Virus record (IMG/VR): IMGVR_UViG_3300029922_000017
Span: 62,001 to 126,000 of that record
Reading direction: 5' to 3' (one strand)
Length of the DNA: 64,000 bases
Origin: a virus
This document shows positions 1 through 64,000 of the stretch, in pieces (the first letter of the stretch is position 1; the number at the start of each line of letters is the position of its first letter). The notes below the pieces were generated by a model, which saw only the letters and a list, made by a program, of their open reading frames with translations, had not been told where the DNA came from and did not search any database. Made by a program: the position numbers and the translations under genes.

Positions 1-124
1 CAATCCTTCACCAAGCATGGGATATTCATCCTTCCAATTCTGACAAAAGTAACGGCTGGCATATTGACATTGTTGCCCCCATCTGTTTGCGAGCAACATC
101 ACCAAAATCTACAAAATCATTCAT
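1..124 (-). CDS. 5' part of an unidentified gene, frameshifted at a G-run
   Basis: The ATG at 124 lies 7 nt after a TTGCAA-16-TATATT promoter, so the mRNA should be leaderless. The first frame gives about 16 sensible residues (MNDFVDFGDVARKQMG). The frame one base over then reads on to the window edge (QQCQYASRYFCQNWKDEYP). The switch falls on a run of five G (76-80 on plus); four G would join the two halves. The product is not recognised. This may be a real indel or a sequencing error. Confidence 0.45.
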
Positions 125-194
125 ATGAAAGAATATACCTATTTATATTTTAATTGCAAGGATTATTTCAAACTATTTTCTATTCTCGAATGAC

Positions 195-227
195 GAATAG
201 TAACTCGAATATTATAGATACTATTTC
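195..227. repeat. Copy 1 of AGTAACTCGAAT motif
   Basis: Contains AGTAACTCGAATATTATA followed by GATACTATTT. An almost identical stretch is at 3244-3275, with shorter copies at 2096-2118 and 4237-4259. All copies lie between genes. The rest of 125-336 holds no convincing gene. Confidence 0.5.
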
Positions 228-336
228 AAAAAACGAAGTCTCTTCCTCACCTTCCGCATTTAGTATACTAAATTCAATTAGAAATAGCAACAACAAATCT
301 CACTTATTTTACACTCGACTTTATATTTATATTCAT

Positions 337-437
337 AGCGTAGAAAACTATTAACAATTTGCAATTCCCTAATAAGTTCTTCAAATAAGAATTCTACGCT
401 TATCTTATTAGGGAATTTGCTTTGCAAAAGCGTAGAA
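337..437 (+). promoter_or_regulatory. Interleaved inverted-repeat element X-Y-X'-Y'-X before endonuclease VII gene
   Basis: X (agcgtagaa, 337-345), Y (about 361-376, core aattccctaataag), X' (ttctacgct, 392-400), Y' (404-420), and a second X (429-437) six bases before the ATG at 443. X/X' and Y/Y' pair in an interleaved order, as in a pseudoknot, and the second X could compete with the first. An element of the same layout but different sequence precedes the HNH gene at 39400-40074. Confidence 0.7.
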
Positions 438-442
438 AACTT

Positions 443-832
443 ATGTCATATAAAAATAAAGAAGATGCTAAAGCATTTCACAGAAGATATTATTTAGCCC
501 ATAGAGAAGAAGCTTTACTGAAAAGTAAAGCGTGGAGAACTAACAATCCAGAATTAGCCGCAAAGCAAAAAAGAGAACATCATATTAAAAATCGTGAAGT
601 ATTACTGGCAAAAGCTGCTATTTACAGAAAAAACAATAGAGAAACTTTATTGGAAAAGAGCAGATTAAGAAGACAGAAAAAACTTGACAATTTAGGATTT
701 TCTGGTATAGAACACTGTGAAATTTGTGGCCGTAATAAATCGGAATTTAAGAAAGGATTAGCAGTTGACCATTGCCATGAGACCGGAAAAATACGGGGAT
801 TATTATGTTATTTATGTAATACTAATCTATGA
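443..832 (+). CDS. Recombination endonuclease VII-like HNH nuclease, interrupted by TGA
   Basis: A basic N-terminal half is followed by the endonuclease VII (T4 gp49-like) core. It has CEICG (Cys92, Cys95), DHCH (Asp109-His112) and CYLC (Cys122, Cys125), as in free-standing phage HNH nucleases that cut branched DNA or act as homing enzymes. Family members usually continue after the last zinc ligand with Gly-Arg..Asp-Asn and a short helix. Here TGA (830-832) stands where Gly is expected, and the same frame continues RYSDN...LEKSINYLKKH to a stop at 929-931. It is either a nonsense mutation (GGA to TGA), readthrough or a sequence error. ATG 443 is chosen over the upstream TTG. No Shine-Dalgarno sequence is visible. 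Confidence 0.8.
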   Translation: MSYKNKEDAKAFHRRYYLAHREEALLKSKAWRTNNPELAAKQKREHHIKNREVLLAKAAIYRKNNRETLLEKSRLRRQKKLDNLGFSGIEHCEICGRNKSEFKKGLAVDHCHETGKIRGLLCYLCNTNL

Positions 833-880
833 AGATATAGTGATAATATCAAATTATTAGAGAAGTCAATTAACTATCTT

Positions 881-923
881 AAAAAGCATAATACTCCACA
901 AGAAACTAATCCAGTGGAGTATT
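881..923 (-). terminator. Terminator-like hairpin after 935-1471
   Basis: AATACTCCAC (890-899) pairs with GTGGAGTATT (914-923). Read on minus, the stem is followed by ATGCTTTTTAAG. It overlaps the post-stop tail of the endonuclease VII frame. Confidence 0.45.
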
Positions 924-934
924 ATATTTGAGAT

Positions 935-1471
935 TTACCGTTTAACCACAATTAGTCCCCTCGCCCGCAATTTTTGAATGTTGTTAAGCGTAACTGTGCG
1001 GACAACTGGCTTAAACTCGTTAAGGGCAGAACTAGCGTAGAAATAAGGCTTTAGGGCATCATAATCAATCCGCTTTCCAGTTTCATCAAAATATCCCGTT
1101 TCTTCCGTTTTCTTGGACTTGGAAGGATAATAAAACAGATAAAACTTTCCATCATCTTTGGTTTTATTAACCCGAATTGGGGTCATTTTTCCGTCGGGCA
1201 TATAAGGAGCGTGCCAAGAATCCGCCGGAATGTATTCAACTTCACTTGCGGCAACGCCAAGCAATGCTGCTGTCTTTTTTTCTACGGCACGCTTGTAATC
1301 TATATTCAACCATCCTTTAACTATGGCCCGTTTAATAACGCCTTTGAAAGGACAAGTCTTTTTCAATGTCGGCTCGGTAATTGTTTCGGCTGAAAAGAAT
1401 TGACTATTGGTTCCGATACCAGTGAGAAAATCCACCATTGAAGGAACGGACATTTTAAGAGTTGTTTTCAT
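935..1471 (-). CDS. Hypothetical phage protein, A/C-leader class
   Basis: 178 residues, not recognised. It begins MKTTLKMSVPSM and is soluble and Lys-rich, with no visible domain. The start at 1471 is chosen because the mRNA should begin near 1506, giving a leader of about 35 nt made almost only of A, C and T (AACATTAACAAAAAACAAC). The longer frame back to a TTG at 1507 would need an unusual start. It belongs to the small class with A/C-rich leaders and is therefore probably strongly translated. Confidence 0.7.
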   Translation of the reverse strand: MKTTLKMSVPSMVDFLTGIGTNSQFFSAETITEPTLKKTCPFKGVIKRAIVKGWLNIDYKRAVEKKTAALLGVAASEVEYIPADSWHAPYMPDGKMTPIRVNKTKDDGKFYLFYYPSKSKKTEETGYFDETGKRIDYDALKPYFYASSALNEFKPVVRTVTLNNIQKLRARGLIVVKR

Positions 1472-1512
1472 ATGTTGTTTTTTGTTAATGTTAATTGTTA
1501 CTGACAAAGGAG

Positions 1513-1540
1513 AGTATAGAGATTTTTATCTTAAAGTCAA
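1513..1540 (-). promoter_or_regulatory. Promoter of 935-1471
   Basis: TTGACT-16-TATACT read on minus, with the -10 ending at 1513. It drives an A/C-rich leader rather than a leaderless mRNA. Confidence 0.75.
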
Positions 1541-1553
1541 AAAGAAAATGGAT

Positions 1554-1769
1554 TTATTTTAATTTATCCATATTTTGCCATTTATAGACAGTTTCACAAA
1601 ATTCATAATTAAAATCCCGCATATAGCAAATGCCCTGAAAAAATCCAATATGGTTACTCAAACCCCATGCCAGACTTTTCGGTGAATCTGCTAATGCAAT
1701 GGCAGACTTTTGGCAACCCGAATCAATGTAAGCAATCAATTCTTCAAGAGTGCAAGTTTTGTAATTCAT
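1554..1769 (-). CDS. Small hypothetical protein
   Basis: 71 residues, acidic, with an N-terminal helix (TCTLEELIAYIDSG) and an aromatic C-terminus. TTGACT-16-TATACT (1781-1808) ends 11 nt before the ATG. The -35 box contains the TGA stop of the upstream gene 1805-2023. Function unknown. Confidence 0.65.
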   Translation of the reverse strand: MNYKTCTLEELIAYIDSGCQKSAIALADSPKSLAWGLSNHIGFFQGICYMRDFNYEFCETVYKWQNMDKLK

Positions 1770-1804
1770 ATGTTGATAGAAGTATATCTATTTTTATACT
1801 AAAG

Positions 1805-2023
1805 TCAATTACGATCTATGGAAAAATTAATTCCATTTTTATTCCATCTTGATTTATGCCAGTCATTATGAACAATTTCAAGACATAACTCGAATGTGAA
1901 AATGTTAATGGTAGTTATTACATTGTAATAATCCCAGTTACAATGAAAGCCAAACCATTCATATTCATACCGATTGCAAACTAATGCCCACGGCCATTTT
2001 GGATTGTGAAATAATGTTTTCAT
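1805..2023 (-). CDS. Small aromatic-rich hypothetical protein
   Basis: 72 residues, rich in Trp, Tyr and Phe (NPKWPWALVCNRYEYEWF), no known domain. TTGACA-16-TATACT (2034-2061) precedes the ATG by 10 nt. Its stop TGA lies inside the TTGACT of the next promoter downstream. Confidence 0.65.
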   Translation of the reverse strand: MKTLFHNPKWPWALVCNRYEYEWFGFHCNWDYYNVITTINIFTFELCLEIVHNDWHKSRWNKNGINFSIDRN

Positions 2024-2077
2024 ATGTTTCTAAAGTATATCTATTTTAATTCAAATGTCAAATAAATTTCAAATTAT

Positions 2078-2224
2078 TTACTTTAATGATATTATAGTAA
2101 CTCGAATGTGATATTTACTTGTCGGTGAAAATAACAATAAAATTGCCGATACCTTTTTCAAGATACCGGCAACCAACATATGACCACCACCGGAATAAAC
2201 AAAAGGGAATTTAGGTAAATCAAT
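2078..2224 (-). CDS. Possible 48-residue ORF lacking an AUG at the expected place
   Basis: A TTGACT-16-TATAAT promoter overlaps the stop of 2258-2443. Nine nt after it, an open frame begins with ATT (2224) and reads IDLPKFPFVYSGGGHMLVAG; the first ATG is 15 codons in (2179). The GGGH..AG string recalls the DHHA1 motif of DHH phosphoesterases, but the length is far too short for that family. It may use a near-cognate start, or be a decayed gene. Confidence 0.3.
   Translation of the reverse strand: MDLPKFPFVYSGGGHMLVAGILKKVSAILLLFSPTSKYHIRVTIISLK
2096..2118. repeat. Copy 2 of AGTAACTCGAAT motif
   Basis: AGTAACTCGAATGTGATATTT, a shorter match to the motif at 195-227 and 3244-3275, overlapping the end of the weak ORF 2078-2224. 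Confidence 0.4.
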
Positions 2225-2257
2225 CGTGTGATTATTATACAAATTGCCGGTGAATAG

Positions 2258-2443
2258 TCAACGAATTTCGTCAGGAAATACAAAAATAGCAGTGCCAGCG
2301 TGTAATTCTTTACAATCTTCCAAAAGATTTACTGCGAGATTTCCGCTCTGACAATAATCTACAAAGGTGCCAACTCCCTTATGAGCAGGATTGTTGTCCA
2401 ACTCAAATCGAATGACATCACCTTTAACGTAATTAGTTTTCAT
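2258..2443 (-). CDS. Small beta-rich protein
   Basis: 61 residues with a KOW/SH3-like look: KGDVIRFELDNNPAHKGVGTFVDY. A similar opening (GDKVEV...GVIHG) occurs in the paralogues at 7689 and 23016. TTGACT-16-TATAAT ends 6 nt before the ATG, so the mRNA should be leaderless. The stop TGA lies in the following TTGACT. Confidence 0.65.
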   Translation of the reverse strand: MKTNYVKGDVIRFELDNNPAHKGVGTFVDYCQSGNLAVNLLEDCKELHAGTAIFVFPDEIR

Positions 2444-2469
2444 ATTGGTATTATATTTAAACTCGGTGA

Positions 2470-2666
2470 GAAGTCAAGAAATTAAATTTTGTTCGGATTT
2501 CACTGAACCTAACTTACTAGGTTGTTCCAAGGGTAGAGACAAGTCGAACTCTACATTTTCCCCAACGGGCTATTTTCCCATTAAATTACCTCGTCTATCG
2601 AACGTGGGAACTCATAGGGAAATTACTCCTATGAAACCACTTTCACTGGCCGTGTGAAATTATAAG
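2470..2666 (-). ncRNA. Structured non-coding stretch, hairpin series
   Basis: Read on minus after the 26-residue ORF 2667-2747, five hairpins follow in about 190 nt: TTTCAC/GTGAAA, TCATAGG/CCTATGA, CGT/ACG, GTAGAG/CTCTAC and AACCTA/TAGGTT. CAGTGAAA occurs twice, so alternative pairings are possible. There is no ORF. It may be a trailer or a separate small RNA. Confidence 0.4.
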
Positions 2667-2747
2667 TCACGCTTGAGTTTTCCGTTTGCGAAACATCCAC
2701 TTGACACGGATTAAATTGGAAGCCTCAGTAAAGATTTTAATTTTCAT
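2667..2747 (-). CDS. 26-residue basic peptide
   Basis: The ATG at 2747 is 6 nt after TTGACA-16-TATACT, the same leaderless arrangement as established genes nearby. The peptide (MKIKIFTEASNLIRVKW, then a Lys/Arg-rich tail) is basic. The promoter is the main evidence; function unknown. Confidence 0.45.
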   Translation of the reverse strand: MKIKIFTEASNLIRVKWMFRKRKTQA

Positions 2748-2791
2748 ACTTTAAGTATATCTATTTTAGGTTGAATGTCAATCCAATTAAA

Positions 2792-3004
2792 TTATTTGTC
2801 CCAGTAATAAAAGTATTCACCACCGGCTTCCGTCACTGTGTGGAGATAAACCCGATATAAAATTCTGCCATTGGCATTTGTGCCGACGACTTCGGGGTTA
2901 TTCAATGCCTCTTGATTGGCATTGTTGACGTTCTTTTCGTCACTACAACCGGCAAAGAATATCATTGCCGCCAGAAATAGAGCTAATCCAATGGCAAGTT
3001 TCAT
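2792..3004 (-). CDS. Small lipoprotein
   Basis: 70 residues. Lys-2 is followed by a hydrophobic segment (IGLALFLAAMIFFAG) and a lipobox ending at Cys20 (FFAGC). This predicts signal peptidase II processing and lipid anchoring, then a mature part of about 50 residues with a Tyr-rich tail. Phage lipoproteins often act in superinfection exclusion, but nothing here proves that role. Its ATG overlaps the stop of a nine-codon upstream ORF (3001-3030) as ATGA, so translation is probably coupled. Confidence 0.75.
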   Translation of the reverse strand: MKLAIGLALFLAAMIFFAGCSDEKNVNNANQEALNNPEVVGTNANGRILYRVYLHTVTEAGGEYFYYWDK

Positions 3005-3030
3005 TTAATCGAGACGAATAGTTTTTTCAT
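3001..3030 (-). CDS. Nine-residue leader peptide MKKLFVSIK
   Basis: TTGACA-16-TATAAT ends 8 nt before this ATG, where other genes in the region have their start. The ORF has nine codons, and its TGA overlaps the lipoprotein ATG as ATGA. It is probably a leader peptide for translational coupling, or a former N-terminus separated by a frameshift. Confidence 0.45.
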   Translation of the reverse strand: MKKLFVSIK

Positions 3031-3062
3031 GTGTGAGTATTATACAGAGTTTTGATTGATTG

Positions 3063-3182
3063 TCAAGTGTGGGGATTAAATCCATGTTTATCAAAATATC
3101 CAGCCAATCCTTCGCCGGGCCGACGAACCGTGGTTGGACGATTGCCGCCGACGGTAGCCAATATGATGATAAACGAATTCAT
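3063..3182 (-). CDS. 39-residue protein
   Basis: The ATG at 3182 is 6 nt after TTGACA-16-TATACT. The product starts with a short hydrophobic stretch (MNSFIIILATVGG), then a basic RPTTVRRPGEG segment. The stop TGA is inside the TTGACA of the lipoprotein promoter. Function unknown. Confidence 0.5.
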   Translation of the reverse strand: MNSFIIILATVGGNRPTTVRRPGEGLAGYFDKHGFNPHT

Positions 3183-3243
3183 GTAAAGAGTATATCTATT
3201 TTAATACAAATGTCAACATTTATTTTTCGACCAAGAAGACCAA

Positions 3244-3275
3244 TAGTAACTCGAATATTATATATACTATTTGGA
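3244..3275. repeat. Copy 3 of AGTAACTCGAAT motif
   Basis: AGTAACTCGAATATTATA then TATACTATTT, nearly identical to 195-227. It lies between the terminator of 3342-3653 and the promoter of 3063-3182. Confidence 0.5.
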
Positions 3276-3280
3276 AAAAA

Positions 3281-3323
3281 TAAAACAAAAATCCACTTGA
3301 CTTTTTGGGTATTAGTCAAGTGG
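3281..3323 (-). terminator. Intrinsic terminator of 3342-3653
   Basis: CCACTTGACT (3293-3302) pairs with AGTCAAGTGG (3314-3323). On minus it is followed by ATTTTTGTTTT. Confidence 0.8.
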
Positions 3324-3341
3324 GTTGAAACTGTTTATTGA

Positions 3342-3653
3342 TTAGGCAATCGCCTTTTCAACCTTGTCGCCAGTGCCTTTGATGCCGTTCCGGTTGTAGT
3401 TGCGGAACTTCTTCTGGAACAGAGTGTTTTCACACACCGGCTGGTTCGGCAGCAATCCATTGCCCTTGCCGATGATGCCGGTAATCTTGAACTGGACACT
3501 GCCGATGGCAATGGCAGCGAGGATGTTCGAGCGGGTGTTGCTGGCCGACTTGCCAATCTGCAAACCGGACTGCTTGGCGATGCCATTCAATTCGGCACGG
3601 GTGAGGGTGTCGAGGAACATTTCGGCGAAGGAGAGTTCATTGCTGGTGTTCAT
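3342..3653 (-). CDS. Probably abundant small protein with SAP/Rho-N-like helices
   Basis: 103 residues. LTRAELNGIAKQSGLQIGK, then NTRSNILAAI, resembles the paired helices of SAP or Rho N-terminal domains, which bind nucleic acid; this is an impression from sequence only. The codons are clearly GC-richer than those of neighbours, the 5' leader is A/C-only (AACAAAACAAAAAACAAAAC) and there is a strong terminator, all suggesting high expression. Confidence 0.75.
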   Translation of the reverse strand: MNTSNELSFAEMFLDTLTRAELNGIAKQSGLQIGKSASNTRSNILAAIAIGSVQFKITGIIGKGNGLLPNQPVCENTLFQKKFRNYNRNGIKGTGDKVEKAIA

Positions 3654-3696
3654 AGTTTTGTTTTTTGTTTTGTTTTAGTTGTTACTTACAAGAAAG

Positions 3697-3724
3697 AGTA
3701 TATCTATTTTTAATTGAATGTCAA
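3697..3724 (-). promoter_or_regulatory. Promoter of 3342-3653
   Basis: TTGACA-16-TATACT on minus. Transcription should start about 37 nt before the ATG, giving an unstructured leader beginning AGTAACAACTAAAAC. Confidence 0.8.
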
Positions 3725-3728
3725 ATCT

Positions 3729-3902
3729 TTATTTATATTCCCAGACAACTTCCTGATACTGCTTGCCGTCTTGGGATTGTTTGATAATGTGGAGATTAGC
3801 CTTGTTCAATTGAGAAAATTCAATGGCATCTTCCAATCCTTGATGGTGGACTGGAAAATCAGTAGTCCCAAATTCAGTGGTGACGGCGTAATTGATATTC
3901 AT
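3729..3902 (-). CDS. Small hypothetical protein
   Basis: 57 residues (MNINYAVTTEFGTTDF...). ATG 3902 is chosen because TTGACA-16-TATAAT ends 6 nt upstream. The body has an alpha/beta look (GLEDAIEFSQLNKANLHI) like small phage proteins. Function unknown. Confidence 0.65.
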   Translation of the reverse strand: MNINYAVTTEFGTTDFPVHHQGLEDAIEFSQLNKANLHIIKQSQDGKQYQEVVWEYK

Positions 3903-3936
3903 ATGATTATTATACTTATTGGCTTGCAAATGTCAA

Positions 3937-4176
3937 TTAAATTTCACTGCAACATGAAAATCCATTAATGTAAATGGACAATTCTTCAAGTAGAGTTTTT
4001 CGGGGACAGCTATCAATTGACACCATGATTGACACAGTGTTATGAATTTTGTCATAGGTAATGGCATCATTCGAGAATAGATAGAACCGGAAATATGACC
4101 CCATACCCTTTTTAAGAGCAGCAAATTCAACGTCAGTCAATTCAATATACCAAGAATGTTTTTTCATATTTTTCAT
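3937..4176 (-). CDS. Small hypothetical protein
   Basis: 79 residues, MKNMKKHSWYIELTDVEF. TTGACA-16-TATACT ends 7 nt before the ATG. It ends in a Cys-Cys-containing tail. Not recognised. Confidence 0.65.
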   Translation of the reverse strand: MKNMKKHSWYIELTDVEFAALKKGMGSYFRFYLFSNDAITYDKIHNTVSIMVSIDSCPRKTLLEELSIYINGFSCCSEI

Positions 4177-4236
4177 ATAAGAGAGTATATCTATTTTTAT
4201 ACAAATGTCAATGATTTATTTTTGCCGGATTGTTAT

Positions 4237-4259
4237 CAAGTAACTCGAACAATATAACC
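4237..4259. repeat. Copy 4 of AGTAACTCGAA motif
   Basis: AGTAACTCGAACAATATAACC, just past the terminator of the DUF932 gene. It is the weakest of the four copies. Confidence 0.4.
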
Positions 4260-4272
4260 AGTCAACCAAGTA

Positions 4273-4312
4273 TTAAAAAACCTCACTTATCTTTGCTATC
4301 AGATAAGTGAGA
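4273..4312 (-). terminator. Intrinsic terminator of the DUF932 gene
   Basis: CTCACTTATCT (4282-4292) pairs with AGATAAGTGAG (4301-4311), followed on minus by GTTTTTTAATAC. Confidence 0.85.
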
Positions 4313-4328
4313 TTGTTATTGACTTTCG

Positions 4329-5387
4329 TTAAATTGCCGCCAGCAACTTGCGACCCCGTTCCTCAATTGCCGGAAGTGCATCACGGTCGGTGGTCAACAG
4401 ATTGTAAAATTCCGACTTGCTATCGGCATTGTTGCCAAATTCCGATGAAGCAAACCGGCGACCAAACGGAGTCTTGGCAGTTGCCGAGCCGTGAGTCAGC
4501 AATTGAGTGTAGGCATTGAGCAAATCAAATTCAGTCTGCCCACGATTGGCAATCCCGTTAGTGTGCAAGTGAACCAATTCCTTCACGGTGTTTTCACCAC
4601 GAGTGGACATTTTCAACTTGTCGCCAGCCTCAATTTCAGGCGTAATGAAACCAGCGAAAATTTCCTTGGCACGATTTTCGTTGCATTCATTGGCAGCAAG
4701 GCCATCCATCGCCGCCTTAAACACCGCAGCCATGCCAACAGCCTTTTCCACTTCGCCCTTGGACGCTTCCAAGCGGTCAGAAAAATTCTTGGTTGCCCGT
4801 TCGTGAAACAGAATTTTACCCGATGCACGAGAGAGAGATATCGTGTTCCAGCAAACCGGCAAGATGCTGGAGAGTTCGCATTGCGGCGACACAGACCTGT
4901 CCAATCCACCGGAAAAATTCAACTGGAAATTAGACTGGCGACCATCGCCAACCGTCATTGATTTCAGTTCGGAAAGAGTGACGCCGATAAACCAGAACGA
5001 GCGATTCCAGAGCATACCGATACTGGAAACATCGTAATTGGTTCCGGCCAATTCACCAGCAACCCATGCCCACGCTTCACGAGGCGTAAAGAGAATGTAA
5101 GTTCCCCGCTTGTCCTTTTCCTTGGCTTCACATCCGGCTTCCGTTTCGTCAACAATCGTCTCACCACAGAAAGGGGGAGCGACGGGCAGCATATCATCCA
5201 TGGACACCGGCACATGGAATTTACGGTTGCCAAACACCACTTCCTTGCCGCCATAGAAAAACAGCGGCATGGCTTTGATTTCAGGAAAATCTTCCAGCTT
5301 GGGCTTCCCAATCTTGGTCAGCTTGTGCCATGCCTGTGTTTCGGCAATTTGAAAATCACGTTTCGGGTTATAGATGCCATGTGACAT
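4329..5387 (-). CDS. DUF932 family protein
   Basis: 352 residues. Start ETQAWHKLTK, a central LNFSGGLDRSVSP segment and a long helical C-terminus match the DUF932/phage-plasmid-like family, whose members are common in plasmids and phages and have no agreed function. The codons are GC-rich relative to the window. The promoter is TTTACA-16-TATATT (5435-5462), followed by a leader of about 40 nt rich in A and C, and a strong terminator follows the gene. It is very likely abundantly made. Confidence 0.8.
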   Translation of the reverse strand: MSHGIYNPKRDFQIAETQAWHKLTKIGKPKLEDFPEIKAMPLFFYGGKEVVFGNRKFHVPVSMDDMLPVAPPFCGETIVDETEAGCEAKEKDKRGTYILFTPREAWAWVAGELAGTNYDVSSIGMLWNRSFWFIGVTLSELKSMTVGDGRQSNFQLNFSGGLDRSVSPQCELSSILPVCWNTISLSRASGKILFHERATKNFSDRLEASKGEVEKAVGMAAVFKAAMDGLAANECNENRAKEIFAGFITPEIEAGDKLKMSTRGENTVKELVHLHTNGIANRGQTEFDLLNAYTQLLTHGSATAKTPFGRRFASSEFGNNADSKSEFYNLLTTDRDALPAIEERGRKLLAAI

Positions 5388-5434
5388 AATGTTTTTGTGT
5401 TAATTGTTTTTGATGTTTGTTACCAACAAGAAAG

Positions 5435-5462
5435 AATATACGCTTTTATTTTAATTTGTAAA
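5435..5462 (-). promoter_or_regulatory. Promoter of the DUF932 gene
   Basis: TTTACA-16-TATATT on minus, about 47 nt before the ATG. The leader contains GTAACAAACATCAAAAAC, related to the other A/C leaders. Confidence 0.7.
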
Positions 5463-5562
5463 GGTTTATTTTGTTTTATTTTCATCTAGTTCTAATTATG
5501 TCCAATTTCTGGACACCTTCTGTCCAGTGGAATAACTATAACCTTCGTCTTACTCTCGGAAA

Positions 5563-5588
5563 TAAAAAACTCCCCTTTCGGGGAGTTA
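5563..5588 (-). terminator. Intrinsic terminator of 5612-5902
   Basis: AACTCCCC/GGGGAGTT hairpin with a GAAA-type loop on minus, followed by TTTTTTATTT. Confidence 0.85.
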
Positions 5589-5611
5589 GTTGATTTTGAA
5601 TTGATTGTCAA

Positions 5612-5902
5612 TTACTTCTTGCCCTTTTTCTCGGCAAGTGCCGCAGTCGGATTTTCCGTTGTCAGTGCGGCCAGCTTCTTACGCTGGTTGGTCGAGCCAT
5701 TGGGAATAAGCGACTTCACTTTGTCGGCATGGGACAAGGCAGCGTATTCCGCATTGCGATTTTGTGCCTCAATCCGCTTTGCGTCCCGCTTCATATGAAG
5801 GATGCGGCTGGAATAGCCATTGGTTTTCAACTTGCCAATGTGCTTATTGGCCGAAGTGCCGAGTGATGCCGATTTGGTTTGGGGGTATTTTTGTGTGCTC
5901 AT
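5612..5902 (-). CDS. Basic small protein
   Basis: 96 residues, about one quarter Lys/Arg, no hydrophobic core and a C-terminal EKKGKK. It looks like a nucleic-acid-binding or virion-internal protein, but no family is recognised. TTGACA-16-TATAAT ends 6 nt before the ATG, and a terminator follows directly. Confidence 0.7.
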   Translation of the reverse strand: MSTQKYPQTKSASLGTSANKHIGKLKTNGYSSRILHMKRDAKRIEAQNRNAEYAALSHADKVKSLIPNGSTNQRKKLAALTTENPTAALAEKKGKK

Positions 5903-5932
5903 AAAAGTATTATATAGATTGTTTATTGATTG

Positions 5933-6277
5933 TCAATGAACATTTACAAAAATATCAGAATGTTCACCGTCATTCCAAGGGTCGTTATCAACCTTAAAAT
6001 TCAACTCTGTTTTAATAGTGTAATAGGTCGACCTCGTAATTTGAACTGGGTTGCCATTGATAACAATCACCGGAACAAGTTTCCCGTCGTGGCGCAACCG
6101 AAGTTTCTTTTCGCCCTTGCGATGCTGCCGAGTGGTTGAAACGGTAACATTAACTCGGTCTTTCACATTGGGATAATACTTGATAAAGATGCTATTACAT
6201 AAGGTTATACCTTCCCTGGAATACCAGGAACTTCCGTAGTGGTTGGATACCCGTTTCAATTTAAATGTTTTTGTCAT
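5933..6277 (-). CDS. Hypothetical protein
   Basis: 114 residues, MTKTFKLKRVSNHYGSSWYS, beta-rich with a basic HRKGEKKLRLRH patch. ATG 6277 is preferred over the in-frame TTG two codons upstream because it follows TTGACT-16-TATAAT by 8 nt. It marks the edge of the minus-strand block; divergent plus genes begin at 6338. Confidence 0.7.
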   Translation of the reverse strand: MTKTFKLKRVSNHYGSSWYSREGITLCNSIFIKYYPNVKDRVNVTVSTTRQHRKGEKKLRLRHDGKLVPVIVINGNPVQITRSTYYTIKTELNFKVDNDPWNDGEHSDIFVNVH

Positions 6278-6337
6278 ATGCAAACATTATAGAGATTATA
6301 TTTCCAAAGTCAACGGGAAATTTATTTTCTTTTTCAG

Positions 6338-6365
6338 TTGCTATTTATAGTGTAGAATGTATATT
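6338..6365 (+). promoter_or_regulatory. Weak divergent promoter
   Basis: TTGCTA-16-TATATT, the first plus promoter of the 6.3-20 kb block. Confidence 0.5.
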
Positions 6366-6374
6366 GTATGGCAT

Positions 6375-6473
6375 ATGAAAATTTCACCAACTACTCAACT
6401 TGAATTGATGAAGATGCGTCGTCGGGTAAATATTTGGACGATACTTATGATTGTTTTTTGGTTGACTTTTTGA
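6375..6473 (+). CDS. 32-residue single-pass membrane peptide
   Basis: MKISPTTQLELMKMRRR then a hydrophobic NIWTILMIVFWLTF stretch to the stop. It is probably inserted with the basic end in the cytoplasm. The next gene's TTGACT is inside its last codons. Confidence 0.5.
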   Translation: MKISPTTQLELMKMRRRVNIWTILMIVFWLTF

Positions 6474-6498
6474 ATTGGATAGGTATAATAATATCAAT

Positions 6499-6765
6499 AT
6501 GAAAAATAAACAATACACTCTCGGCAACGTCACCTACGGATATTCCCTTCAATCAAAGAAGTGGGAATTCAAGATTAATGATTTTACGTTTTTAACAGCC
6601 TTGAATGGTGGTGGTAAGGTCGGTGAAACCGTGGCAAGACTTATTGAGGCTGGATATGTTCGACTTCAAAAGAAAGGCGAGGTTGGAATTGATGGATTGG
6701 CAAGGGCAAATATCAACTTGGCGATTGCTCGACACAATGCGAAGCAACTTGTCGGCAGAGATTAA
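6499..6765 (+). CDS. Small hypothetical protein
   Basis: 88 residues, MKNKQYTLGNVTYGYSLQSKKWEF. TTGACT-16-TATAAT (6462-6489) ends 9 nt before ATG 6499, so the longer frame from 6475 is rejected. Not recognised. Confidence 0.65.
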   Translation: MKNKQYTLGNVTYGYSLQSKKWEFKINDFTFLTALNGGGKVGETVARLIEAGYVRLQKKGEVGIDGLARANINLAIARHNAKQLVGRD

Positions 6766-6867
6766 TAAAATATTCTTAACTATGATTTAATTTCATTGCA
6801 TTTATATTTTTATCAACCCACTGAACATTCCCTTCAACATACCCCTTTAATGGGTCTATTCTATCTA

Positions 6868-6963
6868 ATGAAACATTATATCGTTTATATCAATGGAATT
6901 GAGTGTGATGAATTGATTAAAGCATCCAATCACAATGCCGCCGAAAAGAAAGCGGTGAATTGA
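6868..6963 (+). CDS. 31-residue ORF upstream of 6965
   Basis: MKHYIVYINGIECDELIKAS, a plausible small alpha/beta peptide. Its last codons hold GCGGTGAA, which is also a GGTGA ribosome-binding site for the ATG at 6965; the stop TGA is one base before that ATG. Confidence 0.45.
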   Translation: MKHYIVYINGIECDELIKASNHNAAEKKAVN

Positions 6964-6964
6964 T

Positions 6965-7147
6965 ATGAAAAAATATATTCAATGGTTTGATGATAAGACT
7001 AAGGCAATTCCAGTCACTTCCGAGCCTTTAGTCGGTGAGTTTGGAGATGAATTAATGGATTTCCAAGATTGGGAGCGATTAGGATTTAGAGTTATGGATT
7101 GGATGGATAAATATCCAAACGGAAAAATCATTTATATCTGGCTATAA
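6965..7147 (+). CDS. Small acidic hypothetical protein
   Basis: 60 residues, Trp-rich (IQWFDDKTK, WERLGFRVMDWMDK). It follows 6868-6963 by one base and has a GGTGA site upstream, one of the few recognisable ribosome binding sites in the window. Confidence 0.6.
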   Translation: MKKYIQWFDDKTKAIPVTSEPLVGEFGDELMDFQDWERLGFRVMDWMDKYPNGKIIYIWL

Positions 7148-7173
7148 ATAATCTGACTTGCGGTGAAATTGAT

Positions 7174-7335
7174 ATGACTAAACAAGAAAATATTAAAATT
7201 GCTGGCGAAGTAATTAATTTGCTCCGAAAGAATGGAATTGTGATTGAAAGTCCATACGATGTTGAAAATTGGGCTGAGGAATGGTTAACCAATCATTCCA
7301 ATCTTTTTGAGACTAAAATGTTCAAAGAAGAATAA
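7174..7335 (+). CDS. 53-residue helical protein
   Basis: MTKQENIKIAGEVINLLRKN, then an acidic Trp-containing second helix. GCGGTGAA lies 8 nt before the ATG. No family recognised. Confidence 0.55.
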   Translation: MTKQENIKIAGEVINLLRKNGIVIESPYDVENWAEEWLTNHSNLFETKMFKEE

Positions 7336-7375
7336 ATTTGACTTGTTGGTGAAATTCTGCTATCTTATTGGTATT

Positions 7376-7657
7376 ATGAATGAAATATATCAATGGCAGT
7401 TTAAAAATGGCAGCAAGACACCTTTGGAATTTACCACCTTTCCATTTGCGTTTCGTGCAATGTATAACCTAGTCCGGCAAGGAATTGATGCGGGGAAACC
7501 TGTTGATACTTCTGGATTTGTGATTGTAGGACCTAAAAATCCAAGGGGTGAGCGTGTGAGATATGGTTATTTTGCCGCTCTTGAGCTTGCTCGTTCCGGT
7601 GGCCTTTTGAACCAAGAGGGTTACATAAATGGTAAGGAATTCAAGAAAAAGTTTTGA
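7376..7657 (+). CDS. Hypothetical protein
   Basis: 93 residues, MNEIYQWQFKNGSKTPLEF. It contains a PKNPRGERVRYGY segment. ATG 7376 sits 9 nt after a TTGACT-17-TATCTT promoter. Its TGA stop is part of the next gene's TTGACA. Confidence 0.65.
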   Translation: MNEIYQWQFKNGSKTPLEFTTFPFAFRAMYNLVRQGIDAGKPVDTSGFVIVGPKNPRGERVRYGYFAALELARSGGLLNQEGYINGKEFKKKF

Positions 7658-7688
7658 CAATCAATAAACAATCAGTATAATCTTTTAT

Positions 7689-8156
7689 ATGAATAAAATA
7701 CAAATCCCCGAAGGCTGGTATCAACTCAATCCCGAAGAACGGGTTCGTGAAGGCGATAAATTTTTCCGCCCCTCATTTGGTGAATGGGAGCTATCTGGAA
7801 ATTATCCCAGCGGACAGCAATCCACTGAATATGTTTATATTCGCAATGGTTCACCCCCTACCCCGTTCAAGATTGGCGATAAGGTTGAAGTTTCTGGCAA
7901 AACCGGAGTAATTCATGGTGAACGCACATATCTGAAAGCTGGTTTTGGATACAGTATCAAGTTTGATGAAGCGATTGAAAATAAAGACTTGGGGCATCTT
8001 TATGTTATTTCTATTCGGGAAGACCTTATCAAACATCAAGAAAAGCCAATTATGGCGGCTGGTTATGAAGTCAAATTTGAATCTGGTCAAATCAAGGTTG
8101 GTTGCCAGACCATTTCAAATGAAGTCGTGAAACAAATTGCGGCCAAGTTGAAATAA
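7689..8156 (+). CDS. KOW-like protein with C-terminal VGCQ module, paralogue of 23016
   Basis: 155 residues. The N-terminal part (IPEGWYQL...VREGDKFF) and the middle (FKIGDKVEVSGKTGVIHGER, SH3/KOW-like) match the protein at 23016 along its length. The last 30 residues carry VKFESGQIKVGCQTIS, a module also found at the ends of 17296-17688, 18040-18399 and 23016. TTGACA-16-TATAAT ends 7 nt before the ATG. Function unknown. Confidence 0.7.
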   Translation: MNKIQIPEGWYQLNPEERVREGDKFFRPSFGEWELSGNYPSGQQSTEYVYIRNGSPPTPFKIGDKVEVSGKTGVIHGERTYLKAGFGYSIKFDEAIENKDLGHLYVISIREDLIKHQEKPIMAAGYEVKFESGQIKVGCQTISNEVVKQIAAKLK

Positions 8157-8159
8157 CAT

Positions 8160-8187
8160 TTGACTTTTGGTTTTTAGTTGATATATT
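8160..8187 (+). promoter_or_regulatory. Promoter of tRNA/ncRNA region
   Basis: TTGACT-16-TATATT with no ORF behind it. The transcript would run through tRNA-Pro and the structured stretch beyond. The 110 nt before the tRNA include GCAGATGCATCTGC and CCAACGTTGTTGG hairpins. Confidence 0.7.
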
Positions 8188-8301
8188 AGTTTCAGTTGAT
8201 AGCAATATCACAATATCACAATTCGCCAATTGCCGCAGATGCATCTGCTAATTTAAGAGAAAATACCAACGTTGTTGGAGAATGGTAAAGCGAAGATTTT
8301 C

Positions 8302-8376
8302 GGGAGTGTAGCTCAGAGAAAGAGCACCTAACGTGGAGTTAGGAGGTCGCAGGTTCAAGTCCTGCCACTCCCACCA
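8302..8376 (+). tRNA. tRNA-Pro (UGG)
   Basis: Complete cloverleaf with acceptor GGGAGTG/CACTCCC, anticodon loop CGTGGAG, T-arm with GTTCAAG, and an encoded CCA. Confidence 0.92.
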
Positions 8377-8900
8377 GTTTTTAGAATTCGGATTAACAGT
8401 CAAACCGTTCGGCTACGCAAATAGACCGATAAACAATACTGGTATCATTTTGCGATGATATGTCCAATTAACTAGATTTCGATAGTGGAAGTGGCTCTAT
8501 CGGATGAATATTTTACGGATAGGTCGATGTGCGAGGTGAGAGTCCTCACGAAAGATGTAATGGAAGGTTTGCATGAGTAATGTCAGTGGCATTAATTAAC
8601 TTGACACGAAAGTAATAATTGAGTAGTTATATTCAGTAGAAAACATGGGTTAGAGTCCCGTGCTATCCACCAATTTGATTGAAGGATGTTGTGCTAAAAC
8701 CACATCATTTAAAGAGTAGGATTAGACCGGATTAATTGGAATGAAATCCCATATCAAGCCAATTAACATAGTCGGTCATAATGTGATAGTAGTAGTGACA
8801 TGACATGGATGAGATGGGCTACTACCGTGTCTTTAATGAATTAACAGTTGAGGCGAAGTATCACAAATCCTTTTGGCTTAGATATGCACACTTCAATCAT
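8377..8900 (+). ncRNA. Large structured non-coding stretch beside tRNA-Pro
   Basis: About 520 nt without a gene but dense in helices. CGATAG/CTATCG lies near 8480-8500. GACCGGATTAATTGG pairs with CCAATTAA...CGGTC (8726-8782). GTAGTAG pairs with CTACTAC (about 8788-8826). GATG.TGTG/CACATC lies near 8684-8707. The setting, a phage tRNA followed by a large helix-rich transcript, recalls the ornate RNAs GOLLD and ROOL, but no family was verified. It includes the tRNA-like 8517-8672. Confidence 0.45.
8517..8672 (+). tRNA. tRNA-like element with long insertion or degenerate tRNA
   Basis: The 3' end is a perfect tRNA end: T-arm ATGGG-TTAGAGT-CCCGT, acceptor GCTATCC, A, CCA. The only partner for the acceptor is GGATAG at 8517, 156 nt upstream, with the seventh pair G-G. 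The middle gives no clear D-arm or anticodon arm, and is too short for a known group I intron. No anticodon is assigned. Confidence 0.3.
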
Positions 8901-8994
8901 TTTTTCTTTTCTATGAGAGTAATTATAATACTACAGTTACTTACTGATAAAAATAATCATTGACAATTAAATAAAAATATCTATAATCTCTTTT

Positions 8995-9288
8995 ATGAAT
9001 TACTATTACATCAAATTTACCAGATGGAACGAAACATTGGGAGATGAAACTGTTTATGTTCTATTGGAAACTAAAATGGATTATCCCAATTGTGACTTGG
9101 TAAAATTTGAAGCTGCTCAATGGAAAGCATTCTGGAAGCAATATCCTCAATGGGAATGTAAATATAATTCCAAACATCTTCCACAAACTAATCTTGAAAA
9201 ACTTGGAAATTATTGGTCAACTCCCTCGGCTGGAAGGATACATCGAGTCAAATGGACTACTAAAATAGAAGAATTAAAATTGTGTTGA
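8995..9288 (+). CDS. Hypothetical protein
   Basis: 97 residues, MNYYYIKFTRWNETLGDETVY, rich in Trp and Lys. TTGACA-16-TATAAT ends 7 nt before the ATG. The stop TGA is shared with the next TTGACA. Not recognised. The first gene after the non-coding block. Confidence 0.65.
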   Translation: MNYYYIKFTRWNETLGDETVYVLLETKMDYPNCDLVKFEAAQWKAFWKQYPQWECKYNSKHLPQTNLEKLGNYWSTPSAGRIHRVKWTTKIEELKLC

Positions 9289-9321
9289 CATTTAGATATA
9301 AATCTATATTCTTATTGATAT

Positions 9322-9615
9322 ATGAGACTCTACTTTTCAAGACAAGACAAAGATAAAAAGCAAGTGTGGCAGCTTGGAAATTTGCATGTTATTTCCAACA
9401 ATCATATGATTTTCTATGCCGACAAACCATTTACCTGCATATTAAATACAGGAGAATTTAGCGGGGATGTCTTGGAATTGAATATTGATAAATGGTTTAT
9501 GGATTTTAATCAACTTACAATTCAAGGATATGTAAGAGTAGGCGGAAAAAATCAAGATAATAATAGGTTTGGAGTGGATGCTTATTCATTTTATCAAACA
9601 ATACCGGCGGAATAA
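9322..9615 (+). CDS. Hypothetical beta-rich protein
   Basis: 97 residues, MRLYFSRQDKDKKQVWQLG, alternating hydrophobic strands. A TTGACA promoter sits within the stop of 8995-9288. Function unknown. Confidence 0.6.
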   Translation: MRLYFSRQDKDKKQVWQLGNLHVISNNHMIFYADKPFTCILNTGEFSGDVLELNIDKWFMDFNQLTIQGYVRVGGKNQDNNRFGVDAYSFYQTIPAE

Positions 9616-9650
9616 CTTGACAAATAGATTAAAATCTATATCTTAATACT

Positions 9651-9850
9651 ATGAAATACATCGAACATTTCTATATTCCCGGTTTGAGTGGATATGATAT
9701 TTCAATCAAACATGGGTCATATCAAGAAGCAGCATTGAATGGTATTTTCTATTTGAAATTCCTCAATATGGTGGATACCCTATGTTTGATGATGTATATA
9801 ACACTCATCAAATTGAAGATATGATTAATTCCGTATTTACATGGACATGA
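9651..9850 (+). pseudogene. Hypothetical gene split by a frameshift
   Basis: The ATG follows TTGACA-16-TATCTT by 6 nt. Frame 1 gives MKYIEHFYIPGLSGYDISIK to about 9735. After that the -1 frame carries the protein-like text EWYFLFEIPQYGGYP and ends with TGA 9848-9850, overlapping the next ATG (9847) as ATGA. That coupling shows the second frame is the natural end. No canonical slippery heptamer is present, so a one-base indel is more likely than programmed shifting. Confidence 0.55.
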
Positions 9851-10095
9851 GAGAATACATTGAAGATGCCATCATTATTCTCCGGCTTATAAACGGAAAA
9901 CAATGGGCAAGTGAATATGTTCGATTGAGAATGGAATTTCACCGGCTGCATGGTCATGGATTGATCCAATCCACTTGGCACGGAGTTGATTTCTTCGATA
10001 ACGTATTGAAAGAATTGAACGGTGAAGATGTCGGTGAACCCAAAGGTGAATTTAGAAACAATTTTAAAAAACTCATTGACTTTGGTAAACAATAA
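9847..10095 (+). CDS. Small hypothetical protein
   Basis: 82 residues from ATG 9847 (MREYIEDAIIILRLINGKQ); an ATG two codons earlier (9841) is possible. Helical N-terminus, then a His-rich FHRLHGHG segment. It is coupled to the preceding frameshifted gene by ATGA. Confidence 0.65.
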   Translation: MREYIEDAIIILRLINGKQWASEYVRLRMEFHRLHGHGLIQSTWHGVDFFDNVLKELNGEDVGEPKGEFRNNFKKLIDFGKQ

Positions 10096-10110
10096 AGTAT
10101 AATAATTTAT

Positions 10111-10329
10111 ATGAATGAAAAATCTTTTAGTCACGTTTGCCGACATGGAACTGTATTTACTGCCACTCGCTGTGATTTTCGGGGTGGGGTGGTAGTCAGT
10201 CACGTTCCCAAGAAAGAATTGCTGGCTATGGACATGGCTGAAATGATTGGGTATCATGCCGGTGTCATTCATCCCTTACTCAATGGGTTTCGAGGGTATG
10301 ACTGTATTTCATTTGACTTTCGCAAGTGA
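10111..10329 (+). CDS. Small hypothetical protein
   Basis: 72 residues, MNEKSFSHVCRHGTVFTATR. TTGACT-16-TATAAT ends 7 nt before the ATG, and the -35 lies in the end of the previous gene. Function unknown. Confidence 0.65.
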   Translation: MNEKSFSHVCRHGTVFTATRCDFRGGVVVSHVPKKELLAMDMAEMIGYHAGVIHPLLNGFRGYDCISFDFRK

Positions 10330-10347
10330 CTGGGTATAATAGCTTAT

Positions 10348-10536
10348 ATGAAAATCAAACTTGAACTAGATACTTCCGAGTTTCTATCCAACAAAATATG
10401 GTTTAAATGGATTGGAATATGTATCTTAATTGGTGTTTTTTCTCGCCTTATCACAATCGGTGAAATTCAATATTGGCTGGTGGCATTCTCTCTTATCATC
10501 TTGGCCGATTTGAAACTTAATCCATCTAAAGCATGA
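10348..10536 (+). CDS. Small two-helix membrane protein
   Basis: 62 residues with two hydrophobic segments (FKWIGICILIGVFSRLI and YWLVAFSLIILADL). TTGACT-16-TATAAT ends 7 nt before the ATG. It overlaps the next gene as ATGA. Confidence 0.65.
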   Translation: MKIKLELDTSEFLSNKIWFKWIGICILIGVFSRLITIGEIQYWLVAFSLIILADLKLNPSKA

Positions 10537-10721
10537 ATAAAGATATTCCGCCCAATTCAGATACATTAGAGAAAATTCCATTTGAAAAAACAATTCCCGA
10601 TGTATCTTGGTATCGCCATAATACATGGGAAAAAGGGCATTACAAGCGATTTCGTCATTATATGACCATGAGCCAAAATATTGACGGGTTTGAATTCTTT
10701 AATACTATCGGTGAAAACTAA
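10533..10721 (+). CDS. Small hypothetical protein
   Basis: 62 residues, MNKDIPPNSDTLEKIPFEKT, Trp/His/Tyr-rich middle. ATGA overlap with the membrane protein before it. Its tail contains ATCGGTGAAAAC, which also serves as a GGTGA site for the next ATG. Confidence 0.6.
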   Translation: MNKDIPPNSDTLEKIPFEKTIPDVSWYRHNTWEKGHYKRFRHYMTMSQNIDGFEFFNTIGEN

Positions 10722-10722
10722 T

Positions 10723-10893
10723 ATGACCAAAGAAGAACGTAAGAAATATCTCATGTCCAAGCACATTGATATGAATGACCCTATCGGTGAATTGCCAACT
10801 TCAATTGTTGACATTGAAGATGAATTGTCGGTGAATGATGGCTATCAGGAACATCAAAAAACAGCCACAAAGAAATTGACAAGTGACGAATAA
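10723..10893 (+). CDS. Small acidic protein
   Basis: 56 residues, MTKEERKKYLMSKHIDMNDP, acidic and probably mostly helical. The GGTGA site 10 nt upstream decides ATG 10723 over the longer frame. Confidence 0.6.
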   Translation: MTKEERKKYLMSKHIDMNDPIGELPTSIVDIEDELSVNDGYQEHQKTATKKLTSDE

Positions 10894-10909
10894 TTGATAT
10901 ACTTTTTAT

Positions 10910-11074
10910 ATGAAACATAACATTGAATTGGACGGAAAGAAATACGTATTGGATGCCGAACGTGCTATTGCCCTTGGGGTTCTTGCCACGCAAACATATC
11001 GTTATAGTGATGTGAAGCAAGGAGATGTCTTTACTATTGGTGAAGTTAAGGATTTGAAGAAGGAAAGAAGTTGA
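10910..11074 (+). CDS. 54-residue protein
   Basis: MKHNIELDGKKYVLDAERAI then a short beta-rich end. TTGACA-16-TATACT ends 6 nt before the ATG. Its TGA is inside the TTGACA of the tRNA-Leu promoter. Function unknown. Confidence 0.6.
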   Translation: MKHNIELDGKKYVLDAERAIALGVLATQTYRYSDVKQGDVFTIGEVKDLKKERS

Positions 11075-11098
11075 CATCTGATAATAAAACGGTATAAT
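11071..11098 (+). promoter_or_regulatory. Promoter of tRNA-Leu
   Basis: TTGACA-16-TATAAT, about 31 nt before the mature tRNA. Confidence 0.75.
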
Positions 11099-11129
11099 GA
11101 GTTTTAGTTAATTGCATATTTGGTGGAAT

Positions 11130-11215
11130 GGCGATGTGGAGAAATTTGGTAAACTCAGCATTCTTAAAAAGTGCCGGCTAACGCCTTGTGGATTCGACTT
11201 CCACCATCGCCACCA
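11130..11215 (+). tRNA. tRNA-Leu (UAA)
   Basis: Class II tRNA: acceptor GGCGATG/CATCGCC, anticodon loop CTTAAAA, long variable arm, T-arm GTGGA-TTCGACT-TCCAC, encoded CCA. Confidence 0.93.
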
Positions 11216-11220
11216 ATTTC

Positions 11221-11254
11221 GAGCGGGATGGATTAACTTCCGCCCGCTTTTTTC
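11221..11254 (+). terminator. Intrinsic terminator after tRNA-Leu
   Basis: AGCGGG (11222-11227) pairs with CCCGCT (11243-11248), followed by a T-run. Confidence 0.8.
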
Positions 11255-11370
11255 TTGCCCTTAAGAGTAAGTATAACATATTAGATACTTATCTTATTCT
11301 TCTTCATAGGAAGATAATAAACTTTTTATTTGACTTCTATATAAAAATAGATATACTCTTTTATATTTAT

Positions 11371-11544
11371 ATGAAAAAGAAAAAATTGCCGGTCGTAACC
11401 TACGAAACTGTCATTACCATTAATGGCAAGGAACATGTTCAATCTTCAACTTCTTACACAGAGTCAGTCGGTGAAGCAATTACCGAGGGATGGTTGGAAA
11501 ATAAAGCATCCGAAATTATCGAATATATCAATGAAAACGATTGA
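11371..11544 (+). CDS. 57-residue protein
   Basis: MKKKKLPVVTYETVITINGK, beta then helix. TTGACT-16-TATACT precedes ATG 11371 by about 14 nt, so the leader is at most a few bases long. The upstream frame from 11188 is a shadow. The stop TGA lies in the next TTGACA. Confidence 0.6.
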   Translation: MKKKKLPVVTYETVITINGKEHVQSSTSYTESVGEAITEGWLENKASEIIEYINEND

Positions 11545-11574
11545 CATTTAATAAACAATCTCTATCATAAGCAT

Positions 11575-12120
11575 ATGATTACATTACAGGAACGGTTTAC
11601 ATCTGGAGTTGGTGGATTTGTTCCGCCATTGAATTACATTCAACTTACTCGAAATGATAAGGTAGCGGTCTATCAACGATCACATTCGGATGGAACTATA
11701 AAAGATTTTGAGACATTCCTCATAAAAATTCTCCCAAAAGGGACACAAGTATTTCAAACAACGACCGAAGATGATGAAGAAAAATATGCGGCAACATCGT
11801 CATTTGGACGTATTGCTTGGTCATTTCACGGAACGAACGGTAAGCAAGCCGCAATTAATAAATTCAATGAATTGAATACGGCTCAAGCGGTGAAAGATGA
11901 TGAGGAAACTAATGAAAGTGAAGTTACAAATTCTAATACTACGTTTATTTTTCCGGTTGGTAAATTTTCCACGAAAGACTTTGCCGAAACCAATCATTGT
12001 GAGTATATTACTGCCTCGTTGTTTATCAAGTCTGCGGTGAATGATGGCACAATTAAATCCGCCGGTTCGGAACGTAGAAATGTCAAAGGAAAAGCAACTA
12101 ATCTCTTTGAGAAAGTTTAA
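11575..12120 (+). CDS. Hypothetical protein with C-terminal winged-helix-like segment
   Basis: 181 residues. The last 50 (FPVGKFSTKDFAETN... ASLFIKSAVNDGTI) resemble the FTFSDLKAEN...LCLRKHLEKD segment of 14658-15119 and phage helix-turn-helix-like domains with an F-x-x-[KR]-D-[FL] helix. The first 100 residues show no known domain. TTGACA lies in the stop of the previous gene and TATCAT precedes the ATG by 6 nt. Confidence 0.65.
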   Translation: MITLQERFTSGVGGFVPPLNYIQLTRNDKVAVYQRSHSDGTIKDFETFLIKILPKGTQVFQTTTEDDEEKYAATSSFGRIAWSFHGTNGKQAAINKFNELNTAQAVKDDEETNESEVTNSNTTFIFPVGKFSTKDFAETNHCEYITASLFIKSAVNDGTIKSAGSERRNVKGKATNLFEKV

Positions 12121-12122
12121 TT

Positions 12123-12311
12123 ATGAAATCAATTCCAAAAGTTGGTGAATGTATTAAATACGTTGAATCGTTGGGATATAAGTTTGATTCATACATTAAA
12201 GGTAGTGGATATTTCTTTCGTATAATCCGACCCGAAACTCGTCCTCCCCATAATTGGGAAATGACGTGGACACTTAATGAAATGCGAAATGCGGTGAAAA
12301 ATGGTTGTTAA
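12123..12311 (+). CDS. Small HicA-like-looking protein
   Basis: 62 residues. IKYVESLGYKFDSYIKGSGY followed by FFRII recalls the double-stranded RNA-binding fold of HicA mRNA interferases (LGF...GSHH), but the His is absent and no antitoxin gene follows. It is therefore only a resemblance. Two bases after the previous gene. Confidence 0.5.
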   Translation: MKSIPKVGECIKYVESLGYKFDSYIKGSGYFFRIIRPETRPPHNWEMTWTLNEMRNAVKNGC

Positions 12312-12316
12312 TTTTA

Positions 12317-12345
12317 TTGACTCTTCGGTGAAAATGTAGTATATT
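12317..12345 (+). promoter_or_regulatory. Promoter of the three-tRNA cluster
   Basis: TTGACT-17-TATATT. The predicted transcript begins a few bases before tRNA-Ile at 12356. Confidence 0.75.
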
Positions 12346-12355
12346 TATTCTTGTT

Positions 12356-12425
12356 GGTGCCAATTGTCTAGAGTAATTTCTTTATAAGAAATAAGTTCTT
12401 GGTTAGAATCCAAGTAGCACTACCA
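12356..12425 (+). tRNA. tRNA-Ile (UAU)
   Basis: 70 nt with encoded CCA. Acceptor GGTGCCA/TAGCACT has one C-A mismatch. The anticodon arm ATTTC-TTTATAA-GAAAT gives UAU, and the T-arm CTTGG-TTAGAAT-CCAAG is perfect. The D-arm is short and weak. Confidence 0.75.
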
Positions 12426-12433
12426 ATTTTGAT

Positions 12434-12509
12434 GGCTCTATGGTGAAATTGAATATCACATGGCTCTTCTAAAGCTATATTCCGGGTTTAAATCCCGGTG
12501 GAGCCACCA
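12434..12509 (+). tRNA. tRNA-Arg (UCU)
   Basis: Acceptor GGCTCTA/TGGAGCC, anticodon loop CTTCTAA, T-arm CCGGG-TTTAAAT-CCCGG, encoded CCA. Confidence 0.92.
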
Positions 12510-12546
12510 CTACTACCATTTTTAATTTGTTCTTTTATAATTTGAT

Positions 12547-12828
12547 TGGCCTGAAGCTTAAATCTTTGTATAAGCTCTCGACTCATTGAAATTGGTGACT
12601 TTCTAGGGAAACCTAGATTGAAAATTGTGTAAATTCGGTGAACGGTTTAATATCCCAACGCCGAGCGAAATCTAGTAATAGAGACGTGTAGAGACTATAA
12701 TCACATACCGTAAGATTTTATCACGGTAAAGGCATAGTCCAGCCCACAAATACATATTATGTAGCGGCGAAAGTCGTAGAAGGGACGAATCGAAGGATAG
12801 CCGGGACGAGTGCCGGCCAGGCCAACCA
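12547..12828 (+). tRNA. Split tRNA with CAU anticodon (Met or Ile2)
   Basis: Exons 12547-12586 and 12788-12828 flank a 201-nt group I intron inserted between anticodon position 36 and position 37. The joined acceptor is TGGCCTG/CAGGCCA with CCA encoded, and the anticodon loop CTCATAA reads CAU. The T-stem GCCGG/CCGGC closes an 8-nt loop, one more than normal, and the D-loop lacks an obvious GG. The T1-A72 pair argues against a standard initiator, so Met and lysidine-type Ile cannot be separated. Confidence 0.75.
12587..12787 (+). ncRNA. Group I intron, Azoarcus-like (IC3) tRNA intron
   Basis: 201 nt. P1 pairs TCAT at the 5' splice site with GTGA, giving the expected U-G. P2 is CTAGG-GAAA-CCTAG. 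P4 is CGGTG/CGCCG, from AAATTCGGTGAA and AACGCCGAG. The R element is GTGTAGAGACTAT, the S element is AAGGCATAGTCC, and P7 is GACTAT/ATAGTC. P8 is ACCGT/ACGGT, P9 has a GAAA loop, and the terminal G is 12787. These strings match the Azoarcus tRNA-Ile(CAU) intron closely in order. There is no endonuclease ORF. Confidence 0.88.
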
Positions 12829-12838
12829 ATTTAATTTT

Positions 12839-12972
12839 GAAAGTGACACGGTAAATGTCCTAGAGACAACGAGAGTAGAATATTCAATGGCTAATGGACT
12901 GCTGTTACTCTGTTAAGAAACCCGTAAATGCTCAGTCCATAAGGGCATCGCAATTAAACGTTCGACACTTTC
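12839..12972 (+). ncRNA. Small structured RNA after the split tRNA
   Basis: GAAAGTG (12839-12845) pairs with CACTTTC (12966-12972). Inside are TGTC-CTAGA-GACA and TGGACTG (12895-12901)/CAGTCCA (12933-12939). There is no ORF. It is probably processed from the tRNA transcript. Confidence 0.5.
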
Positions 12973-12984
12973 GAATCTTTTCTA

Positions 12985-13012
12985 TTGACTTCTAATTAAA
13001 TATAGATATACT
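12985..13012 (+). promoter_or_regulatory. Archetype leaderless promoter
   Basis: TTGACT-16-TATACT, with 7 nt between the -10 and ATG 13020. Confidence 0.8.
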
Positions 13013-13019
13013 CTTTTAT

Positions 13020-13379
13020 ATGAAACATAAAACGATTGATGAATTTACTGGCCCGCCGGCTGGCACCTTTAAGAAATTCTTAAATATGAAAAAAATTAAA
13101 GCATTACAACTCCTGCAAAAGTCATATTCCCAATCCATTGAAGAAAATGGCGATGTTGATAGAATTGAATTTCAAGGTGGCGTTGAAGAGATGTCATTTG
13201 ATATTAATTCAATTGCCGTTTCTCTTTATACCGACAATGAAACTTGTATTTTTGAATATCATTTCACCAAACAGAATTTGATTGATGCCAAGATTGAAAA
13301 GCATAAAATCACTCTTAAAGATGTAGATGATAATGAAGTTGGTATCTTTTGTTATCATTCTGTGCCGTGTGAATTGTAA
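13020..13379 (+). CDS. Hypothetical protein
   Basis: 119 residues, MKHKTIDEFTGPPAGTFKKF, acidic beta-rich C-terminal half. Leaderless start after TTGACT-16-TATACT. Not recognised. Confidence 0.65.
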   Translation: MKHKTIDEFTGPPAGTFKKFLNMKKIKALQLLQKSYSQSIEENGDVDRIEFQGGVEEMSFDINSIAVSLYTDNETCIFEYHFTKQNLIDAKIEKHKITLKDVDDNEVGIFCYHSVPCEL

Positions 13380-13423
13380 AATTATTTGACATTTACGGGA
13401 AACGTGGTAATATTTATTCTTAT

Positions 13424-13792
13424 ATGGCAAAAAAGAAATCCAACAATAACGAACCGGAGAAAGTTCCTTCACCTAATCAGGTTAATCCGTCACATGAAAT
13501 GGATGAATTGGCTAAACAAGGAACTGCTCTATTAACTCCTGCTGATGAAATTCCTATTCCAGTTAAGCCGGTGGTAGTTGATGAGAAAAACATTTATGTT
13601 CGTGCTAAAAAAGTTATGTATGATGCTATGCCGCAATGGCGCAGAATAGAGTTGGATAAGATGTTTGAACGTAAAGACTTTGATAATAGACATTACGCTC
13701 AATTCATCAAGGACCTGAATGTAAAGGCTCAATGGATTGAAGCGGATGATGAAGAAAAAGCAAAGAAAGCATTGACTCCAGTTAAGAAATAA
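13424..13792 (+). CDS. Hypothetical protein
   Basis: 122 residues. A disordered, charged N-terminus (MAKKKSNNNEPEKVPSPNQ) and Pro-rich linker lead to a helical part (RAKKVMYDAMPQWRRIELDK). TTGACA-16-TAATAT lies upstream. Function unknown. Confidence 0.65.
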   Translation: MAKKKSNNNEPEKVPSPNQVNPSHEMDELAKQGTALLTPADEIPIPVKPVVVDEKNIYVRAKKVMYDAMPQWRRIELDKMFERKDFDNRHYAQFIKDLNVKAQWIEADDEEKAKKALTPVKK

Positions 13793-13805
13793 GTATAATA
13801 CCAAT

Positions 13806-13982
13806 ATGAAGAAACCATACGTTTTGCCAACCATTGCATCGCAAGAAACGGAAATTAAACTCCTCAAAGAATTGCTTTATATTTCGATTGAAGCATTGCG
13901 AGAGTGGTCAAATGATGAAAGTTCTGACCTGAAAGAAGTTGACAGGGCAATCAAGGAAAACGAAATCAATTTTAATAGTTAA
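13806..13982 (+). CDS. 58-residue helical protein
   Basis: MKKPYVLPTIASQETEIKLL, then two acidic helices. TTGACT-16-TATAAT ends 6 nt before the ATG, with the -35 in the end of 13424-13792. Confidence 0.6.
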   Translation: MKKPYVLPTIASQETEIKLLKELLYISIEALREWSNDESSDLKEVDRAIKENEINFNS

Positions 13983-14010
13983 TTTGGGGGTCAGTCTTGG
14001 GGTTGGATTA

Positions 14011-14045
14011 ACGGTAGAGTATTAATTTATTCTACCGTTTTTTAT
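14011..14045 (+). terminator. Intrinsic terminator
   Basis: ACGGTAGA (14011-14018) pairs with TCTACCGT (14031-14038), followed by TTTTTATTT. Confidence 0.85.
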
Positions 14046-14186
14046 TTCTATCGGTCTTCCTAAGTATCTATAATGAAATACTTACCATCCGTCGGTGAGA
14101 CTCGGTGAATTTGGTGTCCTATTTTGATACAATAAATAAATCAAAATTCATTTGACATCTATTAAAAAATAGATATATTGATGTAT

Positions 14187-14396
14187 ATGAAAAATACAAA
14201 TCTTGAAATTGCCGTGTATGATTTAGTTGGTGCTATCAAACAAATTTGTTTAGGAAGCATTGAATATGTTGTTATTAACGACTCTGTTATTTCTTTAATT
14301 TATAATTGGAATAGCCATAATGCCGATATTAAAATTGATGTTGTCAATGAAACGAATAATTGGAATAGGATTAAAGACGAAATTATTAATCAATAA
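14187..14396 (+). CDS. Small hypothetical protein
   Basis: 69 residues, MKNTNLEIAVYDLVGAIKQI. ATG 14187 is 7 nt after TTGACA-16-TATATT; an ATG at 14181 would overlap the transcription start. Function unknown. Confidence 0.6.
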   Translation: MKNTNLEIAVYDLVGAIKQICLGSIEYVVINDSVISLIYNWNSHNADIKIDVVNETNNWNRIKDEIINQ

Positions 14397-14435
14397 ACAT
14401 TTGACATTTAATATTAAATAGATATACTCTTGTAT

Positions 14436-14606
14436 ATGAAAAACAAATTCCCAATTGGTAGTGAAGTAACTGCAACTCCGAAAGACGGAGATTTTGCCAA
14501 CGAATTCACCGGTATTGTTGTTAGTCACAATAAAGGATACATTCAAGTCCGTGACCAAGATGATAATGTATTTGATTGTGATGAAATTCAATTGACTTTG
14601 GAATAA
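14436..14606 (+). CDS. 56-residue SH3-like protein
   Basis: MKNKFPIGSEVTATPKDG then FTGIVVSHNKGYIQVRDQD, a compact beta-barrel pattern like a hypoxia/KOW-type SH3 fold. TTGACA-16-TATACT ends 7 nt before the ATG. The promoter of 14658 begins inside its end. Confidence 0.6.
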   Translation: MKNKFPIGSEVTATPKDGDFANEFTGIVVSHNKGYIQVRDQDDNVFDCDEIQLTLE

Positions 14607-14619
14607 AAATTGATATACT
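14592..14619 (+). promoter_or_regulatory. Promoter of 14658-15119
   Basis: TTGACT-16-TATACT, then a leader of A and C only (AAAACAAAAAACAAAACAAA). Confidence 0.8.
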
Positions 14620-14657
14620 CAATTTATAGTTAAAACAAAAAACAAAACAAAACAAAC

Positions 14658-15119
14658 ATGAAAAACAAAAACAAAAAGAACGAAGTTCGTGGCGTCGGTC
14701 GTCCCTCCGCTACGATTAACTACCCCAACCGTAAATTCACCTTTTCCGATTTGAAGGCTGAAAATACTCACGTTACACCGCTCTGCCTCCGCAAGCATCT
14801 GGAAAAGGATGCGTTGCTCGGCAAGAAGTCGCTGATTGTGAAGTTGGACGAAAAGCGTCCCACTGAAAGCGGCAAGGGTCGCAAGCTCGAAGTGTATCAA
14901 AAGCGTTCCCGTCAGGGTATTGGCTCGGTTGCCAAGACGGTTAAGCCGGTGACGAAGACCGTCACTGTGCCGGTGGTGGCGATTGCTACCCCTGCGGCTG
15001 ATACTATCCCCATCCCTACCCCCACGGTGGAGACGGCTACGATTGCAGTTTCGCCCACGTCGCCCGAAATTAAGGCTCTGGCCGATGAATTGATTGGCAA
15101 GACTCCGGCAGTTGCCTAA
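14658..15119 (+). CDS. Probable DNA-binding protein, A/C-leader class
   Basis: 153 residues. A GRP motif (GVGRPSATI) and a helix-turn-helix-like segment (KFTFSDLKAEN...LCLRKHLEKDALLGKK) are followed by a Pro/Thr/Val-rich tail of about 60 residues that is probably disordered. The GRP-plus-FT..DL layout resembles small phage DNA-binding proteins. GC-rich codons, the A/C leader and a strong terminator suggest abundant expression. Paralogous in its middle to the end of 11575-12120. Confidence 0.7.
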   Translation: MKNKNKKNEVRGVGRPSATINYPNRKFTFSDLKAENTHVTPLCLRKHLEKDALLGKKSLIVKLDEKRPTESGKGRKLEVYQKRSRQGIGSVAKTVKPVTKTVTVPVVAIATPAADTIPIPTPTVETATIAVSPTSPEIKALADELIGKTPAVA

Positions 15120-15136
15120 ACAAGTAAATTACATTA

Positions 15137-15169
15137 AAACGCTACTCTTAAATGGGTAGCGTTTTTTAT
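15137..15169 (+). terminator. Intrinsic terminator of 14658-15119
   Basis: AACGCTAC/GTAGCGTT hairpin followed by TTTTATT, immediately before the next TTGACA. Confidence 0.85.
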
Positions 15170-15197
15170 TTGACATTTGTATTAATATAGATATACT
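15170..15197 (+). promoter_or_regulatory. Leaderless promoter of 15205
   Basis: TTGACA-16-TATACT, with 7 nt to the ATG at 15205. Confidence 0.8.
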
Positions 15198-15204
15198 CTT
15201 ACCC

Positions 15205-15462
15205 ATGAATATTGACCTATCTAAAATAACAGATATTGAATTTGACGGGATTGACCATAAAGATTATCCTGAATATTGTAACGCATATATTAATAAAGCG
15301 TCAATTGAGATTACCCTACAAGAATATAATCTCTGTCAGGGTAGCAATCAAGTTTCCTATGATGGAAGATATTACAGAAACTTGACTGATACCGAATTGG
15401 AATATATTCAGGATAATCATGGAGATTGGGTTTATGAAAAACTTTGGAATTTTATTCATTAA
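15205..15462 (+). CDS. Small acidic hypothetical protein
   Basis: 85 residues, MNIDLSKITDIEFDGIDHKD, mixed alpha/beta with a WVYEKLWNFIH end. This resembles short T4-like proteins of unknown function. Confidence 0.65.
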   Translation: MNIDLSKITDIEFDGIDHKDYPEYCNAYINKASIEITLQEYNLCQGSNQVSYDGRYYRNLTDTELEYIQDNHGDWVYEKLWNFIH

Positions 15463-15465
15463 CAT

Positions 15466-15493
15466 TTGACATTAGAATAAAAATAGATATACT
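15466..15493 (+). promoter_or_regulatory. Leaderless promoter of the GP88 gene
   Basis: TTGACA-16-TATACT, with 7 nt to ATG 15501. Confidence 0.8.
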
Positions 15494-15500
15494 CTCTTAT

Positions 15501-16301
15501 ATGAAACTATTAAATGTTGGCACCGACTCTAAAACAATCAAAGGTGAAGTGTTTGGTTATTACACTGCTATCTTATATCTTGCACCGGCCAATGAAAGCG
15601 GTGAAATTAATACTTGCCCCAATGCTTCAAATGGTTGTAAATCCGCTTGTCTCTACAATTCAGGATTGGCTGGGGTATTTCCTACCATTAAAGAAGCAAG
15701 AATTAATAAAACTAAATTCTTTGTTGAAAATCGCCAAGGATTTATGGAAACTTTGATCGGTGATATTAATAAATTAATTGCTATGTCAAAGCGTGACCAG
15801 ATGACTGGTGTTGTGAGACTTAATGGCACGTCGGACCTTGCTTGGGAAAGTATTAAGATTAATGGTAAAAATATCATGGAGCATTTTCCTGATATTACCT
15901 TCTATGATTATACAAAGTCTATTTCTCGTATGATGCGTTTTCTTAAAGGTCAATTTCCTAAAAATTATTATTTGACTTTTAGCCGGAGTGAAGATAATTA
16001 TGAAAGTTGCCGGAAAGTTTTGCGGAATGGTGGCAACGTCGCCGCTGTATTTCTCAAAAATCTGCCGGAAAAATTCATGGGTAAAACGGTTATTGTTGGT
16101 GATGATAGCGATTTGCGCTTTAATGATTTGAAGAATGTTATTGTCGGCTTAACGGAAAAGGGAAGTAAAGCCAAAAAAGATAAATCGGGATTTGTTATTA
16201 AGGTGGCATTGAATAAATTGAAAGTTGCTGGTTTTGTGGATTATTCTACGCCCCTGAAATTCAGCATGAAAAAGAACGGAATTCAATTGACAGTTGCCTA
16301 A
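15501..16301 (+). CDS. GP88 family protein
   Basis: 266 residues. The N-terminal NTCPNASNGCKSACLYNSG (Cys39, Cys46, Cys50), followed by EARINKTKFF and a DLAWES segment, matches the phage gene product 88 family known from mycobacteriophages and other tailed phages. The clustered cysteines could bind metal; the activity is not established. The upstream in-frame extension to 15444 is rejected because the promoter lies within it. Confidence 0.75.
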   Translation: MKLLNVGTDSKTIKGEVFGYYTAILYLAPANESGEINTCPNASNGCKSACLYNSGLAGVFPTIKEARINKTKFFVENRQGFMETLIGDINKLIAMSKRDQMTGVVRLNGTSDLAWESIKINGKNIMEHFPDITFYDYTKSISRMMRFLKGQFPKNYYLTFSRSEDNYESCRKVLRNGGNVAAVFLKNLPEKFMGKTVIVGDDSDLRFNDLKNVIVGLTEKGSKAKKDKSGFVIKVALNKLKVAGFVDYSTPLKFSMKKNGIQLTVA

Positions 16302-16320
16302 CAATCAATATACTAATTTT

Positions 16321-16512
16321 ATGATTAAAACCAACGAAAAATATTACCGGTATCTTTACAAGCTACAAAATAGCGGTGAAACCAATATGTTTGGAGCCGG
16401 ACAATTTCTCCGTGATACATTTGGAATTGACCGTAAAGAGGCAACAGAAATATTGACTTACTGGATGCAAAATTACGAAGAAATTGCCAAAGAATTACAC
16501 ATTGACATTTAA
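16321..16512 (+). CDS. Small helical protein
   Basis: 63 residues, MIKTNEKYYRYLYKLQNSGE then RDTFGIDRKEATEIL, a helix-turn-helix-like arrangement. TTGACA (in the end of GP88)-16-TATACT ends 6 nt before ATG 16321. Confidence 0.6.
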   Translation: MIKTNEKYYRYLYKLQNSGETNMFGAGQFLRDTFGIDRKEATEILTYWMQNYEEIAKELHIDI

Positions 16513-16535
16513 CAAACTATCAATATATTAATCAT

Positions 16536-16721
16536 ATGAAAATTAAATTGCCGGAAGGCCATGAATGGCGGGAAGCACAATCGGCAAGTTCAAATGAAAC
16601 CTTATTCATTTGTAAAGTGTGCCAAGCATCATTTACCCATGATATGATTGATAACTCAACTCAATTTGAAGATGGTATTAATGATGACTGCGGTGAAAAT
16701 GAAGAGCAAGAGTGCGTATGA
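16536..16721 (+). CDS. Small protein with CxxC pair
   Basis: 61 residues, MKIKLPEGHEWREAQ, with one FICKVCQ knuckle and an acidic tail. TTGACA-16-TATATT ends 6 nt before the ATG. ATGA overlap with the next gene. Confidence 0.6.
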   Translation: MKIKLPEGHEWREAQSASSNETLFICKVCQASFTHDMIDNSTQFEDGINDDCGENEEQECV

Positions 16722-16912
16722 AATATAAATCTCTTAAATCATTTACTCTAGCGGTGAACAAGATGGCTCGTCAAGATTGGAGAGTTCATCACGATTTTCC
16801 GGAAAGAATGATGGAATATTATTGGGAACAGAATTATACTCCTCGTCAAGTATTAACTCAATTGGCTACGGATGCCGAAATGGAAAATGCAGCAGAAGCG
16901 AGAATGTCTTAA
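16718..16912 (+). CDS. Small hypothetical protein
   Basis: 64 residues, MKYKSLKSFTLAVNKMARQD, helical and basic, with a YTPRQVLTQLA helix. The ATGA overlap with 16536-16721 decides the start. Confidence 0.6.
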   Translation: MKYKSLKSFTLAVNKMARQDWRVHHDFPERMMEYYWEQNYTPRQVLTQLATDAEMENAAEARMS

Positions 16913-16915
16913 TTT

Positions 16916-17092
16916 ATGTATAACTACACACTTGAAAATGGGAAGTTTCCAGACTTGACCGAAAAACAATTTTTATACTTGTTTAATATTGGCGGATTGA
17001 TATACTCGGTTGGCTATGGACATTGTAAATTTGCCGATGGAGTTTGCTATACTGATATTGAGCTGGCACTGAAAGGAATTCCCAATGACTAA
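16916..17092 (+). CDS. 58-residue protein
   Basis: MYNYTLENGKFPDLTEKQFL, followed by a short hydrophobic FNIGGLIYSVGY and two cysteines. Overlaps the next gene by 8 nt. Unknown function. Confidence 0.55.
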   Translation: MYNYTLENGKFPDLTEKQFLYLFNIGGLIYSVGYGHCKFADGVCYTDIELALKGIPND

Positions 17093-17264
17093 AAATTATA
17101 TTATTGTCGGTGAAATGACTGGTCATGAAACTGCCCTATACTGGGGTAACAATTGGGAATGGATTGAAGATTTTAGTAAAGCTCAGAAATGGACAGATGA
17201 AGTTCTCCGTTTGGAATTGCCAATTGGTGCTACTGGCTGCATGGAATTAACTGAATTCGATTGA
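17085..17264 (+). CDS. 59-residue Trp-rich protein
   Basis: MTKNYIIVGEMTGHETALYW, then NNWEWIEDF. It overlaps 16916-17092 by 8 nt, and its TGA stop is the middle of the next TTGACA. Confidence 0.55.
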   Translation: MTKNYIIVGEMTGHETALYWGNNWEWIEDFSKAQKWTDEVLRLELPIGATGCMELTEFD

Positions 17265-17295
17265 CAAACAATAAAAAATAAATATACTCTTAAAT

Positions 17296-17688
17296 ATGAA
17301 CAATAATTACGACAATATCTATATCGAAGTTAGCAACAATACAGAATGTTTGGCGGCGATGCTCTTGCTATCAAAACTTTCAGGTAAAGAAATTAATGAG
17401 ACCTCACTTGACGCTGCGATTAATAATTGGTCATTCTATAATTTTGTAACCATTACTGGTGGAAATGTGGTTAGGAAAGTAGATTCTTATTCTGCCAAGA
17501 AGATTGTTTCTTTCAAAGAAATTGGAAATCTTGATGTGCTCATAAACGCAAAGGTAGAAGTTAAATTAAATTCTACTTATACCGCTATCGTAACCAACGA
17601 TACTGTTGAAGTTGGTTGTCAGAAGTTTCCTATCTCCATCATTGACGAATTGGTGAAAGCCCGTAAAACGGTGCTTGACAACAAGTAA
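17296..17688 (+). CDS. VGCQ-module protein
   Basis: 130 residues. The N-terminal 80 are not recognised. The end (VKLNSTYTAIVTNDTVEVGC, then QKFPISIIDEL) is the module shared with 7689, 18040 and 23016. TTGACA (17261) lies in the stop of the previous gene and TATACT precedes the ATG. Confidence 0.65.
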   Translation: MNNNYDNIYIEVSNNTECLAAMLLLSKLSGKEINETSLDAAINNWSFYNFVTITGGNVVRKVDSYSAKKIVSFKEIGNLDVLINAKVEVKLNSTYTAIVTNDTVEVGCQKFPISIIDELVKARKTVLDNK

Positions 17689-17702
17689 AATTTAAGTATA
17701 AT
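17675..17702 (+). promoter_or_regulatory. Promoter of 17734-18033
   Basis: TTGACA-16-TATAAT starting inside the end of 17296-17688. The leader is AACAAAAAACAAAAAACAAA. Confidence 0.75.
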
Positions 17703-17733
17703 TCAAACATAACAAAAAACAAAAAACAAAAAT

Positions 17734-18033
17734 ATGGAAAACATTATCTATCAACGCACTCGTGACCGTAAGAATAACCCAAATGGGGTTGTGATTGCTA
17801 TGAAACTTAAAAATGGCAAGGGAGTTAAATTTGGATGGAGTAAGGCCAATTTTAAGGCTGGCGACAAGTTTAACCTTCAAGAAGGTTTGCGACTGGCTAC
17901 TCAACGTGCCATTAAGGGTAGCACCAAGGAAATTCCACACTCTATTCAGAATGATTATACCGATATGGTAAATAGGTCCGTAAGATACTTTTTTAAGGGG
18001 ACATCGGTGAAAGTTGTTCCTGTCAAATCTTAA
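17734..18033 (+). CDS. Basic protein, A/C-leader class
   Basis: 99 residues, basic, MENIIYQRTRDRKNNPNG, with GKGVKFGWSKANFKAGDKF in the middle. The A/C-only leader suggests strong translation. No family recognised; a small DNA- or RNA-binding protein would fit. Confidence 0.65.
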   Translation: MENIIYQRTRDRKNNPNGVVIAMKLKNGKGVKFGWSKANFKAGDKFNLQEGLRLATQRAIKGSTKEIPHSIQNDYTDMVNRSVRYFFKGTSVKVVPVKS

Positions 18034-18039
18034 ATTAAT

Positions 18040-18399
18040 ATGAACTCAAATAAATATGACATGGTCATCGGAACGTCAAATGTTGCCGAAAAATTGGCAC
18101 TTGGAGCCTTGCTCAAGTCGCTCGGTGAACCTACCCATTCAAAGTCGTTTGACCCCGCTACTACCGATGCTAGATATCTCAGTGTAAAGTTTATCACTGG
18201 AGAATGGGTGGGAAGTAGTTCGCAGTCTACCATTACATTTTCCGACTTCATTAAAGCCGAATTTAGAAGTAAAAAAACAACTGTAAAGTTGAATTCGGAA
18301 TATTCTGCGGAATATATTGATGGTAGTGATTTTGTGACGGTTGGATGTCAGAAGTTTCCGGTGTCGGTGATTAAAGAACTGGCCTCAAAACTTTCTTGA
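18040..18399 (+). CDS. VGCQ-module protein, paralogue of 17296
   Basis: 119 residues. C-terminus VKLNSEYSAEYIDGS then VTVGCQKFPVSVIKELASKL. The N-terminal part has the same VAEKLALGALLKSLG-type helix as ECLAAMLLLSKLSG in 17296, so the two are tandem paralogues with 17734 between them. It starts 6 nt after 17734 and is probably co-transcribed. Confidence 0.65.
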   Translation: MNSNKYDMVIGTSNVAEKLALGALLKSLGEPTHSKSFDPATTDARYLSVKFITGEWVGSSSQSTITFSDFIKAEFRSKKTTVKLNSEYSAEYIDGSDFVTVGCQKFPVSVIKELASKLS

Positions 18400-18407
18400 A
18401 AAAGTAT

Positions 18408-18435
18408 TTGACAATTATTGGAAATCTGATATATT
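18408..18435 (+). promoter_or_regulatory. Promoter of non-coding region
   Basis: TTGACA-16-TATATT with no ORF after it. Confidence 0.7.
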
Positions 18436-18870
18436 GTCTCTGTTGGTCGGTGAAAAGGCAAAAGTAGTTAAACAGGATAAGTAAGATTGCAAGCCCTTCA
18501 ATCTTTACCAATAATTAAAATTTGTGTAACAAAAACGGCGTGACTGTCGCTTACAAAAAACAAATATATCCACTAGTCAGGATATACAACGGGACATTTG
18601 ATATTAGTCTCGTCGGAACGGAAGTAATTAGCCTAATCCGAATTATAAAAGAACGGTTTTTATGAGCAAGTTTTTTCCATAGGAAATAAAACTGCTTTTT
18701 AAAGAAAAGTAGTGTAGTTTATGATAGAAAAACTCCTATGGAGTTCTACATTATAATAGGTTTACTATTTCCTACTGAAAATAAAAAAGCGGTGTTTTAC
18801 GGTATTTTTTGTCCGAGTAATTCAAAAATACCATTAATTTTGCAGATTGTTGTAATCCGGTAACATATGA
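18436..18870 (+). ncRNA. Structured non-coding transcript
   Basis: It has a promoter but no gene in about 430 nt. Helices seen: TTGGT near 18442 with ACCAA near 18510; AAGATTG/CAATCTT inside it; CCATAGGA/TCCTATGG (about 18688 and 18740) enclosing CTGCTTTT/AAAAGTAG; and AACTCC-TAT-GGAGTT. The end of an oppositely oriented endonuclease gene lies at 18874. The RNA family is not identified. Confidence 0.4.
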
Positions 18871-18873
18871 GGC

Positions 18874-19449
18874 TCATAACTTCATGTTCACGTTCAAATC
18901 GTGGTCTGCTACCATTTTTCCAAATTGTTCCTCTACAAATTTTGGGTTGTATTTCCCCATATCTTTAATGATATATGGAGTATATCCCATTTTCTTAATT
19001 TCTTCAATTTTAATATTATCTCTATTTTGAACTTGTTTAACCGAATGTTTTTTTGTTATTTTTTCATAGTGCCATTTACCATTCCACAATATTGCCAATT
19101 TATAATCAGGAAGTATAACATCAGCATCCCAATCGTTAAACATTGGTTCGTTGGTCAATACAGTCTTAAATTGTTTCTTACATAATTCGGAAAAATAAAT
19201 TTCATTTTTACTTCGCCTACTTTCAACTTGAACTTTAATCGAGTTCCTACCCATACGGGTATAGTGACCATTAGATTTCATACTATCAACTATACATTTT
19301 CGACAAGTTTGCTTCAATCTAATAGAACGTCGGAGTTTTGCCCATTTTTTATATTCCATAACACTATTACAAATAGGGCAGTTTTTTCTAAATGGTGGAA
19401 AGTGTTTGGTTAATGTTGCTCGAATTTTTTCTTTAGTTGTATCAGTCAT
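18874..19449 (-). CDS. PD-(D/E)XK (Vsr-like) free-standing homing endonuclease
   Basis: 191 residues. An N-terminal zinc module CPICN...CRKC (Cys24, 27, 49, 52) is followed by SKNEIYFSEL (Glu83), DWDADVILPDYKLAILWNG (Asp110, Asp115) and HYEK...QVQNRDNIKIEEIKKMGY. This order fits Vsr-like/EDxHD phage homing nucleases. It is the only minus gene between 6.3 and 20 kb and lies in a non-coding gap between structured RNAs, as expected for an invading endonuclease gene. The same zinc module begins the HNH proteins at 39400 and 60682. Confidence 0.75.
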   Translation of the reverse strand: MTDTTKEKIRATLTKHFPPFRKNCPICNSVMEYKKWAKLRRSIRLKQTCRKCIVDSMKSNGHYTRMGRNSIKVQVESRRSKNEIYFSELCKKQFKTVLTNEPMFNDWDADVILPDYKLAILWNGKWHYEKITKKHSVKQVQNRDNIKIEEIKKMGYTPYIIKDMGKYNPKFVEEQFGKMVADHDLNVNMKL

Positions 19450-19502
19450 ACATATAAATATATAACCACCGACCTTTACGTTGAAAAATCTTTAAATATT
19501 AT

Positions 19503-19530
19503 TTGACAAATAAAAAATTTCTGATAGTAT
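19503..19530 (+). promoter_or_regulatory. Promoter of tRNA-like transcript
   Basis: TTGACA-16-TAGTAT, about 11 nt before the tRNA-like 19542. Confidence 0.65.
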
Positions 19531-19541
19531 GTTGGTGTTAT

Positions 19542-19612
19542 TAGGTGTTCATCTAGTGGAAGGATACCGTGCCATCCAGCCGGTTACGGGAGTTCGATTC
19601 TCTCATGCTTAA
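19542..19612 (+). tRNA. tRNA-like element, anticodon not assignable
   Basis: The T-arm GGGAG-TTCGATT-CTCTC and D-arm ATCT-AGTGGAA-GGAT are good. The acceptor TAGGTGT/ATGCTTA needs three wobbles, and CCA is not encoded. The anticodon stem CCGTG/GCCGG has two mismatches, so the anticodon cannot be named. Alternatively, GGTGTTCAT (19544-19552) pairs perfectly, with one wobble, with ATGGACACC about 235 nt downstream. It may be a degenerate tRNA or part of a larger RNA. Confidence 0.4.
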
Positions 19613-19868
19613 TGACATATTAATTTTGGTTTCTCGTAAGAGATTATCCAAATCTATGAATGAAGTCCCATTGAGGTGTATCGCAATGGAATAAATTGAA
19701 GGATAAATCAGATATTAACTAGGCTCCTTCACTAGCTGAAATAGATTAAAAACAGTCTATTAATACCTTGTATAAGGAATTATATTAATGGACACCATTT
19801 AAGCCGGTAATTAATTTTGATTGATATTTCATACTATCAATAAGATTTAGTTACTGGCTTTTTAATTT
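19613..19868 (+). ncRNA. Non-coding trailer with long terminator hairpin
   Basis: No ORF. It ends in a long hairpin, AAGCCGGTAA.../...TTACTGGCTT with inner TTGATA/TATCAA, then TTTTTAATTT (about 19798-19868), which looks like a terminator. ATGGACACC near 19786 can pair with 19544-19552. Confidence 0.45.
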
Positions 19869-19872
19869 TACT

Positions 19873-20316
19873 ATGAATTCTGATATTATAATCTATTCGG
19901 ATGGTTCTTGTTCACCCAACCCTGGTATTGGAGCATGGTGTTGTATTATTAAATTTAATGGTAATGAATTAATACAGACTGGAACCGAATTAAAATCTAC
20001 TAATAATCGAATGGAAATAATGGGTATCTATCAATGTTTAAAACAAATTGTGAAGTATGGATATAAGAATATTAAAATAGTAAGTGATAGTAAATATCTT
20101 GGATATGGATTACGATTTAACAGTATCCGATTAAATAAAGCAAAAACTCCTAATTTAGATATATGGGTTCCCCTTCATAAAATAAAGAAAGATAATAATC
20201 TAAAAATTAGATGTGAATGGATTAAAGGTCATATGGGACATATTGAGAATGAAAGATGTGATAAAATAGCTACTCAAGTAAGAAATGAATTTAAGCGGCA
20301 ACAGTCTTTATTATAG
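19873..20316 (+). CDS. Ribonuclease HI
   Basis: 147 residues, normal length. It cleaves RNA in RNA-DNA hybrids, for example primers. Catalytic residues are visible: Asp10 (IYSDGSCSPNPG), Glu48 (NNRMEIMG), Asp72 (VSDSKY) and Asp130, with GHMGH before it. The ATG at 19873 follows the terminator-like hairpin by about 5 nt; no clear promoter or ribosome binding site is visible. The last plus gene of the block. Confidence 0.9.
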   Translation: MNSDIIIYSDGSCSPNPGIGAWCCIIKFNGNELIQTGTELKSTNNRMEIMGIYQCLKQIVKYGYKNIKIVSDSKYLGYGLRFNSIRLNKAKTPNLDIWVPLHKIKKDNNLKIRCEWIKGHMGHIENERCDKIATQVRNEFKRQQSLL

Positions 20317-20735
20317 TAATAATCTTTCCAAAACCTCCCCACCCTCCATAACATTATGGAAGTTGGAGGAGGCACACCGTAAGACTTAGTTTATCCTTGA
20401 CTCTTACCATTATTAAAATAATGTCCCTCGCAAGGTATAGTTTTATTTCAAGTCGAACTTTACTAGCCAAGCTATCGCTGTCTTTGTGTTTGTGATGATA
20501 TAATTATCCACTACTAGCAACTGGCTTCTCAGCTTCTTAACGACATTCGATTAATAACACTCAAGCTTCATTTAAATTCAGTCCACTTGATAGTATCTGT
20601 CGTATCTAAACAACATATTATAATCGAGAGTTTATTGTTATAGGATTGCCCTCTGTCCTACTAGTTCATTCCAACTATTAAGTATTTAATTGAGTAATTG
20701 TAAAGTTATAATTAGTTAAGTATAAAAATAAAAAA
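20317..20735. other. Non-coding gap of about 420 nt
   Basis: No ORF with protein-like content. Hairpins TCCATAA/TTATGGA (about 20349-20364) and CATTATT/AATAATG are seen, plus CAAGTCGAACT, an 11-base string also present near 2534. No promoter was recognised. Confidence 0.4.
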
Positions 20736-20834
20736 TTGCGTATTTTTGTTGATTAATTGCTTAAAAGAATCGAATGATAGAAGACCAAAAATACGCAAAT
20801 TCAAATTAAATCATTCAACAATTCTTTTAAGCAA
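20736..20834. repeat. Interleaved inverted repeats (pseudoknot geometry)
   Basis: A ttgcgtatttttg (20736-20748) pairs with A' (20786-20798). B ttgcttaaaagaat (20757-20770) pairs with B' (20821-20834). GAATGAT (20772-20778) with ATCATTC (20810-20816) extends the B helix. The order A-B-A'-B' puts A' in the B/B' loop. It is the same interleaving as at 337 and 40077, but without the third repeat and without an endonuclease gene. Confidence 0.6.
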
Positions 20835-20892
20835 ATATACATATATGTTAGAAATTCTAAAATACAAAAAATCTTAAATTATTTTTGACTTA

Positions 20893-21273
20893 TTATAGTT
20901 TAACCATTCCAGTTGAAGTAGAATAATAGACATCAGTAATACCAAACCGTTTAATTATGGATTGGCAACCTCCACATGGTTTACTCATGGCAATCTGTCC
21001 TTCATTATTGTGCCGGATAACAATCATAGAATATTTTGATAAATCATCCTGTTGCATTTTCAAACAACTGTCCAATTCTGCGTGAATTCCAACCGTCTCA
21101 GTATGGTAAGGATGATATTTATTGAAGGGATGAGTGCGATTTTTATTAAATCCAATCTTTACTATTTTACCCTTAAACACAATAAAAGCTACATGACAAC
21201 TCCGCATTGATTGAACCGTAGGATGGAGAGCTTTAGCAATATCAATGGCTCGGTTTAATGTTCTCAAATTCAT
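20893..21273 (-). CDS. Zinc-dependent deaminase-like protein
   Basis: 126 residues. HAE (64-66) and PCGGC (Cys100, Cys103) form the cytidine/deoxycytidylate deaminase zinc site, with Glu66 as the proton shuttle. The short length fits cytidine-deaminase or ComE-type domains, so the substrate (dCMP, cytidine or a nucleic acid base) is open. TTGACA-16-TATACT ends 6 nt before the ATG, so the mRNA should be leaderless. Confidence 0.75.
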   Translation of the reverse strand: MNLRTLNRAIDIAKALHPTVQSMRSCHVAFIVFKGKIVKIGFNKNRTHPFNKYHPYHTETVGIHAELDSCLKMQQDDLSKYSMIVIRHNNEGQIAMSKPCGGCQSIIKRFGITDVYYSTSTGMVKL

Positions 21274-21303
21274 ATAAAAAGTATATGAATATAATACTAA
21301 ATG

Positions 21304-21822
21304 TCAATTATTATAATTGGGAATCGTATGGGAAGCAATTGGCTTGAATAAGGAAGTAGAAAAGAATGCAACTAATTTTACTTGTGAATGTGCGGCATCT
21401 TTACGGAACTTCATTTCCCAACCAGTTCCTTGTTGGTCATTGGGATTAGCATCAGCTAAAGCCAATAGTTCTTTAGCCTTAGTCTTAATTTCCGCAGCAT
21501 TGAATATATTTAGCTTACCATGTCTATCAACGACAATATATAATTGAGCCTTGGATTGTAAGTCTCTACCTTCAATATCTCTATCCCAATCCTTGATTAT
21601 CTCATAGATTATGTCAGACCCCGATTCCCGTTGTTTCAATTGAAAGGATAACTTACCACCGGCTTTAGGAAGAATGAAGCCATCAATTTTATCCTTCATG
21701 TCATTTTGAGTAGTGGGTTCTTGTATATTATACCCTTTACTCCGAAGAAAATCAATAATTTCTAATTCTCGACTCTTACCAAGAGTAACTCTAGTATTAT
21801 AATCAGTTACAGTGTTTAACAT
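21304..21822 (-). CDS. PD-(D/E)XK nuclease-like protein
   Basis: 172 residues. SRELEIIDFLRSKGYNI (Glu19/21), KIDGF (Asp47) and SFQLKQRESG (Gln61, Lys63) follow the E...D...(E/Q)xK order of the restriction-endonuclease-like fold. The remainder is unassigned. Leaderless start after TTGACA-16-TATATT. The target is unknown. Confidence 0.6.
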   Translation of the reverse strand: MLNTVTDYNTRVTLGKSRELEIIDFLRSKGYNIQEPTTQNDMKDKIDGFILPKAGGKLSFQLKQRESGSDIIYEIIKDWDRDIEGRDLQSKAQLYIVVDRHGKLNIFNAAEIKTKAKELLALADANPNDQQGTGWEMKFRKDAAHSQVKLVAFFSTSLFKPIASHTIPNYNN

Positions 21823-21853
21823 AGATATAAATATACCTATTAATTATTAAATG

Positions 21854-22000
21854 TCAATGTTTATGATGCTTGCCGCAACCACAATTGTCATTGTGCATAT
21901 CTTTATTGGGAGATTTCTTCATATTATGAAGATATAAGTCTAATACTACCCCAATACCAATTACCAACACAACAACAATATCAAGAATAATATCTTTCAT
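21854..22000 (-). CDS. 48-residue membrane peptide with Cys/His tail
   Basis: One hydrophobic segment (ILDIVVVLVIGIGVVLDL) then a basic linker and a metal-binding-looking NCGCGKHHKH end. The stop TGA is within the next gene's TTGACA. Function unknown. Confidence 0.55.
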   Translation of the reverse strand: MKDIILDIVVVLVIGIGVVLDLYLHNMKKSPNKDMHNDNCGCGKHHKH

Positions 22001-22048
22001 AATAACAATATAAGATTTAGAGATGGATATAACTCAAAAGGATGGAAA

Positions 22049-22255
22049 CTACTTGGTTAAGTGGGCAGTGTATTTTTGTTGTATAATTTCAAATGCTTCT
22101 TGCGGTTTATTATTCCTAGTGTATCCCATAACTTCAACTTCACATTTAGGATTGTTACAATATAACGACATTCCATATGAAATATCATTTGGATGAAAAA
22201 CATCACCAGTCTGGATTGCTAATTGGATATTGCATATAGGGCAAATATAATTCAT
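22049..22255 (-). CDS. Small zinc-ribbon protein
   Basis: 68 residues with CPICN at the start and CNNPKCE near residue 33, an intact four-cysteine ribbon. TTGACA-16-TATAAT ends 7 nt before the ATG. Confidence 0.65.
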   Translation of the reverse strand: MNYICPICNIQLAIQTGDVFHPNDISYGMSLYCNNPKCEVEVMGYTRNNKPQEAFEIIQQKYTAHLTK

Positions 22256-22292
22256 ATTTAAGATTATACTTGTTTTAGTTCCATTGTCAAAT

Positions 22293-22326
22293 AAAAAATG
22301 CCGAAGAAATTAATCCTCGGCATCTT
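22293..22326 (-). terminator. Intrinsic terminator of 22348-22983
   Basis: ATGCCGA/TCGGCAT hairpin, followed on minus by TTTTTATTT, which runs into the next TTGACA. Confidence 0.85.
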
Positions 22327-22347
22327 CGAGTAATCCATCGCTAAATC

Positions 22348-22983
22348 TTAATCAAGATAACCCTTATCAATTATCACTTTACCAATCATCTTGGATTTGA
22401 GAAACTTCTTATATCCAGCCCTACCATTAGCATTATTCTCAATTCCTTCAATGAAGTTTGGATTTTGCTTAACAATCTTAACTTTCCGCCAAAGATAATC
22501 CAAAATTCCATAATAATTCTTATGGGGATATTGAAAACGGGCAATATCATCCATCTTGATGAAATGACCTTGGGCATCCCGCTTTAACTTCAAATGACTG
22601 TCATTACCGTAGATACGATTAGCCGCTTTCTTAATCCAGTTAGGAGCCTTCGGCAAATCATTCAAATTATCAAATGTCTTACCTTTAACGGTAACGGAAC
22701 CCTTTGCCTTATGACACCAACCATGACATTTCTTAATTGGAGTCGTTTTAGGAGCCTTGCCGAAAGTGGCAACCAAATTAAGATTGGACGGTTGTTTCCA
22801 ACCAACAATTTGACCAGTCACAATATCAATGGTCAAATCAACATAATCACCCGACACATCTTCCCCGAACCAACTAGGAACATACCCATCATGGAGTCTG
22901 CCAATTTGCTTACCAGTCTCATCATGGAGACTGGCAAACAGTAAGTTGGAACATTTAGCACTAATTTTAAGAGTTGTATTCAT
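22348..22983 (-). CDS. Hypothetical protein with NDSHxKxKRD motif
   Basis: 211 residues. N-terminal beta-rich half, a CHGWCHK cluster near residue 91, and then GNDSHLKLKRDAQGHFIK near residue 125, a motif found twice at the end of the rIIB-like protein (44956-46053). TTGACA-16-TATAAT ends 8 nt before the ATG. No family recognised. Confidence 0.65.
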   Translation of the reverse strand: MNTTLKISAKCSNLLFASLHDETGKQIGRLHDGYVPSWFGEDVSGDYVDLTIDIVTGQIVGWKQPSNLNLVATFGKAPKTTPIKKCHGWCHKAKGSVTVKGKTFDNLNDLPKAPNWIKKAANRIYGNDSHLKLKRDAQGHFIKMDDIARFQYPHKNYYGILDYLWRKVKIVKQNPNFIEGIENNANGRAGYKKFLKSKMIGKVIIDKGYLD

Positions 22984-23015
22984 ATACGAGTATTATACTG
23001 ATTTTAGATTGATTG

Positions 23016-23486
23016 TCAAATACTATCGTGAGCCTTTACAATTTCCTTGATAACATCATAAGGAAACGTCTGACAACCAACTTTGACATCATCCTTGGAA
23101 ACAATAGCGGCATAATTGCCATTCAACTTGACTTCCTTGGTCTTCGGCCTCGGCTTAATATAATCTTCACGAAAAGTGAATAAATCAAATTCATTCCGAA
23201 ATCCGGCCATGAAGTTCGAAACTATGAATGATTTTTCAAATTTAATCAAATATCCATAGCCAGTATTAAGAAAAATTCGGGGACTATGAATTGTTCCATT
23301 ATAACCATCAACCACAACTTCATCCCCAATTTTATAGGCTGGATTGACCTCAGTTGCAACTTTGCGAATATATTGGTATCCATTGGCTTGGTGCCAATTA
23401 TTACTCACCATCCACTTTCCATCATAATACTTATCCCCTTCGAGGACGGTTTCATTTCGTTCGAGTTCTCTCCAACCGGTAGGTAT
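23016..23486 (-). CDS. VGCQ-module KOW-like protein, start codon lost
   Basis: Paralogue of 7689-8156: NIPTGWRELE...VLEGDKYYDGKW aligns with QIPEGWYQL...VREGDKFF, then KIGDEVVVDGYNGTIHS and the C-terminal VKLNGNYAAIVSKDDVKVGC. The alignment runs upstream of the first ATG (23411), to about 23486, where the codon is ATA. A TTGACA is present but no -10 follows it, as if a small deletion removed the -10 and start codon. Translation may begin at 23411 (131 residues) as part of an operon. Confidence 0.6.
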   Translation of the reverse strand: MPTGWRELERNETVLEGDKYYDGKWMVSNNWHQANGYQYIRKVATEVNPAYKIGDEVVVDGYNGTIHSPRIFLNTGYGYLIKFEKSFIVSNFMAGFRNEFDLFTFREDYIKPRPKTKEVKLNGNYAAIVSKDDVKVGCQTFPYDVIKEIVKAHDSI

Positions 23487-23504
23487 GTTTTGTTAAATGT
23501 CAAA

Positions 23505-23684
23505 TTAATTTTTTGGCTGGTTTTCCCAACAATCCATAACGTGCTCAATTTCAGTGAAAGTTAATGATTGATAATCACATAGTGTCAAAACTGGTTCGCC
23601 ACAACTTTCCACCACACCACCAACTTGGCGGTTGGCGGAATAAATAATCATACCATCCTTAACTTTTTCACAGTAGATATTCAT
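23505..23684 (-). CDS. 59-residue protein
   Basis: MNIYCEKVKDGMIIYSANRQ, with three further cysteines spaced along the chain. It starts 6 nt after 23691-23948 and ends just before the TTGACA of the following gene. Function unknown. Confidence 0.6.
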   Translation of the reverse strand: MNIYCEKVKDGMIIYSANRQVGGVVESCGEPVLTLCDYQSLTFTEIEHVMDCWENQPKN

Positions 23685-23690
23685 AAATTG

Positions 23691-23948
23691 TTAAACTCTG
23701 GAATATTCATACAAATTCAAATGCTGGACAAATTCATCATGGGTTCGCAAGGGAGCATTGTAGCAACTAGACGGATTGCCGCTAACACCCCCAAAAATAT
23801 ATTTATGCTCCATGTGAACTGGAATTCTAATAACTGTGCAGACATCTCCAGAGTCTTTATATTGGAACATTTGACCAGCCTCGACGGAAGTAATTAATGG
23901 ATTGCCATATTTGGATTGACACTGGTATTCAACTTTATATTCGGTCAT
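23691..23948 (-). CDS. Small hypothetical protein
   Basis: 85 residues, MTEYKVEYQCQSKYGNPLIT, beta-rich with Gly/Ser loops. Heads a two-gene unit; TTGACA-16-TATAAT ends 6 nt before the ATG. Confidence 0.65.
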   Translation of the reverse strand: MTEYKVEYQCQSKYGNPLITSVEAGQMFQYKDSGDVCTVIRIPVHMEHKYIFGGVSGNPSSCYNAPLRTHDEFVQHLNLYEYSRV

Positions 23949-23978
23949 ATGAGAATTATATAGATTTAAGCGGCAATG

Positions 23979-24215
23979 TCAATAATCAAAGTGAATTAAA
24001 ACCTTATCATGTTCTTCCCGAATACCCATAGTATAAAACCAACATTCCAATGCACTATTACTATGGGGAAATTCAACATCGCCAACTTCATAATCAACAT
24101 ATGTCCCATTATGAGGATGTAAATCCATATTCCTACAATATTCATTTATATCATCCCACAATTCTGCTGGCATCACCGTATGTTCAATAATCGGATATGT
24201 CTTTAATTTATTCAT
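23979..24215 (-). CDS. Small hypothetical protein
   Basis: 78 residues, MNKLKTYPIIEHTVMPAELW, acidic, His-containing. It follows 24219-24404 by 3 nt in the same operon. Not recognised. Confidence 0.6.
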   Translation of the reverse strand: MNKLKTYPIIEHTVMPAELWDDINEYCRNMDLHPHNGTYVDYEVGDVEFPHSNSALECWFYTMGIREEHDKVLIHFDY

Positions 24216-24218
24216 AAA

Positions 24219-24404
24219 TTATACAGAAATAAATTCAACTTCAAGCGGATACCCATCCCTACCGGCGAACTTTCTCCGCATCTCTGGAGTGTCATTATAC
24301 TGTGTAGCTTTGGCGGCATCCATTGTAATAAACCCATGGCAACCATTCCGTATGTGATATATGCCGGTAGCCTTACAACGAACAATCATTTTCTTCATAT
24401 TCAA
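24219..24404 (-). CDS. Small hypothetical protein
   Basis: 61 residues, MNMKKMIVRCKATGIYHIRN, beta-rich. First of a two-gene unit; TTGACT-16-TAGAAT lies upstream. Confidence 0.6.
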   Translation of the reverse strand: MNMKKMIVRCKATGIYHIRNGCHGFITMDAAKATQYNDTPEMRRKFAGRDGYPLEVEFISV

Positions 24405-24459
24405 ATCATTCTATCCATTATAGATTAAAAGTCAAATACAAAATAATTCAAATAAACTA

Positions 24460-24487
24460 TTGACTAAAATCTAAAATCTGGTATTCT
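24460..24487 (+). promoter_or_regulatory. Promoter of small RNA
   Basis: TTGACT-16-TATTCT on plus, divergent from 24404, with no ORF downstream. Confidence 0.65.
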
Positions 24488-24488
24488 A

Positions 24489-24601
24489 TTGGTGTGAGGC
24501 GACCCACAAGGCTCCGGAAGGGAGTTCCGCCTGCACTAATCACTTTAACGTTATAGTAATAAGAGTAACTATAATGCTATAATTACATAATATCGTTAAA
24601 G
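24489..24601 (+). ncRNA. Small structured RNA with two domains
   Basis: Domain 1: TTGGTGTG-AGGCG pairs with CGCCT-GCACTAA (24531-24539), enclosing a GC-rich CTCC-GGAAG-GGAG hairpin that stands out in this AT-rich region. Domain 2: CTTTAACG (24543-24550) pairs with CGTTAAAG (24594-24601) around TTATAGT/ACTATAA. It follows a sigma70 promoter directly. No Rfam family was recognised by eye. Confidence 0.6.
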
Positions 24602-25060
24602 AATTTCTATAAAATAATACAAATTATAGGCAGTAAGGTCGGTGAAAATAAGTATTATTATATACATTATGGTCGGTGAAAACAGGTATAAAAATAACGA
24701 TAATAATAGAATGTAATTATAATAACATTGAATAGCTGTATTTTATAATAACGATAATATTTTTATATATTTTATACTTGGTAGGAGCGGTGAAAATAGC
24801 CTTATAATATTAGAAAAGGAAATAGATATATAGGCCAAATGAATGATATTTCTTAATATAAATTACTGTTATCGGTGAATTTGGCGTCAATTTATAGGTA
24901 ATTTTTATTTTTATATATTATTTTTATGTTATCACTATGAACACCACATATATAGATAATATTCTCTATTAAGAATAATATAAATAAGCTAATAATAAAC
25001 CTTATTTTTATAATCTGACCATCCATTTTCCAACAGATTTTTCCCCTTAATATTTAATAA
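24602..25060. other. AT-rich non-coding stretch with four CGGTGAA repeats
   Basis: 460 nt without a gene. It contains GTCGGTGAAAA near 24639 and 24671, GCGGTGAAAATA near 24787 and TATCGGTGAATTTGG near 24870, in very AT-rich spacers. It could be a replication- or transcription-related site, but nothing more is visible. Confidence 0.4.
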
Positions 25061-25062
25061 GA

Positions 25063-25464
25063 TTAAGGCTCAAACTTACCCGTTGCTACTAATAGGGCAT
25101 CGGCTAATTGGGCAGGAGTTTGTTTTAATGCTTTAAACATATTATCAATCTCATCATCCTCCCGACTAAACAGAGACTTCATTATTTTTCTACGAATAGG
25201 TCTATCTTGTTTTTGAATGATGGGGAGGATAGCATCATATGAGGAATAATAACTAGGAAGGAAAGGAATATATCTAATATTTCCATTGGGTAGTTTAGTA
25301 GAAAGTTTGGAGCCGACACTTAACCAGTAGGCTCTTTGGATTTCATCTCTGGGTTTAGCTAGCTTTATATTTTCTCCGGTAGAATTTTCCCACACTTCAT
25401 AACCATCAAATAGGGCTAGAGTATATATTTTCTGTTCTAAGAGGGCATCTGATATTTTAGTCAT
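25063..25464 (-). CDS. Phage ABA-sandwich-like protein
   Basis: 133 residues. PFLPSYYSSYDAILPII and the C-terminal TPAQLADALLVATG resemble the P-x-YS-x-D...ATPxALCRAALLA pattern of the small phage ABA-sandwich family, which has no known activity. The match is from memory and by eye only. Confidence 0.55.
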   Translation of the reverse strand: MTKISDALLEQKIYTLALFDGYEVWENSTGENIKLAKPRDEIQRAYWLSVGSKLSTKLPNGNIRYIPFLPSYYSSYDAILPIIQKQDRPIRRKIMKSLFSREDDEIDNMFKALKQTPAQLADALLVATGKFEP

Positions 25465-25479
25465 AAAATATTTATTATC

Positions 25480-25671
25480 TTATTTATATTCTGATAAGAG
25501 TGTCTGTAATACTTTAGGTATTCCTCGAAGGAAGGCTTTATCTAAAAGTATTAGATACCTTTTATATTCTTTATTGGTAAGGTTGCCGCCGTTTCTTTTG
25601 TCCATTAGGACTTCATATTCTTTTTCTTCTTCGGGATTCATAATTATAAGATAAATTTTATTAAGATACAT
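25480..25671 (-). CDS. Small helical protein
   Basis: 63 residues from ATG 25671 (MYLNKIYLIIMNPEEEKEY), overlapping the previous stop as TGATG. A start at 25641 (MNPEEEKEYEVLMDK) is also possible. Charged, mostly helical. Confidence 0.55.
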   Translation of the reverse strand: MYLNKIYLIIMNPEEEKEYEVLMDKRNGGNLTNKEYKRYLILLDKAFLRGIPKVLQTLLSEYK

Positions 25672-25745
25672 CAATCAATGTAATATGCCATCCGTAGTAA
25701 GACTATTCCAATTACTACAAATATGATTATTAATGATATATCCAT
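25671..25745 (-). CDS. 24-residue membrane peptide
   Basis: MDISLIIIFVVIGIVLLRMA: almost entirely one transmembrane helix, with a TGATG junction to the next gene. It is one of several such micro-proteins in the minus operons. Confidence 0.45.
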   Translation of the reverse strand: MDISLIIIFVVIGIVLLRMAYYID

Positions 25746-25753
25746 AATATTTA

Positions 25754-26002
25754 TTAGCTTATTTCTATTCCTTCTAATTGGTCTTTCTTACAGACACTAC
25801 ATACGGTATCATCTGCTGCCACGTGTCCTTTACAGAATCTACAAGGGTAACATAAGGGGAGTCCCATTAATGAGAATTCTTCATCTTTACAGATATAACA
25901 ATTTGCATCATAAACATCGGAGCCGCTTCTTAGTTCAGGATGTTCTAATCCTTGGGTGAGCATCCAATAACAAGGGTCATTTTTTTGCAAAGGTTTACTC
26001 AT
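25754..26002 (-). CDS. Zinc-finger protein
   Basis: 82 residues with seven cysteines in CYICK, CYPCRFCKG and CSVCKK, enough for two zinc sites. An N-terminal part with PCYWMLTQG precedes them. No catalytic domain. Confidence 0.65.
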   Translation of the reverse strand: MSKPLQKNDPCYWMLTQGLEHPELRSGSDVYDANCYICKDEEFSLMGLPLCYPCRFCKGHVAADDTVCSVCKKDQLEGIEIS

Positions 26003-26012
26003 ATAAATTAGT

Positions 26013-26096
26013 TTATTTTTGTATAATAAAAGCTATACCGGCTCCTAGTGCTATTAGTATCACTATCCATCCAATATAATTTTCGGCTGATGTCAT
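26013..26096 (-). CDS. 27-residue membrane peptide
   Basis: MTSAENYIGWIVILIALGAG then a short tail: one transmembrane helix with an acidic N-terminus. Lies between 26116-26565 and the zinc-finger gene in the same direction. Confidence 0.45.
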   Translation of the reverse strand: MTSAENYIGWIVILIALGAGIAFIIQK

Positions 26097-26115
26097 GTTC
26101 TTTACTATGCCGCCA

Positions 26116-26565
26116 TTAATATTCCAATTCGGAACTTTTTAACACCCTAACAAGTTTAATACCATCACACAAAACAGTTCCAATCGGAGTTGTTCCAATC
26201 ACCGGCCAAACACGGTTTCGAATATCAAAAACATATTCATTATTCCAAAAATCCATCACTATTCCAACCGGAGTAATGTGGGTTGGAATTGATTTATAAT
26301 CGCCACATGACACTCCAACAGCTTCGGCTTCGGCAATAACGACATTTCCGCTTTCCAATTCAGGTTCGGAAATATATCGGAGGGCATTCTCTAAACTCGA
26401 AAATGCAAATAACTTTCCAAATTTGGGATAGGTATAGTTTGTGCGGCTATATCGGAGACATGGAATTGAATTTTTTTCAACTCTAATTTCAGTATAGCTT
26501 TTAAGATAAGAATATAGTTTCTTATTGTGCCGAGCGAGTAATTTATATACTTTAGTTGTGTTCAT
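26116..26565 (-). CDS. Hypothetical protein
   Basis: 149 residues, MNTTKVYKLLARHNKKLYSY. Beta-strands with FAFSSLENALRYI and a GNVVIAEAEAVGV core, a layout seen in phage proteins that deduce value from a coded field; no family assigned. It follows 26568-26690 by 2 nt. Confidence 0.65.
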   Translation of the reverse strand: MNTTKVYKLLARHNKKLYSYLKSYTEIRVEKNSIPCLRYSRTNYTYPKFGKLFAFSSLENALRYISEPELESGNVVIAEAEAVGVSCGDYKSIPTHITPVGIVMDFWNNEYVFDIRNRVWPVIGTTPIGTVLCDGIKLVRVLKSSELEY

Positions 26566-26567
26566 AT

Positions 26568-26690
26568 TTAATTTTTATTCTGTTTAGTTGCCACCACCGA
26601 TGCCAGTCCTAACATTGCCAGTTTTGGTTGATTATAAATCATACCAGCCAAAAAACTAACCCATCCAAGATAAAACCCAATGGTAATCAT
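26568..26690 (-). CDS. 40-residue membrane protein
   Basis: MITIGFYLGWVSFLAGMIYN, then a second moderately hydrophobic stretch. ATG 26690 lies 7 nt after TTGACA-16-TATATT, so the longer frame from 26792 is rejected. Confidence 0.6.
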   Translation of the reverse strand: MITIGFYLGWVSFLAGMIYNQPKLAMLGLASVVATKQNKN

Positions 26691-26721
26691 AATTGAGAAT
26701 ATATCAGATATAGATTGATTG

Positions 26722-27186
26722 TCAAGCAATAACGGGGGATGCCGGAACAAAATCAACGACTGCCTCACTCGGATATTCACGGTTCCATGCACGTTTCACG
26801 CCTTCAATCGTCAATTTAAACGATTTCCCATCTTTAACCCGTTCACCGACAACCGGAAACTTATGGGAACGAGTATTCAGTCCACGGATAGTAAAGCGTT
26901 CACCATTGACATATGTAATTTCTTTGTTAAGCATATCCGGTTTAAGTCCATAAGATAGGGCATAAACATTAAATTGTGAAGCGTGTGGGCTAGTTTTAAT
27001 GACTGTCCCATCCGGTGCAACTTGTGAAACTGCGCCTTGAAACTTAAACGTGGCAGTGTTAGCATCAAATCTGGCTCCATTATAATTCAATGAAATGCCA
27101 TATTTATCCTCAACGGTTTTCAATGCGATTTTCAAATCAGCCGCAATGAATTTCAGGTTGGTTCTATCGAATGAGTTAATTTTCAT
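26722..27186 (-). CDS. Hypothetical protein
   Basis: 154 residues, MKINSFDRTNLKFIAADLKI. The middle (LNKEITYVNGERFTIRGLNT) and VGERVKDGKSFKLTIEGVKR have a small beta-barrel look. ATG 27186 is 7 nt after TTGACA-16-TATACT. The stop TGA is inside the next TTGACA. Confidence 0.65.
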   Translation of the reverse strand: MKINSFDRTNLKFIAADLKIALKTVEDKYGISLNYNGARFDANTATFKFQGAVSQVAPDGTVIKTSPHASQFNVYALSYGLKPDMLNKEITYVNGERFTIRGLNTRSHKFPVVGERVKDGKSFKLTIEGVKRAWNREYPSEAVVDFVPASPVIA

Positions 27187-27217
27187 ATTTGAGAGTATAT
27201 TGATTTTAGATTGATTG

Positions 27218-27385
27218 TCAATCTTTATTTTCTTCGGGTTCATTTTTGTCGAGAAATGATACACAGTAAATATCGCCACCACTCGACTCGGTCACTGTTT
27301 CTTCACAGTGGGAGCAACTACTATAATATTCCATATTATATTTCTTGGCTAATTTAATTAATTCCTGCTCGAATTTTTTGTTCAT
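27218..27385 (-). CDS. 55-residue protein with CxxC
   Basis: MNKKFEQELIKLAKKYNMEY, CSHCEE knuckle and acidic end. TTGACA-16-TATACT ends 7 nt before the ATG; its TGA is in the next TTGACA. Confidence 0.6.
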   Translation of the reverse strand: MNKKFEQELIKLAKKYNMEYYSSCSHCEETVTESSGGDIYCVSFLDKNEPEENKD

Positions 27386-27557
27386 GGTTGAGAGTATATT
27401 GATTTTAGATTAAATGTCAAGGGCTATTTACGGTATCGTTAAAATATTAAAATAATGATATTCTGAATAATAAAACATAATAAATACAAATCCTCGGTGA
27501 AAATGCCGCTTTTAAAATAAGTTGATTGTTTTAATACTATAAGGTATTATATTACCA

Positions 27558-27866
27558 ATGGATAATAAACGTGAAATAAGTAGATTATTATTGGAAGCAT
27601 TACAACTTCTGGATAATAGCAGACTCTTGAATAAGAGCGTATCGTTCACCAATAAATTGATAGATGAGTTAAATATCGAGGAGAATATTGATGATATTAA
27701 AATATATCATCAATCAAAGATATTGTGGAGCCGCCTTAAAATAGATTATCAAGAACTGATTAAAATTGAAACGGAGTATGAAGTCATACGATTGAAAGTA
27801 AATAAATTAGGCCGAGAAGTATTGCCTCCCCTAGAGCCATCGGAACCAATGGACTTTGAATTTTAA
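27558..27866 (+). CDS. Helical coiled-coil-like protein
   Basis: 102 residues, MDNKREISRLLLEALQLLDN, heptad-like Leu/Ile spacing throughout and a PPLEPSEPMDF end. TTGATT-17-TATTAT ends 7 nt before the ATG. It lies tail-to-tail with the tail fibre gene and overlaps its stop by 4 nt. Confidence 0.6.
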   Translation: MDNKREISRLLLEALQLLDNSRLLNKSVSFTNKLIDELNIEENIDDIKIYHQSKILWSRLKIDYQELIKIETEYEVIRLKVNKLGREVLPPLEPSEPMDFEF

Positions 27867-29224
27867 ATCCAGGTCGTTCCGTTATAAACTGTAGTGTGGT
27901 GGGTGGTAAAGTTATATGCCAGCAGTCCTTCCTCTGGTGAACTGATAGTCGTGTGGTCTGGCAATTGATATCCATTGGAACTACGGGTAGTTCCAGCAAC
28001 ATCCAATTCATAATATGGTGTTGGAGTTCCCACTCCTAACTTATTAGGAACAGAGGCATTACCGTTTGTTAAACACCCTATTACAAGTCCACCGTAATTA
28101 AAATCATAGATACCACAGCTATACTCACCATTTACCAAAGGGTCGGTCACTAACCCAACGTGTTGCGTGGTGCTAATAACCTGAATAATGGCTTGAACCG
28201 AACTAACACTTTTAGCAACTATACCGCCATTTCCTAAAGAAGTATTAAAATAAGTATTGCCCCAGTAGTCACTTGAAATCCAATTTTGGCCACCATTATA
28301 GAATAAATTGCCAGTAAAATTAATGTCACCAGCAACATCCAAGGTATATTGTGGGTTACTTGTTCCAATACCTACATATCCACCACTGGAATTTAGATAT
28401 GAATTATTTCCATTAGTTCCAATGTAATAGGTTTCATTCTTGTCCGATATATTACCATTACTTTCTACTACAAAACCACCATTAGCCACAGAAACAAACA
28501 AATTACCAGTCTGAATCTGTAGGTTTGTATTACCATAGCCGTCATCTAGTTGAAGATAGTTGGCATTTACATAAGCACTATTACCTATTATACCACTAAC
28601 ATCCAAGTTATATTGTGGGTTATTTGTTCCAATACCTACATATCCACCATTGTTATTTAGATATGAGTTGTCACCATTTGCACCAATGTAATAATCATTT
28701 GAGCTATTACCAATATCTCCATTAACATCTAATGTGAACTGGGGATTGAATTGATTAATACCAACCAAACTCGCAGACAATAGGACATTACCTTGGATGC
28801 CACCAGTTTGGACATGGCCGCTGCCAGCATTTATATTTACATTTCCTCCATTGCCAAGGACTCCAACTCCACTGTTGAGGTTTAAATTGTTTCCAATTAT
28901 ATTCGTCGCAGCCGAAATGTTTAGGTCGGTTATATGGGGTGATGAAATATTGTTAACTGTAATATTTGAAATATAAGAATTGCTGCCGGTGACATAGGAT
29001 GCACTAATGGAGCTTGTTACTAGAGTTGGTGGAACATATCCAATTAAATAACTGGAGGTTACTGAATAGCTAGAACTAACTGCCACATTAGAACTTATTG
29101 CGTTTGACGCAGTAACATTTAAAAGTGACACTATACTACCAGTTCCGTTAGTAATAGTATTATCAGAATTTAGACTTACGACCGTTTGAAATGATTGGCT
29201 TACTGGTTGATTGAATAGGTTCAT
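27863..29224 (-). CDS. Tail fibre protein with repeats
   Basis: 453 residues, Asn/Gly/Ser-rich and beta-helical in character. A unit YIG.NG.NSYLN..GGYVGIGT followed by NPQY.LDV.G occurs at least three times (about residues 180-220, 270-310, and a partial copy near 400), as in long phage fibres. The end (GLLAYNFTTHHTTVYNGTTW) is the usual fibre-tip form. It should bind the host surface. Followed by a short baseplate-type neighbour. Confidence 0.8.
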   Translation of the reverse strand: MNLFNQPVSQSFQTVVSLNSDNTITNGTGSIVSLLNVTASNAISSNVAVSSSYSVTSSYLIGYVPPTLVTSSISASYVTGSNSYISNITVNNISSPHITDLNISAATNIIGNNLNLNSGVGVLGNGGNVNINAGSGHVQTGGIQGNVLLSASLVGINQFNPQFTLDVNGDIGNSSNDYYIGANGDNSYLNNNGGYVGIGTNNPQYNLDVSGIIGNSAYVNANYLQLDDGYGNTNLQIQTGNLFVSVANGGFVVESNGNISDKNETYYIGTNGNNSYLNSSGGYVGIGTSNPQYTLDVAGDINFTGNLFYNGGQNWISSDYWGNTYFNTSLGNGGIVAKSVSSVQAIIQVISTTQHVGLVTDPLVNGEYSCGIYDFNYGGLVIGCLTNGNASVPNKLGVGTPTPYYELDVAGTTRSSNGYQLPDHTTISSPEEGLLAYNFTTHHTTVYNGTTWI

Positions 29225-29230
29225 AATATA

Positions 29231-29419
29231 TTATAGGGAGTTCCATGGTAATGAAATAGTATTCCACGTCTGAGAAATGTTATTCCAAAACGTAGATGGG
29301 TCGACTGGAGTTGGTGGAATAAATTCACCTCCACCGCCAATATCACCACAAAAATCATCATCAGTAACAATATTAACCTGAAATTTCTTTCCGTTTATTA
29401 TATGTATTACTTGACGCAT
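29231..29419 (-). CDS. Small tail-associated protein
   Basis: 62 residues. MRQVIHIINGKKFQVNIVTD, a Gly/Pro linker and a repeat WNNISQTWNTISLPWNSL. Six nt upstream of the fibre gene, so probably a tail or fibre-attachment component. Confidence 0.6.
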   Translation of the reverse strand: MRQVIHIINGKKFQVNIVTDDDFCGDIGGGGEFIPPTPVDPSTFWNNISQTWNTISLPWNSL

Positions 29420-29507
29420 AGATGATACTTATAAATATAAAAAAATATTGATTATTACTAAAATTGTTTATATTTATATAAGAAGATTAACAACCAAACA
29501 CCAATTT

Positions 29508-29798
29508 ATGATAACACCAACAAGCGGCTCAATCACCACAACTCCACAAACATTTGATGGCATCTGGCTCTCAAATATTCAAATCAATGCCCCAACACCA
29601 GTCGGCAAGATTTCGGCTAATATAAGAGCCATACCGTTTAATAGTGCGTCTGGCTCCTTAGCACCAATTAATTATGCTAAGAATATATTCATTCCTGATA
29701 TTATGACACTGGCCGCAAGTAGTTCACTAGCAGCAAATGCCATGGGAGCCATGTTCAATTTTATACAGGACTACGTTGTGAGTAAATCTATATTTTAA
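29508..29798 (+). CDS. Probable structural protein
   Basis: 96 residues from ATG 29508 (MITPTSGSITTTPQTFDGIW), Thr/Ser/Ala-rich with an Ala-rich helix near the end. Divergent from the tail genes. Composition suggests a virion or fibre component. Confidence 0.55.
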   Translation: MITPTSGSITTTPQTFDGIWLSNIQINAPTPVGKISANIRAIPFNSASGSLAPINYAKNIFIPDIMTLAASSSLAANAMGAMFNFIQDYVVSKSIF

Positions 29799-29812
29799 TA
29801 ATTGGAAGATAA

Positions 29813-29855
29813 GCAACAAAAAACCCACCTGATTTGGTGGGTTTTTTGTTGCTTA
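29813..29855. terminator. Bidirectional terminator
   Basis: AACCCACC-TGATT-GGTGGGTT flanked by an A-run on the left and a T-run on the right, with outer GCAACAAAA/TTTTGTTGC. It can stop plus gene 29508-29798 and minus gene 29853-29987. Confidence 0.9.
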
Positions 29856-29987
29856 ATAATTAAATTTACTTGTCTGGCTTGGTTTAGACCAGAGATAATT
29901 TGAAGTGTCTTTTGTCCATCCATTAGCAATTAGATACTTCTCCATGGCTGCAACGGCGACATTAAATAATTCAGTGTTGGTATTCAT
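29853..29987 (-). CDS. 44-residue protein
   Basis: MNTNTELFNVAVAAMEKYLI, then a Trp/Lys-rich end. It overlaps 29971-30156 by 17 nt and ends at the bidirectional terminator. Confidence 0.5.
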   Translation of the reverse strand: MNTNTELFNVAVAAMEKYLIANGWTKDTSNYLWSKPSQTSKFNY

Positions 29988-30156
29988 ATTTTGAAAGGGG
30001 TGTAGATTTTCCACTATATTTCCATACTATTTTTCGAGGGTGGTCTCGATATACGTTTCTTTTAGATGCCACCGCCATTTCAACGGCGGCACGAAACCCT
30101 TGGTCATTGTCAGGAAACAAAAACTCGGCGGCGTGAACAGTTACTAAATATTTCAT
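29971..30156 (-). CDS. Small hypothetical protein
   Basis: 61 residues, MKYLVTVHAAEFLFPDNDQG, alpha/beta and basic at the end. TTGACA-16-TACACT ends 6 nt before the ATG. Confidence 0.6.
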   Translation of the reverse strand: MKYLVTVHAAEFLFPDNDQGFRAAVEMAVASKRNVYRDHPRKIVWKYSGKSTPLSKYEYQH

Positions 30157-30186
30157 AGTTGGAGTGTATCTATTTTAAATTAAATG

Positions 30187-30249
30187 TCAATGATTTTCTT
30201 TTACATCTACTTTCGTCAATACTTCATACGTCGCAGGATTGACGTGCAT
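30187..30249 (-). CDS. Possible 20-residue peptide
   Basis: MHVNPATYEVLTKVDVKENH between the RNA ligase stop and the next promoter; its TGA is in the next TTGACA. The frame is open upstream, so it may also be a remnant. Confidence 0.3.
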   Translation of the reverse strand: MHVNPATYEVLTKVDVKENH

Positions 30250-30262
30250 TGCGACAAATCTA

Positions 30263-31360
30263 TCACTTTTTTGTAACCTGATAAAGTAATTTCATCAACT
30301 GATTTCTATCTAAAGACTTTCCATCAAGCAAGGTAAACACCATACCGGAACGATTGTTATTTTCCCCACCATAGCTAGATATGATACGCTGTGCCTGTTC
30401 ACGGCGAGTTGGTAAGGTTTTAATAGAATCAATAAAATTATTCATTCCATTGACAATTTTTAATACGTCTTTATACCCATCTATAATCGTTGATATAAAT
30501 CCCCGGACCATGGTAAAGCACTCGTAATCAAATTTTTGAACCAATTGAGTCTCAAACTCTTGATATGATGGCATACCGAATTCAAAAAATAATTCAACGG
30601 TATTTTCAAAGGTGGCTTCCGACTTAAAACGATGAAGTTTTAAATATTGAAATGCTTTGGATTTATGTATAAATTGGTCTTTACTAGAATAAATACAAAC
30701 TCCCTCCCGGTTCTCCCACTTCTCAACATTAAAAACTAGGTCAGTAATGTCATTAAAAGTATAGGTTTCGGGACGTAACAATCCTAAATTTTTAGCAATT
30801 AAATCTAAATCAGATTGCGTCCAATAGGAGTAATCGGAATGATTGACAATACCAATTAAAGTAAATTTTGGGATGTCGCCATACGATAACACAATCCTAT
30901 TGAGTGGGGAGGTCCACTCAAAGATATAAGACCTATCCCAAGTAGGAGTAGTATTCATATCTATTTTAGGAAGTATTTCCGATTTAAATATCTCTATTTC
31001 ATGCCCATTTAATTCCATGTTAGTAGCATCTACTGAACCACGGGTGCGAATTATATAATTATCTTTATAAGAAGTTACAGACAATAATGACCCGTCAAGT
31101 TTTTCAACCACTGTGCAACCTTTCAACGAAGACGGCGGCGGAAATATATCGGGCTTTTCTCCCAGATTTGTAAATTTTTTAAATCCGGCAGAAATTAATT
31201 CCCCATTATGATTCCATAAAGAAGACCGATAAATTACATTATCTTTGGTCCAAACAGCACCAATCTGTTTCGGATTTACAAGATAACACAATTCGCCGTT
31301 AATTATGTGTTCGTTGCAATAAAATTGTTCTCGGTCTATTTGAGAGATGTCGATTTTCAT
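30263..31360 (-). CDS. RNA ligase, T4 Rnl1-like
   Basis: 365 residues. ATP-dependent ligase motif I is VVEKLDGS with Lys87 as the AMP-accepting residue. RTRGS (motif Ia), FEW (III), EGVCIY (IV) and HKSKAFQYLKL (V) follow in order. T4 Rnl1 repairs host tRNAs cut by anticodon nucleases; with a second ligase at 63126 and phage tRNAs present, a tRNA-repair role is likely. TTGACT-16-TACACT ends 7 nt before the ATG. Confidence 0.85.
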   Translation of the reverse strand: MKIDISQIDREQFYCNEHIINGELCYLVNPKQIGAVWTKDNVIYRSSLWNHNGELISAGFKKFTNLGEKPDIFPPPSSLKGCTVVEKLDGSLLSVTSYKDNYIIRTRGSVDATNMELNGHEIEIFKSEILPKIDMNTTPTWDRSYIFEWTSPLNRIVLSYGDIPKFTLIGIVNHSDYSYWTQSDLDLIAKNLGLLRPETYTFNDITDLVFNVEKWENREGVCIYSSKDQFIHKSKAFQYLKLHRFKSEATFENTVELFFEFGMPSYQEFETQLVQKFDYECFTMVRGFISTIIDGYKDVLKIVNGMNNFIDSIKTLPTRREQAQRIISSYGGENNNRSGMVFTLLDGKSLDRNQLMKLLYQVTKK

Positions 31361-31406
31361 TTGATAGAGTGTATCAAATTATAGATGAAAGTCAAGATGT
31401 TATTTG

Positions 31407-31901
31407 TTAACGAGTATTAGTCCAACGTGAAACCCGTTTAAGTCTGCCAGTTTTTGGGTCAAGTTCTCGTCTAATATCTTTGAAATAATTCAAATAATGA
31501 ATTGGATTTTTATGACTGCTCCACGTTTTAATGAATTTCATAGCATCTGTTTGGCGTTCAAAAAAGAGTGAAAAAGAAACGCCGGACTTGCAATTATATT
31601 CATCCGTTCCAACTGCCCATCCCTGTTTATGCCCATCCCGCTCATGTATTCTATCTTTAATGTTATCGGTAAGCCATTGCATCACTTCCGGTTTTAGCCG
31701 TTGAGTATCATATTCTCTAAGACGCAATGCAGTTTCTCCATCTAACTCAACTTCATCAATTAGATTAAGCCAATCAGGTTCGTGGTCGTCATAATAACTT
31801 TTACCTATAGGAACCATATCAATAGATACAATCACCCGACAATTATATTGACCACCCCAATTAGAATCTGAACACCAACAATGATTAATTAAAACATTCA
31901 T
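31407..31901 (-). CDS. Hypothetical protein
   Basis: 164 residues, MNVLINHCWCSDSNWGGQYN, Trp/His-rich. A central ERDGHKQGWAVG and an FFERQTDAMKF segment are followed by a basic end (RLKRVSRWTNTR). Operon neighbour of the RNA ligase. Unrecognised. Confidence 0.65.
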   Translation of the reverse strand: MNVLINHCWCSDSNWGGQYNCRVIVSIDMVPIGKSYYDDHEPDWLNLIDEVELDGETALRLREYDTQRLKPEVMQWLTDNIKDRIHERDGHKQGWAVGTDEYNCKSGVSFSLFFERQTDAMKFIKTWSSHKNPIHYLNYFKDIRRELDPKTGRLKRVSRWTNTR

Positions 31902-31904
31902 AAA

Positions 31905-32120
31905 TTAAGAAAATTGGGATAGAAATTCATTTACGGAACTTTTATCTAAATCAAAGAATTTATCTTCATCTTCAACCCAAAAATAATTTCCATCACATTT
32001 AATCCCAATAGGAGTCCTATGATGATTTCTAAGTCCTAAACGTTTATTCTCCTTTACAATTTCAACATATCCAGAAACGTCTATAAACTTTCCTTTAACT
32101 GTTTTAATTTTAGTAATCAT
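31905..32120 (-). CDS. Small hypothetical protein
   Basis: 71 residues, MITKIKTVKGKFIDVSGYVE. Starts 6 nt after TTGACA-16-TATAGT; its -35 contains the stop of 32151-32336. Three nt before 31901. Confidence 0.6.
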   Translation of the reverse strand: MITKIKTVKGKFIDVSGYVEIVKENKRLGLRNHHRTPIGIKCDGNYFWVEDEDKFFDLDKSSVNEFLSQFS

Positions 32121-32150
32121 ATTTCAACTATATCTAAATTTTATTATTTG

Positions 32151-32336
32151 TCAAGCGGGTAATGTGGAAATATAAGTCCAAACGTCTCTATCCGTATTAT
32201 ACCAGCACAAATCTCTCCATTTCGAGGTATATTTAGCAGTATTATAAGGTCTCCGAACACTTAATTTAGCATCTTGAGGGAATTTTCGACTTGGAATATA
32301 CGTCCATTCTTCATCATTAAATATAAGTTTATTCAT
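32151..32336 (-). CDS. Small hypothetical protein
   Basis: 61 residues, MNKLIFNDEEWTYIPSRKFP, Trp-rich and basic. Three nt after 32340-32549. Confidence 0.6.
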   Translation of the reverse strand: MNKLIFNDEEWTYIPSRKFPQDAKLSVRRPYNTAKYTSKWRDLCWYNTDRDVWTYISTLPA

Positions 32337-32339
32337 ATT

Positions 32340-32549
32340 TTATGTCTGAACTAGATTTGTTAGGTTGTAATAATGACAATACGGACAAAATAATGCAATT
32401 TTATTGCCTCTATTGGTTATCGTAACATATTGACGAGTATTAAATAATCCCTCACAATTCCCACAGATTGCCGTTAATTTTGGATTTCCCCATGAACATA
32501 TACTCCAACCCGATACGCTAATCGCATTTGTATATTTCTCAATTTTCAT
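32340..32549 (-). CDS. Zinc-ribbon protein
   Basis: 69 residues with CGNCE and CPYCH, a four-cysteine ribbon, after an N-terminal AISVSGWSICSWG segment. In operon with 32553. Confidence 0.65.
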   Translation of the reverse strand: MKIEKYTNAISVSGWSICSWGNPKLTAICGNCEGLFNTRQYVTITNRGNKIALFCPYCHYYNLTNLVQT

Positions 32550-32552
32550 ATG

Positions 32553-32876
32553 CTAATTCAATTTCTTAGTTAGCCAACCTTGTTTAGTATTTCTATAGAT
32601 AAAATGACCAAATCTAAGTCTCCATTGACGAATTGGGATAAAATTGTTGATATGTTTATTAATTCGGAATAATAGCGGCTTACGCTGAAAATCTTTAATT
32701 TTACTTTCAATATTCCGGCATTTAAAACAGATTAATGTATTGTCATCATCCAAGACTGCCCAATGTGATAATCGTTTAGGATTGCAATTGTTCTGAACAA
32801 CTAGTTTACATTCACACCGAGAACAATGTTTATTAATCTGGAATAGTTGTTTCTTTAAATCAAATTTGATACTCAT
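32553..32876 (-). CDS. Zinc-ribbon protein
   Basis: 107 residues, MSIKFDLKKQLFQINKHCSR. CSRCECK and CFKCRN give a zinc ribbon, and a basic C-terminus (RQWRLRFGHFIYRNTKQG) follows. ATG 32876 is chosen because TTGACT-16-TATACT lies 10 nt upstream. Confidence 0.65.
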   Translation of the reverse strand: MSIKFDLKKQLFQINKHCSRCECKLVVQNNCNPKRLSHWAVLDDDNTLICFKCRNIESKIKDFQRKPLLFRINKHINNFIPIRQWRLRFGHFIYRNTKQGWLTKKLN

Positions 32877-32910
32877 GTTGTAAAGAAGTATATTGATTAT
32901 CAATCAGGAG

Positions 32911-33084
32911 TCAACTAGTTTCTCGAATTTCTTTCATGCTGCCCAAAATTTTATTGGCAAATGCTTCCAATTCATCGGCATCTCTAAATTTAATAATGGT
33001 GTTATCACCTATAAATACCAAGAGGCATTCTTCATAAACATCCCCATCAGAATCATGTAAATTTTTAGAAAATGAATATTCCAT
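32911..33084 (-). CDS. 57-residue protein
   Basis: MEYSFSKNLHDSDGDVYEEC then a beta-strand and long helix (ADELEAFANKILGSMK). Its TGA lies in the TTGACT of the next promoter. Confidence 0.6.
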   Translation of the reverse strand: MEYSFSKNLHDSDGDVYEECLLVFIGDNTIIKFRDADELEAFANKILGSMKEIRETS

Positions 33085-33103
33085 ACTATTCTTTTTTTAT
33101 TTC

Positions 33104-33544
33104 TTATATTCCAGAGTATATCGATACTTCTTCGTTCAATTTTCGCCTATCTTCTTTCATTTCATCTAATAATCTAAATCTATAGGCGGCAAATCCACAT
33201 TCAAGACCGGTATCAGCCCTTTTACAACTATATCCAACTAATTCTAGAGTTTGGCAGATGCCTTGTAAGGTTGGTCCAGATGTATTGAAGCCCTTAATTA
33301 CATATACTTTTCCGACCACTGGCCAATGTGGATATACATCATAAAAGTCTCTAGAACCCATCTTTTCAGTTCTTGATGGCTCAATGCAAACAACTTTATC
33401 TCCACTAAAATCATTTCCAATTGAAAATATATGACAATATCCTAATCCATCATAATACGAATTGCACCGATAACAATAATAAACATTTCGATTGGTTAGC
33501 ACAAATATAAACAAAAGTATCAATGAAACGGTTATTATAATCAT
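33104..33544 (-). CDS. Membrane-anchored Cys-rich protein
   Basis: 146 residues. N-terminal transmembrane helix (IIITVSLILLFIFVL), then CYRCN and four more cysteines, and a Pro/Gly-rich DVYPHWPVVGKVY region. The soluble part is probably zinc-bound or disulfide-bonded. Follows the macro-domain gene by 3 nt. Confidence 0.6.
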   Translation of the reverse strand: MIIITVSLILLFIFVLTNRNVYYCYRCNSYYDGLGYCHIFSIGNDFSGDKVVCIEPSRTEKMGSRDFYDVYPHWPVVGKVYVIKGFNTSGPTLQGICQTLELVGYSCKRADTGLECGFAAYRFRLLDEMKEDRRKLNEEVSIYSGI

Positions 33545-33547
33545 AAG

Positions 33548-34063
33548 TTAATTACCATACCAGTGAACATCATCCACTGATGGATTATTAATAGTTACTG
33601 GCTTAGTTGGGTCATAATTACAGATATAAACATCAATTCCACTATTTTCAAATACTACTTCAATCATTTTTTCAATGATTGAATAGTTTGCTCCACCCAA
33701 GGCAGAGCCTATAAACTTTGGTAAAGCGCACGATTTTAATCCAAGTGTTACCATATTGTTTTTGATTGCCTCCAATCCAATATAGAAGGCTTCATAGTTC
33801 GTCTGTCTTTCAAAGACACCAACGTTAAATTGCCCATAGAGATTGTATATATAACGACCATCTTTTTTGGACTGTGCAACACTATATGTTCCTAATTTTT
33901 TAGGGTCTGATTTAGCTGTTTTTAAATCTGCGTCATATGCTTCGGGGTAATTTCGTCTCATAATACCCGCAAGTCCTCCCCAACAACCAGTTAAGCAATT
34001 ACAGGAATGTATATATGCATCACATTCCTGTTTAAACATATCTATATCAATATTAGTAATCAT
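33548..34063 (-). CDS. Macro-domain protein (ADP-ribose binding)
   Basis: 171 residues, nearly the whole protein being one macro domain. Features: CNCLTGCWGGLAGIM in the ligand loop, YNLYGQ, and CALPKFIGSALGGANY for the second loop. Family members bind ADP-ribose, and several remove it from proteins, nucleic acids or 1''-phosphates made during tRNA processing. The RNA ligase nearby makes RNA-repair or anti-ADP-ribosylation defence roles plausible. ATGA overlap with the preceding gene. Confidence 0.8.
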   Translation of the reverse strand: MITNIDIDMFKQECDAYIHSCNCLTGCWGGLAGIMRRNYPEAYDADLKTAKSDPKKLGTYSVAQSKKDGRYIYNLYGQFNVGVFERQTNYEAFYIGLEAIKNNMVTLGLKSCALPKFIGSALGGANYSIIEKMIEVVFENSGIDVYICNYDPTKPVTINNPSVDDVHWYGN

Positions 34064-34221
34064 AATTTAAATTTTTTGGCTTGTTCAACGGCATTTTCAT
34101 ATCCATAATCAATACAAAATTTCCTATTGGCACGTTCCAATTTAACGACTGCTTCAACTATATCAAATAGTTGTTGGTTAAATAGTTTAAATAATAGCCA
34201 GTTTTTAATTTTACTTTTCAT
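34060..34221 (-). CDS. 53-residue helical protein
   Basis: MKSKIKNWLLFKLFNQQLFD, amphipathic helices. Overlaps 34211-34384 by 11 nt at its start and the macro-domain ATG as ATGA at its end, so it is tightly coupled. Confidence 0.55.
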   Translation of the reverse strand: MKSKIKNWLLFKLFNQQLFDIVEAVVKLERANRKFCIDYGYENAVEQAKKFKL

Positions 34222-34384
34222 AGTTTTTAATATCATCTTCCCACAATTGAAATTGTGATTTGGTTTTTAATTCTTCAATTCTGACCAGCCCGTTGGGATA
34301 ATAAAATTTAACTATTCCTTTACGAGTAAGCTTTCCATCCTTAAATGTAATTTTATCCTTCGGTTTAAATTTTTGCAACTTCAT
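34211..34384 (-). CDS. 57-residue basic beta protein
   Basis: MKLQKFKPKDKITFKDGKLT, short SH3-like beta strands, then a helix. Five nt after 34389-34733. Function unknown. Confidence 0.55.
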   Translation of the reverse strand: MKLQKFKPKDKITFKDGKLTRKGIVKFYYPNGLVRIEELKTKSQFQLWEDDIKNYEK

Positions 34385-34388
34385 AAGG

Positions 34389-34733
34389 TTATTCCTTTAC
34401 CATTGCTTTTCCATATAAGGTTTTAGGTGCTTCGGAAAAATATTTAAACAGAGCAGGGCATAACCATCCTTGCATATCATAAACCGAGCAATAATACCAA
34501 TTACCGCCATGTTCCTCATGAAGCCACGTCAATTTAATATCATAGGTTGGAAATGGAGTTGCGGCAAACAGAAGATTGAAACCTTTGCTGGCATTTGGAA
34601 TATCCTTAACTAACCGGTCAATGATAGTATCAATACCAGCAACAAATGGCTCTTTACAGAGACCAACATTGGCATCATTAAACACCCACATTCCATTATG
34701 TTTATAAGGAGAAATTAGTCCAATAGCATTCAT
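34389..34733 (-). CDS. DUF6717-like protein
   Basis: 114 residues. The opening (IGLISPYKHNGMWVFNDANV), PFVAGIDTIIDRLV, FNLLFAATPFP and GGNWYYCSVYDMQGWLCPAL match the order of the DUF6717 family as I remember it. That family is widespread in bacteria and phages and has no known activity. Confidence 0.65.
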   Translation of the reverse strand: MNAIGLISPYKHNGMWVFNDANVGLCKEPFVAGIDTIIDRLVKDIPNASKGFNLLFAATPFPTYDIKLTWLHEEHGGNWYYCSVYDMQGWLCPALFKYFSEAPKTLYGKAMVKE

Positions 34734-34735
34734 GT

Positions 34736-34925
34736 TTATTTTTTAGGAAAAAATTTATCAGCTTTCAATAATTTGATATTTTTCTTAGATTCGGTTATCA
34801 TTTGTTTAATTTCGGAGCGACTACAACAATCATTAAATAGACCCCCTCTTTACTGCTTCCAATACAGATTGTTCCTGTCGAATACATTCTGCATTATAAG
34901 CCTTGCGTGAAATCTTGATATTCAT
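34736..34925 (-). pseudogene. Small gene with +1 frameshift in a G-run
   Basis: The ATG at 34925 is 7 nt after TTGACA-16-TATACT. Frame 1 gives MNIKISRKAYNAECIRQEQS...VKRG and stops at 34833. Removing one G from the run of five (ccccc 34842-34846 on plus) joins it to LFNDCCSRSEIKQMITESKK and a stop 2 nt before the next ATG, a natural operon end. It resembles the indel at 76-80. Confidence 0.55.
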
Positions 34926-34965
34926 GTTTAGGAGTATATCGGAAATAAATTAAATGTCAAGTCAT

Positions 34966-35559
34966 TTAAATTTCATAGCACTGGTCGATTTTTAATCCAA
35001 TATGTCTTACTCCATTATGGATAATATCATGCCATTTATGATGATGTCCTGAAATTACCAATTCCGGCTTCCGAATACTAATCATCTCATCAAGTAACAG
35101 CCGAGTAAATGATTTATCATATATCAACTTATAACCTTCGGCAATATATTGCGGACAATCATGCGCCAATAATATTTTAGCATTACTAAACTTCCACCCC
35201 TCAATACATCGCAATGAGTCGGCATATGAAATTTCTTCATATTCCCACCAGTCAACCCCGACAATTCTTGTGTCTTTATCACGACTATCAGCCCCTCCAA
35301 CAAAAAATACATTTGAATTAAATTCTCCAAATTCTCCAAGATAACTAGGCAATTTAACTGCTTCTTTTTTGTCGTCGTGGTTGCCGCAAAAAAATTTAAA
35401 ATTTACAGGCAAACATTCTTGGAGAAATTTAGTCGGCATAAGCCCAACCCCAAAATCTCCAATCTGAATGATGGTTTTAGAAGGATTGTCATTTGCAAGT
35501 TTAATGCAATGATTGAGGTTGCAATGCACGTCTCCCAAAATTATTAAGCTCTCTGACAT
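34966..35559 (-). CDS. Metallophosphoesterase
   Basis: 197 residues, calcineurin-like. GDVH, GDFG, CGNHD, LAHDCP and SGHHH supply the full two-metal site. Related phage enzymes hydrolyse phosphodiesters or nucleotides; the substrate is not evident. TTGACT-16-TATTAT ends 6 nt before the ATG. A second, different family member is at 58648. Confidence 0.85.
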   Translation of the reverse strand: MSESLIILGDVHCNLNHCIKLANDNPSKTIIQIGDFGVGLMPTKFLQECLPVNFKFFCGNHDDKKEAVKLPSYLGEFGEFNSNVFFVGGADSRDKDTRIVGVDWWEYEEISYADSLRCIEGWKFSNAKILLAHDCPQYIAEGYKLIYDKSFTRLLLDEMISIRKPELVISGHHHKWHDIIHNGVRHIGLKIDQCYEI

Positions 35560-35608
35560 CTTGATATAATATCAAATTATAAACAAAAGTCAACTATTTT
35601 CTGCGTAA

Positions 35609-36991
35609 CTATCCAATAGCGTTATTTTGCATATCCCAAAATTTCTGAAGAGCAATATTCCCACATCTGGCCTGAAATTGAGCAGGAGTCTCACCTTCAC
35701 CATCTTCCACGGTTTTATCAATAAGTTCTGGGCAATCTGACATAATGAAATTAGCCAATATAAGACGCTGTTCTTTAGCCATATTACCTAGTTCAATAAT
35801 CCTATCTATTCTTCCGGGCCGGGACGAAACTCCGGTCTTTGTATTTGGTAGTCCAATTGCTTCATCTATATGTTTAATATTATTGGTTGTAATCATTAAT
35901 AATACTCCATCTGCCTGTTTCACGCCACTGATACAATTCAGTAAGCAATCAAACGTCAAATGAGTAGAATTAGCGGAACTTGCACCTACATATTCCCTAC
36001 CATGAAATATATTATCAATATCTTCTATTAATACGATGCACGGAGTATTGGACAATATCCTATCGTCCCATGCGCTACATAATTCTTCATTAGTCATCCC
36101 GTTTAGGTCTATGCAAAAAATAGGTAAATTATAAGTCATTCCAATTGCTTTAACTAAAGTGGATTTACCACCTCCCGGCTTTCCAGCAAGAAGAATTCCT
36201 GTGCGATGTGGTATAGACCTACTACGAAACCACTGCTCGTTTTTCATCCAGCAATCAATATACTTAATTGAGTCATGAACTTCTTTTGGGAATGGATATC
36301 CAGTAAACGGAGTCTGACCTTCTTCGGGCTGTGCGATTAAATCTTTCAAATCCCACTTTAATAATCTAAATACTCCCTGCGATACTAATTCAATAATTTC
36401 GCCGTTGCTTCTGACAGGAGATGTGGCGTGGTCGGTTGGTTCGTTCTGTGATTTCTGATTATATTCAGTCTTCGTATCAACATGACCAATTCTTACAATC
36501 TTAAACCGGTCTTTTCTCTGTATTTTATTGTCGGGGTTTAACTCTTTGACATTTTTTGTAGTTTTATTATGATATTCAATTGCCGACACAATAAATCCTT
36601 CAATATCGAACCATCCACGGATGGCTCTTAACTTTACATTATCCAGACTAGTGCTTGATATCAGCGCATATCTTCCCTTATATTTTACAATCCCAATATT
36701 GTTACCATCCAAGGTTTGAAACCCAACTATTTCATTATTCCGATTGGGATGCACATATGAATTAATACCGGCATATTTCTTTATACCAAATGGAGATTTC
36801 ATCTTATTCTTCATTGAATATGAAATGACTGCAAAAGACGCATGTTTGTTAATGTCGGTATCACTTATGATAATACTACTAACATATCTAAATCCAGATT
36901 TTACATAGTTCCAACCAGCCGTCGCCAATGCAAATATACTTGCACCCCCAACTATTCCAGCAGTTCCCAACGTAGCCGTAGTTAATTCCAT
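35609..36991 (-). CDS. BCS1-like membrane-anchored AAA+ ATPase
   Basis: 460 residues. N-terminal hydrophobic segment (GTAGIVGGASIFALATAG), a BCS1-type middle domain to about residue 255, Walker A GKPGGGKST (270-278), Walker B CIVLIEDID, TFDCLLNCISGV, a sensor TTNN and SSRPGRIDR as arginine finger region. BCS1 proteins translocate folded proteins across mitochondrial membranes; bacterial and phage relatives have mostly unknown substrates. First gene of an operon reaching the CxxC protein at 36995 upstream. Confidence 0.8.
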   Translation of the reverse strand: MELTTATLGTAGIVGGASIFALATAGWNYVKSGFRYVSSIIISDTDINKHASFAVISYSMKNKMKSPFGIKKYAGINSYVHPNRNNEIVGFQTLDGNNIGIVKYKGRYALISSTSLDNVKLRAIRGWFDIEGFIVSAIEYHNKTTKNVKELNPDNKIQRKDRFKIVRIGHVDTKTEYNQKSQNEPTDHATSPVRSNGEIIELVSQGVFRLLKWDLKDLIAQPEEGQTPFTGYPFPKEVHDSIKYIDCWMKNEQWFRSRSIPHRTGILLAGKPGGGKSTLVKAIGMTYNLPIFCIDLNGMTNEELCSAWDDRILSNTPCIVLIEDIDNIFHGREYVGASSANSTHLTFDCLLNCISGVKQADGVLLMITTNNIKHIDEAIGLPNTKTGVSSRPGRIDRIIELGNMAKEQRLILANFIMSDCPELIDKTVEDGEGETPAQFQARCGNIALQKFWDMQNNAIG

Positions 36992-36994
36992 AAT

Positions 36995-37183
36995 TTAAAT
37001 AATATCTTTCTTTGAAATTTTATTGACCGGATAAACACACTTTGAACAGACAATGCGGGGTGTATTCGTCCCAACGTCCCATGCCAATATTGTCCAGTGA
37101 TTTGAGGTTATGTCTTTGGCATCGTTAAACGACTCTACTTTATTACACACTTCACATTTTAATTTTTTGTATTGGTATGCCAT
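36995..37183 (-). CDS. Small zinc-ribbon protein
   Basis: 62 residues, KLKCEVCNKVESF near the start and VCSKCVYP near the end form one zinc site. Overlaps 37183-37428 by one base and sits 3 nt before the AAA+ gene. Confidence 0.65.
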   Translation of the reverse strand: MAYQYKKLKCEVCNKVESFNDAKDITSNHWTILAWDVGTNTPRIVCSKCVYPVNKISKKDII

Positions 37184-37428
37184 TATTCTTTATCCTTCAC
37201 TCCATCCCGCAATGACCAACCATACCAAAATCCATCAACGTATGATTTGTCCTGTAATTGCTTAATATATTTCCGGAGTTGTCCCATGTCAAATTCGGAA
37301 ATATAAATGTTTCCATTTTCCGAATACTTATTGGGAAGTGTTATAATATTCTTACCCCTTTCAAACATTGCATCAATCTTGGCAATCTCACCATCAACAA
37401 ATTTGTCGCTGAAAACTCTACGTTTCAT
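37183..37428 (-). CDS. Small hypothetical protein
   Basis: 81 residues, MKRRVFSDKFVDGEIAKIDA; helical ends around a beta part (YISEFDMGQLRKYIKQLQDK). Its ATG overlaps the radical SAM stop as ATGA. Confidence 0.6.
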   Translation of the reverse strand: MKRRVFSDKFVDGEIAKIDAMFERGKNIITLPNKYSENGNIYISEFDMGQLRKYIKQLQDKSYVDGFWYGWSLRDGVKDKE

Positions 37429-38459
37429 AGACCTTTAATTTTTAATACTGTATTAGGATTGGAGGTTAGCTTACCACCACCAAGAATCAGGTTGCCGCAT
37501 GTAACTAATCCTTCTTCTTCATCCATAGAAGGAACAAATACCAGCACATCAAACCCCTTAGCTTTCAATTCTTCTTCGGGTTTCTTATAGGGTGTATAAG
37601 AATCATAGCCACCAACCGTTTTGATATTATTCTGAATACTCTCAGGATTATTATGAATCGGAGTAATCTTAATCATAAATTTATCCTTATCAAACAAATC
37701 AGCAACCTTTTGAGCATCAATTGAATAATCAGTGCAATAGGCAAAGTTGAGGCAATATTTACGACTAATAGGAGTCGGCATCTTTGCAGCAATCTTAGAA
37801 AATGACTCCAAATCTAATTGATTACCATTAAACATATATTCTCGCTGTGCCTCATCCGTAGAATTGATGCTAAACTGAGTTCCCGCCTGACCATTATATA
37901 AATTATTCTTAATGTCGCACCAACGCATGATACGCTCTTCCAACAATTTAAATCTCTTCGGAAGAGAAGTAGTAAGCACAGGATGGATAACTTCAATACT
38001 CAACCCAGTATCAGCTTTAATTTGTAATTTGTTTTTATAAATCCACTCAGCAAATTCAAATACATTTTCATTAAAAATGGGGTCTCCCATTCGAGCAAAA
38101 TGCAAATTCAATCGTTCAGTATATTTAGTTTTATCTGAGAATAGACCAATTGCATTATACAATTGCTGCTTCAAATCATTGAATGAAGCATTGCCGCCAA
38201 ATTTAATATTGGGAACTGAACAAAAACGACAAGCCACACTGCACCCATACTGAGTGCTAACAGTCACCACCCACTTCTCACTTAATGGCATACAATAAGT
38301 GTTCGGCACACCTTTAATTTCATCATTAAATCCAAGGAAATCTGCTTTGACATTATATTGCTTCCCATAATCGCCAATAGAAAGAGTTTCAAGTTGTCCC
38401 TTATCATATTTACCTACAAATAGGTAGCCAGTGGGAATTAAATGTTTAGTAGTAATCAT
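37425..38459 (-). CDS. RlmN/Cfr-like radical SAM protein lacking the first methylation Cys
   Basis: 344 residues. The iron-sulfur motif is Cys73-x3-Cys77-x2-Cys80 in VSTQYGCSVACRFC. Later blocks (FARMGDP, QFSINSTDEAQRE, KITPIHNNPE) and TCGNL (Cys321) follow the order of RlmN/Cfr, which methylate rRNA (and for RlmN tRNA) adenine. The residue aligned with E. coli RlmN Cys118, seven before the cluster, is Thr66, while the Cys355 equivalent is Cys321. The chemistry may therefore differ. Starts 6 nt after TTGACA-16-TAATAT. Confidence 0.75.
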   Translation of the reverse strand: MITTKHLIPTGYLFVGKYDKGQLETLSIGDYGKQYNVKADFLGFNDEIKGVPNTYCMPLSEKWVVTVSTQYGCSVACRFCSVPNIKFGGNASFNDLKQQLYNAIGLFSDKTKYTERLNLHFARMGDPIFNENVFEFAEWIYKNKLQIKADTGLSIEVIHPVLTTSLPKRFKLLEERIMRWCDIKNNLYNGQAGTQFSINSTDEAQREYMFNGNQLDLESFSKIAAKMPTPISRKYCLNFAYCTDYSIDAQKVADLFDKDKFMIKITPIHNNPESIQNNIKTVGGYDSYTPYKKPEEELKAKGFDVLVFVPSMDEEEGLVTCGNLILGGGKLTSNPNTVLKIKGL

Positions 38460-38489
38460 GTTTATATATTACCCAAAATAGATTAAATG

Positions 38490-38747
38490 TCAATCTAATT
38501 TTTTCAAAACGTCGAAACTTATTATTCGACATTCACACTTATCTCCATCAAATTGAAATTTGTGATATTCTATAATATTCCACAAGTCTCGTTTTACATG
38601 TCCACCTTTGTAAGTGACAATACTTCCAATAGGAAATACTTTACTGTCAAACCTATGAAGTCTATCACTATATACAATCTCTCGTAAAGTGATAAATCTA
38701 TCTCCTATATTATATGGTAATTGACGGGTCATTCTAATTTTTTCCAA
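38490..38747 (-). CDS. Small beta-rich protein
   Basis: 85 residues, MEKIRMTRQLPYNIGDRFIT, with GDRFITLREIVYS...GSIVTYKGG, a KOW/SH3-like pattern. Overlaps the end of the phosphatase gene by 19 nt. Confidence 0.6.
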   Translation of the reverse strand: MEKIRMTRQLPYNIGDRFITLREIVYSDRLHRFDSKVFPIGSIVTYKGGHVKRDLWNIIEYHKFQFDGDKCECRIISFDVLKKLD

Positions 38748-39403
38748 TCATATTTATAGTCGTGAAGTGGCTTATCCCATTTAGCCAACTCCGTCGTTAA
38801 GTCGTATTTACCACGCTCATTTCGAGTTAGAATGTGAAATTCACAGTTCTTAGGATTTTTTAATGTTTCAAATTCTTCTATATCCAAATGCATCCATCTG
38901 GTAAGGAAGGCACGGAGTAGCATTCCGTGAGTAACAATAATTACATTATCAGGATAATCGACCCTTTCAAAATCACGGTGTAAAGTATCCATAAATCCAC
39001 CAACTCTATCGTAGCAATCCGCAACTGACTCACCCCCATGAAATCTATAATAAAATGTGCTATAAGCATCTCGTGCAGTTTCATCATTTTCACTGTAACC
39101 AGCCAACGGCAATTTACCAGTCCATTCTTGCTCTCGTAATCTGGGGCAAGAATACATTTTAGAATTGGAAAATGATTTCTTTATCAATTGATAAGTCTGA
39201 CGTGTTCGCCAAAACGGAGAAATATAAAATTGAACATGCTTATCTCCAATGATATTTTTAATCTTAACACCGGCTTCCAATGCTTGTTGTTTACCAAGTT
39301 CTGTAAGTTCCATAGCATAATCCGGTTTAGTCTTATAAATAGCTTTATCGACGTTGGCTTCACTTTCCCCATGCCTGACTAATATGATTGATTTAGGCTT
39401 CAT
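38729..39403 (-). CDS. Histidine phosphatase family protein
   Basis: 224 residues. ILVRHGESEAN (Arg10, His11) is the phospho-accepting motif, with FWRTRQTY, a GGES turn and VTHGMLLRAF giving the second His. Phosphoglycerate-mutase-like fold; phage members are rare and of unknown substrate. The start 39403 is decided by the ATGA overlap with the HNH gene just upstream. Confidence 0.8.
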   Translation of the reverse strand: MKPKSIILVRHGESEANVDKAIYKTKPDYAMELTELGKQQALEAGVKIKNIIGDKHVQFYISPFWRTRQTYQLIKKSFSNSKMYSCPRLREQEWTGKLPLAGYSENDETARDAYSTFYYRFHGGESVADCYDRVGGFMDTLHRDFERVDYPDNVIIVTHGMLLRAFLTRWMHLDIEEFETLKNPKNCEFHILTRNERGKYDLTTELAKWDKPLHDYKYDWKKLE

Positions 39404-40074
39404 TTTAAGTTGTGTTTTGTTATTGCGTTGCACCATTCTATAAATTCTTTATCTGTTAAATCTTGTTTCATAACATTTACTATTTTATGAACCCATTGGA
39501 CATTTGTTTTAATATAACCTTGCATTGAATCAATTCTATCGAGAGATGCCGTTCCATCCCGCTTATCTCCTCTAGATTGAAATTTTAACTCCACTCCAGA
39601 CAATGCACATTTTCGATTTTGTTTTAAGAATATATCCCACATTTCCTCTTTTGTCAAATTAAATTTCAAATTTCTTTTTATGGTAGATTGTTTTACGGAA
39701 TGTATATACGACCCAGACATTTCTCCGATGCCTGACCAATGTGGATGTTTGGAACGTAAATAAAAATGACTACAGCCACACGACCTAATAGTGCCTCTAG
39801 TTAAATGTGAATGTCGAATAATCGTAATTTCTCCACAATTACATTTACATTTCCAGTATTGGTTAATTCCTCGTTTTTCATGGAATGACAGCACTTTCAA
39901 TCTTGCATATGTCCGACCAGTTAAATTTTGTTTTCTAGTAGATGGTTTTTTGCGATTACAAGTATCGCAAGGTGCATTTTTTCGTATTGCTCTATAAAGT
40001 TCATATTTTCGTCCATATGATTGTAACGAATTGCATTCTGGACATTGTTTAGTCCATTCGGATTTATTTTTCAT
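39400..40074 (-). CDS. HNH homing endonuclease with zinc module
   Basis: 224 residues. N-terminal CPECN...CDTCN zinc module, a second cysteine pair set (WKCKCNCGE...SCGCS), then the HNH core CALSGVEL...TASLDRIDS.QGY.KTNVQWVHK..N.MK. The core is shared with 56506-57048. The gene is coupled to the downstream phosphatase by ATGA and preceded by an X-Y-X'-Y'-X repeat array ending 3 nt before its start codon. Confidence 0.8.
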   Translation of the reverse strand: MKNKSEWTKQCPECNSLQSYGRKYELYRAIRKNAPCDTCNRKKPSTRKQNLTGRTYARLKVLSFHEKRGINQYWKCKCNCGEITIIRHSHLTRGTIRSCGCSHFYLRSKHPHWSGIGEMSGSYIHSVKQSTIKRNLKFNLTKEEMWDIFLKQNRKCALSGVELKFQSRGDKRDGTASLDRIDSMQGYIKTNVQWVHKIVNVMKQDLTDKEFIEWCNAITKHNLK

Positions 40075-40076
40075 AT

Positions 40077-40194
40077 CTGTCAGTGCCTTTTAATTTAAAA
40101 TAGGAATACTACCTAACCCATGGACTGTTTTGTTGGCACTGACAGTTGGTTGTAGAGGTAGTATTCCTATAAATGATTTTAGTATGTCAGTGCC
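40077..40194 (-). promoter_or_regulatory. Interleaved inverted-repeat element before the HNH gene
   Basis: Read on minus: X GGCACTGACA (40194-40185), Y ATAGGAATACTACCT (40170-40156), X' (40145-40135), Y' (40114-40100) and X again (40087-40077), then the ATG at 40074. Y/Y' match over 15 bases and X/X' over 10-11. Order, distance between first X and Y (24 nt) and last X to ATG (13-14 nt) agree with the element at 337-437 although the sequences are unrelated. Confidence 0.75.
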
Positions 40195-40227
40195 TATATT
40201 ATAAATATAAGCAAGATATGAAATAAT

Positions 40228-40431
40228 TTAAAATAATCTAATGTTTCCAGCTTCTTTGCTCGTTAATTGTTTAAGTATTTCTCGTTGCTCTTCTGGCAAC
40301 TTTAAAATGACTTCGCCTACTTTACCAGATTTATCATTTCCAGTCAAGGGGCAATTTGAAGGTCTACAACCCAATACATTTTTCATTATTATTTTATTTG
40401 CCATTCTATGAATTAGAGTATGGGGAGTCAT
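40228..40431 (-). CDS. Small hypothetical protein
   Basis: 67 residues, MTPHTLIHRMANKIIMKNVL. It contains CRPSNCPLTG and a helical EEQREILKQL. ATG 40431 overlaps the previous stop as ATGA; ATG 40404 is the alternative. Confidence 0.55.
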   Translation of the reverse strand: MTPHTLIHRMANKIIMKNVLGCRPSNCPLTGNDKSGKVGEVILKLPEEQREILKQLTSKEAGNIRLF

Positions 40432-40613
40432 AAAAATAGATATCCCATGCCATCAAGCATTTTAGGATTATGTTTAATTAATTGTGCCATATTTGCCGCT
40501 AATGTAGCATTTTTAACCATAGCAACCGTAACCCAATAGTATGAATCATTTTCACATTGAACTATATATGGGAAGTCGCTAATCAATTCTTGTCTTTTAA
40601 TTCTAATTTTCAT
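40428..40613 (-). CDS. Small hypothetical protein
   Basis: 61 residues, MKIRIKRQELISDFPYIVQC. The start at 40613 lies two bases after the TyrA-like stop. Alpha/beta, unrecognised. Confidence 0.6.
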   Translation of the reverse strand: MKIRIKRQELISDFPYIVQCENDSYYWVTVAMVKNATLAANMAQLIKHNPKMLDGMGYLFL

Positions 40614-40614
40614 A

Positions 40615-41268
40615 TTAAATATATGGATTGGCCATGATACTATCAATCGTGCCAGTCGGCATATCATCAAGCGTCTGAACGAATTGCTTCATCATCCGAA
40701 ATGAATTGGGTAACATTGCATCAGGAACATTACTAACTCTATCAGTAAATACTTTTAATTGTTTCGCCGCCATTACTGCCGTTGCATGAGTCTTTGCCAT
40801 TAAAATATCATGACTTTCCGGTGTAAATTTGGGATGTTGGTCGTCTAAAGTCAGTGGCTTGGAATAATCATAATATATGATTTCGGATACCTTCGAAAAT
40901 AAAGTTAAAAAATCATTTTCAATCGTTTCGGTGCTGAACCAAGTATCATGATTTTTATTACATGAATGAGTAAAGATAGAATTGCGCTTATCAGCCGGTG
41001 TTCTTTTTCCAAACAACGGATGAATACTGGTTACATTATCGGTATATTTCAATAGTGTATCGGTAGTTGATTTTTGGATGGAACACACGTTCACAATGTG
41101 TTTTTTTAGGATGCCACCATAATTTCTACCACATTCATCATATGCCGAAGCCGGAACCGCTAAGATTACAGACTGTGCTTCGTTATAATCCACCAATTCG
41201 CAATGTGGACTTAACAATTCTTTAAGAAATGTTCCAAACGCCCCGTTGCCACAGATATAAATTTTCAT
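40615..41268 (-). CDS. Prephenate dehydrogenase-like NAD(P)-binding protein
   Basis: 217 residues. A Rossmann start IYICGNGAFGTFL, VILAVPAS, TSIHPLFGKRTP and SHDILMAKTHA follow the order of TyrA (prephenate/arogenate dehydrogenase), although shorter than the usual 280 or so residues; the C-terminal dimerisation part is reduced. A role in tyrosine synthesis or a repurposed dehydrogenase is open. It follows 41271 by 2 nt. Confidence 0.7.
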   Translation of the reverse strand: MKIYICGNGAFGTFLKELLSPHCELVDYNEAQSVILAVPASAYDECGRNYGGILKKHIVNVCSIQKSTTDTLLKYTDNVTSIHPLFGKRTPADKRNSIFTHSCNKNHDTWFSTETIENDFLTLFSKVSEIIYYDYSKPLTLDDQHPKFTPESHDILMAKTHATAVMAAKQLKVFTDRVSNVPDAMLPNSFRMMKQFVQTLDDMPTGTIDSIMANPYI

Positions 41269-41270
41269 AA

Positions 41271-41744
41271 TTATTTTCCAAAAATTTCTTTGACTTTATT
41301 ATCCATTTCAATATCTCGTTCTATATTAACTGTTAATATATTCTTATTAACAATATTCATAATAAGACTTCTAATTACAAGGTCTTCTGAGTGTGTAGTG
41401 CAATCTTCTAACCTACCAAATGAGGTATAAGAATTACAACTCCACCGGCTCAATTTAATTACAGTCCCGATGGTATATGATGTTTTATAAGTATCCGTCT
41501 TCTTTGTCAGCCAATACCAACAAGTATCCTTGCGGATTTCCCATTCAATATTAGAATTAGTTAAATCTTGCTTGATTAATTCAATAGCTTGTAAAGCCCA
41601 CAGCGGGCGACTTACCGGTGATTTTTTAGTAAATGTCGAATAATATTTATCACTATCTTCTTTGCGTTCCCACTCATATTCACTATCATCCGAACAATTG
41701 TTGCTAAACCACAACCACGGCATTAATAAAATAAAAGGCCACAT
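41271..41744 (-). CDS. Hypothetical protein with N-terminal signal-like segment
   Basis: 157 residues, MWPFILLMPWLWFSNNCSDD: a short hydrophobic start with Cys17, possibly a lipoprotein-like or membrane-anchored form although the lipobox is poor. A KDTCWYWLTKK beta region follows. Precedes the TyrA-like gene. Confidence 0.6.
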   Translation of the reverse strand: MWPFILLMPWLWFSNNCSDDSEYEWERKEDSDKYYSTFTKKSPVSRPLWALQAIELIKQDLTNSNIEWEIRKDTCWYWLTKKTDTYKTSYTIGTVIKLSRWSCNSYTSFGRLEDCTTHSEDLVIRSLIMNIVNKNILTVNIERDIEMDNKVKEIFGK

Positions 41745-41748
41745 AATA

Positions 41749-42123
41749 TTATAATAGTAAGAATTTGACTATAAACCCAACAAACAAGACCAACCATGGA
41801 AATCCAAATACCGTCACAATTTCAAGGCCAATTTCTTCTTCTTCCTTGCTATTCAAGAGTAAGCTGAAATTAATCCTCGAAGTTACCAACTTCACTAAAA
41901 GAAACATGCCAATTATAGTTCCGATTTTAGCCACTCCGCTCGCAGCAATCACCGGCAGGACGAACCAATTCCACAATTTAAAGGCAACAAACCCATAAGA
42001 GAATAGATAGGCCATTACTATTAAAATCAATAATGGAAATCCAAGTCCGGTAAAAAAAGAACCGGTTGGTTTCTCGGAATCAGTTGTCAATTTCTTAAAT
42101 TTTTCTCGTAAATCGTTGGTCAT
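41749..42123 (-). CDS. Multi-pass membrane protein
   Basis: 124 residues with four hydrophobic stretches (FPLLILIVMAYLFSYG, FVLPVIAASG, TIIGMFLLVKLV, FPWLVLFVGFIVKFLLL). No transporter motif. Part of the membrane-protein cluster from 41271 to 44595. Confidence 0.65.
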   Translation of the reverse strand: MTNDLREKFKKLTTDSEKPTGSFFTGLGFPLLILIVMAYLFSYGFVAFKLWNWFVLPVIAASGVAKIGTIIGMFLLVKLVTSRINFSLLLNSKEEEEIGLEIVTVFGFPWLVLFVGFIVKFLLL

Positions 42124-42126
42124 AAA

Positions 42127-42339
42127 TTAATTCTTTCTTGTAAATTTAAACGATGCCTCATAAGTTTCATTATATCCCGGTTTATCATATTCAACATTCC
42201 ATCCAACTTCCCGATAAATCGGTTCAACATCAAGCCAGCCATTCTCAAAAATTTTGGCTGATGATATGTTATGTAAGTTGCGGACTTCTCCTAAAATTTC
42301 TTTTTGATAGAGCGTGGCCGAGCCATTCCGCACCTCCAC
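42127..42339 (-). CDS. Small hypothetical protein
   Basis: 70 residues from a GTG. ISSAKIFENGWLDVEPIYRE then GWNVEYDKPGYNETYEASF is the helix-plus-beta pattern of many small T4-like proteins. It overlaps 42269-42502 by 71 nt in another frame, so a later start inside it is possible. Confidence 0.55.
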   Translation of the reverse strand: MEVRNGSATLYQKEILGEVRNLHNISSAKIFENGWLDVEPIYREVGWNVEYDKPGYNETYEASFKFTRKN

Positions 42340-42502
42340 TAATAATTGTCGTTAAAGGGGTTGGAGATTTTGAATTTATGTAATCTATGAGCGTATCTGC
42401 TACTCGATACATTTCATTATATTTATCCAAATCTAAGTTATCGTAATCGGAACCCCGGCCAGCACTGCCAACGACACTAAGACTTAATTCATCTTTAATC
42501 AT
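42269..42502 (-). CDS. Possible truncated SLOG-type protein
   Basis: 77 residues, MIKDELSLSVVGSAGRGSDY ... TTIISGGAEWLGHAL. The GSAGR and SGGA strings recall the nucleotide-binding SLOG/YspA fold, but the protein ends soon after SGGA, in a long overlap with 42127-42339. It is a truncated or diverged member at best. Confidence 0.45.
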   Translation of the reverse strand: MIKDELSLSVVGSAGRGSDYDNLDLDKYNEMYRVADTLIDYINSKSPTPLTTIISGGAEWLGHALSKRNFRRSPQLT

Positions 42503-42503
42503 A

Positions 42504-43745
42504 TTAATATCTCCGACGACCATATCTATTATAAGTTCCAAAATCACTATAATCCGTCGAATTGATAAAATTATCACGAAAGGAACTAATACGAAAGAAT
42601 ATATAAAGTCCAATTTGAATTACAAACATCAGCCCAAAATACCACCCATACACCCAATCACTCGGAGATACTGACAAATAGTTAAACTTTTTCCAGTCTT
42701 TAATCACATAATTCCTCCGGACTTCAAGTTCAATATTATTAAGGATATTATCATTGATAGGATTGTTTAATAGAATAGTCTCAATATTTTGTTTTACAAT
42801 CTCCCGCTCGGTAAACCCAAACACATATGCCCACGTTGCACCATTAGTCCGTGTGCCGCCCCCAAATGTTATTACCAAATCATTTTTACGACCACCAAAG
42901 AACTTAGATTCTTGATAATGTCCCATTTCTTCTCCTTTATTTCCAAATCCAATCATAATAATATTTACTTTTTTGGAGGCTCCTAATTTAGAATTCAACT
43001 GGTCAAATTTCAATGGGTCAATCAGTGCCAGCGCATTACCCATCAATCGTTGGGAGTGATTATAATCAGGATTAGTCGGCCAATTATAAACGGGAATATT
43101 AGTCGGCACTTTAGAGAACGCAAATAAATTAGGAGTAGCCTTAACTCGATTTTCAAATGACATTAACTTAGTAACTGGTTCAATCCAATTGTTTATATTT
43201 ACTGCTTCGTAATCATTTGGGTCGCCGCCAATCATATGGGAGTCGTGTTCTCCGGTTGTTCTACTACCGGCGACTGAAATCTCCTTACCAAATTTATTAA
43301 CTATATAATTATATCTATTTAAGTCTTCCTCGTAACTTGTATCAATATCAGAGTATTCCGTATAACTATCATAATGCCAACGGGTTTCGTCTTCCCAATG
43401 GTCAAATACTTGTCTGGTATGGTCAACTTCAACTTCATGTTCTTTACCATCGGAATCAGTTTCTGTTTCGGTAGTAGTATAATGTTCAGTCCGATATATA
43501 GCTTCCTGATATGCCTCTTCCCATTTTGAAAAATGATGATTGTGAGTTATTTTTCCACTCCAAGTTTCTTTGTCGGCAGTTTTTGAATGAATACTACCAA
43601 CAGCAATGCAATTAAATATGATTGCTAATGCCAGTGCGGAACCAGCACCAATCAACCATTCTTGCCAGATAATCTTTTTGTCGAGGAAATGTAGTATTAA
43701 CCCAATAAAGATTGGAATGGCGGCACAAGCATAGAATATCCACAT
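42504..43745 (-). CDS. Membrane protein with TPM-like extramembrane domain
   Basis: 413 residues from ATG 43745. Two N-terminal transmembrane helices, a His/Glu/Tyr-rich central domain of about 270 residues containing VNIIMIGFGNKGEEMGHYQE and LVITFGGGTRTNGATWAYVF, and a transmembrane helix near the end (WYFGLMFVIQIGLYIFF). It lies directly after a LemA gene; in bacteria LemA is often paired with TPM-domain membrane proteins. Confidence 0.65.
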   Translation of the reverse strand: MWIFYACAAIPIFIGLILHFLDKKIIWQEWLIGAGSALALAIIFNCIAVGSIHSKTADKETWSGKITHNHHFSKWEEAYQEAIYRTEHYTTTETETDSDGKEHEVEVDHTRQVFDHWEDETRWHYDSYTEYSDIDTSYEEDLNRYNYIVNKFGKEISVAGSRTTGEHDSHMIGGDPNDYEAVNINNWIEPVTKLMSFENRVKATPNLFAFSKVPTNIPVYNWPTNPDYNHSQRLMGNALALIDPLKFDQLNSKLGASKKVNIIMIGFGNKGEEMGHYQESKFFGGRKNDLVITFGGGTRTNGATWAYVFGFTEREIVKQNIETILLNNPINDNILNNIELEVRRNYVIKDWKKFNYLSVSPSDWVYGWYFGLMFVIQIGLYIFFRISSFRDNFINSTDYSDFGTYNRYGRRRY

Positions 43746-43749
43746 ATAA

Positions 43750-44316
43750 TTATTTATTGAAAAGTTGAACGTCGTTGTCTTGACCAGTCTTAAACGCATC
43801 TTCGGTTCGGGAACTGGTAACTACAATAATATCAATATGTTTACGACCAAGTAAACTGGCAAATAAACTGTTTGGGAACGTGCCAATAAGGTTGTCATGT
43901 TCACGATTAAGGTCAAGTAACTCTGTCTGACGAGTCTTAAATCCATCACGTTGAGCAACAATGATATTTTGTAGGTTATTAAAGGTTGAAGTATCAACGT
44001 TAGGGACGGCTTCATGAATCCAATTGGCAAGAGACCCACCCTTATTATCACCGGAACGAGCTTTAGCATAGCCCGTAAAGATTTCAATCAAAGCATTCTT
44101 TTGTGCTTCGGTTACTTGTGCCACCTGTGAAATATTCTTCCACATGGCATCCATTTGATTTTTATTGTCGGTTTGTTTGGCAGTAATGGTATTTTTCAAT
44201 ACCACTTCTTTATTGGAGAATGAGACTCCCATACCAAATAAAATGGCGATGATGATTAAGCCGACACCGATAAGGCCAGCGATTGAGGTTAGTGTAATAA
44301 TAGTTGTTTTATTCAT
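43750..44316 (-). CDS. lemA: LemA family protein
   Basis: 188 residues. A transmembrane helix (residues 7-30) is followed by LemA helices: LKNTITAKQTDNKNQMDAMW, QVAQVTEAQKNALIEIFTGY, YAKARS, and an end with FPNSLFASLLGRK. LemA proteins sit in the inner membrane with a helical-bundle domain; their job is unclear, also in phages. TTGACA-16-TATACT ends 9 nt before the ATG. Confidence 0.8.
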   Translation of the reverse strand: MNKTTIITLTSIAGLIGVGLIIIAILFGMGVSFSNKEVVLKNTITAKQTDNKNQMDAMWKNISQVAQVTEAQKNALIEIFTGYAKARSGDNKGGSLANWIHEAVPNVDTSTFNNLQNIIVAQRDGFKTRQTELLDLNREHDNLIGTFPNSLFASLLGRKHIDIIVVTSSRTEDAFKTGQDNDVQLFNK

Positions 44317-44349
44317 AGGTTGTGTAGTATAGTTATTTTTTGTTAATTG

Positions 44350-44595
44350 TCAAGAGAAAATCCACTTTATAATACGATTAACGATGGCGGCGATACAGTT
44401 GAGAATTATATTCCCAATTACAATAATAATTAAAACTACCCCAATAATAATACCATGTAGAAACCCATAGGCTATTACTTTTGGACATGTTTTTATTTCA
44501 TTTACATTTGGACAATTATAAAAGAATACAAAAATTCCGAGCAATGACCAAAGTGTAATCGCAGAACCAGCAAGCAGTATAAATAGATTTATCAT
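44350..44595 (-). CDS. Multi-pass membrane protein
   Basis: 81 residues with three hydrophobic helices (LFILLAGSAITLWSLLGIFVF, GIIIGVVLIIIVIGNIIL, and a short end). Its stop TGA lies in the TTGACA of the LemA promoter. Confidence 0.65.
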   Translation of the reverse strand: MINLFILLAGSAITLWSLLGIFVFFYNCPNVNEIKTCPKVIAYGFLHGIIIGVVLIIIVIGNIILNCIAAIVNRIIKWIFS

Positions 44596-44601
44596 AAAAT
44601 A

Positions 44602-44856
44602 TTAGCCCGCATACACGATTTCATTGTTTATACAAGTCCGCTCCTGTTGTCTATCCAGTTGCAGTTTATATTCGTCAATCACTTGTTTAGCCGTGGGAAT
44701 TTCATACGACTTTAAATGATGGTAATTTCCAGAATAGTGAAATTCATAGTTGGGCGGGAAATGGCAGTCCATATAACCAATATGGTATTGATTACCATCC
44801 ACTACCACGAGTGCGCTTGCCGTGGAAAATCCTAAACAATCAAATATAATTTTCAT
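44602..44856 (-). CDS. Small hypothetical protein
   Basis: 84 residues, MKIIFDCLGFSTASALVVVD, beta-strands then a helix with QLDRQQERTC. TTGACT-16-TATACT ends 7 nt before the ATG. Confidence 0.6.
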   Translation of the reverse strand: MKIIFDCLGFSTASALVVVDGNQYHIGYMDCHFPPNYEFHYSGNYHHLKSYEIPTAKQVIDEYKLQLDRQQERTCINNEIVYAG

Positions 44857-44903
44857 GATTTAGAGTATATCGGTTTTAGATTATAAGTCAAGGGATAAAT
44901 TGA

Positions 44904-44935
44904 AAATGGGTGGAATTTTTAGGCTCCACCCACAA
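44904..44935 (-). terminator. Terminator of the rII operon
   Basis: GGGTGGA (44907-44913)/TCCACCC pair, followed on minus by ATTTTCAATTT. Confidence 0.65.
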
Positions 44936-44955
44936 AACAACAAGCAGGAAACAAA

Positions 44956-46053
44956 TTAAGATTTGATAAAATGACCTTTACTATCCCGTTTCTGTTTAAG
45001 ATGGGAATCATTGGCAAATTTAGATTTCTTATTTTTAAATTCTTCTGAACAGTCCGGACAATAATAATTATGACATTCACATTTATCAACCGGCACAACC
45101 CAATCAATTACATCATCGCCCGACTCATCAATAGTATCTTTAAAGACTTTAGGAGCATTTAATTCATCATATGACTCAAACTTAACTTCGGTTCCTTGTT
45201 TAATAAATCGGCCACTACCATCTCGCTTCAATTTCTCATGGGAATCATTAGCAAACTTAGACGTATCGGATTTCACAGGTTTGGTCGTATGTTCATTTGT
45301 ATAAATTAACGGTAAATATTCTTCGAGATTACCCACCACTTTGTATTTGCAACAGCGCAACTTCTGGAAATTGCAGTCGGAAGGAACGCTTACAAAATCA
45401 GCCGGATTAATTTCTACCAATACAACTTTATTACCATGTCCTTTAGCGTATGCCATAGAACCAGCATGAAGTCCATGACTGCATTCATGTGTATAATCGT
45501 CATCAACACTGGAACGTTTAACTTCGATTGTAGCACCTATGGAATTTTTGATTTTTCCTTCTGCGTTTACTTCACCTTGCAATACAACAGTTTCTAAATT
45601 TCCAAATACAGAATAATCATCGGGTTGAATGCCCTTGAATGCAATAACATTACCAGCATCGGTCAACGTCAACCCCAAATGCTCTTGAAATTTATATGCC
45701 TCTTGAATAGACCGACTGGACGGATTTTGCGCCAGCTTTTCCATATAATTTGCCAGCGGCTTATAATCCATATTATTCTTCAAGAAAGCCATAACTCGCT
45801 GGCTATCCAGACGATGAATTGCTCGACCATTATAGGTAACACCAGCCGAATTCACCGAAAGCAATCCGGTGGAATACGACTCAACTACCGACTTAATAGA
45901 TACTAGTGTTTCTAACAAAGTCTTATTACCAGCAGCAAAAGCCAATTTAATATTTTCCCATTTTGGGTGGTCTGACTTTGCGGTTAAGATTTGCTTACCA
46001 TTATCGATGATAAGAGTTAGAGTTTCGTTAACAAGACTGGATGAAGTAATCAT
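44956..46053 (-). CDS. rIIB: rIIB-like protein
   Basis: 365 residues. The core NPSSRSIQEAYKFQEHLGL, GNVIAFKGI, GATIEVKRSSVDDD and CSHGLHAGSMAYAKG matches T4 rIIB, the partner of rIIA in lysis timing and exclusion by the lambda rex system. After the core is an extra C-terminal region of about 100 residues with two NDSHxKxKRDxxGxFIK motifs around a CECHNYYCPDC zinc cluster. TTGACA-16-TATACT ends 6 nt before the ATG. Confidence 0.85.
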   Translation of the reverse strand: MITSSSLVNETLTLIIDNGKQILTAKSDHPKWENIKLAFAAGNKTLLETLVSIKSVVESYSTGLLSVNSAGVTYNGRAIHRLDSQRVMAFLKNNMDYKPLANYMEKLAQNPSSRSIQEAYKFQEHLGLTLTDAGNVIAFKGIQPDDYSVFGNLETVVLQGEVNAEGKIKNSIGATIEVKRSSVDDDYTHECSHGLHAGSMAYAKGHGNKVVLVEINPADFVSVPSDCNFQKLRCCKYKVVGNLEEYLPLIYTNEHTTKPVKSDTSKFANDSHEKLKRDGSGRFIKQGTEVKFESYDELNAPKVFKDTIDESGDDVIDWVVPVDKCECHNYYCPDCSEEFKNKKSKFANDSHLKQKRDSKGHFIKS

Positions 46054-46090
46054 ATTGGTAGTATATCAAAGTTTGGATGAATGTCAATGT

Positions 46091-46324
46091 TTAATTATTT
46101 TGTGGAACTACGATTGCAGTTCCTTTATCAGTATCAAATTCAATAGTAATGATTTCTCCCCAACTGACCCATTTACCCGTAAAATCCATCAGTTCAGTTC
46201 GGATTTCGGATTGTCGGTCACAATTTTCATCGGCATCGACAATGTCACATGCCGCTTGTTCGGCAATGTCTTTAACGCTTTCATATACTGCGTCGGGGGT
46301 TTTAAAAGTAACAGTAAATTTCAT
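46091..46324 (-). CDS. Small acidic protein between rIIB and rIIA
   Basis: 77 residues, MKFTVTFKTPDAVYESVKDI, a ferredoxin-like beta-alpha pattern with EYDK-type acidic end. Located in the rII gene order as 46326 and 46674. Confidence 0.6.
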   Translation of the reverse strand: MKFTVTFKTPDAVYESVKDIAEQAACDIVDADENCDRQSEIRTELMDFTGKWVSWGEIITIEFDTDKGTAIVVPQNN

Positions 46325-46325
46325 A

Positions 46326-46649
46326 TTATTTATAGGTATCTAACGTTTCGTTACAAAAATCAATAGTTTCGACTAGTTTTTTCTTAAAAGACATAATCTT
46401 TTTCAGATTATTTTTAAGCCAAATTCTATCTTCTTTTATTACTTGTTCAGGAAAAAATACACAAGTCTTCATATGTCGAATCGGGAAAAGAGCCTCAACA
46501 CTAATATATTCCCCATTCCGTCCCACATTGGTTGCAATAACAATACAAGATACCCCTTCCCACGACTCATTACCATTATCAGTTCTATTGAATGGATATC
46601 CTACATCTTTGGTATATACTAAATCACCAACTTTTAAATTATGTTTCAT
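46326..46649 (-). CDS. Hypothetical protein
   Basis: 107 residues, MKHNLKVGDLVYTKDVGYPF, SH3-like N-terminal half (VGDLVYT...CIVIATN) and a helical C-terminus. TTGACA-16-TATACT ends 7 nt before the ATG. Confidence 0.6.
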   Translation of the reverse strand: MKHNLKVGDLVYTKDVGYPFNRTDNGNESWEGVSCIVIATNVGRNGEYISVEALFPIRHMKTCVFFPEQVIKEDRIWLKNNLKKIMSFKKKLVETIDFCNETLDTYK

Positions 46650-46673
46650 ATTTGAGAGTATATTGATTTTAGA

Positions 46674-47081
46674 TTAATTGTCAACTATAATTGTCGGCAA
46701 TTTCTGTCTAAATGGATTTTGGGTGTTGTCCCATTCTCTAAACATTCTTTTAATTTTTCGTTCAGTTCTAGCTGTATCATCCATTTCCTGAATTTTAAAT
46801 GGAGTCTTTCTAATAGATACCCACGGATATCGACTTCCAAATTGTTTCAGTGTCAAATCAATATAATAATCATTAATCAACAAGAAACAATGCCTATCAT
46901 TCATACAAAATGTCGGCTTATATCCAAGTTGTTTAAAAGTTTTAAATAATAGATAACTGGATATTCCACACAATCCTTCTAATTCTACGCTGGAAGAGTG
47001 TGTCCACTTATTAATTTCAACGTGGTCTCCCAATGAGCGACGAATTGATTTCAGTAAAGTTCTAATCGTATGATTATTCAT
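46674..47081 (-). CDS. Papain/transglutaminase-like protein
   Basis: 135 residues. LEGLCGISSYLLFKTFKQLG (Cys), MNDRHCFLLIN (His) and YYIDLTLKQFG (Asp) give a Cys-His-Asp order typical of NlpC/P60, transglutaminase and papain-like folds. A peptidase or amidase role, for example on cell wall or protein, is possible. Three nt after rIIA. Confidence 0.6.
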   Translation of the reverse strand: MNNHTIRTLLKSIRRSLGDHVEINKWTHSSSVELEGLCGISSYLLFKTFKQLGYKPTFCMNDRHCFLLINDYYIDLTLKQFGSRYPWVSIRKTPFKIQEMDDTARTERKIKRMFREWDNTQNPFRQKLPTIIVDN

Positions 47082-47084
47082 ATT

Positions 47085-49454
47085 TTAAGCAGCAACCGCT
47101 TCGACTTCGGATTTAAATTCTTCCTTAAATTCGGGATTGAGTTCGATATAGCAATCCATCGAACGGACGTATCTTACGAATTTCTTCTTGGTATCTTCAT
47201 CAAAATAACTATTGTATCGTAGATTGCTCCAAGTAATATAAGGATACAAATGTCCAATTTCTTCCTTCATCTTTTCCAAATCAACGTTGGGCGTGATGGA
47301 ATTGGAAATGCCACTCCAAATTTCAAGTGTTGATAGAGCGGATACCATATTTTTCGACTCGGTTTTCTGTTCAATTCCAAGAGCAGTCTTACAGAGATTT
47401 GAGATAATATGAGTATCGCCCAATTCACTTATTAATTGCGGAACCACATCCACATCAACCACGTCATTCTCAACAGTATCATTCACCAACTCTTGGGCAT
47501 TAATATTAGGAAGTTGTTCCTTTACATAATCCACGACGTTAATCCATTCTTTGTTGGCGACTGCTTTATTAAACCAAACCGAATTTTTAGTAGTTGCACC
47601 GACGATATACACCTTATCAATATCCAAATCAAATTTATCGTTGATAGTTTTCAGAGCAGATAGAACATCAGATTTATATTTATTATATCGGCAACCAGCC
47701 GCCCCTGAAACAACCACTTTATTCTTCGTGCGGCGACCCGTAGCCTGATATAGATAATAAACATTCTCTTCGATATCCTTGAAAGAAACATCAGACTCTT
47801 CAACGGTTTCCGACACCAAATCAAGGTATTGGATATGCTTAATAGTAACCCCACCACCCGAAGAGTTGCGAGTGCCTTTATTGGCATTATACCAAGATTT
47901 AGCGGAAGTGATAATCTCACTCATCTTAATGACCGGCACGGTATCGAAATTATATTCTTTATAGAATAAATCCTTCATTTCGGGCGTGGTGAAGTTCAAC
48001 ATGTGAACCGTCTTATAATCATGATTATCTTGAATATCATCACAAAAGCATAGATAACGAGCAACCATTGCTACTCCCGATTTCTTATTCGTGTCATTGA
48101 TTACAACCGCAACATAATCACTAGCAGTAATACCATTGTAATTTTCATATTTACACTTATTCGTCTTTAATTTACCACTCTTAGGACGATAAGTAGTCAT
48201 GACCGGTCGATAAGGTTGATGATTACTATCATTAATAGTTGCCGGAGAATCATTATTATCAAATTTATTGATATGACGAAAGCTGGCGTCACTGATTACC
48301 ACGCCGTTCCAAGTCAACTGACCTTTAAGGGACTCTTCCAATTGGCGAAGATTGCCATTAAGAATTTTAATGTTGTCAATATTGACACCACCATCTTCCG
48401 TGTCAATCGGCAAACCACTACCAAAGATAGAATTATAAATCTTTTTTGCTTCCCAAATATTGGTGGCATTGGTGAATTTATCTTGGACAGCATTTTTAAT
48501 CTTAACGAAAATATCGTTAATCTTGGCAGTAAGGGCGTTGATAGTCAGGTCGGAATATTCTAATGCTTCCCGGGAGTCAACGAACTGGACTTCTGCCATT
48601 CCAAATTTTAGAATTACATCGTTGGATTGTAATAGTTCAAATAAACAACGAGTTTGAGAATTCAACGGAAGCGAGGTTGAAATCTTATTCCAGTCAATAG
48701 GATACCCAACTCCGGCCATCAGAGCAACACCAGTTGCGGTATAATCACTCTTTGCTCTAACTTCCCATCCATCTCCGGATAGCGATGCTGGCAACTTACG
48801 GAAATTTTCCAACTTCTCCTTATATTCCTCATTCATATTAAGAATTTGAGGAAGCACCGCCCAATATTTAAAATAATTAGCCGCTTCTTCGTGGAATGAA
48901 TATAAATCTGAGTTCTTAATGGGAATTGAAACTTCCAATCCCTGAGGTTCATCGCTAGGTGTGCGGGAAAGTAGAAGAATAGTTGGTAATGTGGAAGTAT
49001 CTCCCTTAATACATTGATAAATAGATTTTTCACCATTAATCCACGAAGTTACTGTGCAACTATCGCTAACCGCCATGAAAACTTTATTTCCATATCCGAG
49101 TAACCCATTATATTCGTTGGAGTTACGCTTGGTGGAATATCCAAATACACAATATGTATTGGTAATTTCTTCTTCGGTAAGACCAGTGCCGAAATCACGA
49201 AACTTAATATTCGAGTCATCAAATGTCGGTAGTGTAAAAATAATATCTGAAATTGGCTTATTTACCTGAATATGCACGTCAGCACAGTTGTTAATTATTT
49301 CACGAATGCAGGCCCTCGTTTTGTTTGCGTAGATTTTATCAGCCAAAGAAATCATAATTCTAGCCTCGGTTTCTTTGGAAATATGAAAGTTGGCGACGGA
49401 GCGAATTCCATTGCCAGACGTTGCTACTGTTTGCTTTGTTTCGTTGGATATCAT
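47085..49454 (-). CDS. rIIA: rIIA-like protein
   Basis: 789 residues, close to T4 rIIA. GHKL ATPase motifs: REIINNCAD (Glu52, Asn55, Asp59), FRDFGTGL (Asp87-Gly91) and LLGYGNKVFMAVSD. T4 rIIA is membrane-associated and works with rIIB in lysis inhibition/exclusion. A promoter TTGACT-16-TATAGT precedes a leader of about 27 nt. The rIIB-like gene lies two to three small genes downstream. Confidence 0.88.
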   Translation of the reverse strand: MISNETKQTVATSGNGIRSVANFHISKETEARIMISLADKIYANKTRACIREIINNCADVHIQVNKPISDIIFTLPTFDDSNIKFRDFGTGLTEEEITNTYCVFGYSTKRNSNEYNGLLGYGNKVFMAVSDSCTVTSWINGEKSIYQCIKGDTSTLPTILLLSRTPSDEPQGLEVSIPIKNSDLYSFHEEAANYFKYWAVLPQILNMNEEYKEKLENFRKLPASLSGDGWEVRAKSDYTATGVALMAGVGYPIDWNKISTSLPLNSQTRCLFELLQSNDVILKFGMAEVQFVDSREALEYSDLTINALTAKINDIFVKIKNAVQDKFTNATNIWEAKKIYNSIFGSGLPIDTEDGGVNIDNIKILNGNLRQLEESLKGQLTWNGVVISDASFRHINKFDNNDSPATINDSNHQPYRPVMTTYRPKSGKLKTNKCKYENYNGITASDYVAVVINDTNKKSGVAMVARYLCFCDDIQDNHDYKTVHMLNFTTPEMKDLFYKEYNFDTVPVIKMSEIITSAKSWYNANKGTRNSSGGGVTIKHIQYLDLVSETVEESDVSFKDIEENVYYLYQATGRRTKNKVVVSGAAGCRYNKYKSDVLSALKTINDKFDLDIDKVYIVGATTKNSVWFNKAVANKEWINVVDYVKEQLPNINAQELVNDTVENDVVDVDVVPQLISELGDTHIISNLCKTALGIEQKTESKNMVSALSTLEIWSGISNSITPNVDLEKMKEEIGHLYPYITWSNLRYNSYFDEDTKKKFVRYVRSMDCYIELNPEFKEEFKSEVEAVAA

Positions 49455-49502
49455 AATTTAGTTATTTGTTATGACACCACTATATTGATTTTAGTCCGGA
49501 AG

Positions 49503-50803
49503 TCAAGGTCTTTTTGTGATTATCCATTTTTGGCAGGATTTATTATATCCTGTCTTTAGGCTACTCACTCCTGCCTTGGATAGATTATATTTTTTTAGAA
49601 ATTCATTACCAGTTCCGGCAAATGTTTCTCTTGTGATTTTATGTTGGAATGTAAATATCCGACCATCATAAAATCCATTATCTGCTCCTGCCTGTTTTCC
49701 AATTTGTGCCAAACTCATTTTCCTTCTGCTTTCTTCGGTGAATGTCTTTCCCGTTCTTCCGTGTGTATGTGTTTTATAATATGTTTTTAGTTTTTTACTT
49801 ATATCGGTTCGTATATCGTCGGTATGCGTTTTACCATAATAATGATTTTTATCTCCCATTACACTTTCACGAGTGCCACGCATCTTTTCCTTAATCTCGT
49901 CTGTATGTTTTTTACCATAATATCCATTATTTTTACCACTATGAGCAATTGACATCTTTCGTTTAGTTTCCTCGCTTATAATCAATTTCTGATTACTTTT
50001 TCTAACTAGATTATATCCGCCATCGTCAGCCATAGTTTTATATTTCTCAATATAATGGCATTCTTTTAATAATAAATCTTCTTCGGTGATATTGTATAAT
50101 TCATCGACAAGTTCTATTTTAAAGTTATCAATCCCATATTTAACAATAGAATTTCGTAATACCGACCTACCACGGTTACTATTTAAAGCGTCCCACTTAT
50201 GCTCTTTCCACCTAGTTTCAATATCCCTAGTAGTAATACCTACATACTTCTTGTTATTTACTAGATTTGTTATTAGATATACTATTCCTTTTTCTATAAG
50301 CATCTCTTTTCCGCTTTCTTTCGGCTTCAATATTGTCGTAATAGTATTTTTGCTGGTAGGCTCGATTGTTGGAACGGATATCTTCGATGGTTCTGACTGG
50401 GTATATCCAGGCGTTTCGAAAATATTCCCAATTATAACCGTCCCATTTAAATCATGCTCCCCATATATATTTTCAATTATAGATTGATATGGCTTATTAT
50501 CCCGAAGCGAAGTAAAATAAAATGTATTAAATTCCAATTTATTATTGGACTGACCATCATGAGATATAACTGTTCTGGCTATTTTTCCAAATTGGACTAT
50601 AAAAATATTATCTTCATGATAGACGGATACTATATCTCCATCATAAATTTCTTTTCCGGTATTATCTTTTATACCGGCATATTGTTGGATTTTAGCTTGC
50701 TCATTCTCATCCATCAATTCACCAAAACTTTTATGATAAACTTTTCCATCATTGTCTGTCCATAATCATATTTCCACGGCATATAATCCGATTTATTTTT
50801 CAT
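49503..50803 (-). CDS. YopX-GIY-YIG fusion endonuclease, frameshifted near start
   Basis: Main frame: YopX-like domain (YAGIKDNTGKEIYDGDIV ... NGTVIIGNIFETPG), then GIY-YIG nuclease (GIVYLITN...KYVGIT, residues 144-162), NUMOD3-like repeats (SEETKRKMSIAHSGKNN, YYGKKHTDE) and a C-terminal helix-turn-helix. The frame opens at 50717. Upstream, MKNKSDYMPWKYD (from ATG 50803) joins LWTDNDGKVYHKSFGELMDE if one T is added near 50766, so the natural start is probably 50803 with a one-base deletion. Confidence 0.75.
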
Positions 50804-50809
50804 ATTTTA

Positions 50810-51094
50810 TTATTTAAAACTAATTATTCTAATTAATTCTATATGGTCAGTTTCTCCGACTTCTGTATTATATCTAACAGGTCCAAAATCTTGGTCATTG
50901 TGCCAATTATCAATATTGGCCAATTCTTCACCATACATTTTCATTTCCTCTTTGCCCGCCATTTTATCATCACCATACATTTCTTCTTGCATTTTATCTA
51001 AAATCTCATATCCTTTAATTATAAATGATGAATAGGTCTCGCCGGAACAAACCATCAAGAAAGTTGAGTCTGCTATTTTATGTAATACATTCAT
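50810..51094 (-). CDS. Acidic hypothetical protein
   Basis: 94 residues, MNVLHKIADSTFLMVCSGET, Met/Glu-rich helical middle and a NWHNDQDFGPVRY segment. Seven nt before the YopX fusion. Confidence 0.6.
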   Translation of the reverse strand: MNVLHKIADSTFLMVCSGETYSSFIIKGYEILDKMQEEMYGDDKMAGKEEMKMYGEELANIDNWHNDQDFGPVRYNTEVGETDHIELIRIISFK

Positions 51095-51111
51095 AATTGT
51101 TATTTATTAAA

Positions 51112-51522
51112 TCATCCCCAATAAGAATACAACAACCACTTCGGCTCCTGTGTATATTCAATATCATATTTCTTGAGAAAATCGGTGATAATGGCTGGGT
51201 TATGTGCAACTAGTGGATTTATTTCTCCCGCCTCTCCCCTATAAGTAGTTTGTTCTGTTCCTCTCAATCCAATAATATACATCGGATAGTCACCGGAACA
51301 GTGGGTAAATAATTCGATTGGACATTTCTTTTCCATCTCCCTTTTGGCTTCCCAATACTTGGAATATAATTCTTTATTAGTTTCATACTCCTCCGTTGGT
51401 TCCGACAATCCGTTCAATTCTGCCCACCAACTGTCAAACCCCTCAAAATCGTCCCACGGAAATTCGGTTCCATCCTCAAAAGGAATACCATAACAAATAG
51501 ATGCGTTAGTTGATTGTCCCAT
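51112..51522 (-). CDS. Hypothetical protein
   Basis: 136 residues, MGQSTNASICYGIPFEDGTE, Trp/Glu-rich, and the end PKWLLYSYWG. The form resembles a protein family found in large phages (SxxICYG...FPW), but no function is known. Confidence 0.6.
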   Translation of the reverse strand: MGQSTNASICYGIPFEDGTEFPWDDFEGFDSWWAELNGLSEPTEEYETNKELYSKYWEAKREMEKKCPIELFTHCSGDYPMYIIGLRGTEQTTYRGEAGEINPLVAHNPAIITDFLKKYDIEYTQEPKWLLYSYWG

Positions 51523-51531
51523 AATTTATGT

Positions 51532-51642
51532 TTAAGTTAATTTTCTATAAATCCAAATTAAAATTGGCGGAGTGACGGCAAATCCAACAATCATTATCAT
51601 AATTGGAAGATAATCTTCAAGTAAAAATGTAAGGGGAGTCAT
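51532..51642 (-). CDS. 36-residue membrane peptide
   Basis: MTPLTFLLEDYLPIMIMIVG then a second short hydrophobic segment ending in YRKLT. One or two helices, in the operon between 51646 and 51522. Confidence 0.5.
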   Translation of the reverse strand: MTPLTFLLEDYLPIMIMIVGFAVTPPILIWIYRKLT

Positions 51643-51645
51643 ATA

Positions 51646-51735
51646 TTATTTATTTTTGTTAATGAAATAATCATTGACTAATACATAAGTCAAGAACATC
51701 CCCACTAAAATTACGATAGCAGTATTATCATTCAT
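51646..51735 (-). CDS. 29-residue membrane peptide
   Basis: MNDNTAIVILVGMFLTYVLV then a basic NKNK end: one transmembrane helix. Two nt after 51737-52210. Confidence 0.5.
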   Translation of the reverse strand: MNDNTAIVILVGMFLTYVLVNDYFINKNK

Positions 51736-51736
51736 A

Positions 51737-52210
51737 TTATTTCTTCTCCTTTTTGGACATCCCGATATTTGATTTATTGTTGGTGGCACCTACTTCTTTT
51801 CGGCTCAGTTTTGGCAATCTATCTTTCAATATTGACTTTATGACTTTGCTATATAATTTACCGAGTTCTGGCTGTTTAAGTATCATTTTCAAGTGGGCAG
51901 TCTCACAATTCTTCAATAATACATATTTAAGCGGTGATTTACCATTTTTACCATAGGTTCCCCATAATAGTTTTCCCTTAATGGCATATAGAGGTTCAGT
52001 ATCATCAACACACCACTCCATCCAAAGAGTTCCATATCCTTTATCGGAATTTCCGGAGGTTGCTCGCCGGTAATAGGAGTCGCCTCCATCGACGCTTACG
52101 CTATTTCCATTTTTAAATGTATACGTCTTATAGTCATGACGATGAGCAGACACTAGAAAGTATTCATCTGGGAAATTCTCCATAATTTTAACCGCATTCT
52201 GTATAATCAT
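51737..52210 (-). CDS. Hypothetical protein
   Basis: 157 residues, MIIQNAVKIMENFPDEYFLV. The middle is a SVDGGDSYYRRATSG beta region and the end is Lys-rich. TTGACA-16-TATATT ends 6 nt before ATG 52210. Confidence 0.65.
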   Translation of the reverse strand: MIIQNAVKIMENFPDEYFLVSAHRHDYKTYTFKNGNSVSVDGGDSYYRRATSGNSDKGYGTLWMEWCVDDTEPLYAIKGKLLWGTYGKNGKSPLKYVLLKNCETAHLKMILKQPELGKLYSKVIKSILKDRLPKLSRKEVGATNNKSNIGMSKKEKK

Positions 52211-52283
52211 GCTCACAATATACCAAAAAAGTATTATTTGTCAAGATTTTTCGTCGAAAAGTATATCCGAATTTAGAGTAAAG

Positions 52284-52706
52284 TTAAGGAATTTCACTTT
52301 TCTGCATCTCTATAGGTCTTTCCTGAAATTTTCTATAGGGCAGCGGCGGGATTGTATCATTCGCACAATCTGGAAAATTATACATACTTTCCCGTTCATT
52401 TATGTATCGCAGAGCAGTTTCGTGTCTAGTTTCATTTGGAAATTTTCTAGCAACGGCCATTATTAATTGATAGTAATTATCATACAATCTCTCAATACAG
52501 CCATGACACATCCAATGTTCAGTTTTATTGGAATTACCTAAATTTAGTAAACCTACATTAGTCCATCCACATGTATTACATATTTTATCAGGATTGTCAA
52601 ATGGAGTATTTAAATTCTTAGTTGGAATTTTATCGGGGTCATATCCTTCCGTTAAAATATCATATACCGGAACTTTAGCATTTTTATTTGGCTTTAAATT
52701 ATACAT
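52284..52706 (-). CDS. Zinc-binding hypothetical protein
   Basis: 140 residues with CNTCGW and CHGCIERLYD, a zinc ribbon in the middle, then a helical and Pro-rich end. Overlaps 52694-52819. Confidence 0.6.
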   Translation of the reverse strand: MYNLKPNKNAKVPVYDILTEGYDPDKIPTKNLNTPFDNPDKICNTCGWTNVGLLNLGNSNKTEHWMCHGCIERLYDNYYQLIMAVARKFPNETRHETALRYINERESMYNFPDCANDTIPPLPYRKFQERPIEMQKSEIP

Positions 52707-52819
52707 AAATATTTTTTAGGAATTGATTTTACTTTATTATTTAATTGATACTTATCATACCCCATCTGTGCGGCACGGCGCAATGCCGAACTTAAATACG
52801 GGTATCCAATATCATACAT
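52694..52819 (-). CDS. 41-residue protein
   Basis: MYDIGYPYLSSALRRAAQMG, basic, from ATG 52819, which overlaps the stop of 52812-52913. It also overlaps the start of 52284-52706 by 13 nt. Confidence 0.45.
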   Translation of the reverse strand: MYDIGYPYLSSALRRAAQMGYDKYQLNNKVKSIPKKYLCII

Positions 52820-52913
52820 CGAGTTTAATATATTCTAATATAGTTTCAGTTGAAACATCACCAGTCGAACATACAAAATGTCCATCAAACATATTGGAAT
52901 CTAATACCATCAT
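52812..52913 (-). CDS. 33-residue protein
   Basis: MMVLDSNMFDGHFVCSTGDV, an acidic short peptide overlapping the end of 52885-53244. It fits the chain of overlapping starts and stops but has no other support. Confidence 0.4.
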   Translation of the reverse strand: MMVLDSNMFDGHFVCSTGDVSTETILEYIKLDV

Positions 52914-53244
52914 ATTGTTTTGAGTTTAAAAACCTTTTCGTTTTATAATTTGGATGGAATGGTAAGTTTTTATAAAGTAATATTTTGATACTACCTATGG
53001 AACATATACCTTTGTTTTCACACCACTCTTCTACTTCTTTTCGTATTCCTCTAAATAATTCATTATTATTTTTATCAACCACTTTTACAAATGTTGCACG
53101 AGGATTATTTCTTCCAGTTGAATATTCTTTAATTTTCTGTAATACCTCTTTATCGCCCACAAAGCGTTTCATCGGCGGCGACCACAAAATTGCACCAAAC
53201 TGGTCTAATTCTTTCTTACATTTATCACAAATTGGTTTAATCAT
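52885..53244 (-). CDS. Zinc-ribbon-like protein
   Basis: 119 residues, MIKPICDKCKKELDQFGAIL; CDKC at the start and CENKGIC later could share a zinc. Overlaps 53237-53419 by 8 nt. Confidence 0.6.
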   Translation of the reverse strand: MIKPICDKCKKELDQFGAILWSPPMKRFVGDKEVLQKIKEYSTGRNNPRATFVKVVDKNNNELFRGIRKEVEEWCENKGICSIGSIKILLYKNLPFHPNYKTKRFLNSKQYDGIRFQYV

Positions 53245-53419
53245 ATTTTTTATTATATAGTTTTGTTAAAGTATTTTCGTAAATACAGTCATCCATATGC
53301 CAAATTCCACCTTTATCTAAAAATCCACCACATACTTTACAATCAGTTGGATTTTCTCGACTTGGTATTAATTCATATAATTTATGAATAACATCTATTA
53401 ATTCTTTAATATCATTCAT
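53237..53419 (-). CDS. Small zinc-ribbon protein
   Basis: 60 residues, a long helix then CKVCGGFLDKGGIWHMDDC, a Cys/His/Cys zinc pattern. Overlaps 53412-53657 by 8 nt. Confidence 0.6.
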   Translation of the reverse strand: MNDIKELIDVIHKLYELIPSRENPTDCKVCGGFLDKGGIWHMDDCIYENTLTKLYNKKYD

Positions 53420-53657
53420 AAGGTCTATTATCTTTTAAATCGTCCGTTAAATATTCATGAACACTATCTCGAAATACAGTATCGTTCAATCCCCATTGTT
53501 CAGCAATGAATTTAATATGAGTTGGTAATTGATTATAAATCATGCTCAATTGAGCATCGGTAGGTTCCGATGAATTATTATATGATGCATATGCATCTAT
53601 AACAACATCATGAAACGCATCTTTATCAGATTCAGAATAATCGTTGTATTGTTTCAT
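53412..53657 (-). CDS. Small acidic protein
   Basis: 81 residues, MKQYNDYSESDKDAFHDVVI, helical, acidic; ATGA overlap with the DUF3307 gene. Confidence 0.6.
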   Translation of the reverse strand: MKQYNDYSESDKDAFHDVVIDAYASYNNSSEPTDAQLSMIYNQLPTHIKFIAEQWGLNDTVFRDSVHEYLTDDLKDNRPYE

Positions 53658-54085
53658 AATAGATATTTTAATGCAAAGTAATTGATAACTAAATGGAATA
53701 GATTATCGGTGATAATGTAAATCCACCATGATATTGCAGTTGGTCTGATTTTATCTTTATTATCTTCACCCCATTTATCTCCAATATGGTCAAAGTATCC
53801 GGTCTGATTAGAAGACATCCAAGTAGCTCTCCAATCTTTAGGATTAAATACCCATTCCTTAGCAAAAATTAAATACTTTGGAATAGAATATCGGTCAATT
53901 ATAAAATGAGTAATCCCAATAACCAATAAGGCTTTCCATGATAAGGTCAATATCAAGAAACAAAGAGTGTATAAAATAGCATGTAATAAAGCCGGTGGAG
54001 TAGATTTACTCTTATTTACAGCTTGATAGCTCCCTTGTGTTAAGAAGAAATCTGAAATTCCATGGACTAGTAATTGTTCATACAT
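53654..54085 (-). CDS. DUF3307 family membrane protein
   Basis: 143 residues. HAILYTLCFLILTLSWKALL, ITHFIIDRYSIPKY and a late DNLFHLVINYFALKY are the three helical blocks of DUF3307 proteins, with conserved His/Asp. Inner-membrane; function unknown. TTGACT-16-TATAAT ends 8 nt before the ATG. Confidence 0.75.
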   Translation of the reverse strand: MYEQLLVHGISDFFLTQGSYQAVNKSKSTPPALLHAILYTLCFLILTLSWKALLVIGITHFIIDRYSIPKYLIFAKEWVFNPKDWRATWMSSNQTGYFDHIGDKWGEDNKDKIRPTAISWWIYIITDNLFHLVINYFALKYLL

Positions 54086-54117
54086 ATGAGAGGATTATAT
54101 CAAATCTATATCAGGAG

Positions 54118-54495
54118 TCAAGAGTTATTCTCTTTATATGATTTCCATTGCTTCACCAATTCATCAACTTTAAGTTGTAATCGATGAACTACTCCAATCT
54201 GAGCATGATTTGATTTATCACATTCATCTACCTCTTTCATAGTTCCGTCTATCATAAAATATGATTTCCCAAACCCTTTTTTATAGTCATATTCCCAAGG
54301 TTTTATAGTCACGGTATGTTTAATATTACATTCCGATGAAGTTCCATGTATCGGAGGCGTAGAACAAATAATCGTAAAATCGATGTAATCTAATTGACTA
54401 TACCCAGTATGAAATTCTACATCGGTAATTCCAATTACAACTTCCAAATCAATCCAAGTATTAAAAAATGTTTTTACAATTCTTTCCGGTTTCAT
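54118..54495 (-). CDS. Hypothetical protein
   Basis: 125 residues, MKPERIVKTFFNTWIDLEVV, beta-rich (ITDVEFHTGYSQLDYIDFTI) with a C-terminal helix. Three nt after 54499. Confidence 0.6.
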   Translation of the reverse strand: MKPERIVKTFFNTWIDLEVVIGITDVEFHTGYSQLDYIDFTIICSTPPIHGTSSECNIKHTVTIKPWEYDYKKGFGKSYFMIDGTMKEVDECDKSNHAQIGVVHRLQLKVDELVKQWKSYKENNS

Positions 54496-54498
54496 ATA

Positions 54499-55116
54499 TT
54501 ATTCTTCAATTTTAGTTTTTAAATACGTAATTCTCACATTTCGTAGGTCTTCCCATTTCTTCATATCCTCAAAATTAATCGATTGGGAACAATAGATGTC
54601 TTGCTCAAACATATTAAAATGATTAGCCCGACAAAATCTATCCAAACAAGCCAAAATCTTATACTCGGCTCCAAATGCAAAAATATTCTCATTGCAAAAT
54701 GTCTCGGCGGCATCTTTTAAAGAATCTAGCAATTCATCTCCTTTGATATGGATAGCTTCCAATTTTTTAAATTGAAAATTGATATCAATCTTATTTTGTA
54801 TATGGTCAACCGTATCTTTATATTCAGCCGAATTACTTAATTTAACTCCAAATTCCCATGCTTCTTTACTGATTGCAAATGGGAGATATTGATTGGTATC
54901 ATATAAATTGTTAACTGGACAGCTATCGACATTACCATATCCTTTATAAGTTCCTTTATAGACACATACAAAATATTTCTCAAATGCCCATGATAATCCG
55001 CCATTCCTATCCATAAATAGGTCAGCCGCTTCTGGTTTAAATAGAATAATTACACAGTTATCTTCATCAATGATAGGAGTCAAGGTGACGATACAAGTTA
55101 AATTGGCAGTTCCCAT
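54499..55116 (-). CDS. Hypothetical protein
   Basis: 205 residues, MGTANLTCIVTLTPIIDEDN. Six cysteines without a regular pattern. An alpha/beta layout with no known domain. One base after 55118-55300. Confidence 0.6.
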   Translation of the reverse strand: MGTANLTCIVTLTPIIDEDNCVIILFKPEAADLFMDRNGGLSWAFEKYFVCVYKGTYKGYGNVDSCPVNNLYDTNQYLPFAISKEAWEFGVKLSNSAEYKDTVDHIQNKIDINFQFKKLEAIHIKGDELLDSLKDAAETFCNENIFAFGAEYKILACLDRFCRANHFNMFEQDIYCSQSINFEDMKKWEDLRNVRITYLKTKIEE

Positions 55117-55117
55117 A

Positions 55118-55300
55118 TTATTTCATTTGATTGGCTAAGAATTCACAGGCATCCGCATAGCAGATAGCGCAGAATGCGTCACACTTGCCATCGGCGTGGT
55201 CTTTACGAAGTTCGACTTGAGTTTTACCGTAATTAACCGATATTACAACTCCATTCGAGTCATATTCAGTTATACATACACAGTCATCAATTTCATTCAT
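55118..55300 (-). CDS. Small Cys-rich protein
   Basis: 60 residues, MNEIDDCVCITEYDSNGVVI and CDAFCAICYADACE, which could hold one metal ion. TTGACA-16-TATAAT ends 8 nt before the ATG. Confidence 0.6.
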   Translation of the reverse strand: MNEIDDCVCITEYDSNGVVISVNYGKTQVELRKDHADGKCDAFCAICYADACEFLANQMK

Positions 55301-55332
55301 ATTCCAACATTATACCTATTTCTAGGACAATG

Positions 55333-55536
55333 TCAAATAGATTTTTTCAATTTATCTACGAGTGATGGATGAGCTATTATGTCATCTCCCCATTTATACA
55401 TGGCCGGAATATATTTGAAATTTTTATTATCCTTTTTCCATTTATTCCTAATTCTTGACTTTTTGGAACGAGGAAACCTAAATTGAATTTTTTTGACGCA
55501 TAATTCCGAACTTATTATATTAATACCAGCTATCAT
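55333..55536 (-). CDS. Small basic protein
   Basis: 67 residues with RFPRSKKSRIRNKWKKD, probably nucleic-acid binding. ATGA overlap with 55533-55970. Its stop lies just before the next TTGACA. Confidence 0.6.
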   Translation of the reverse strand: MIAGINIISSELCVKKIQFRFPRSKKSRIRNKWKKDNKNFKYIPAMYKWGDDIIAHPSLVDKLKKSI

Positions 55537-55970
55537 AATTTTACAAACTCAAATTCTGAAATCGGTATTTTATAAAAGAACTCCCCTTTGAGGACAAATC
55601 TATTTCTCGACTCCTTAAGATGTTCATCTTCCATGTATTTTTTAATTTTTTTACCTTTGATTATTCCAATATGTGAATAATCTTCAGATAATATGATATA
55701 ATCAGTCTTACCATCCACGAAGAATTTCTTTTTACGCTCGGCAATATTTATATCAGAATAAGGAAAAATTTCCGATTTCCATACTAATCTATGTTCGACC
55801 TCTACGCTGTGTTTTTCATCTTCCGATATTAAATCAACACTATATCGTGTCTTACCATCAACTAATTCAATGCCCAATTTGTCTTTATAATACTTTTTTA
55901 CAACTTCACGACTCTGAGGGTCATGTGCGGCATGTAATTTCTTATCAAAGGCTTTATGTTTTCCAATCAT
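55533..55970 (-). CDS. PD-(D/E)XK-like protein
   Basis: 145 residues. SVDLISEDEKHSVEVEHRLV (Asp46, Glu57, Glu59) followed by Trp and a helix resembles the D...ExE core of restriction-like nucleases; the final Lys is not certain. Coupled with the P-loop gene upstream (3 nt). Confidence 0.5.
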   Translation of the reverse strand: MIGKHKAFDKKLHAAHDPQSREVVKKYYKDKLGIELVDGKTRYSVDLISEDEKHSVEVEHRLVWKSEIFPYSDINIAERKKKFFVDGKTDYIILSEDYSHIGIIKGKKIKKYMEDEHLKESRNRFVLKGEFFYKIPISEFEFVKL

Positions 55971-55973
55971 AGT

Positions 55974-56519
55974 TTATATTATTTTGTTGTTTTTTAATAG
56001 ACCGATTATTTTGTTTACTATTTTATCTTTACCTTCGGGAGTGCCGTCAAATACTTCATACCCTTCATTATACTTATCAAGCAAATCTAAAATCTTGCCG
56101 TCTATTTCAATGGATTGTTCTTCATTATGCAATCTCCCATTTGGGTCATGTTTTCCTGCTCGTTTTAAGAATACATTATAATTCCACATCTTACTCATTT
56201 CTTCCATTGCTAATTTCTCAAATGTCTCTCGCCGTTCTTTATCATAAATAGGTTGTAACACTAAAGGACTATCTGTTATGATAACATCAACCTCTCCCAA
56301 TAATCGATTAATACGGTGAAATTGATTTCCGAATAGATATATTTGGTCGTGGATAGAGTCCAGGTCTTTATTATATATTATATCTTTAGGGAATTCTAAT
56401 GCCATTTCACAACTAATACCTTTAGTTTTCAAATCAAAGAATATACCTGCACATATAGTGCTTTTTCTCGAATTGGGACCTCCAAAACAGTTTATCACCA
56501 ATGCGTTATTTGTTTGCAT
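55974..56519 (-). CDS. P-loop ATPase/kinase-like protein
   Basis: 181 residues. Walker A GGPNSRKST (13-21), Walker B VDVIITDSPL, plus FGNQFHRINRL and a D-rich end: the AAA/nucleotide-kinase-like family common in phages. The residue before the Lys is Arg instead of the usual Gly, which is unusual but still allows the KS/T. Overlaps the HNH gene by 14 nt. Confidence 0.7.
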   Translation of the reverse strand: MQTNNALVINCFGGPNSRKSTICAGIFFDLKTKGISCEMALEFPKDIIYNKDLDSIHDQIYLFGNQFHRINRLLGEVDVIITDSPLVLQPIYDKERRETFEKLAMEEMSKMWNYNVFLKRAGKHDPNGRLHNEEQSIEIDGKILDLLDKYNEGYEVFDGTPEGKDKIVNKIIGLLKNNKII

Positions 56520-57048
56520 AAGTTACTACCTCTCGACATAAATTTATAAATTCTTCATTAGATAACGACTGTTTCGAAAAGTTTAAGTCACGATGAACCC
56601 ACTGTATATTGTTAATGGTATACCCTTTCGTCGAGTCTATTCTATCAAGAGAGGCTGTATTTGATTTTGAGTATTCAAATCCTATATTCCTTCCCGACAA
56701 GGCACATCTTCTTTTTTGTTTAATATAAAGTTTCCATGCCTTTTCAATGGTTAATTTAAAAATTATTTCTCGGCTTTTCGCTCCTCGTATAACATTGTTC
56801 CAAAATGTCATTGATATGTCTTCATGTCCTTTCCATTTAGGGCGTTTACGATATGGATGCCACACATCATAAGTTTGAACAACTAACCCATACATATTAA
56901 GATAATTAGACACCGATTTTTCATTACATCCTACTTCACTTGCTATTTTATTTATCGTTTTTTTATTTATATAATGTTCAGTATGTAAGAACTCTTTAGT
57001 TAAAATTTTAGCTAGACTGCCTCTTCTATTTTTCATTTTTGTTCTCAT
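56506..57048 (-). CDS. HNH homing endonuclease
   Basis: 180 residues, MRTKMKNRRGSLAKILTKEF. HNH core CALSGRNIGF...TASLDRIDSTKGYTINNIQW, almost the same as in 39400-40074. Its N-terminal half is a helix-turn-helix (INKIASEVGCNEKSVSNYL) instead of the zinc module. It follows a small GRK protein (57050), as does the endonuclease at 60682. Confidence 0.75.
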   Translation of the reverse strand: MRTKMKNRRGSLAKILTKEFLHTEHYINKKTINKIASEVGCNEKSVSNYLNMYGLVVQTYDVWHPYRKRPKWKGHEDISMTFWNNVIRGAKSREIIFKLTIEKAWKLYIKQKRRCALSGRNIGFEYSKSNTASLDRIDSTKGYTINNIQWVHRDLNFSKQSLSNEEFINLCREVVTYANK

Positions 57049-57049
57049 A

Positions 57050-57226
57050 TTATACACACCGGTTTGATTTTTGGTTATGTTTAGAAGAACAATCTTTTAA
57101 TTTATGGTAATCTGACCTACGCTTTTGATTAATCATCTCCCGATTAAGTTGGTAATACTTATTAGCTTTAACCCTCTTAATTTCGAGAGTTTCCTCGTAG
57201 GTTCGATTATAAGATTTTCTTCCCAT
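57050..57226 (-). CDS. Small basic GRK protein paired with an HNH gene
   Basis: 58 residues, MGRKSYNRTYEETLEIKRVK, then ANKYYQLNREMINQKRRSDY. It resembles 60561-60704 (MGRKKLYITEEDK...YYWRNQKKEQ) and the N-terminus of the endonuclease VII at 443. A DNA-binding arm separated from its nuclease is a plausible reading. Confidence 0.6.
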   Translation of the reverse strand: MGRKSYNRTYEETLEIKRVKANKYYQLNREMINQKRRSDYHKLKDCSSKHNQKSNRCV

Positions 57227-57266
57227 ATAATATAAATATAAGCGATAAATGAAAAACGATAGATTA

Positions 57267-57806
57267 TTAAATAGATTTAAATTCCTTGGCACATGTAGGA
57301 CATAGAGTTTTTTCCCATTTATTTTTATTTAACACCAACTTAACTTTATTAGTTGTGCCGCAGGTTTCGCACACATGGTTAGACATCTTCTCGTAAAATC
57401 TAATTATTTCTCGTGTCGTAGCATCACCACCCCACACTCCTTGAATTCGTAATTGTCCAAATTTAGATTTAATTATTCCTATAGATACCTGTTGAACTGG
57501 ATTTTTAGTATAATAATTAAATAATAATTTTTCATGTGCAAATTTAACTAGTGCTGGCCATTTTTTTTTAATCGACTCATCACTTACAATCGGCCAGATA
57601 AGGTCATACCAGCGTCTATTCCACCAATAGTGAAATGTATTTAGATTGGCATCCTGAGTTGGATTATCAATGTATGATTGGAGGTCGTCCAACATGCTAG
57701 TGATTATTGATGCCCACCCATCATCTACCTCGAAAGTCTTACTTCTTAAATCTGGAAGAATCTTGGGGTATTTTTTAAGTAGTTTATTGGTCAGTTTTTT
57801 ATTCAT
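57267..57806 (-). CDS. Hypothetical phage protein with C-terminal zinc ribbon
   Basis: 179 residues. VDDGWASIITSMLDDLQSYI, a Trp-rich middle, QVSIGIIKSKFGQLRI and CETCGTT...CPTCAKEF. This layout is frequent in phage genomes (IKSKFG-LR-Y and a final ribbon) without known function. ATGA overlap with 57803-57979. Confidence 0.65.
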   Translation of the reverse strand: MNKKLTNKLLKKYPKILPDLRSKTFEVDDGWASIITSMLDDLQSYIDNPTQDANLNTFHYWWNRRWYDLIWPIVSDESIKKKWPALVKFAHEKLLFNYYTKNPVQQVSIGIIKSKFGQLRIQGVWGGDATTREIIRFYEKMSNHVCETCGTTNKVKLVLNKNKWEKTLCPTCAKEFKSI

Positions 57807-57979
57807 AATTCACTATATATTTTATCGGCGATGGTTAATTCATCCGGTGTCAGTCTTCTATAAAATTTGATATAATCTAACATATAATCAGACGTGTAAT
57901 CATTCTTCCAAGAGTCAATATATTCATTTAGATGATTTAATTCCTCATCCATCTGTAATTCTACGTCTTGATATAACAT
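57803..57979 (-). CDS. 58-residue acidic protein
   Basis: MLYQDVELQMDEELNHLNEY, all helical. Ends as ATGA with the start of 57267-57806 and starts one base after 57981-58253. Confidence 0.55.
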   Translation of the reverse strand: MLYQDVELQMDEELNHLNEYIDSWKNDYTSDYMLDYIKFYRRLTPDELTIADKIYSEL

Positions 57980-57980
57980 G

Positions 57981-58253
57981 TTATTTCTTGTTAAGTGTCA
58001 TATTTGGATAACATTTATGACAGAGAAATATTTTTTTGTTCTTAATATCAAGTCCCAAATGTCCCTTACCCATACATTTCTTACAATTGGATTTGGGGGG
58101 ATATGGCACTTGTGCTTTCAATTCTCCAAGTCCGATAAATGTTGGGGGGTGTATCTTCCCCGCCACTGTTGATTTTAATTCATAGGTTGGGGTAGCGGGT
58201 GTTTTATTAACCGGAGGTTGGGATGGAACGTATTCTCTAATTGGTTCGGTCAT
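57981..58253 (-). CDS. DnaJ-type zinc-finger-like protein
   Basis: 90 residues from ATG 58253. A Pro-rich N-terminus leads to CKKCMGKGHLGLDI and CHKC, similar to one half of the DnaJ CxxCxGxG zinc domain and common in phages. ATG chosen by the usual size. Confidence 0.65.
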   Translation of the reverse strand: MTEPIREYVPSQPPVNKTPATPTYELKSTVAGKIHPPTFIGLGELKAQVPYPPKSNCKKCMGKGHLGLDIKNKKIFLCHKCYPNMTLNKK

Positions 58254-58269
58254 AATAGGTATAAACAAA

Positions 58270-58305
58270 ATGTGCTGTTATATTGATATTATATAACAGC
58301 ACACC
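58270..58305 (-). terminator. Long hairpin terminator
   Basis: GTGCTGTTATA (about 58272-58282)/TATAACAGCAC, followed on minus by ATTTTGTTT. Lies between 58328-58564 and 58253. Confidence 0.65.
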
Positions 58306-58327
58306 GTGGAACTCAACTTTTTATATT

Positions 58328-58564
58328 TTATTTTTTGTCAATTGGGTCGGTAAACAAAAAGTAGGGACATGCTTTTTGCTTCTTGGCCTTGACCAGCATC
58401 CACATAAAAGATACGAATATCACAACTTGCTCCGAACCAGCAACCACAATCGACTTCATTATCTCATTAAACCTAACATCAATCTTTCCAATGATAGAGT
58501 CATATTCCTTTTTAGAAATATTATCATCGGATAACTTCAAATATTCTTCTTTAGTAATTTTCAT
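58328..58564 (-). CDS. Small hypothetical protein
   Basis: 78 residues, MKITKEEYLKLSDDNISKKE, helical and with a hydrophobic VVIFVSFMWMLV segment, probably membrane-associated. The -10 TATATT ends 7 nt before the ATG; -35 is weak. Confidence 0.6.
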   Translation of the reverse strand: MKITKEEYLKLSDDNISKKEYDSIIGKIDVRFNEIMKSIVVAGSEQVVIFVSFMWMLVKAKKQKACPYFLFTDPIDKK

Positions 58565-58647
58565 GTGTTCGAATATATCACATCTTATTGTGCATCATAC
58601 TTAAACCGAACATATCAATCAGTTTTTAGAGACATCTGTGATTTATT

Positions 58648-59289
58648 TTAATGGTGTCCTTCTTGTTTACGTGGTATTTTATCCATTAATTGTTTAATCT
58701 CATCAAACGAGACTGGACGTTTCCAATAATCAAATCCAACATCTATAGTTTTCCCGTCTAATTTATAATTTTCTTTAGTTGAATGAATATGTCCGTGGAT
58801 ATGTATTCCGTTATGAGACATACCATTCCAAGAAGATAGTGGATAATGACTAGCTACAGTCTTACTGCCATCAACCGAGAATTCTAGATAATTCCCAACA
58901 TATATCAAATTTCTATATCTTAGTGGATATACTTCTATATCTCGCTTACCATATATTGAATATATATGTTCTTCGTAATTTGACCACGTGCATGAATTAT
59001 GATTCCCAAACAGCATATACACCGATTGACAGTTAATTTGAGATAGAAAATTTTCAAATTGGTCGGATGAAGAATTAAGCATGAAATCTCCGAGATAAAT
59101 CATTATATCGTCATACTTTACATTATCATTTATAGTCTTGATGATGTCGACGTTCATTTCACCGACTGAATTATACCCTCTCATTTTCCAAATAGGAATT
59201 GGCCATTTAGGATTATGGTTATAGTGAAAATCACTACTCAACCATACTTTACTTTCTTCGGTCTGTCTAAAATGTAATACTCTATTCAT
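58648..59289 (-). CDS. Metallophosphoesterase
   Basis: 213 residues. LSSDFHYNH, IYLGDFM, FGNHNS, SHYPLSS and IHGHIHS supply the metal ligands of the calcineurin-like fold, in the order of the bacterial YfcE/phage DNA-repair-associated branch. The substrate is unknown. Related only in fold to 34966-35559. Confidence 0.85.
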   Translation of the reverse strand: MNRVLHFRQTEESKVWLSSDFHYNHNPKWPIPIWKMRGYNSVGEMNVDIIKTINDNVKYDDIMIYLGDFMLNSSSDQFENFLSQINCQSVYMLFGNHNSCTWSNYEEHIYSIYGKRDIEVYPLRYRNLIYVGNYLEFSVDGSKTVASHYPLSSWNGMSHNGIHIHGHIHSTKENYKLDGKTIDVGFDYWKRPVSFDEIKQLMDKIPRKQEGHH

Positions 59290-59425
59290 GATATCCGTTT
59301 CTATATGCTATATATTTTGTTTTTTCGCTATTCTTTTTAAATGGATTTTTATAGGGACGCTTTAATCTTTTATCATTGCTTCCCATATGATATGCTCCAA
59401 TAATTTTTTCTGATTCTTTACTCAT
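59282..59425 (-). CDS. 47-residue basic protein
   Basis: MSKESEKIIGAYHMGSNDKR then a Lys-rich PYKNPFKKNSEKT. Overlaps the phosphoesterase ATG by 8 nt in another frame. Confidence 0.5.
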   Translation of the reverse strand: MSKESEKIIGAYHMGSNDKRLKRPYKNPFKKNSEKTKYIAYRNGYHE

Positions 59426-59428
59426 AAA

Positions 59429-59602
59429 TTATTCCAAATAATCATCGTAAATTGTAATATGTATAAACCCATCACCATCTGTGTGACCAATGATAATACT
59501 ATCACCACACCCATTTTTAAACGCTAACAACTCTTCGAGAGAATTGATTTCAATTGTCTTTTCATACTTACAGTCCGATGCTTTTTCAATTTTAAATTTC
59601 AT
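59429..59602 (-). CDS. 57-residue protein
   Basis: MKFKIEKASDCKYEKTIEIN, small alpha/beta with GHTDGDGFIHITIY. Follows 59612-59935 by 9 nt. Confidence 0.55.
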   Translation of the reverse strand: MKFKIEKASDCKYEKTIEINSLEELLAFKNGCGDSIIIGHTDGDGFIHITIYDDYLE

Positions 59603-59611
59603 AACTATTTT

Positions 59612-59935
59612 TTAAATGTGACTTCCACCAAATATCTTACTAAATACTCCGCCCTTGCCAAATATCTCTTCGAACAATGCGGGGTTATTTAACTCTACAT
59701 CGAGCAGTTTATTTTTTCGAGTTGGTTTAGTAATATTCAATCGCAATTCACAATCGGGACATGTTAGCCTGATATATGTCTCATACATCTGGATAAAATG
59801 TGGAAAATCAGCCCGTTCCAATTTAAATATACATTCGCAATTTTTACATCTAAACTCACGGTCTTCCCACCAATATTTTTCAATTGTAGTTTTTGTTGGC
59901 TTGCTATAGGGAATGCCAGATTTAATAATTTTCAT
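59612..59935 (-). CDS. Zinc-ribbon protein
   Basis: 107 residues. CKNCECIF...CPDCEL gives a zinc ribbon (five cysteines) with a basic region and helical tail. ATGA overlap with 59932-60255. Confidence 0.65.
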   Translation of the reverse strand: MKIIKSGIPYSKPTKTTIEKYWWEDREFRCKNCECIFKLERADFPHFIQMYETYIRLTCPDCELRLNITKPTRKNKLLDVELNNPALFEEIFGKGGVFSKIFGGSHI

Positions 59936-60255
59936 TTTTCAATATGTTTATAGGTTCCGTTTTTCAACTGCTTCCATTTCCGTTTTTTGTTAATTTTCAA
60001 CTTCTGGCTGGCAAACTCAATCAAATCTTCCAACGAATGTCCTTTTCGCCATGCTGCATCCAGCAACAGCAACGTGCAGTCTGCCCATTCCATCTTATCA
60101 TCGGGATTATCTAACAACTCCTGAACTTCATCTTTTAAATGAAGTAATGGATACTTACAGGGTCTATCTTCCGGCGACCCAAACGCCTTACCAGAAAATT
60201 CATTACGGGCTTTTAAGAAAGCATTTATTTTTAGTATGTTGTTAATTTGAATCAT
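59932..60255 (-). CDS. MazG-fold pyrophosphohydrolase-like (DUF550-type)
   Basis: 107 residues. HLKDEVQELLDNPDDKMEWA supplies the E..E...E..D metal site, and DCTLLLLDAAWRKGHSLEDL and NKKRKWKQL match the DUF550/dATP-dGTP diphosphohydrolase branch. That branch includes MazZ of 2-aminoadenine phages; no purZ is in this window, so ordinary nucleotide house-cleaning is the safer reading. TTGACT-16-TATACT ends 6 nt before the ATG. Confidence 0.75.
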   Translation of the reverse strand: MIQINNILKINAFLKARNEFSGKAFGSPEDRPCKYPLLHLKDEVQELLDNPDDKMEWADCTLLLLDAAWRKGHSLEDLIEFASQKLKINKKRKWKQLKNGTYKHIEK

Positions 60256-60285
60256 AAGTGGAGTATATCAATCTCAAACTAAAAG

Positions 60286-60468
60286 TCAAGGACTAATCAT
60301 TTTAAAATATTCGCTAGGAATAATTTCATTTTGATTAAATCCATAAAAATGGTCAATCAACAAGCCTTCGGGATGTAGTTTGCCAGTTATTATTAAACCT
60401 TTTGGATAAAAGGAATTACCACCATAACCGTGGTAATTCCATTTTTTTATTAGTCTTACTTTAATCAT
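60286..60468 (-). CDS. Small beta-rich protein
   Basis: 60 residues, MIKVRLIKKWNYHGYGGNSF, basic N-terminus with an NxxPKG turn. TTGACT-16-TATAAT ends 7 nt before the ATG; its stop is just before the next TTGACT. Confidence 0.6.
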   Translation of the reverse strand: MIKVRLIKKWNYHGYGGNSFYPKGLIITGKLHPEGLLIDHFYGFNQNEIIPSEYFKMISP

Positions 60469-60560
60469 TTTTCAAATTATATCATACACATATAAAAAGT
60501 CAATAAAATATTTTCGGAGTTTTTTCGGTGTTTTATTATTCTCGATGATATTTATAATAT

Positions 60561-60704
60561 ATGGGAAGAAAAAAGTTATATATCACCGAGGAAGATAAGA
60601 TGACCGCCGCCCGAAAATGGCGAATGGACTATTATTGGAGAAACCAGAAAAAAGAACAAAAACGTAATTTAAAAAATTATCATGAAAGAAAAAAGCCAAC
60701 TTGA
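60561..60704 (+). CDS. Small basic GRK protein paired with an HNH gene
   Basis: 47 residues, MGRKKLYITEEDKMTAARKW, then MDYYWRNQKKEQKRN. Overlaps the HNH start (60682) by 23 nt in another frame. Same form as 57050-57226, which also precedes an HNH gene. Confidence 0.55.
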   Translation: MGRKKLYITEEDKMTAARKWRMDYYWRNQKKEQKRNLKNYHERKKPT

Positions 60705-61464
60705 ATATTCTCGTATTTGTCCCGAATGTAATGCTAAAATAGTATTAAAAAATAAGAATTCTTGGTGGGCAAATAGAAACAGTAAAAAATCATGTAGAAG
60801 ATGTGTGATTGGATATTCTCTTGAAGAGGAGAAATTTTTAATCGATAATTATTCTAAATTAGGACGGAAAGAATGTTCTAGGCAATTGAATAGAACGGAA
60901 TTTTCTATCGGAGTTAAGACAAGTAAACTCAGACTTGTTATGACACCCCAACCCAAAGACCCAATTAATAATAAAATATGTGTGAGATGTGATTTGGAAT
61001 TATCAAAAGATAGATTTGGAGTTACCAATCGAAACAAAGATAAACATAGTAATATGTGTAAATCATGTTCGCAATATGATAGGCGTCGGTCAGATAAACT
61101 TGAAAACAAGCGAAAATATGATGCAATCTACAAAACTAAAAAGAAAACTTGTCCTATATTTAAACTACGCAAAATAGTAAAAAAACGAATTACACGAGCA
61201 ATGAAACTAAAAAGTATAAAGAAAAGACATTCTATAATTAAATTGTTGGGATGTTCCATTATAGACTTGCAACAGCACTTAAAATCACAATTTAAATATG
61301 GAATGTCTTGGGATAATCATGGCTTTAAAGGTTGGCATATCGACCATATAATTCCACTTTCATCGGCCAAAACACAAGAAGAAATGGAAAGGCTATGTCA
61401 TTATACAAATCTCCAGCCTCTTTGGTGGTATGAGAATTTATCAAAAAAAGATAAGATATTATAA
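60682..61464 (+). CDS. HNH homing endonuclease with zinc modules
   Basis: 260 residues. N-terminal CPECN...CRRC zinc module shared with 18874 and 39400, a helix-turn-helix-like EEEKFLIDNYSKLGRKECS, a second CVRCD...CKSC zinc pair, and a C-terminal HNH of the GWHIDHIIPLSSA...NLQPLWWYENLSK type. It is the only plus gene in the last 30 kb and overlaps its pair gene 60561. A selfish insertion between 60468 and 61836. Confidence 0.8.
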   Translation: MKEKSQLEYSRICPECNAKIVLKNKNSWWANRNSKKSCRRCVIGYSLEEEKFLIDNYSKLGRKECSRQLNRTEFSIGVKTSKLRLVMTPQPKDPINNKICVRCDLELSKDRFGVTNRNKDKHSNMCKSCSQYDRRRSDKLENKRKYDAIYKTKKKTCPIFKLRKIVKKRITRAMKLKSIKKRHSIIKLLGCSIIDLQQHLKSQFKYGMSWDNHGFKGWHIDHIIPLSSAKTQEEMERLCHYTNLQPLWWYENLSKKDKIL

Positions 61465-61836
61465 TCCCTTAAAATTGCATAGAACCATATGGAAACCCCA
61501 AAAATTCTTATCTACAATTTTCATCATATCTTTGATTTCCTGCGCCCGATTACATTGAACATTCATCCAAACATTTTTACGGGTAATTACAATGTCTTCT
61601 GGATTATATTCAAAATCGATAATTTCACCGTCCAAATGACGAATGGGATTTACATCGAAATTTCCATGAATTGCTGGCAGAGCAATTGAAATGTGGCAAC
61701 CATGCGCCGGTAATTGTGATGGTATCGTATTCCAGTGCGCCACATGAAATAGTTTCTGATAATAACGGCAAATATCGTAAGAACATATTATTCTTACGCC
61801 ATTCTTTATCTGTAGATAGCCATTACTTTTATACAC
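61459..61836 (-). CDS. Hypothetical protein with leaderless GTG start
   Basis: 125 residues, MYKSNGYLQIKNGVRIICSY. A mixed alpha/beta protein with a CHISIALPAIHGNFD segment; no family. The GTG at 61836 lies 6 nt after TTGACT-16-TATACT, so it would be a leaderless GTG. Tail-to-tail with the HNH gene, overlapping it by 6 nt. Confidence 0.6.
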   Translation of the reverse strand: MYKSNGYLQIKNGVRIICSYDICRYYQKLFHVAHWNTIPSQLPAHGCHISIALPAIHGNFDVNPIRHLDGEIIDFEYNPEDIVITRKNVWMNVQCNRAQEIKDMMKIVDKNFWGFHMVLCNFKGL

Positions 61837-61880
61837 GTCACCAGTATATACAAATACAACATCAAGTCAAGAAATTAAAT

Positions 61881-62125
61881 GAATGAAGGATATAATCGCC
61901 TTTCTGTAATTTAACTCCGACATATATCTCATTATTTCTAATGGTCGTATGCTACTAACGACTGCTTCAACCTTCGCATTATCGGGAAACATTACCCTAG
62001 CGACTTTAGAATTGCAGATACCTTGAGGTAATAACGGGCTATTAACCCTTCCTCGGCTGTTTTTCTGTGACGAATTTCCTCTATTATAGGGCTTTACCTA
62101 TAACAGCGTCGGAGTCCTTCATTCA
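61881..62125 (-). ncRNA. 245-nt structured RNA with own promoter
   Basis: The predicted start (about 62125) coincides with the 5' strand of a closing stem: GAATGAAGGACTCCGAC pairs with GTCGGAG (61921-61915 on minus) and, 24 nt later, TCCTTCATTC (61890-61881). Inside are TTATAGG/CCTATAA, GAGG/CCTC around GGG..CCC and GTCGT/ACGAC. No ORF on either strand is plausible. The 3' stem is followed by ATTTAATTTCTTG. No known RNA family recognised. Confidence 0.75.
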
Positions 62126-62131
62126 AATTGA

Positions 62132-62160
62132 ATAATATCACACTTCCTTAAACAAGTCAA
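62132..62160 (-). promoter_or_regulatory. Promoter of the 245-nt RNA
   Basis: TTGACT-17-TATTAT on minus, overlapping the end of 62138-62359. The start is predicted 7 nt after the -10, exactly at the RNA's first helix. Confidence 0.75.
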
Positions 62161-62359
62161 GGAATGTTTGTTCGGCTGTATCTCGGTTATTTAATGGATG
62201 TTCGTCTGTCCAATCAATTTCAACTTTTTTAGTATCTCTTACCCGAACATTTAAATATCTATTATTTTCAATTGACTCTATAACTTGTTTTAAGTTATGA
62301 TGACGTTCAAAATCAATAACCTGAACTACCATTTTATATACATTTACTTTATTATTCAT
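62138..62359 (-). CDS. Small acidic protein
   Basis: 73 residues, MNNKVNVYKMVVQVIDFERH, ferredoxin-like beta-alpha-beta pattern. Its end (LDLFKEV) reaches into the RNA promoter at 62132-62160. Three nt after 62363-62491. Confidence 0.6.
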   Translation of the reverse strand: MNNKVNVYKMVVQVIDFERHHNLKQVIESIENNRYLNVRVRDTKKVEIDWTDEHPLNNRDTAEQTFLDLFKEV

Positions 62360-62362
62360 ATT

Positions 62363-62491
62363 TTAATCGTCCCATTCTTTGGAGCATCGGTTACATTTCC
62401 ATCTATGTGTCCAATTTGAGTATGCGGTTATCACAGTCTTATCTGAGTGGAAACACCATCTAAAATTAAAAAATGATAGCAATTTTCTCAT
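62363..62491 (-). CDS. 42-residue zinc-binding protein
   Basis: MRKLLSFFNFRWCFHSDKTV then WKCNRCSKEWDD: one CxxC pair plus CFH. ATGA overlap with the end of 62488-62880. Confidence 0.55.
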   Translation of the reverse strand: MRKLLSFFNFRWCFHSDKTVITAYSNWTHRWKCNRCSKEWDD

Positions 62492-62880
62492 AATCCATCC
62501 CTCACATTGAAATAACTTGGTTCAGTCGTAATTTGTTCGGTATAATACTTATCAATTGCTTGAGTGGCAAATTTAATGGCTTCTCTTTTTAACATCCAAC
62601 CAGCTTCAAATGTTTTTCCATATTTCTCTTTATAATTAAAGAGTCGTTCTTTAATCATAACAACATCCATTTCCTTTTCGGCGATGGATAACGACCATTG
62701 CGACCCTCTGGCTCGAAAATAGTAATATTCTCCAGTCATTAATTGACCCTCAATCTGCACCGGACATTGTCCGTTTGGCATTTCCAAGTCGTATGGGTTT
62801 TGAAATGTCCATGCCCACCAATTTAAAAATCGGTCAAAATAATAATTGTATATAAATCTATAATAAAGTTTTTTAAGCAT
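62488..62880 (-). CDS. Hypothetical protein
   Basis: 130 residues, MLKKLYYRFIYNYYFDRFLN, with Trp-rich NWWAWTF. The middle GQLMTGEYYYFRARGSQWSL is beta-strands, and the end is helical. This pattern (GEYYYFRARG) is seen in other phage hypotheticals. One base after 62882. Confidence 0.6.
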   Translation of the reverse strand: MLKKLYYRFIYNYYFDRFLNWWAWTFQNPYDLEMPNGQCPVQIEGQLMTGEYYYFRARGSQWSLSIAEKEMDVVMIKERLFNYKEKYGKTFEAGWMLKREAIKFATQAIDKYYTEQITTEPSYFNVRDGL

Positions 62881-62881
62881 A

Positions 62882-63136
62882 TTATTTATTCTCTACGAAA
62901 AAAGTATGCCCCGCATTTCCACTATGACCAAACCCATACTTTCTAACTCGTTTAATTTTTCCTTCTTTTAAAAGTTGGTGAACTTGTTTTGTAACATCAA
63001 TAGAACGTGCATGATTATCCCAATATTTACGACTCGTTGTTGGGTCTGGTTTATGCCCATACATGACAATTCTATTTTCATCCTTGATGGGAAGATTTGA
63101 CATGACCAATGTTCGTAGTTCCGTATTATTCGCCAT
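62882..63136 (-). CDS. Winged-helix-like small protein
   Basis: 84 residues from ATG 63136 (MANNTELRTLVMSNLPIKDE). WDNHARSIDVTKQVHQLLKE then GKIKRVRKYGFG suggests a small helix-turn-helix/wing. Overlaps the RNA ligase end by 11 nt. Confidence 0.6.
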   Translation of the reverse strand: MANNTELRTLVMSNLPIKDENRIVMYGHKPDPTTSRKYWDNHARSIDVTKQVHQLLKEGKIKRVRKYGFGHSGNAGHTFFVENK

Positions 63137-63800
63137 ATTTTTTAATTCCTTCTTCACCATATCTATTTCTAAGGGCGGCAAAATATTCATTAGTCTTAAT
63201 TTTACAAGACCACACTTTGCCACAATAATCACCACGAGTTTGAGTCCCTTTAAACATCATGCCTTCAAATAAAGGATATTTATTATCGGTTAATTTATGA
63301 AATTCCGGAGTATATACACCAGTTCTAACATCCTCAATTAATTTATCATTCATATTACCCATATACAATACTGGAGGAATTTTAACTAATGATTGGAACG
63401 TCTCGATAAAATCTAATGGAGTATAGAAATAATGATTTTTATGTCCGACCAATACATCAAATATGATTAATTCTTTGGGGTCTCCTTCAACATGAGTTCC
63501 AGCAAAAGATTTTGCACCCAGAAATTCTCCAAACACCACAATTTCACGTTGATTGCGTAATTCTTTATCTTTTCTAAAGAATTTGGTTAATTCATCTTGA
63601 TAATCTCTCTTAAATATAGTAACAGCTTCTCCAAGAAATTGATGGGACTCGTCTATTAATTCACGGCGGGAGCCATATAGATTAAATCCCTGTTTAAGAG
63701 TATATTTGCACCGGAAGTTGGAACCGTCTAGTTTGACAAATCCAATTCCATGCCCTCTAGGAGCCTTACTTGAATTTTGAATGGATGGATATTCTGTCAT
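63126..63800 (-). CDS. RNA ligase, Rnl2-like
   Basis: 224 residues. FVKLDGSNFR (Lys23 as nucleotidyl acceptor), FGEFLGAKSF (motif III), FEGMMFKG (IV) and VWSCKIKTNEYFAAL (V) give a complete adenylyltransferase core, of the size of short Rnl2/REL-type ligases without a large C-terminal domain. Such enzymes seal nicks in double-stranded RNA or tRNA. Second ligase of the window with 30263-31360. Confidence 0.8.
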   Translation of the reverse strand: MTEYPSIQNSSKAPRGHGIGFVKLDGSNFRCKYTLKQGFNLYGSRRELIDESHQFLGEAVTIFKRDYQDELTKFFRKDKELRNQREIVVFGEFLGAKSFAGTHVEGDPKELIIFDVLVGHKNHYFYTPLDFIETFQSLVKIPPVLYMGNMNDKLIEDVRTGVYTPEFHKLTDNKYPLFEGMMFKGTQTRGDYCGKVWSCKIKTNEYFAALRNRYGEEGIKKYGE

Positions 63801-63801
63801 A

Positions 63802-63990
63802 TTACTTATTATTTCTATTTAATCTAACATAATTCTCCTGCCAATAGGGAGACTCAACATCGTTGTTGATAATTGAAAAACTGGTAGTGGCTGGCTCAAT
63901 AAATTTATCAACAAATCTTTCTCGGATAAACATATAAAGTCGTTTGGCATCGTCAACATCTTTTTTTGCCAATTCCATTCTATTCTTCAT
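63802..63990 (-). CDS. Small hypothetical protein
   Basis: 62 residues, MKNRMELAKKDVDDAKRLYM, an amphipathic helix then an acidic-aromatic end. One base before the RNA ligase start. The ATG at 63990 is close to the window edge and an earlier start cannot be excluded. Confidence 0.55.
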   Translation of the reverse strand: MKNRMELAKKDVDDAKRLYMFIRERFVDKFIEPATTSFSIINNDVESPYWQENYVRLNRNNK

Positions 63991-64000
63991 CTGTTCGAGT

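Follow-up and report, generated by a model that had tools for sequence, protein, structure and literature searches.

The RNase P RNAs of bacterial class A (rnpB, M1 RNA; Rfam RF00010) are approximately 350–400 nt in length. Reduced RNase P RNAs, from which helices are missing and which are found only below model thresholds, are carried as cellular genes by CPR bacteria, while in the megaphages of the same study only tRNAs and a tmRNA were seen (PMC8172020). The precursors of phage T4 tRNAs were among the early known RNase P substrates (PMC11143913), and RNase P has so far been treated as a host function that is borrowed by phages. A full-text search of mainly open-access papers gave no description of a phage-encoded RNase P RNA, and prior notice elsewhere is possible. 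Phages go unmentioned in papers on RNase P finders, as does RNase P in the main text of the huge-phage paper; phage carriage of this RNA appears to be unreported.

The window analysed here, a 64,000 nt stretch of a 139 kb viral record (IMGVR_UViG_3300029922_000017), contains on its minus strand at 62124–61881 an RNase P RNA gene of 244 nt from P1 to P1, recognized by the archaeal RNase P model RF00373 and by a phage model, R1, from which it was held out. The first-pass annotation had described an RNA of 245 nt, of undescribed type, with its own promoter, base-paired ends, and no readable protein. An ORF of 41 aa is the only one in the locus that reaches 30 aa. The minimum free energy fold, at −66.4 kcal/mol, is much more stable than those of shuffled sequences (−50.9 ± 4.5; z = −3.5; 0 of 200 as low). 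The stems paired in this fold are exactly those that had been named, being the closing stem GAATGAAGGA/TCCTTCATTC at 62124–62115 and 61890–61881, its extension CTCCGAC/GTCGGAG at 62114–62108 and 61921–61915, and the hairpin containing TTATAGG/CCTATAA. The distance from promoter to stem and both neighbouring genes are also kept in a relative. The RNA is not undescribed, in that the RF00373 and R1 matches make it a recognizable, very reduced RNase P RNA, and the earlier reading is thus partly supported, as to an independent structured RNA though not as to an unknown class.

A search with Infernal against Rfam had been proposed for this RNA, and at the gathering cut-offs it finds only tRNAs in the window. 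At relaxed thresholds, cmscan places RF00373 over the RNA from end to end (model 1–288 at 62124–61881; 23.8 bits, E = 3.6e-5, or 3.6e-6 over the whole 139 kb record), with the runners-up at chance level. This score misses the curated cut-off of 84 bits, but that cut-off is a curation threshold and not a structural feature, and the majority of the evident RNase P RNAs from tRNA arrays of phages also fall short of it. RF00010 does not match the RNA in the 139 kb record. Model R1 is a covariance model of 21 other phage RNase P RNAs, and with it the RNA scores 40.7 bits as the only match, with E = 7.4e-11 over the 64 kb window and E = 1.6e-10 over the 139 kb record, the next non-target score being 7.3 bits and the E-values from such models being rough. 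It was not recovered by nhmmer with a sequence-only profile of 12 phage RNAs, and the suggested BLASTN search for homologues, made against 50,697 phages, returned only 51 nt matches at chance level. The comparison that had been drawn with 6S, tmRNA, and ornate RNAs does not hold, there being no such Rfam family here at gathering or relaxed thresholds and no tmRNA reported by ARAGORN. The RNA is almost certainly an RNase P RNA.

P4, P5, and all of the conserved motifs of an RNase P RNA are present in the expected order. The closing stem corresponds to P1, for which 9 of 10 pairs are kept in G030, the related phage contig described below, and its extension to P2, for which all pairs are kept. 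P3 is the hairpin CTGTTATAGG-taaagc-CCTATAATAG (62106–62081), with a UAAAGC loop that is identical in G030. Based on the phage alignments, CR-I (GAGGAAA) and the 5' strand of P4, AAU[U]CGUC with its bulged U, together occupy 62081–62069, and this P4 strand pairs with GGCGAUU (61900–61894) within CR-V, ACAGAAAGGCGAUUA (61907–61893). P5 is formed by CAGA (62067–62064) and UCUG (62018–62015), and CR-IV follows as GCAAUUCUAAAG (62015–62004), whose GCAA and A-run vary little or not at all across the phage alignments. Hand alignment to the phage sequences suggests a P15-like stem, UCGC/GCGA (62003–61974), with a GGU in its loop (61996–61994) at the place expected of the CCA-binding motif, for which it is a candidate. 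At the position of P17/P18 there are two hairpins (61962–61930), GUCGU...ACGAC and CAUUA-GAAA-UAAUG, the latter with a GNRA loop, and the conserved AGAUNNAUG segment, here AGAUAUAUG (61929–61921), precedes the 3' strand of P2. Read along the minus strand, the motifs are GAGGAAAUUCG close to the 5' end, GCAAUUCUAAAG centrally, AGAUAUAUG ahead of the second stem, and ACAGAAAGGCGAUUA ahead of the closing stem, and CR-I (GAGGAAA), CR-IV (GCAA...AAA), and CR-V (AGAUNNAUG...ACAGAA...UUA) lie in order.

The full specificity domain (P7–P12) is absent, with a remnant of about 45 nt between the strands of P5. The domain is reduced in many of the phage relatives too, and a full domain is not universal in the RNase P RNA family. 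By its predicted structure the RNA is of an A-like type with a strongly reduced specificity domain. It shares with bacterial class A the ends closed by P1, P2, P3, P4 with the bulged U, P5, CR-I, CR-IV, and CR-V, and, as a candidate by hand alignment, the P15-like stem with GGU, and differs from it in being 244 nt, in its small specificity domain, in being phage-encoded, and in going undetected by RF00010. The best Rfam match is to archaeal RNase P RNA over the full length of the model, probably because that model is also compact. The score of 23.8 against 84 bits, the σ70-type promoter, and the presence of RIIA and RIIB set it apart from the archaeal RNAs. With the diverged RNase P RNAs of CPR bacteria, which are cellular genes, it has in common its missing helices and its detection only under model thresholds.

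Relatives were collected from IMG/VR with degenerate CR-I/CR-V patterns, P4 pairing and covariance model matches then being required, as many of the raw pattern matches were chance matches in coding sequence. The first patterns yielded clear RNase P RNAs in about 20 records and the last pattern in about 18, on contigs as long as 374 kb. Of the first set, the RF00010 cut-off is reached by only 5 and that of RF00373 by only 2. The first three gapped patterns demanded a G at a position of P4 where the window has C, and copies like that of the window came from a later pattern. In viral contigs, the exact CR-V string occurs at 12 loci, none of which has RNase P context, and these were taken as chance. 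The swapped G-C type of P4 was found at 5 loci in genome contigs, of which only L152 (Diapherotrites) is RNase P RNA-like, and no host could therefore be named. One further phage locus, L133 (IMGVR_UViG_3300004463_000307), has an RNase P-like RNA in which P4 is fully paired but P1 is weak and the middle region differs.

Invariant motif columns are common to the window RNA and the phage RNAs in alignments of 13 and of 30 sequences. Across the 30 sequences, P4 is paired in 99.5% of cells and P4 with P5 in 99.1%, with two-sided changes at 8 of 11 pairs and a covariation score matched by 0 of 500 shuffles. The patterns fixed two A's of the 5' strand of P4, the bulged U, one C, and TTA, with one G also fixed in the first set, and the invariance of these P4 columns is in part a product of the search itself; no position was fixed in P5, nor in columns 61/338, 65/335, and 66/334, which covary strongly. 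Columns 61/338 are G-C in 15 sequences, C-G in 12, and U-A in 3, these being the window, L129, and L141. The window has U-A where most have G-C or C-G, and G-C where most have C-G or A-U, which makes its P4 a compensated variant in its own right. Conservation among the phage RNAs is highest in the catalytic core, comprising P4 with the bulged U, A-rich CR-I, and CR-V. As judged by these sequence comparisons, an RNase P catalytic core is present in the window RNA and is kept by selection.

Contig G030 (353,772 bp) was reached through its RIIA protein, which is 52% identical to that of the window, and not through the RNA. R1 identifies an RNase P RNA in it at 72.9 bits, which the Rfam models miss, and this lies between homologues of both neighbours of the window RNA. 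The neighbours are on the minus strand, phrog_12204 downstream (61836–61459; 67% identical in G030) and phrog_10518 upstream (62880–62488; 59% identical), both of a function that is not known. Two small ORFs between these neighbours in the window are absent from G030. No RNase P RNA match was obtained in the contig with the closest RNA ligase relative (L088, 214,733 bp).

Between the window and G030, 36 of the 37 pairs that make up P1, P2, P3, and both P17/P18-position hairpins are kept, against 29–56% paired when the pairing is shifted by 1–3 columns. The absence of compensatory changes in a homologue was to have counted against the RNA, and there are 10 that are two-sided: one in P1 (A-U to U-A), three in P2, which also has one G-U change, four in the P3 stem, and two in the GUCGU...ACGAC hairpin. 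The loop of the CAUUA–UAAUG hairpin is GAAA in the window and GCAA in G030. G030 also departs from the consensus at near-universal positions, GAGGAAA being GAAGAAG and ACAGAA being AUAGAA, which makes activity in that lineage less certain.

There is a good σ70-type promoter on the minus strand at 62160–62132, as had been proposed, TTGACT-17-TATTAT with an extended −10 (TG), the −10 ending about 7 nt before P1. G030 has TTGACA-17-TATATT at the same distance from P1. The window holds 15 copies of the pattern TTGACTT(13–17)TATA[A/C]T, where 0.13 would be expected by chance, for example at 60289–60262, 60503–60476, and 61870–61843 on the minus strand; the promoter of the RNA, with TATTAT and a spacer of 17, resembles this recurrent phage motif but is a variant outside it. 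No intrinsic terminator was found 3' of the closing stem, where the promoter of the next gene (61870–61843) begins 11 nt downstream. Close to the RNA locus, on the opposite strand to the surrounding genes, there is an ORF of 260 aa (60682–61464, plus strand) with a C-terminus that appears by eye to be HNH-endonuclease-like and with no Pfam match.

Similar RNAs are present in about 40 phage records of varied sizes and base compositions, range from about 195 to 290 nt, and are mostly below the Rfam cut-off. Those of the first set are mostly within tRNA arrays, and several directly abut tRNAs, often 0–2 nt away, and there tRNA processing may also generate the ends of the RNA. In contrast, the window RNA has its own promoter, and no terminator, and is outside the tRNA array of its phage, at about 124 kb of the record compared with about 11–40 kb for the array. 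The cultured Microbacterium foliorum phages A3Wally (L119; MZ150783.1, 93852–94072), Zooman (L123; OK040793.1, 89338–89558), and Big4 (L124; ON637770.1, 91779–91999) each have the RNA between tRNA genes at a site without annotation. Like that of the window, these RNAs are phage-encoded, small (about 220 nt), and below the Rfam cut-off (51–72 bits), while they are G+C-rich, in a tRNA array, and have the common G-C type of P4. The short contigs, for which host contamination was weighed, have no bearing on the cultured phages and the large contigs. One contig of 114,812 bp (L023/G006) combines an RNase P RNA with GOLLD RNA, a tmRNA, and many tRNAs.

In two uncultured phages, LR745206.1 (634,780 bp) and LR756511.1 (595,163 bp), R1 scores 87 and 103 bits, there being no full-length Rfam RNase P match in either; weak RF00373 matches in LR756511.1 (E = 0.005 and 0.019) were dropped in favour of the 103 bit R1 match. 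The RNA of LR745206.1 is at 502054–502280 of the record, which also has an RnpA gene (PF00825, 49 bits, RNR motif; 1409–1756 of L158, 75000–78200). This phage is a candidate for a complete viral RNase P, with both RNA and RnpA.

The window phage has RIIA, RIIB, and an Rnl1-type RNA ligase/tail fibre attachment protein, and the σ70-type promoter and RIIA/RIIB genes indicate a T4-like phage of a bacterial host. It carries about 36 tRNAs, 32 outside and 4 inside the window, most with an encoded CCA. RnpA was not detected in its record, which may be incomplete, nor in 25 of the 26 phage records searched. Very probably, the RNA is a phage-encoded RNase P RNA that is transcribed from its own promoter and, probably with the RnpA of the host, would trim the phage pre-tRNAs. 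Transcribed from the minus strand by its σ70-type promoter, it would join the host protein, the partner proposed because the phage record is without its own, and would cut the 5' leaders from the precursors of the approximately 36 phage tRNAs. Maturation of these could then continue even with the host RNase P in short supply, mismatched, or disabled.

It is unlikely, though worth weighing, that the RNA is a mimic which, rather than cleaving substrates, binds pre-tRNA or the RnpA of the host, inhibiting or reprogramming the host RNase P. The lack of RnpA in the phage record and in nearly all of those searched, the very small specificity domain, and the altered near-universal positions in G030 would all be consistent with a decoy, but such an RNA need not retain a catalytic core, which is the part most conserved, and the copies within tRNA arrays and the huge phage with an RnpA gene besides the RNA also speak against it. 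Both core conservation and tRNA context point towards an active ribozyme over a decoy, and the window RNA is likely to be catalytically active in tRNA processing. It is very improbable that the phage acquired the gene from a host RNase P RNA and that the copy is now decaying and without function; the low Rfam score and the drift at conserved positions in G030 would fit this, but P1, P2, P3, and the P17-position helix all carry compensatory changes relative to the orthologue at the same locus and the promoter is intact in both phages, which places both the stems and their expression under selection. An unrelated structured phage RNA, 6S-like or ornate, that resembles RNase P by chance would suit the closed ends, the promoter, and the empty Rfam result at gathering thresholds, but is barely credible given end-to-end matches to two covariance models made from different sequences, P4, P5, and all of the conserved motifs in the right order with covariation, and an orthologue at 72.9 bits with the phage model.

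On balance, the tRNA-rich large phages probably form an unrecognised group with their own catalytic RNase P RNA, at least one of which, at 635 kb, also has RnpA. This suggests that these viruses bring their own tRNA-processing ribozyme, overlooked by annotation, and the phage RNAs are candidates for small natural RNase P ribozymes. The culturable hosts of the Microbacterium foliorum phages make knock-out and in vitro cleavage experiments feasible now. If the reading as an active RNase P RNA is true, the maturation of phage tRNAs would be independent of the host enzyme, through a specialised and shrunken ribozyme, and tRNA-rich phages would carry processing machinery besides the tRNAs themselves, which bears on why phages carry tRNAs.
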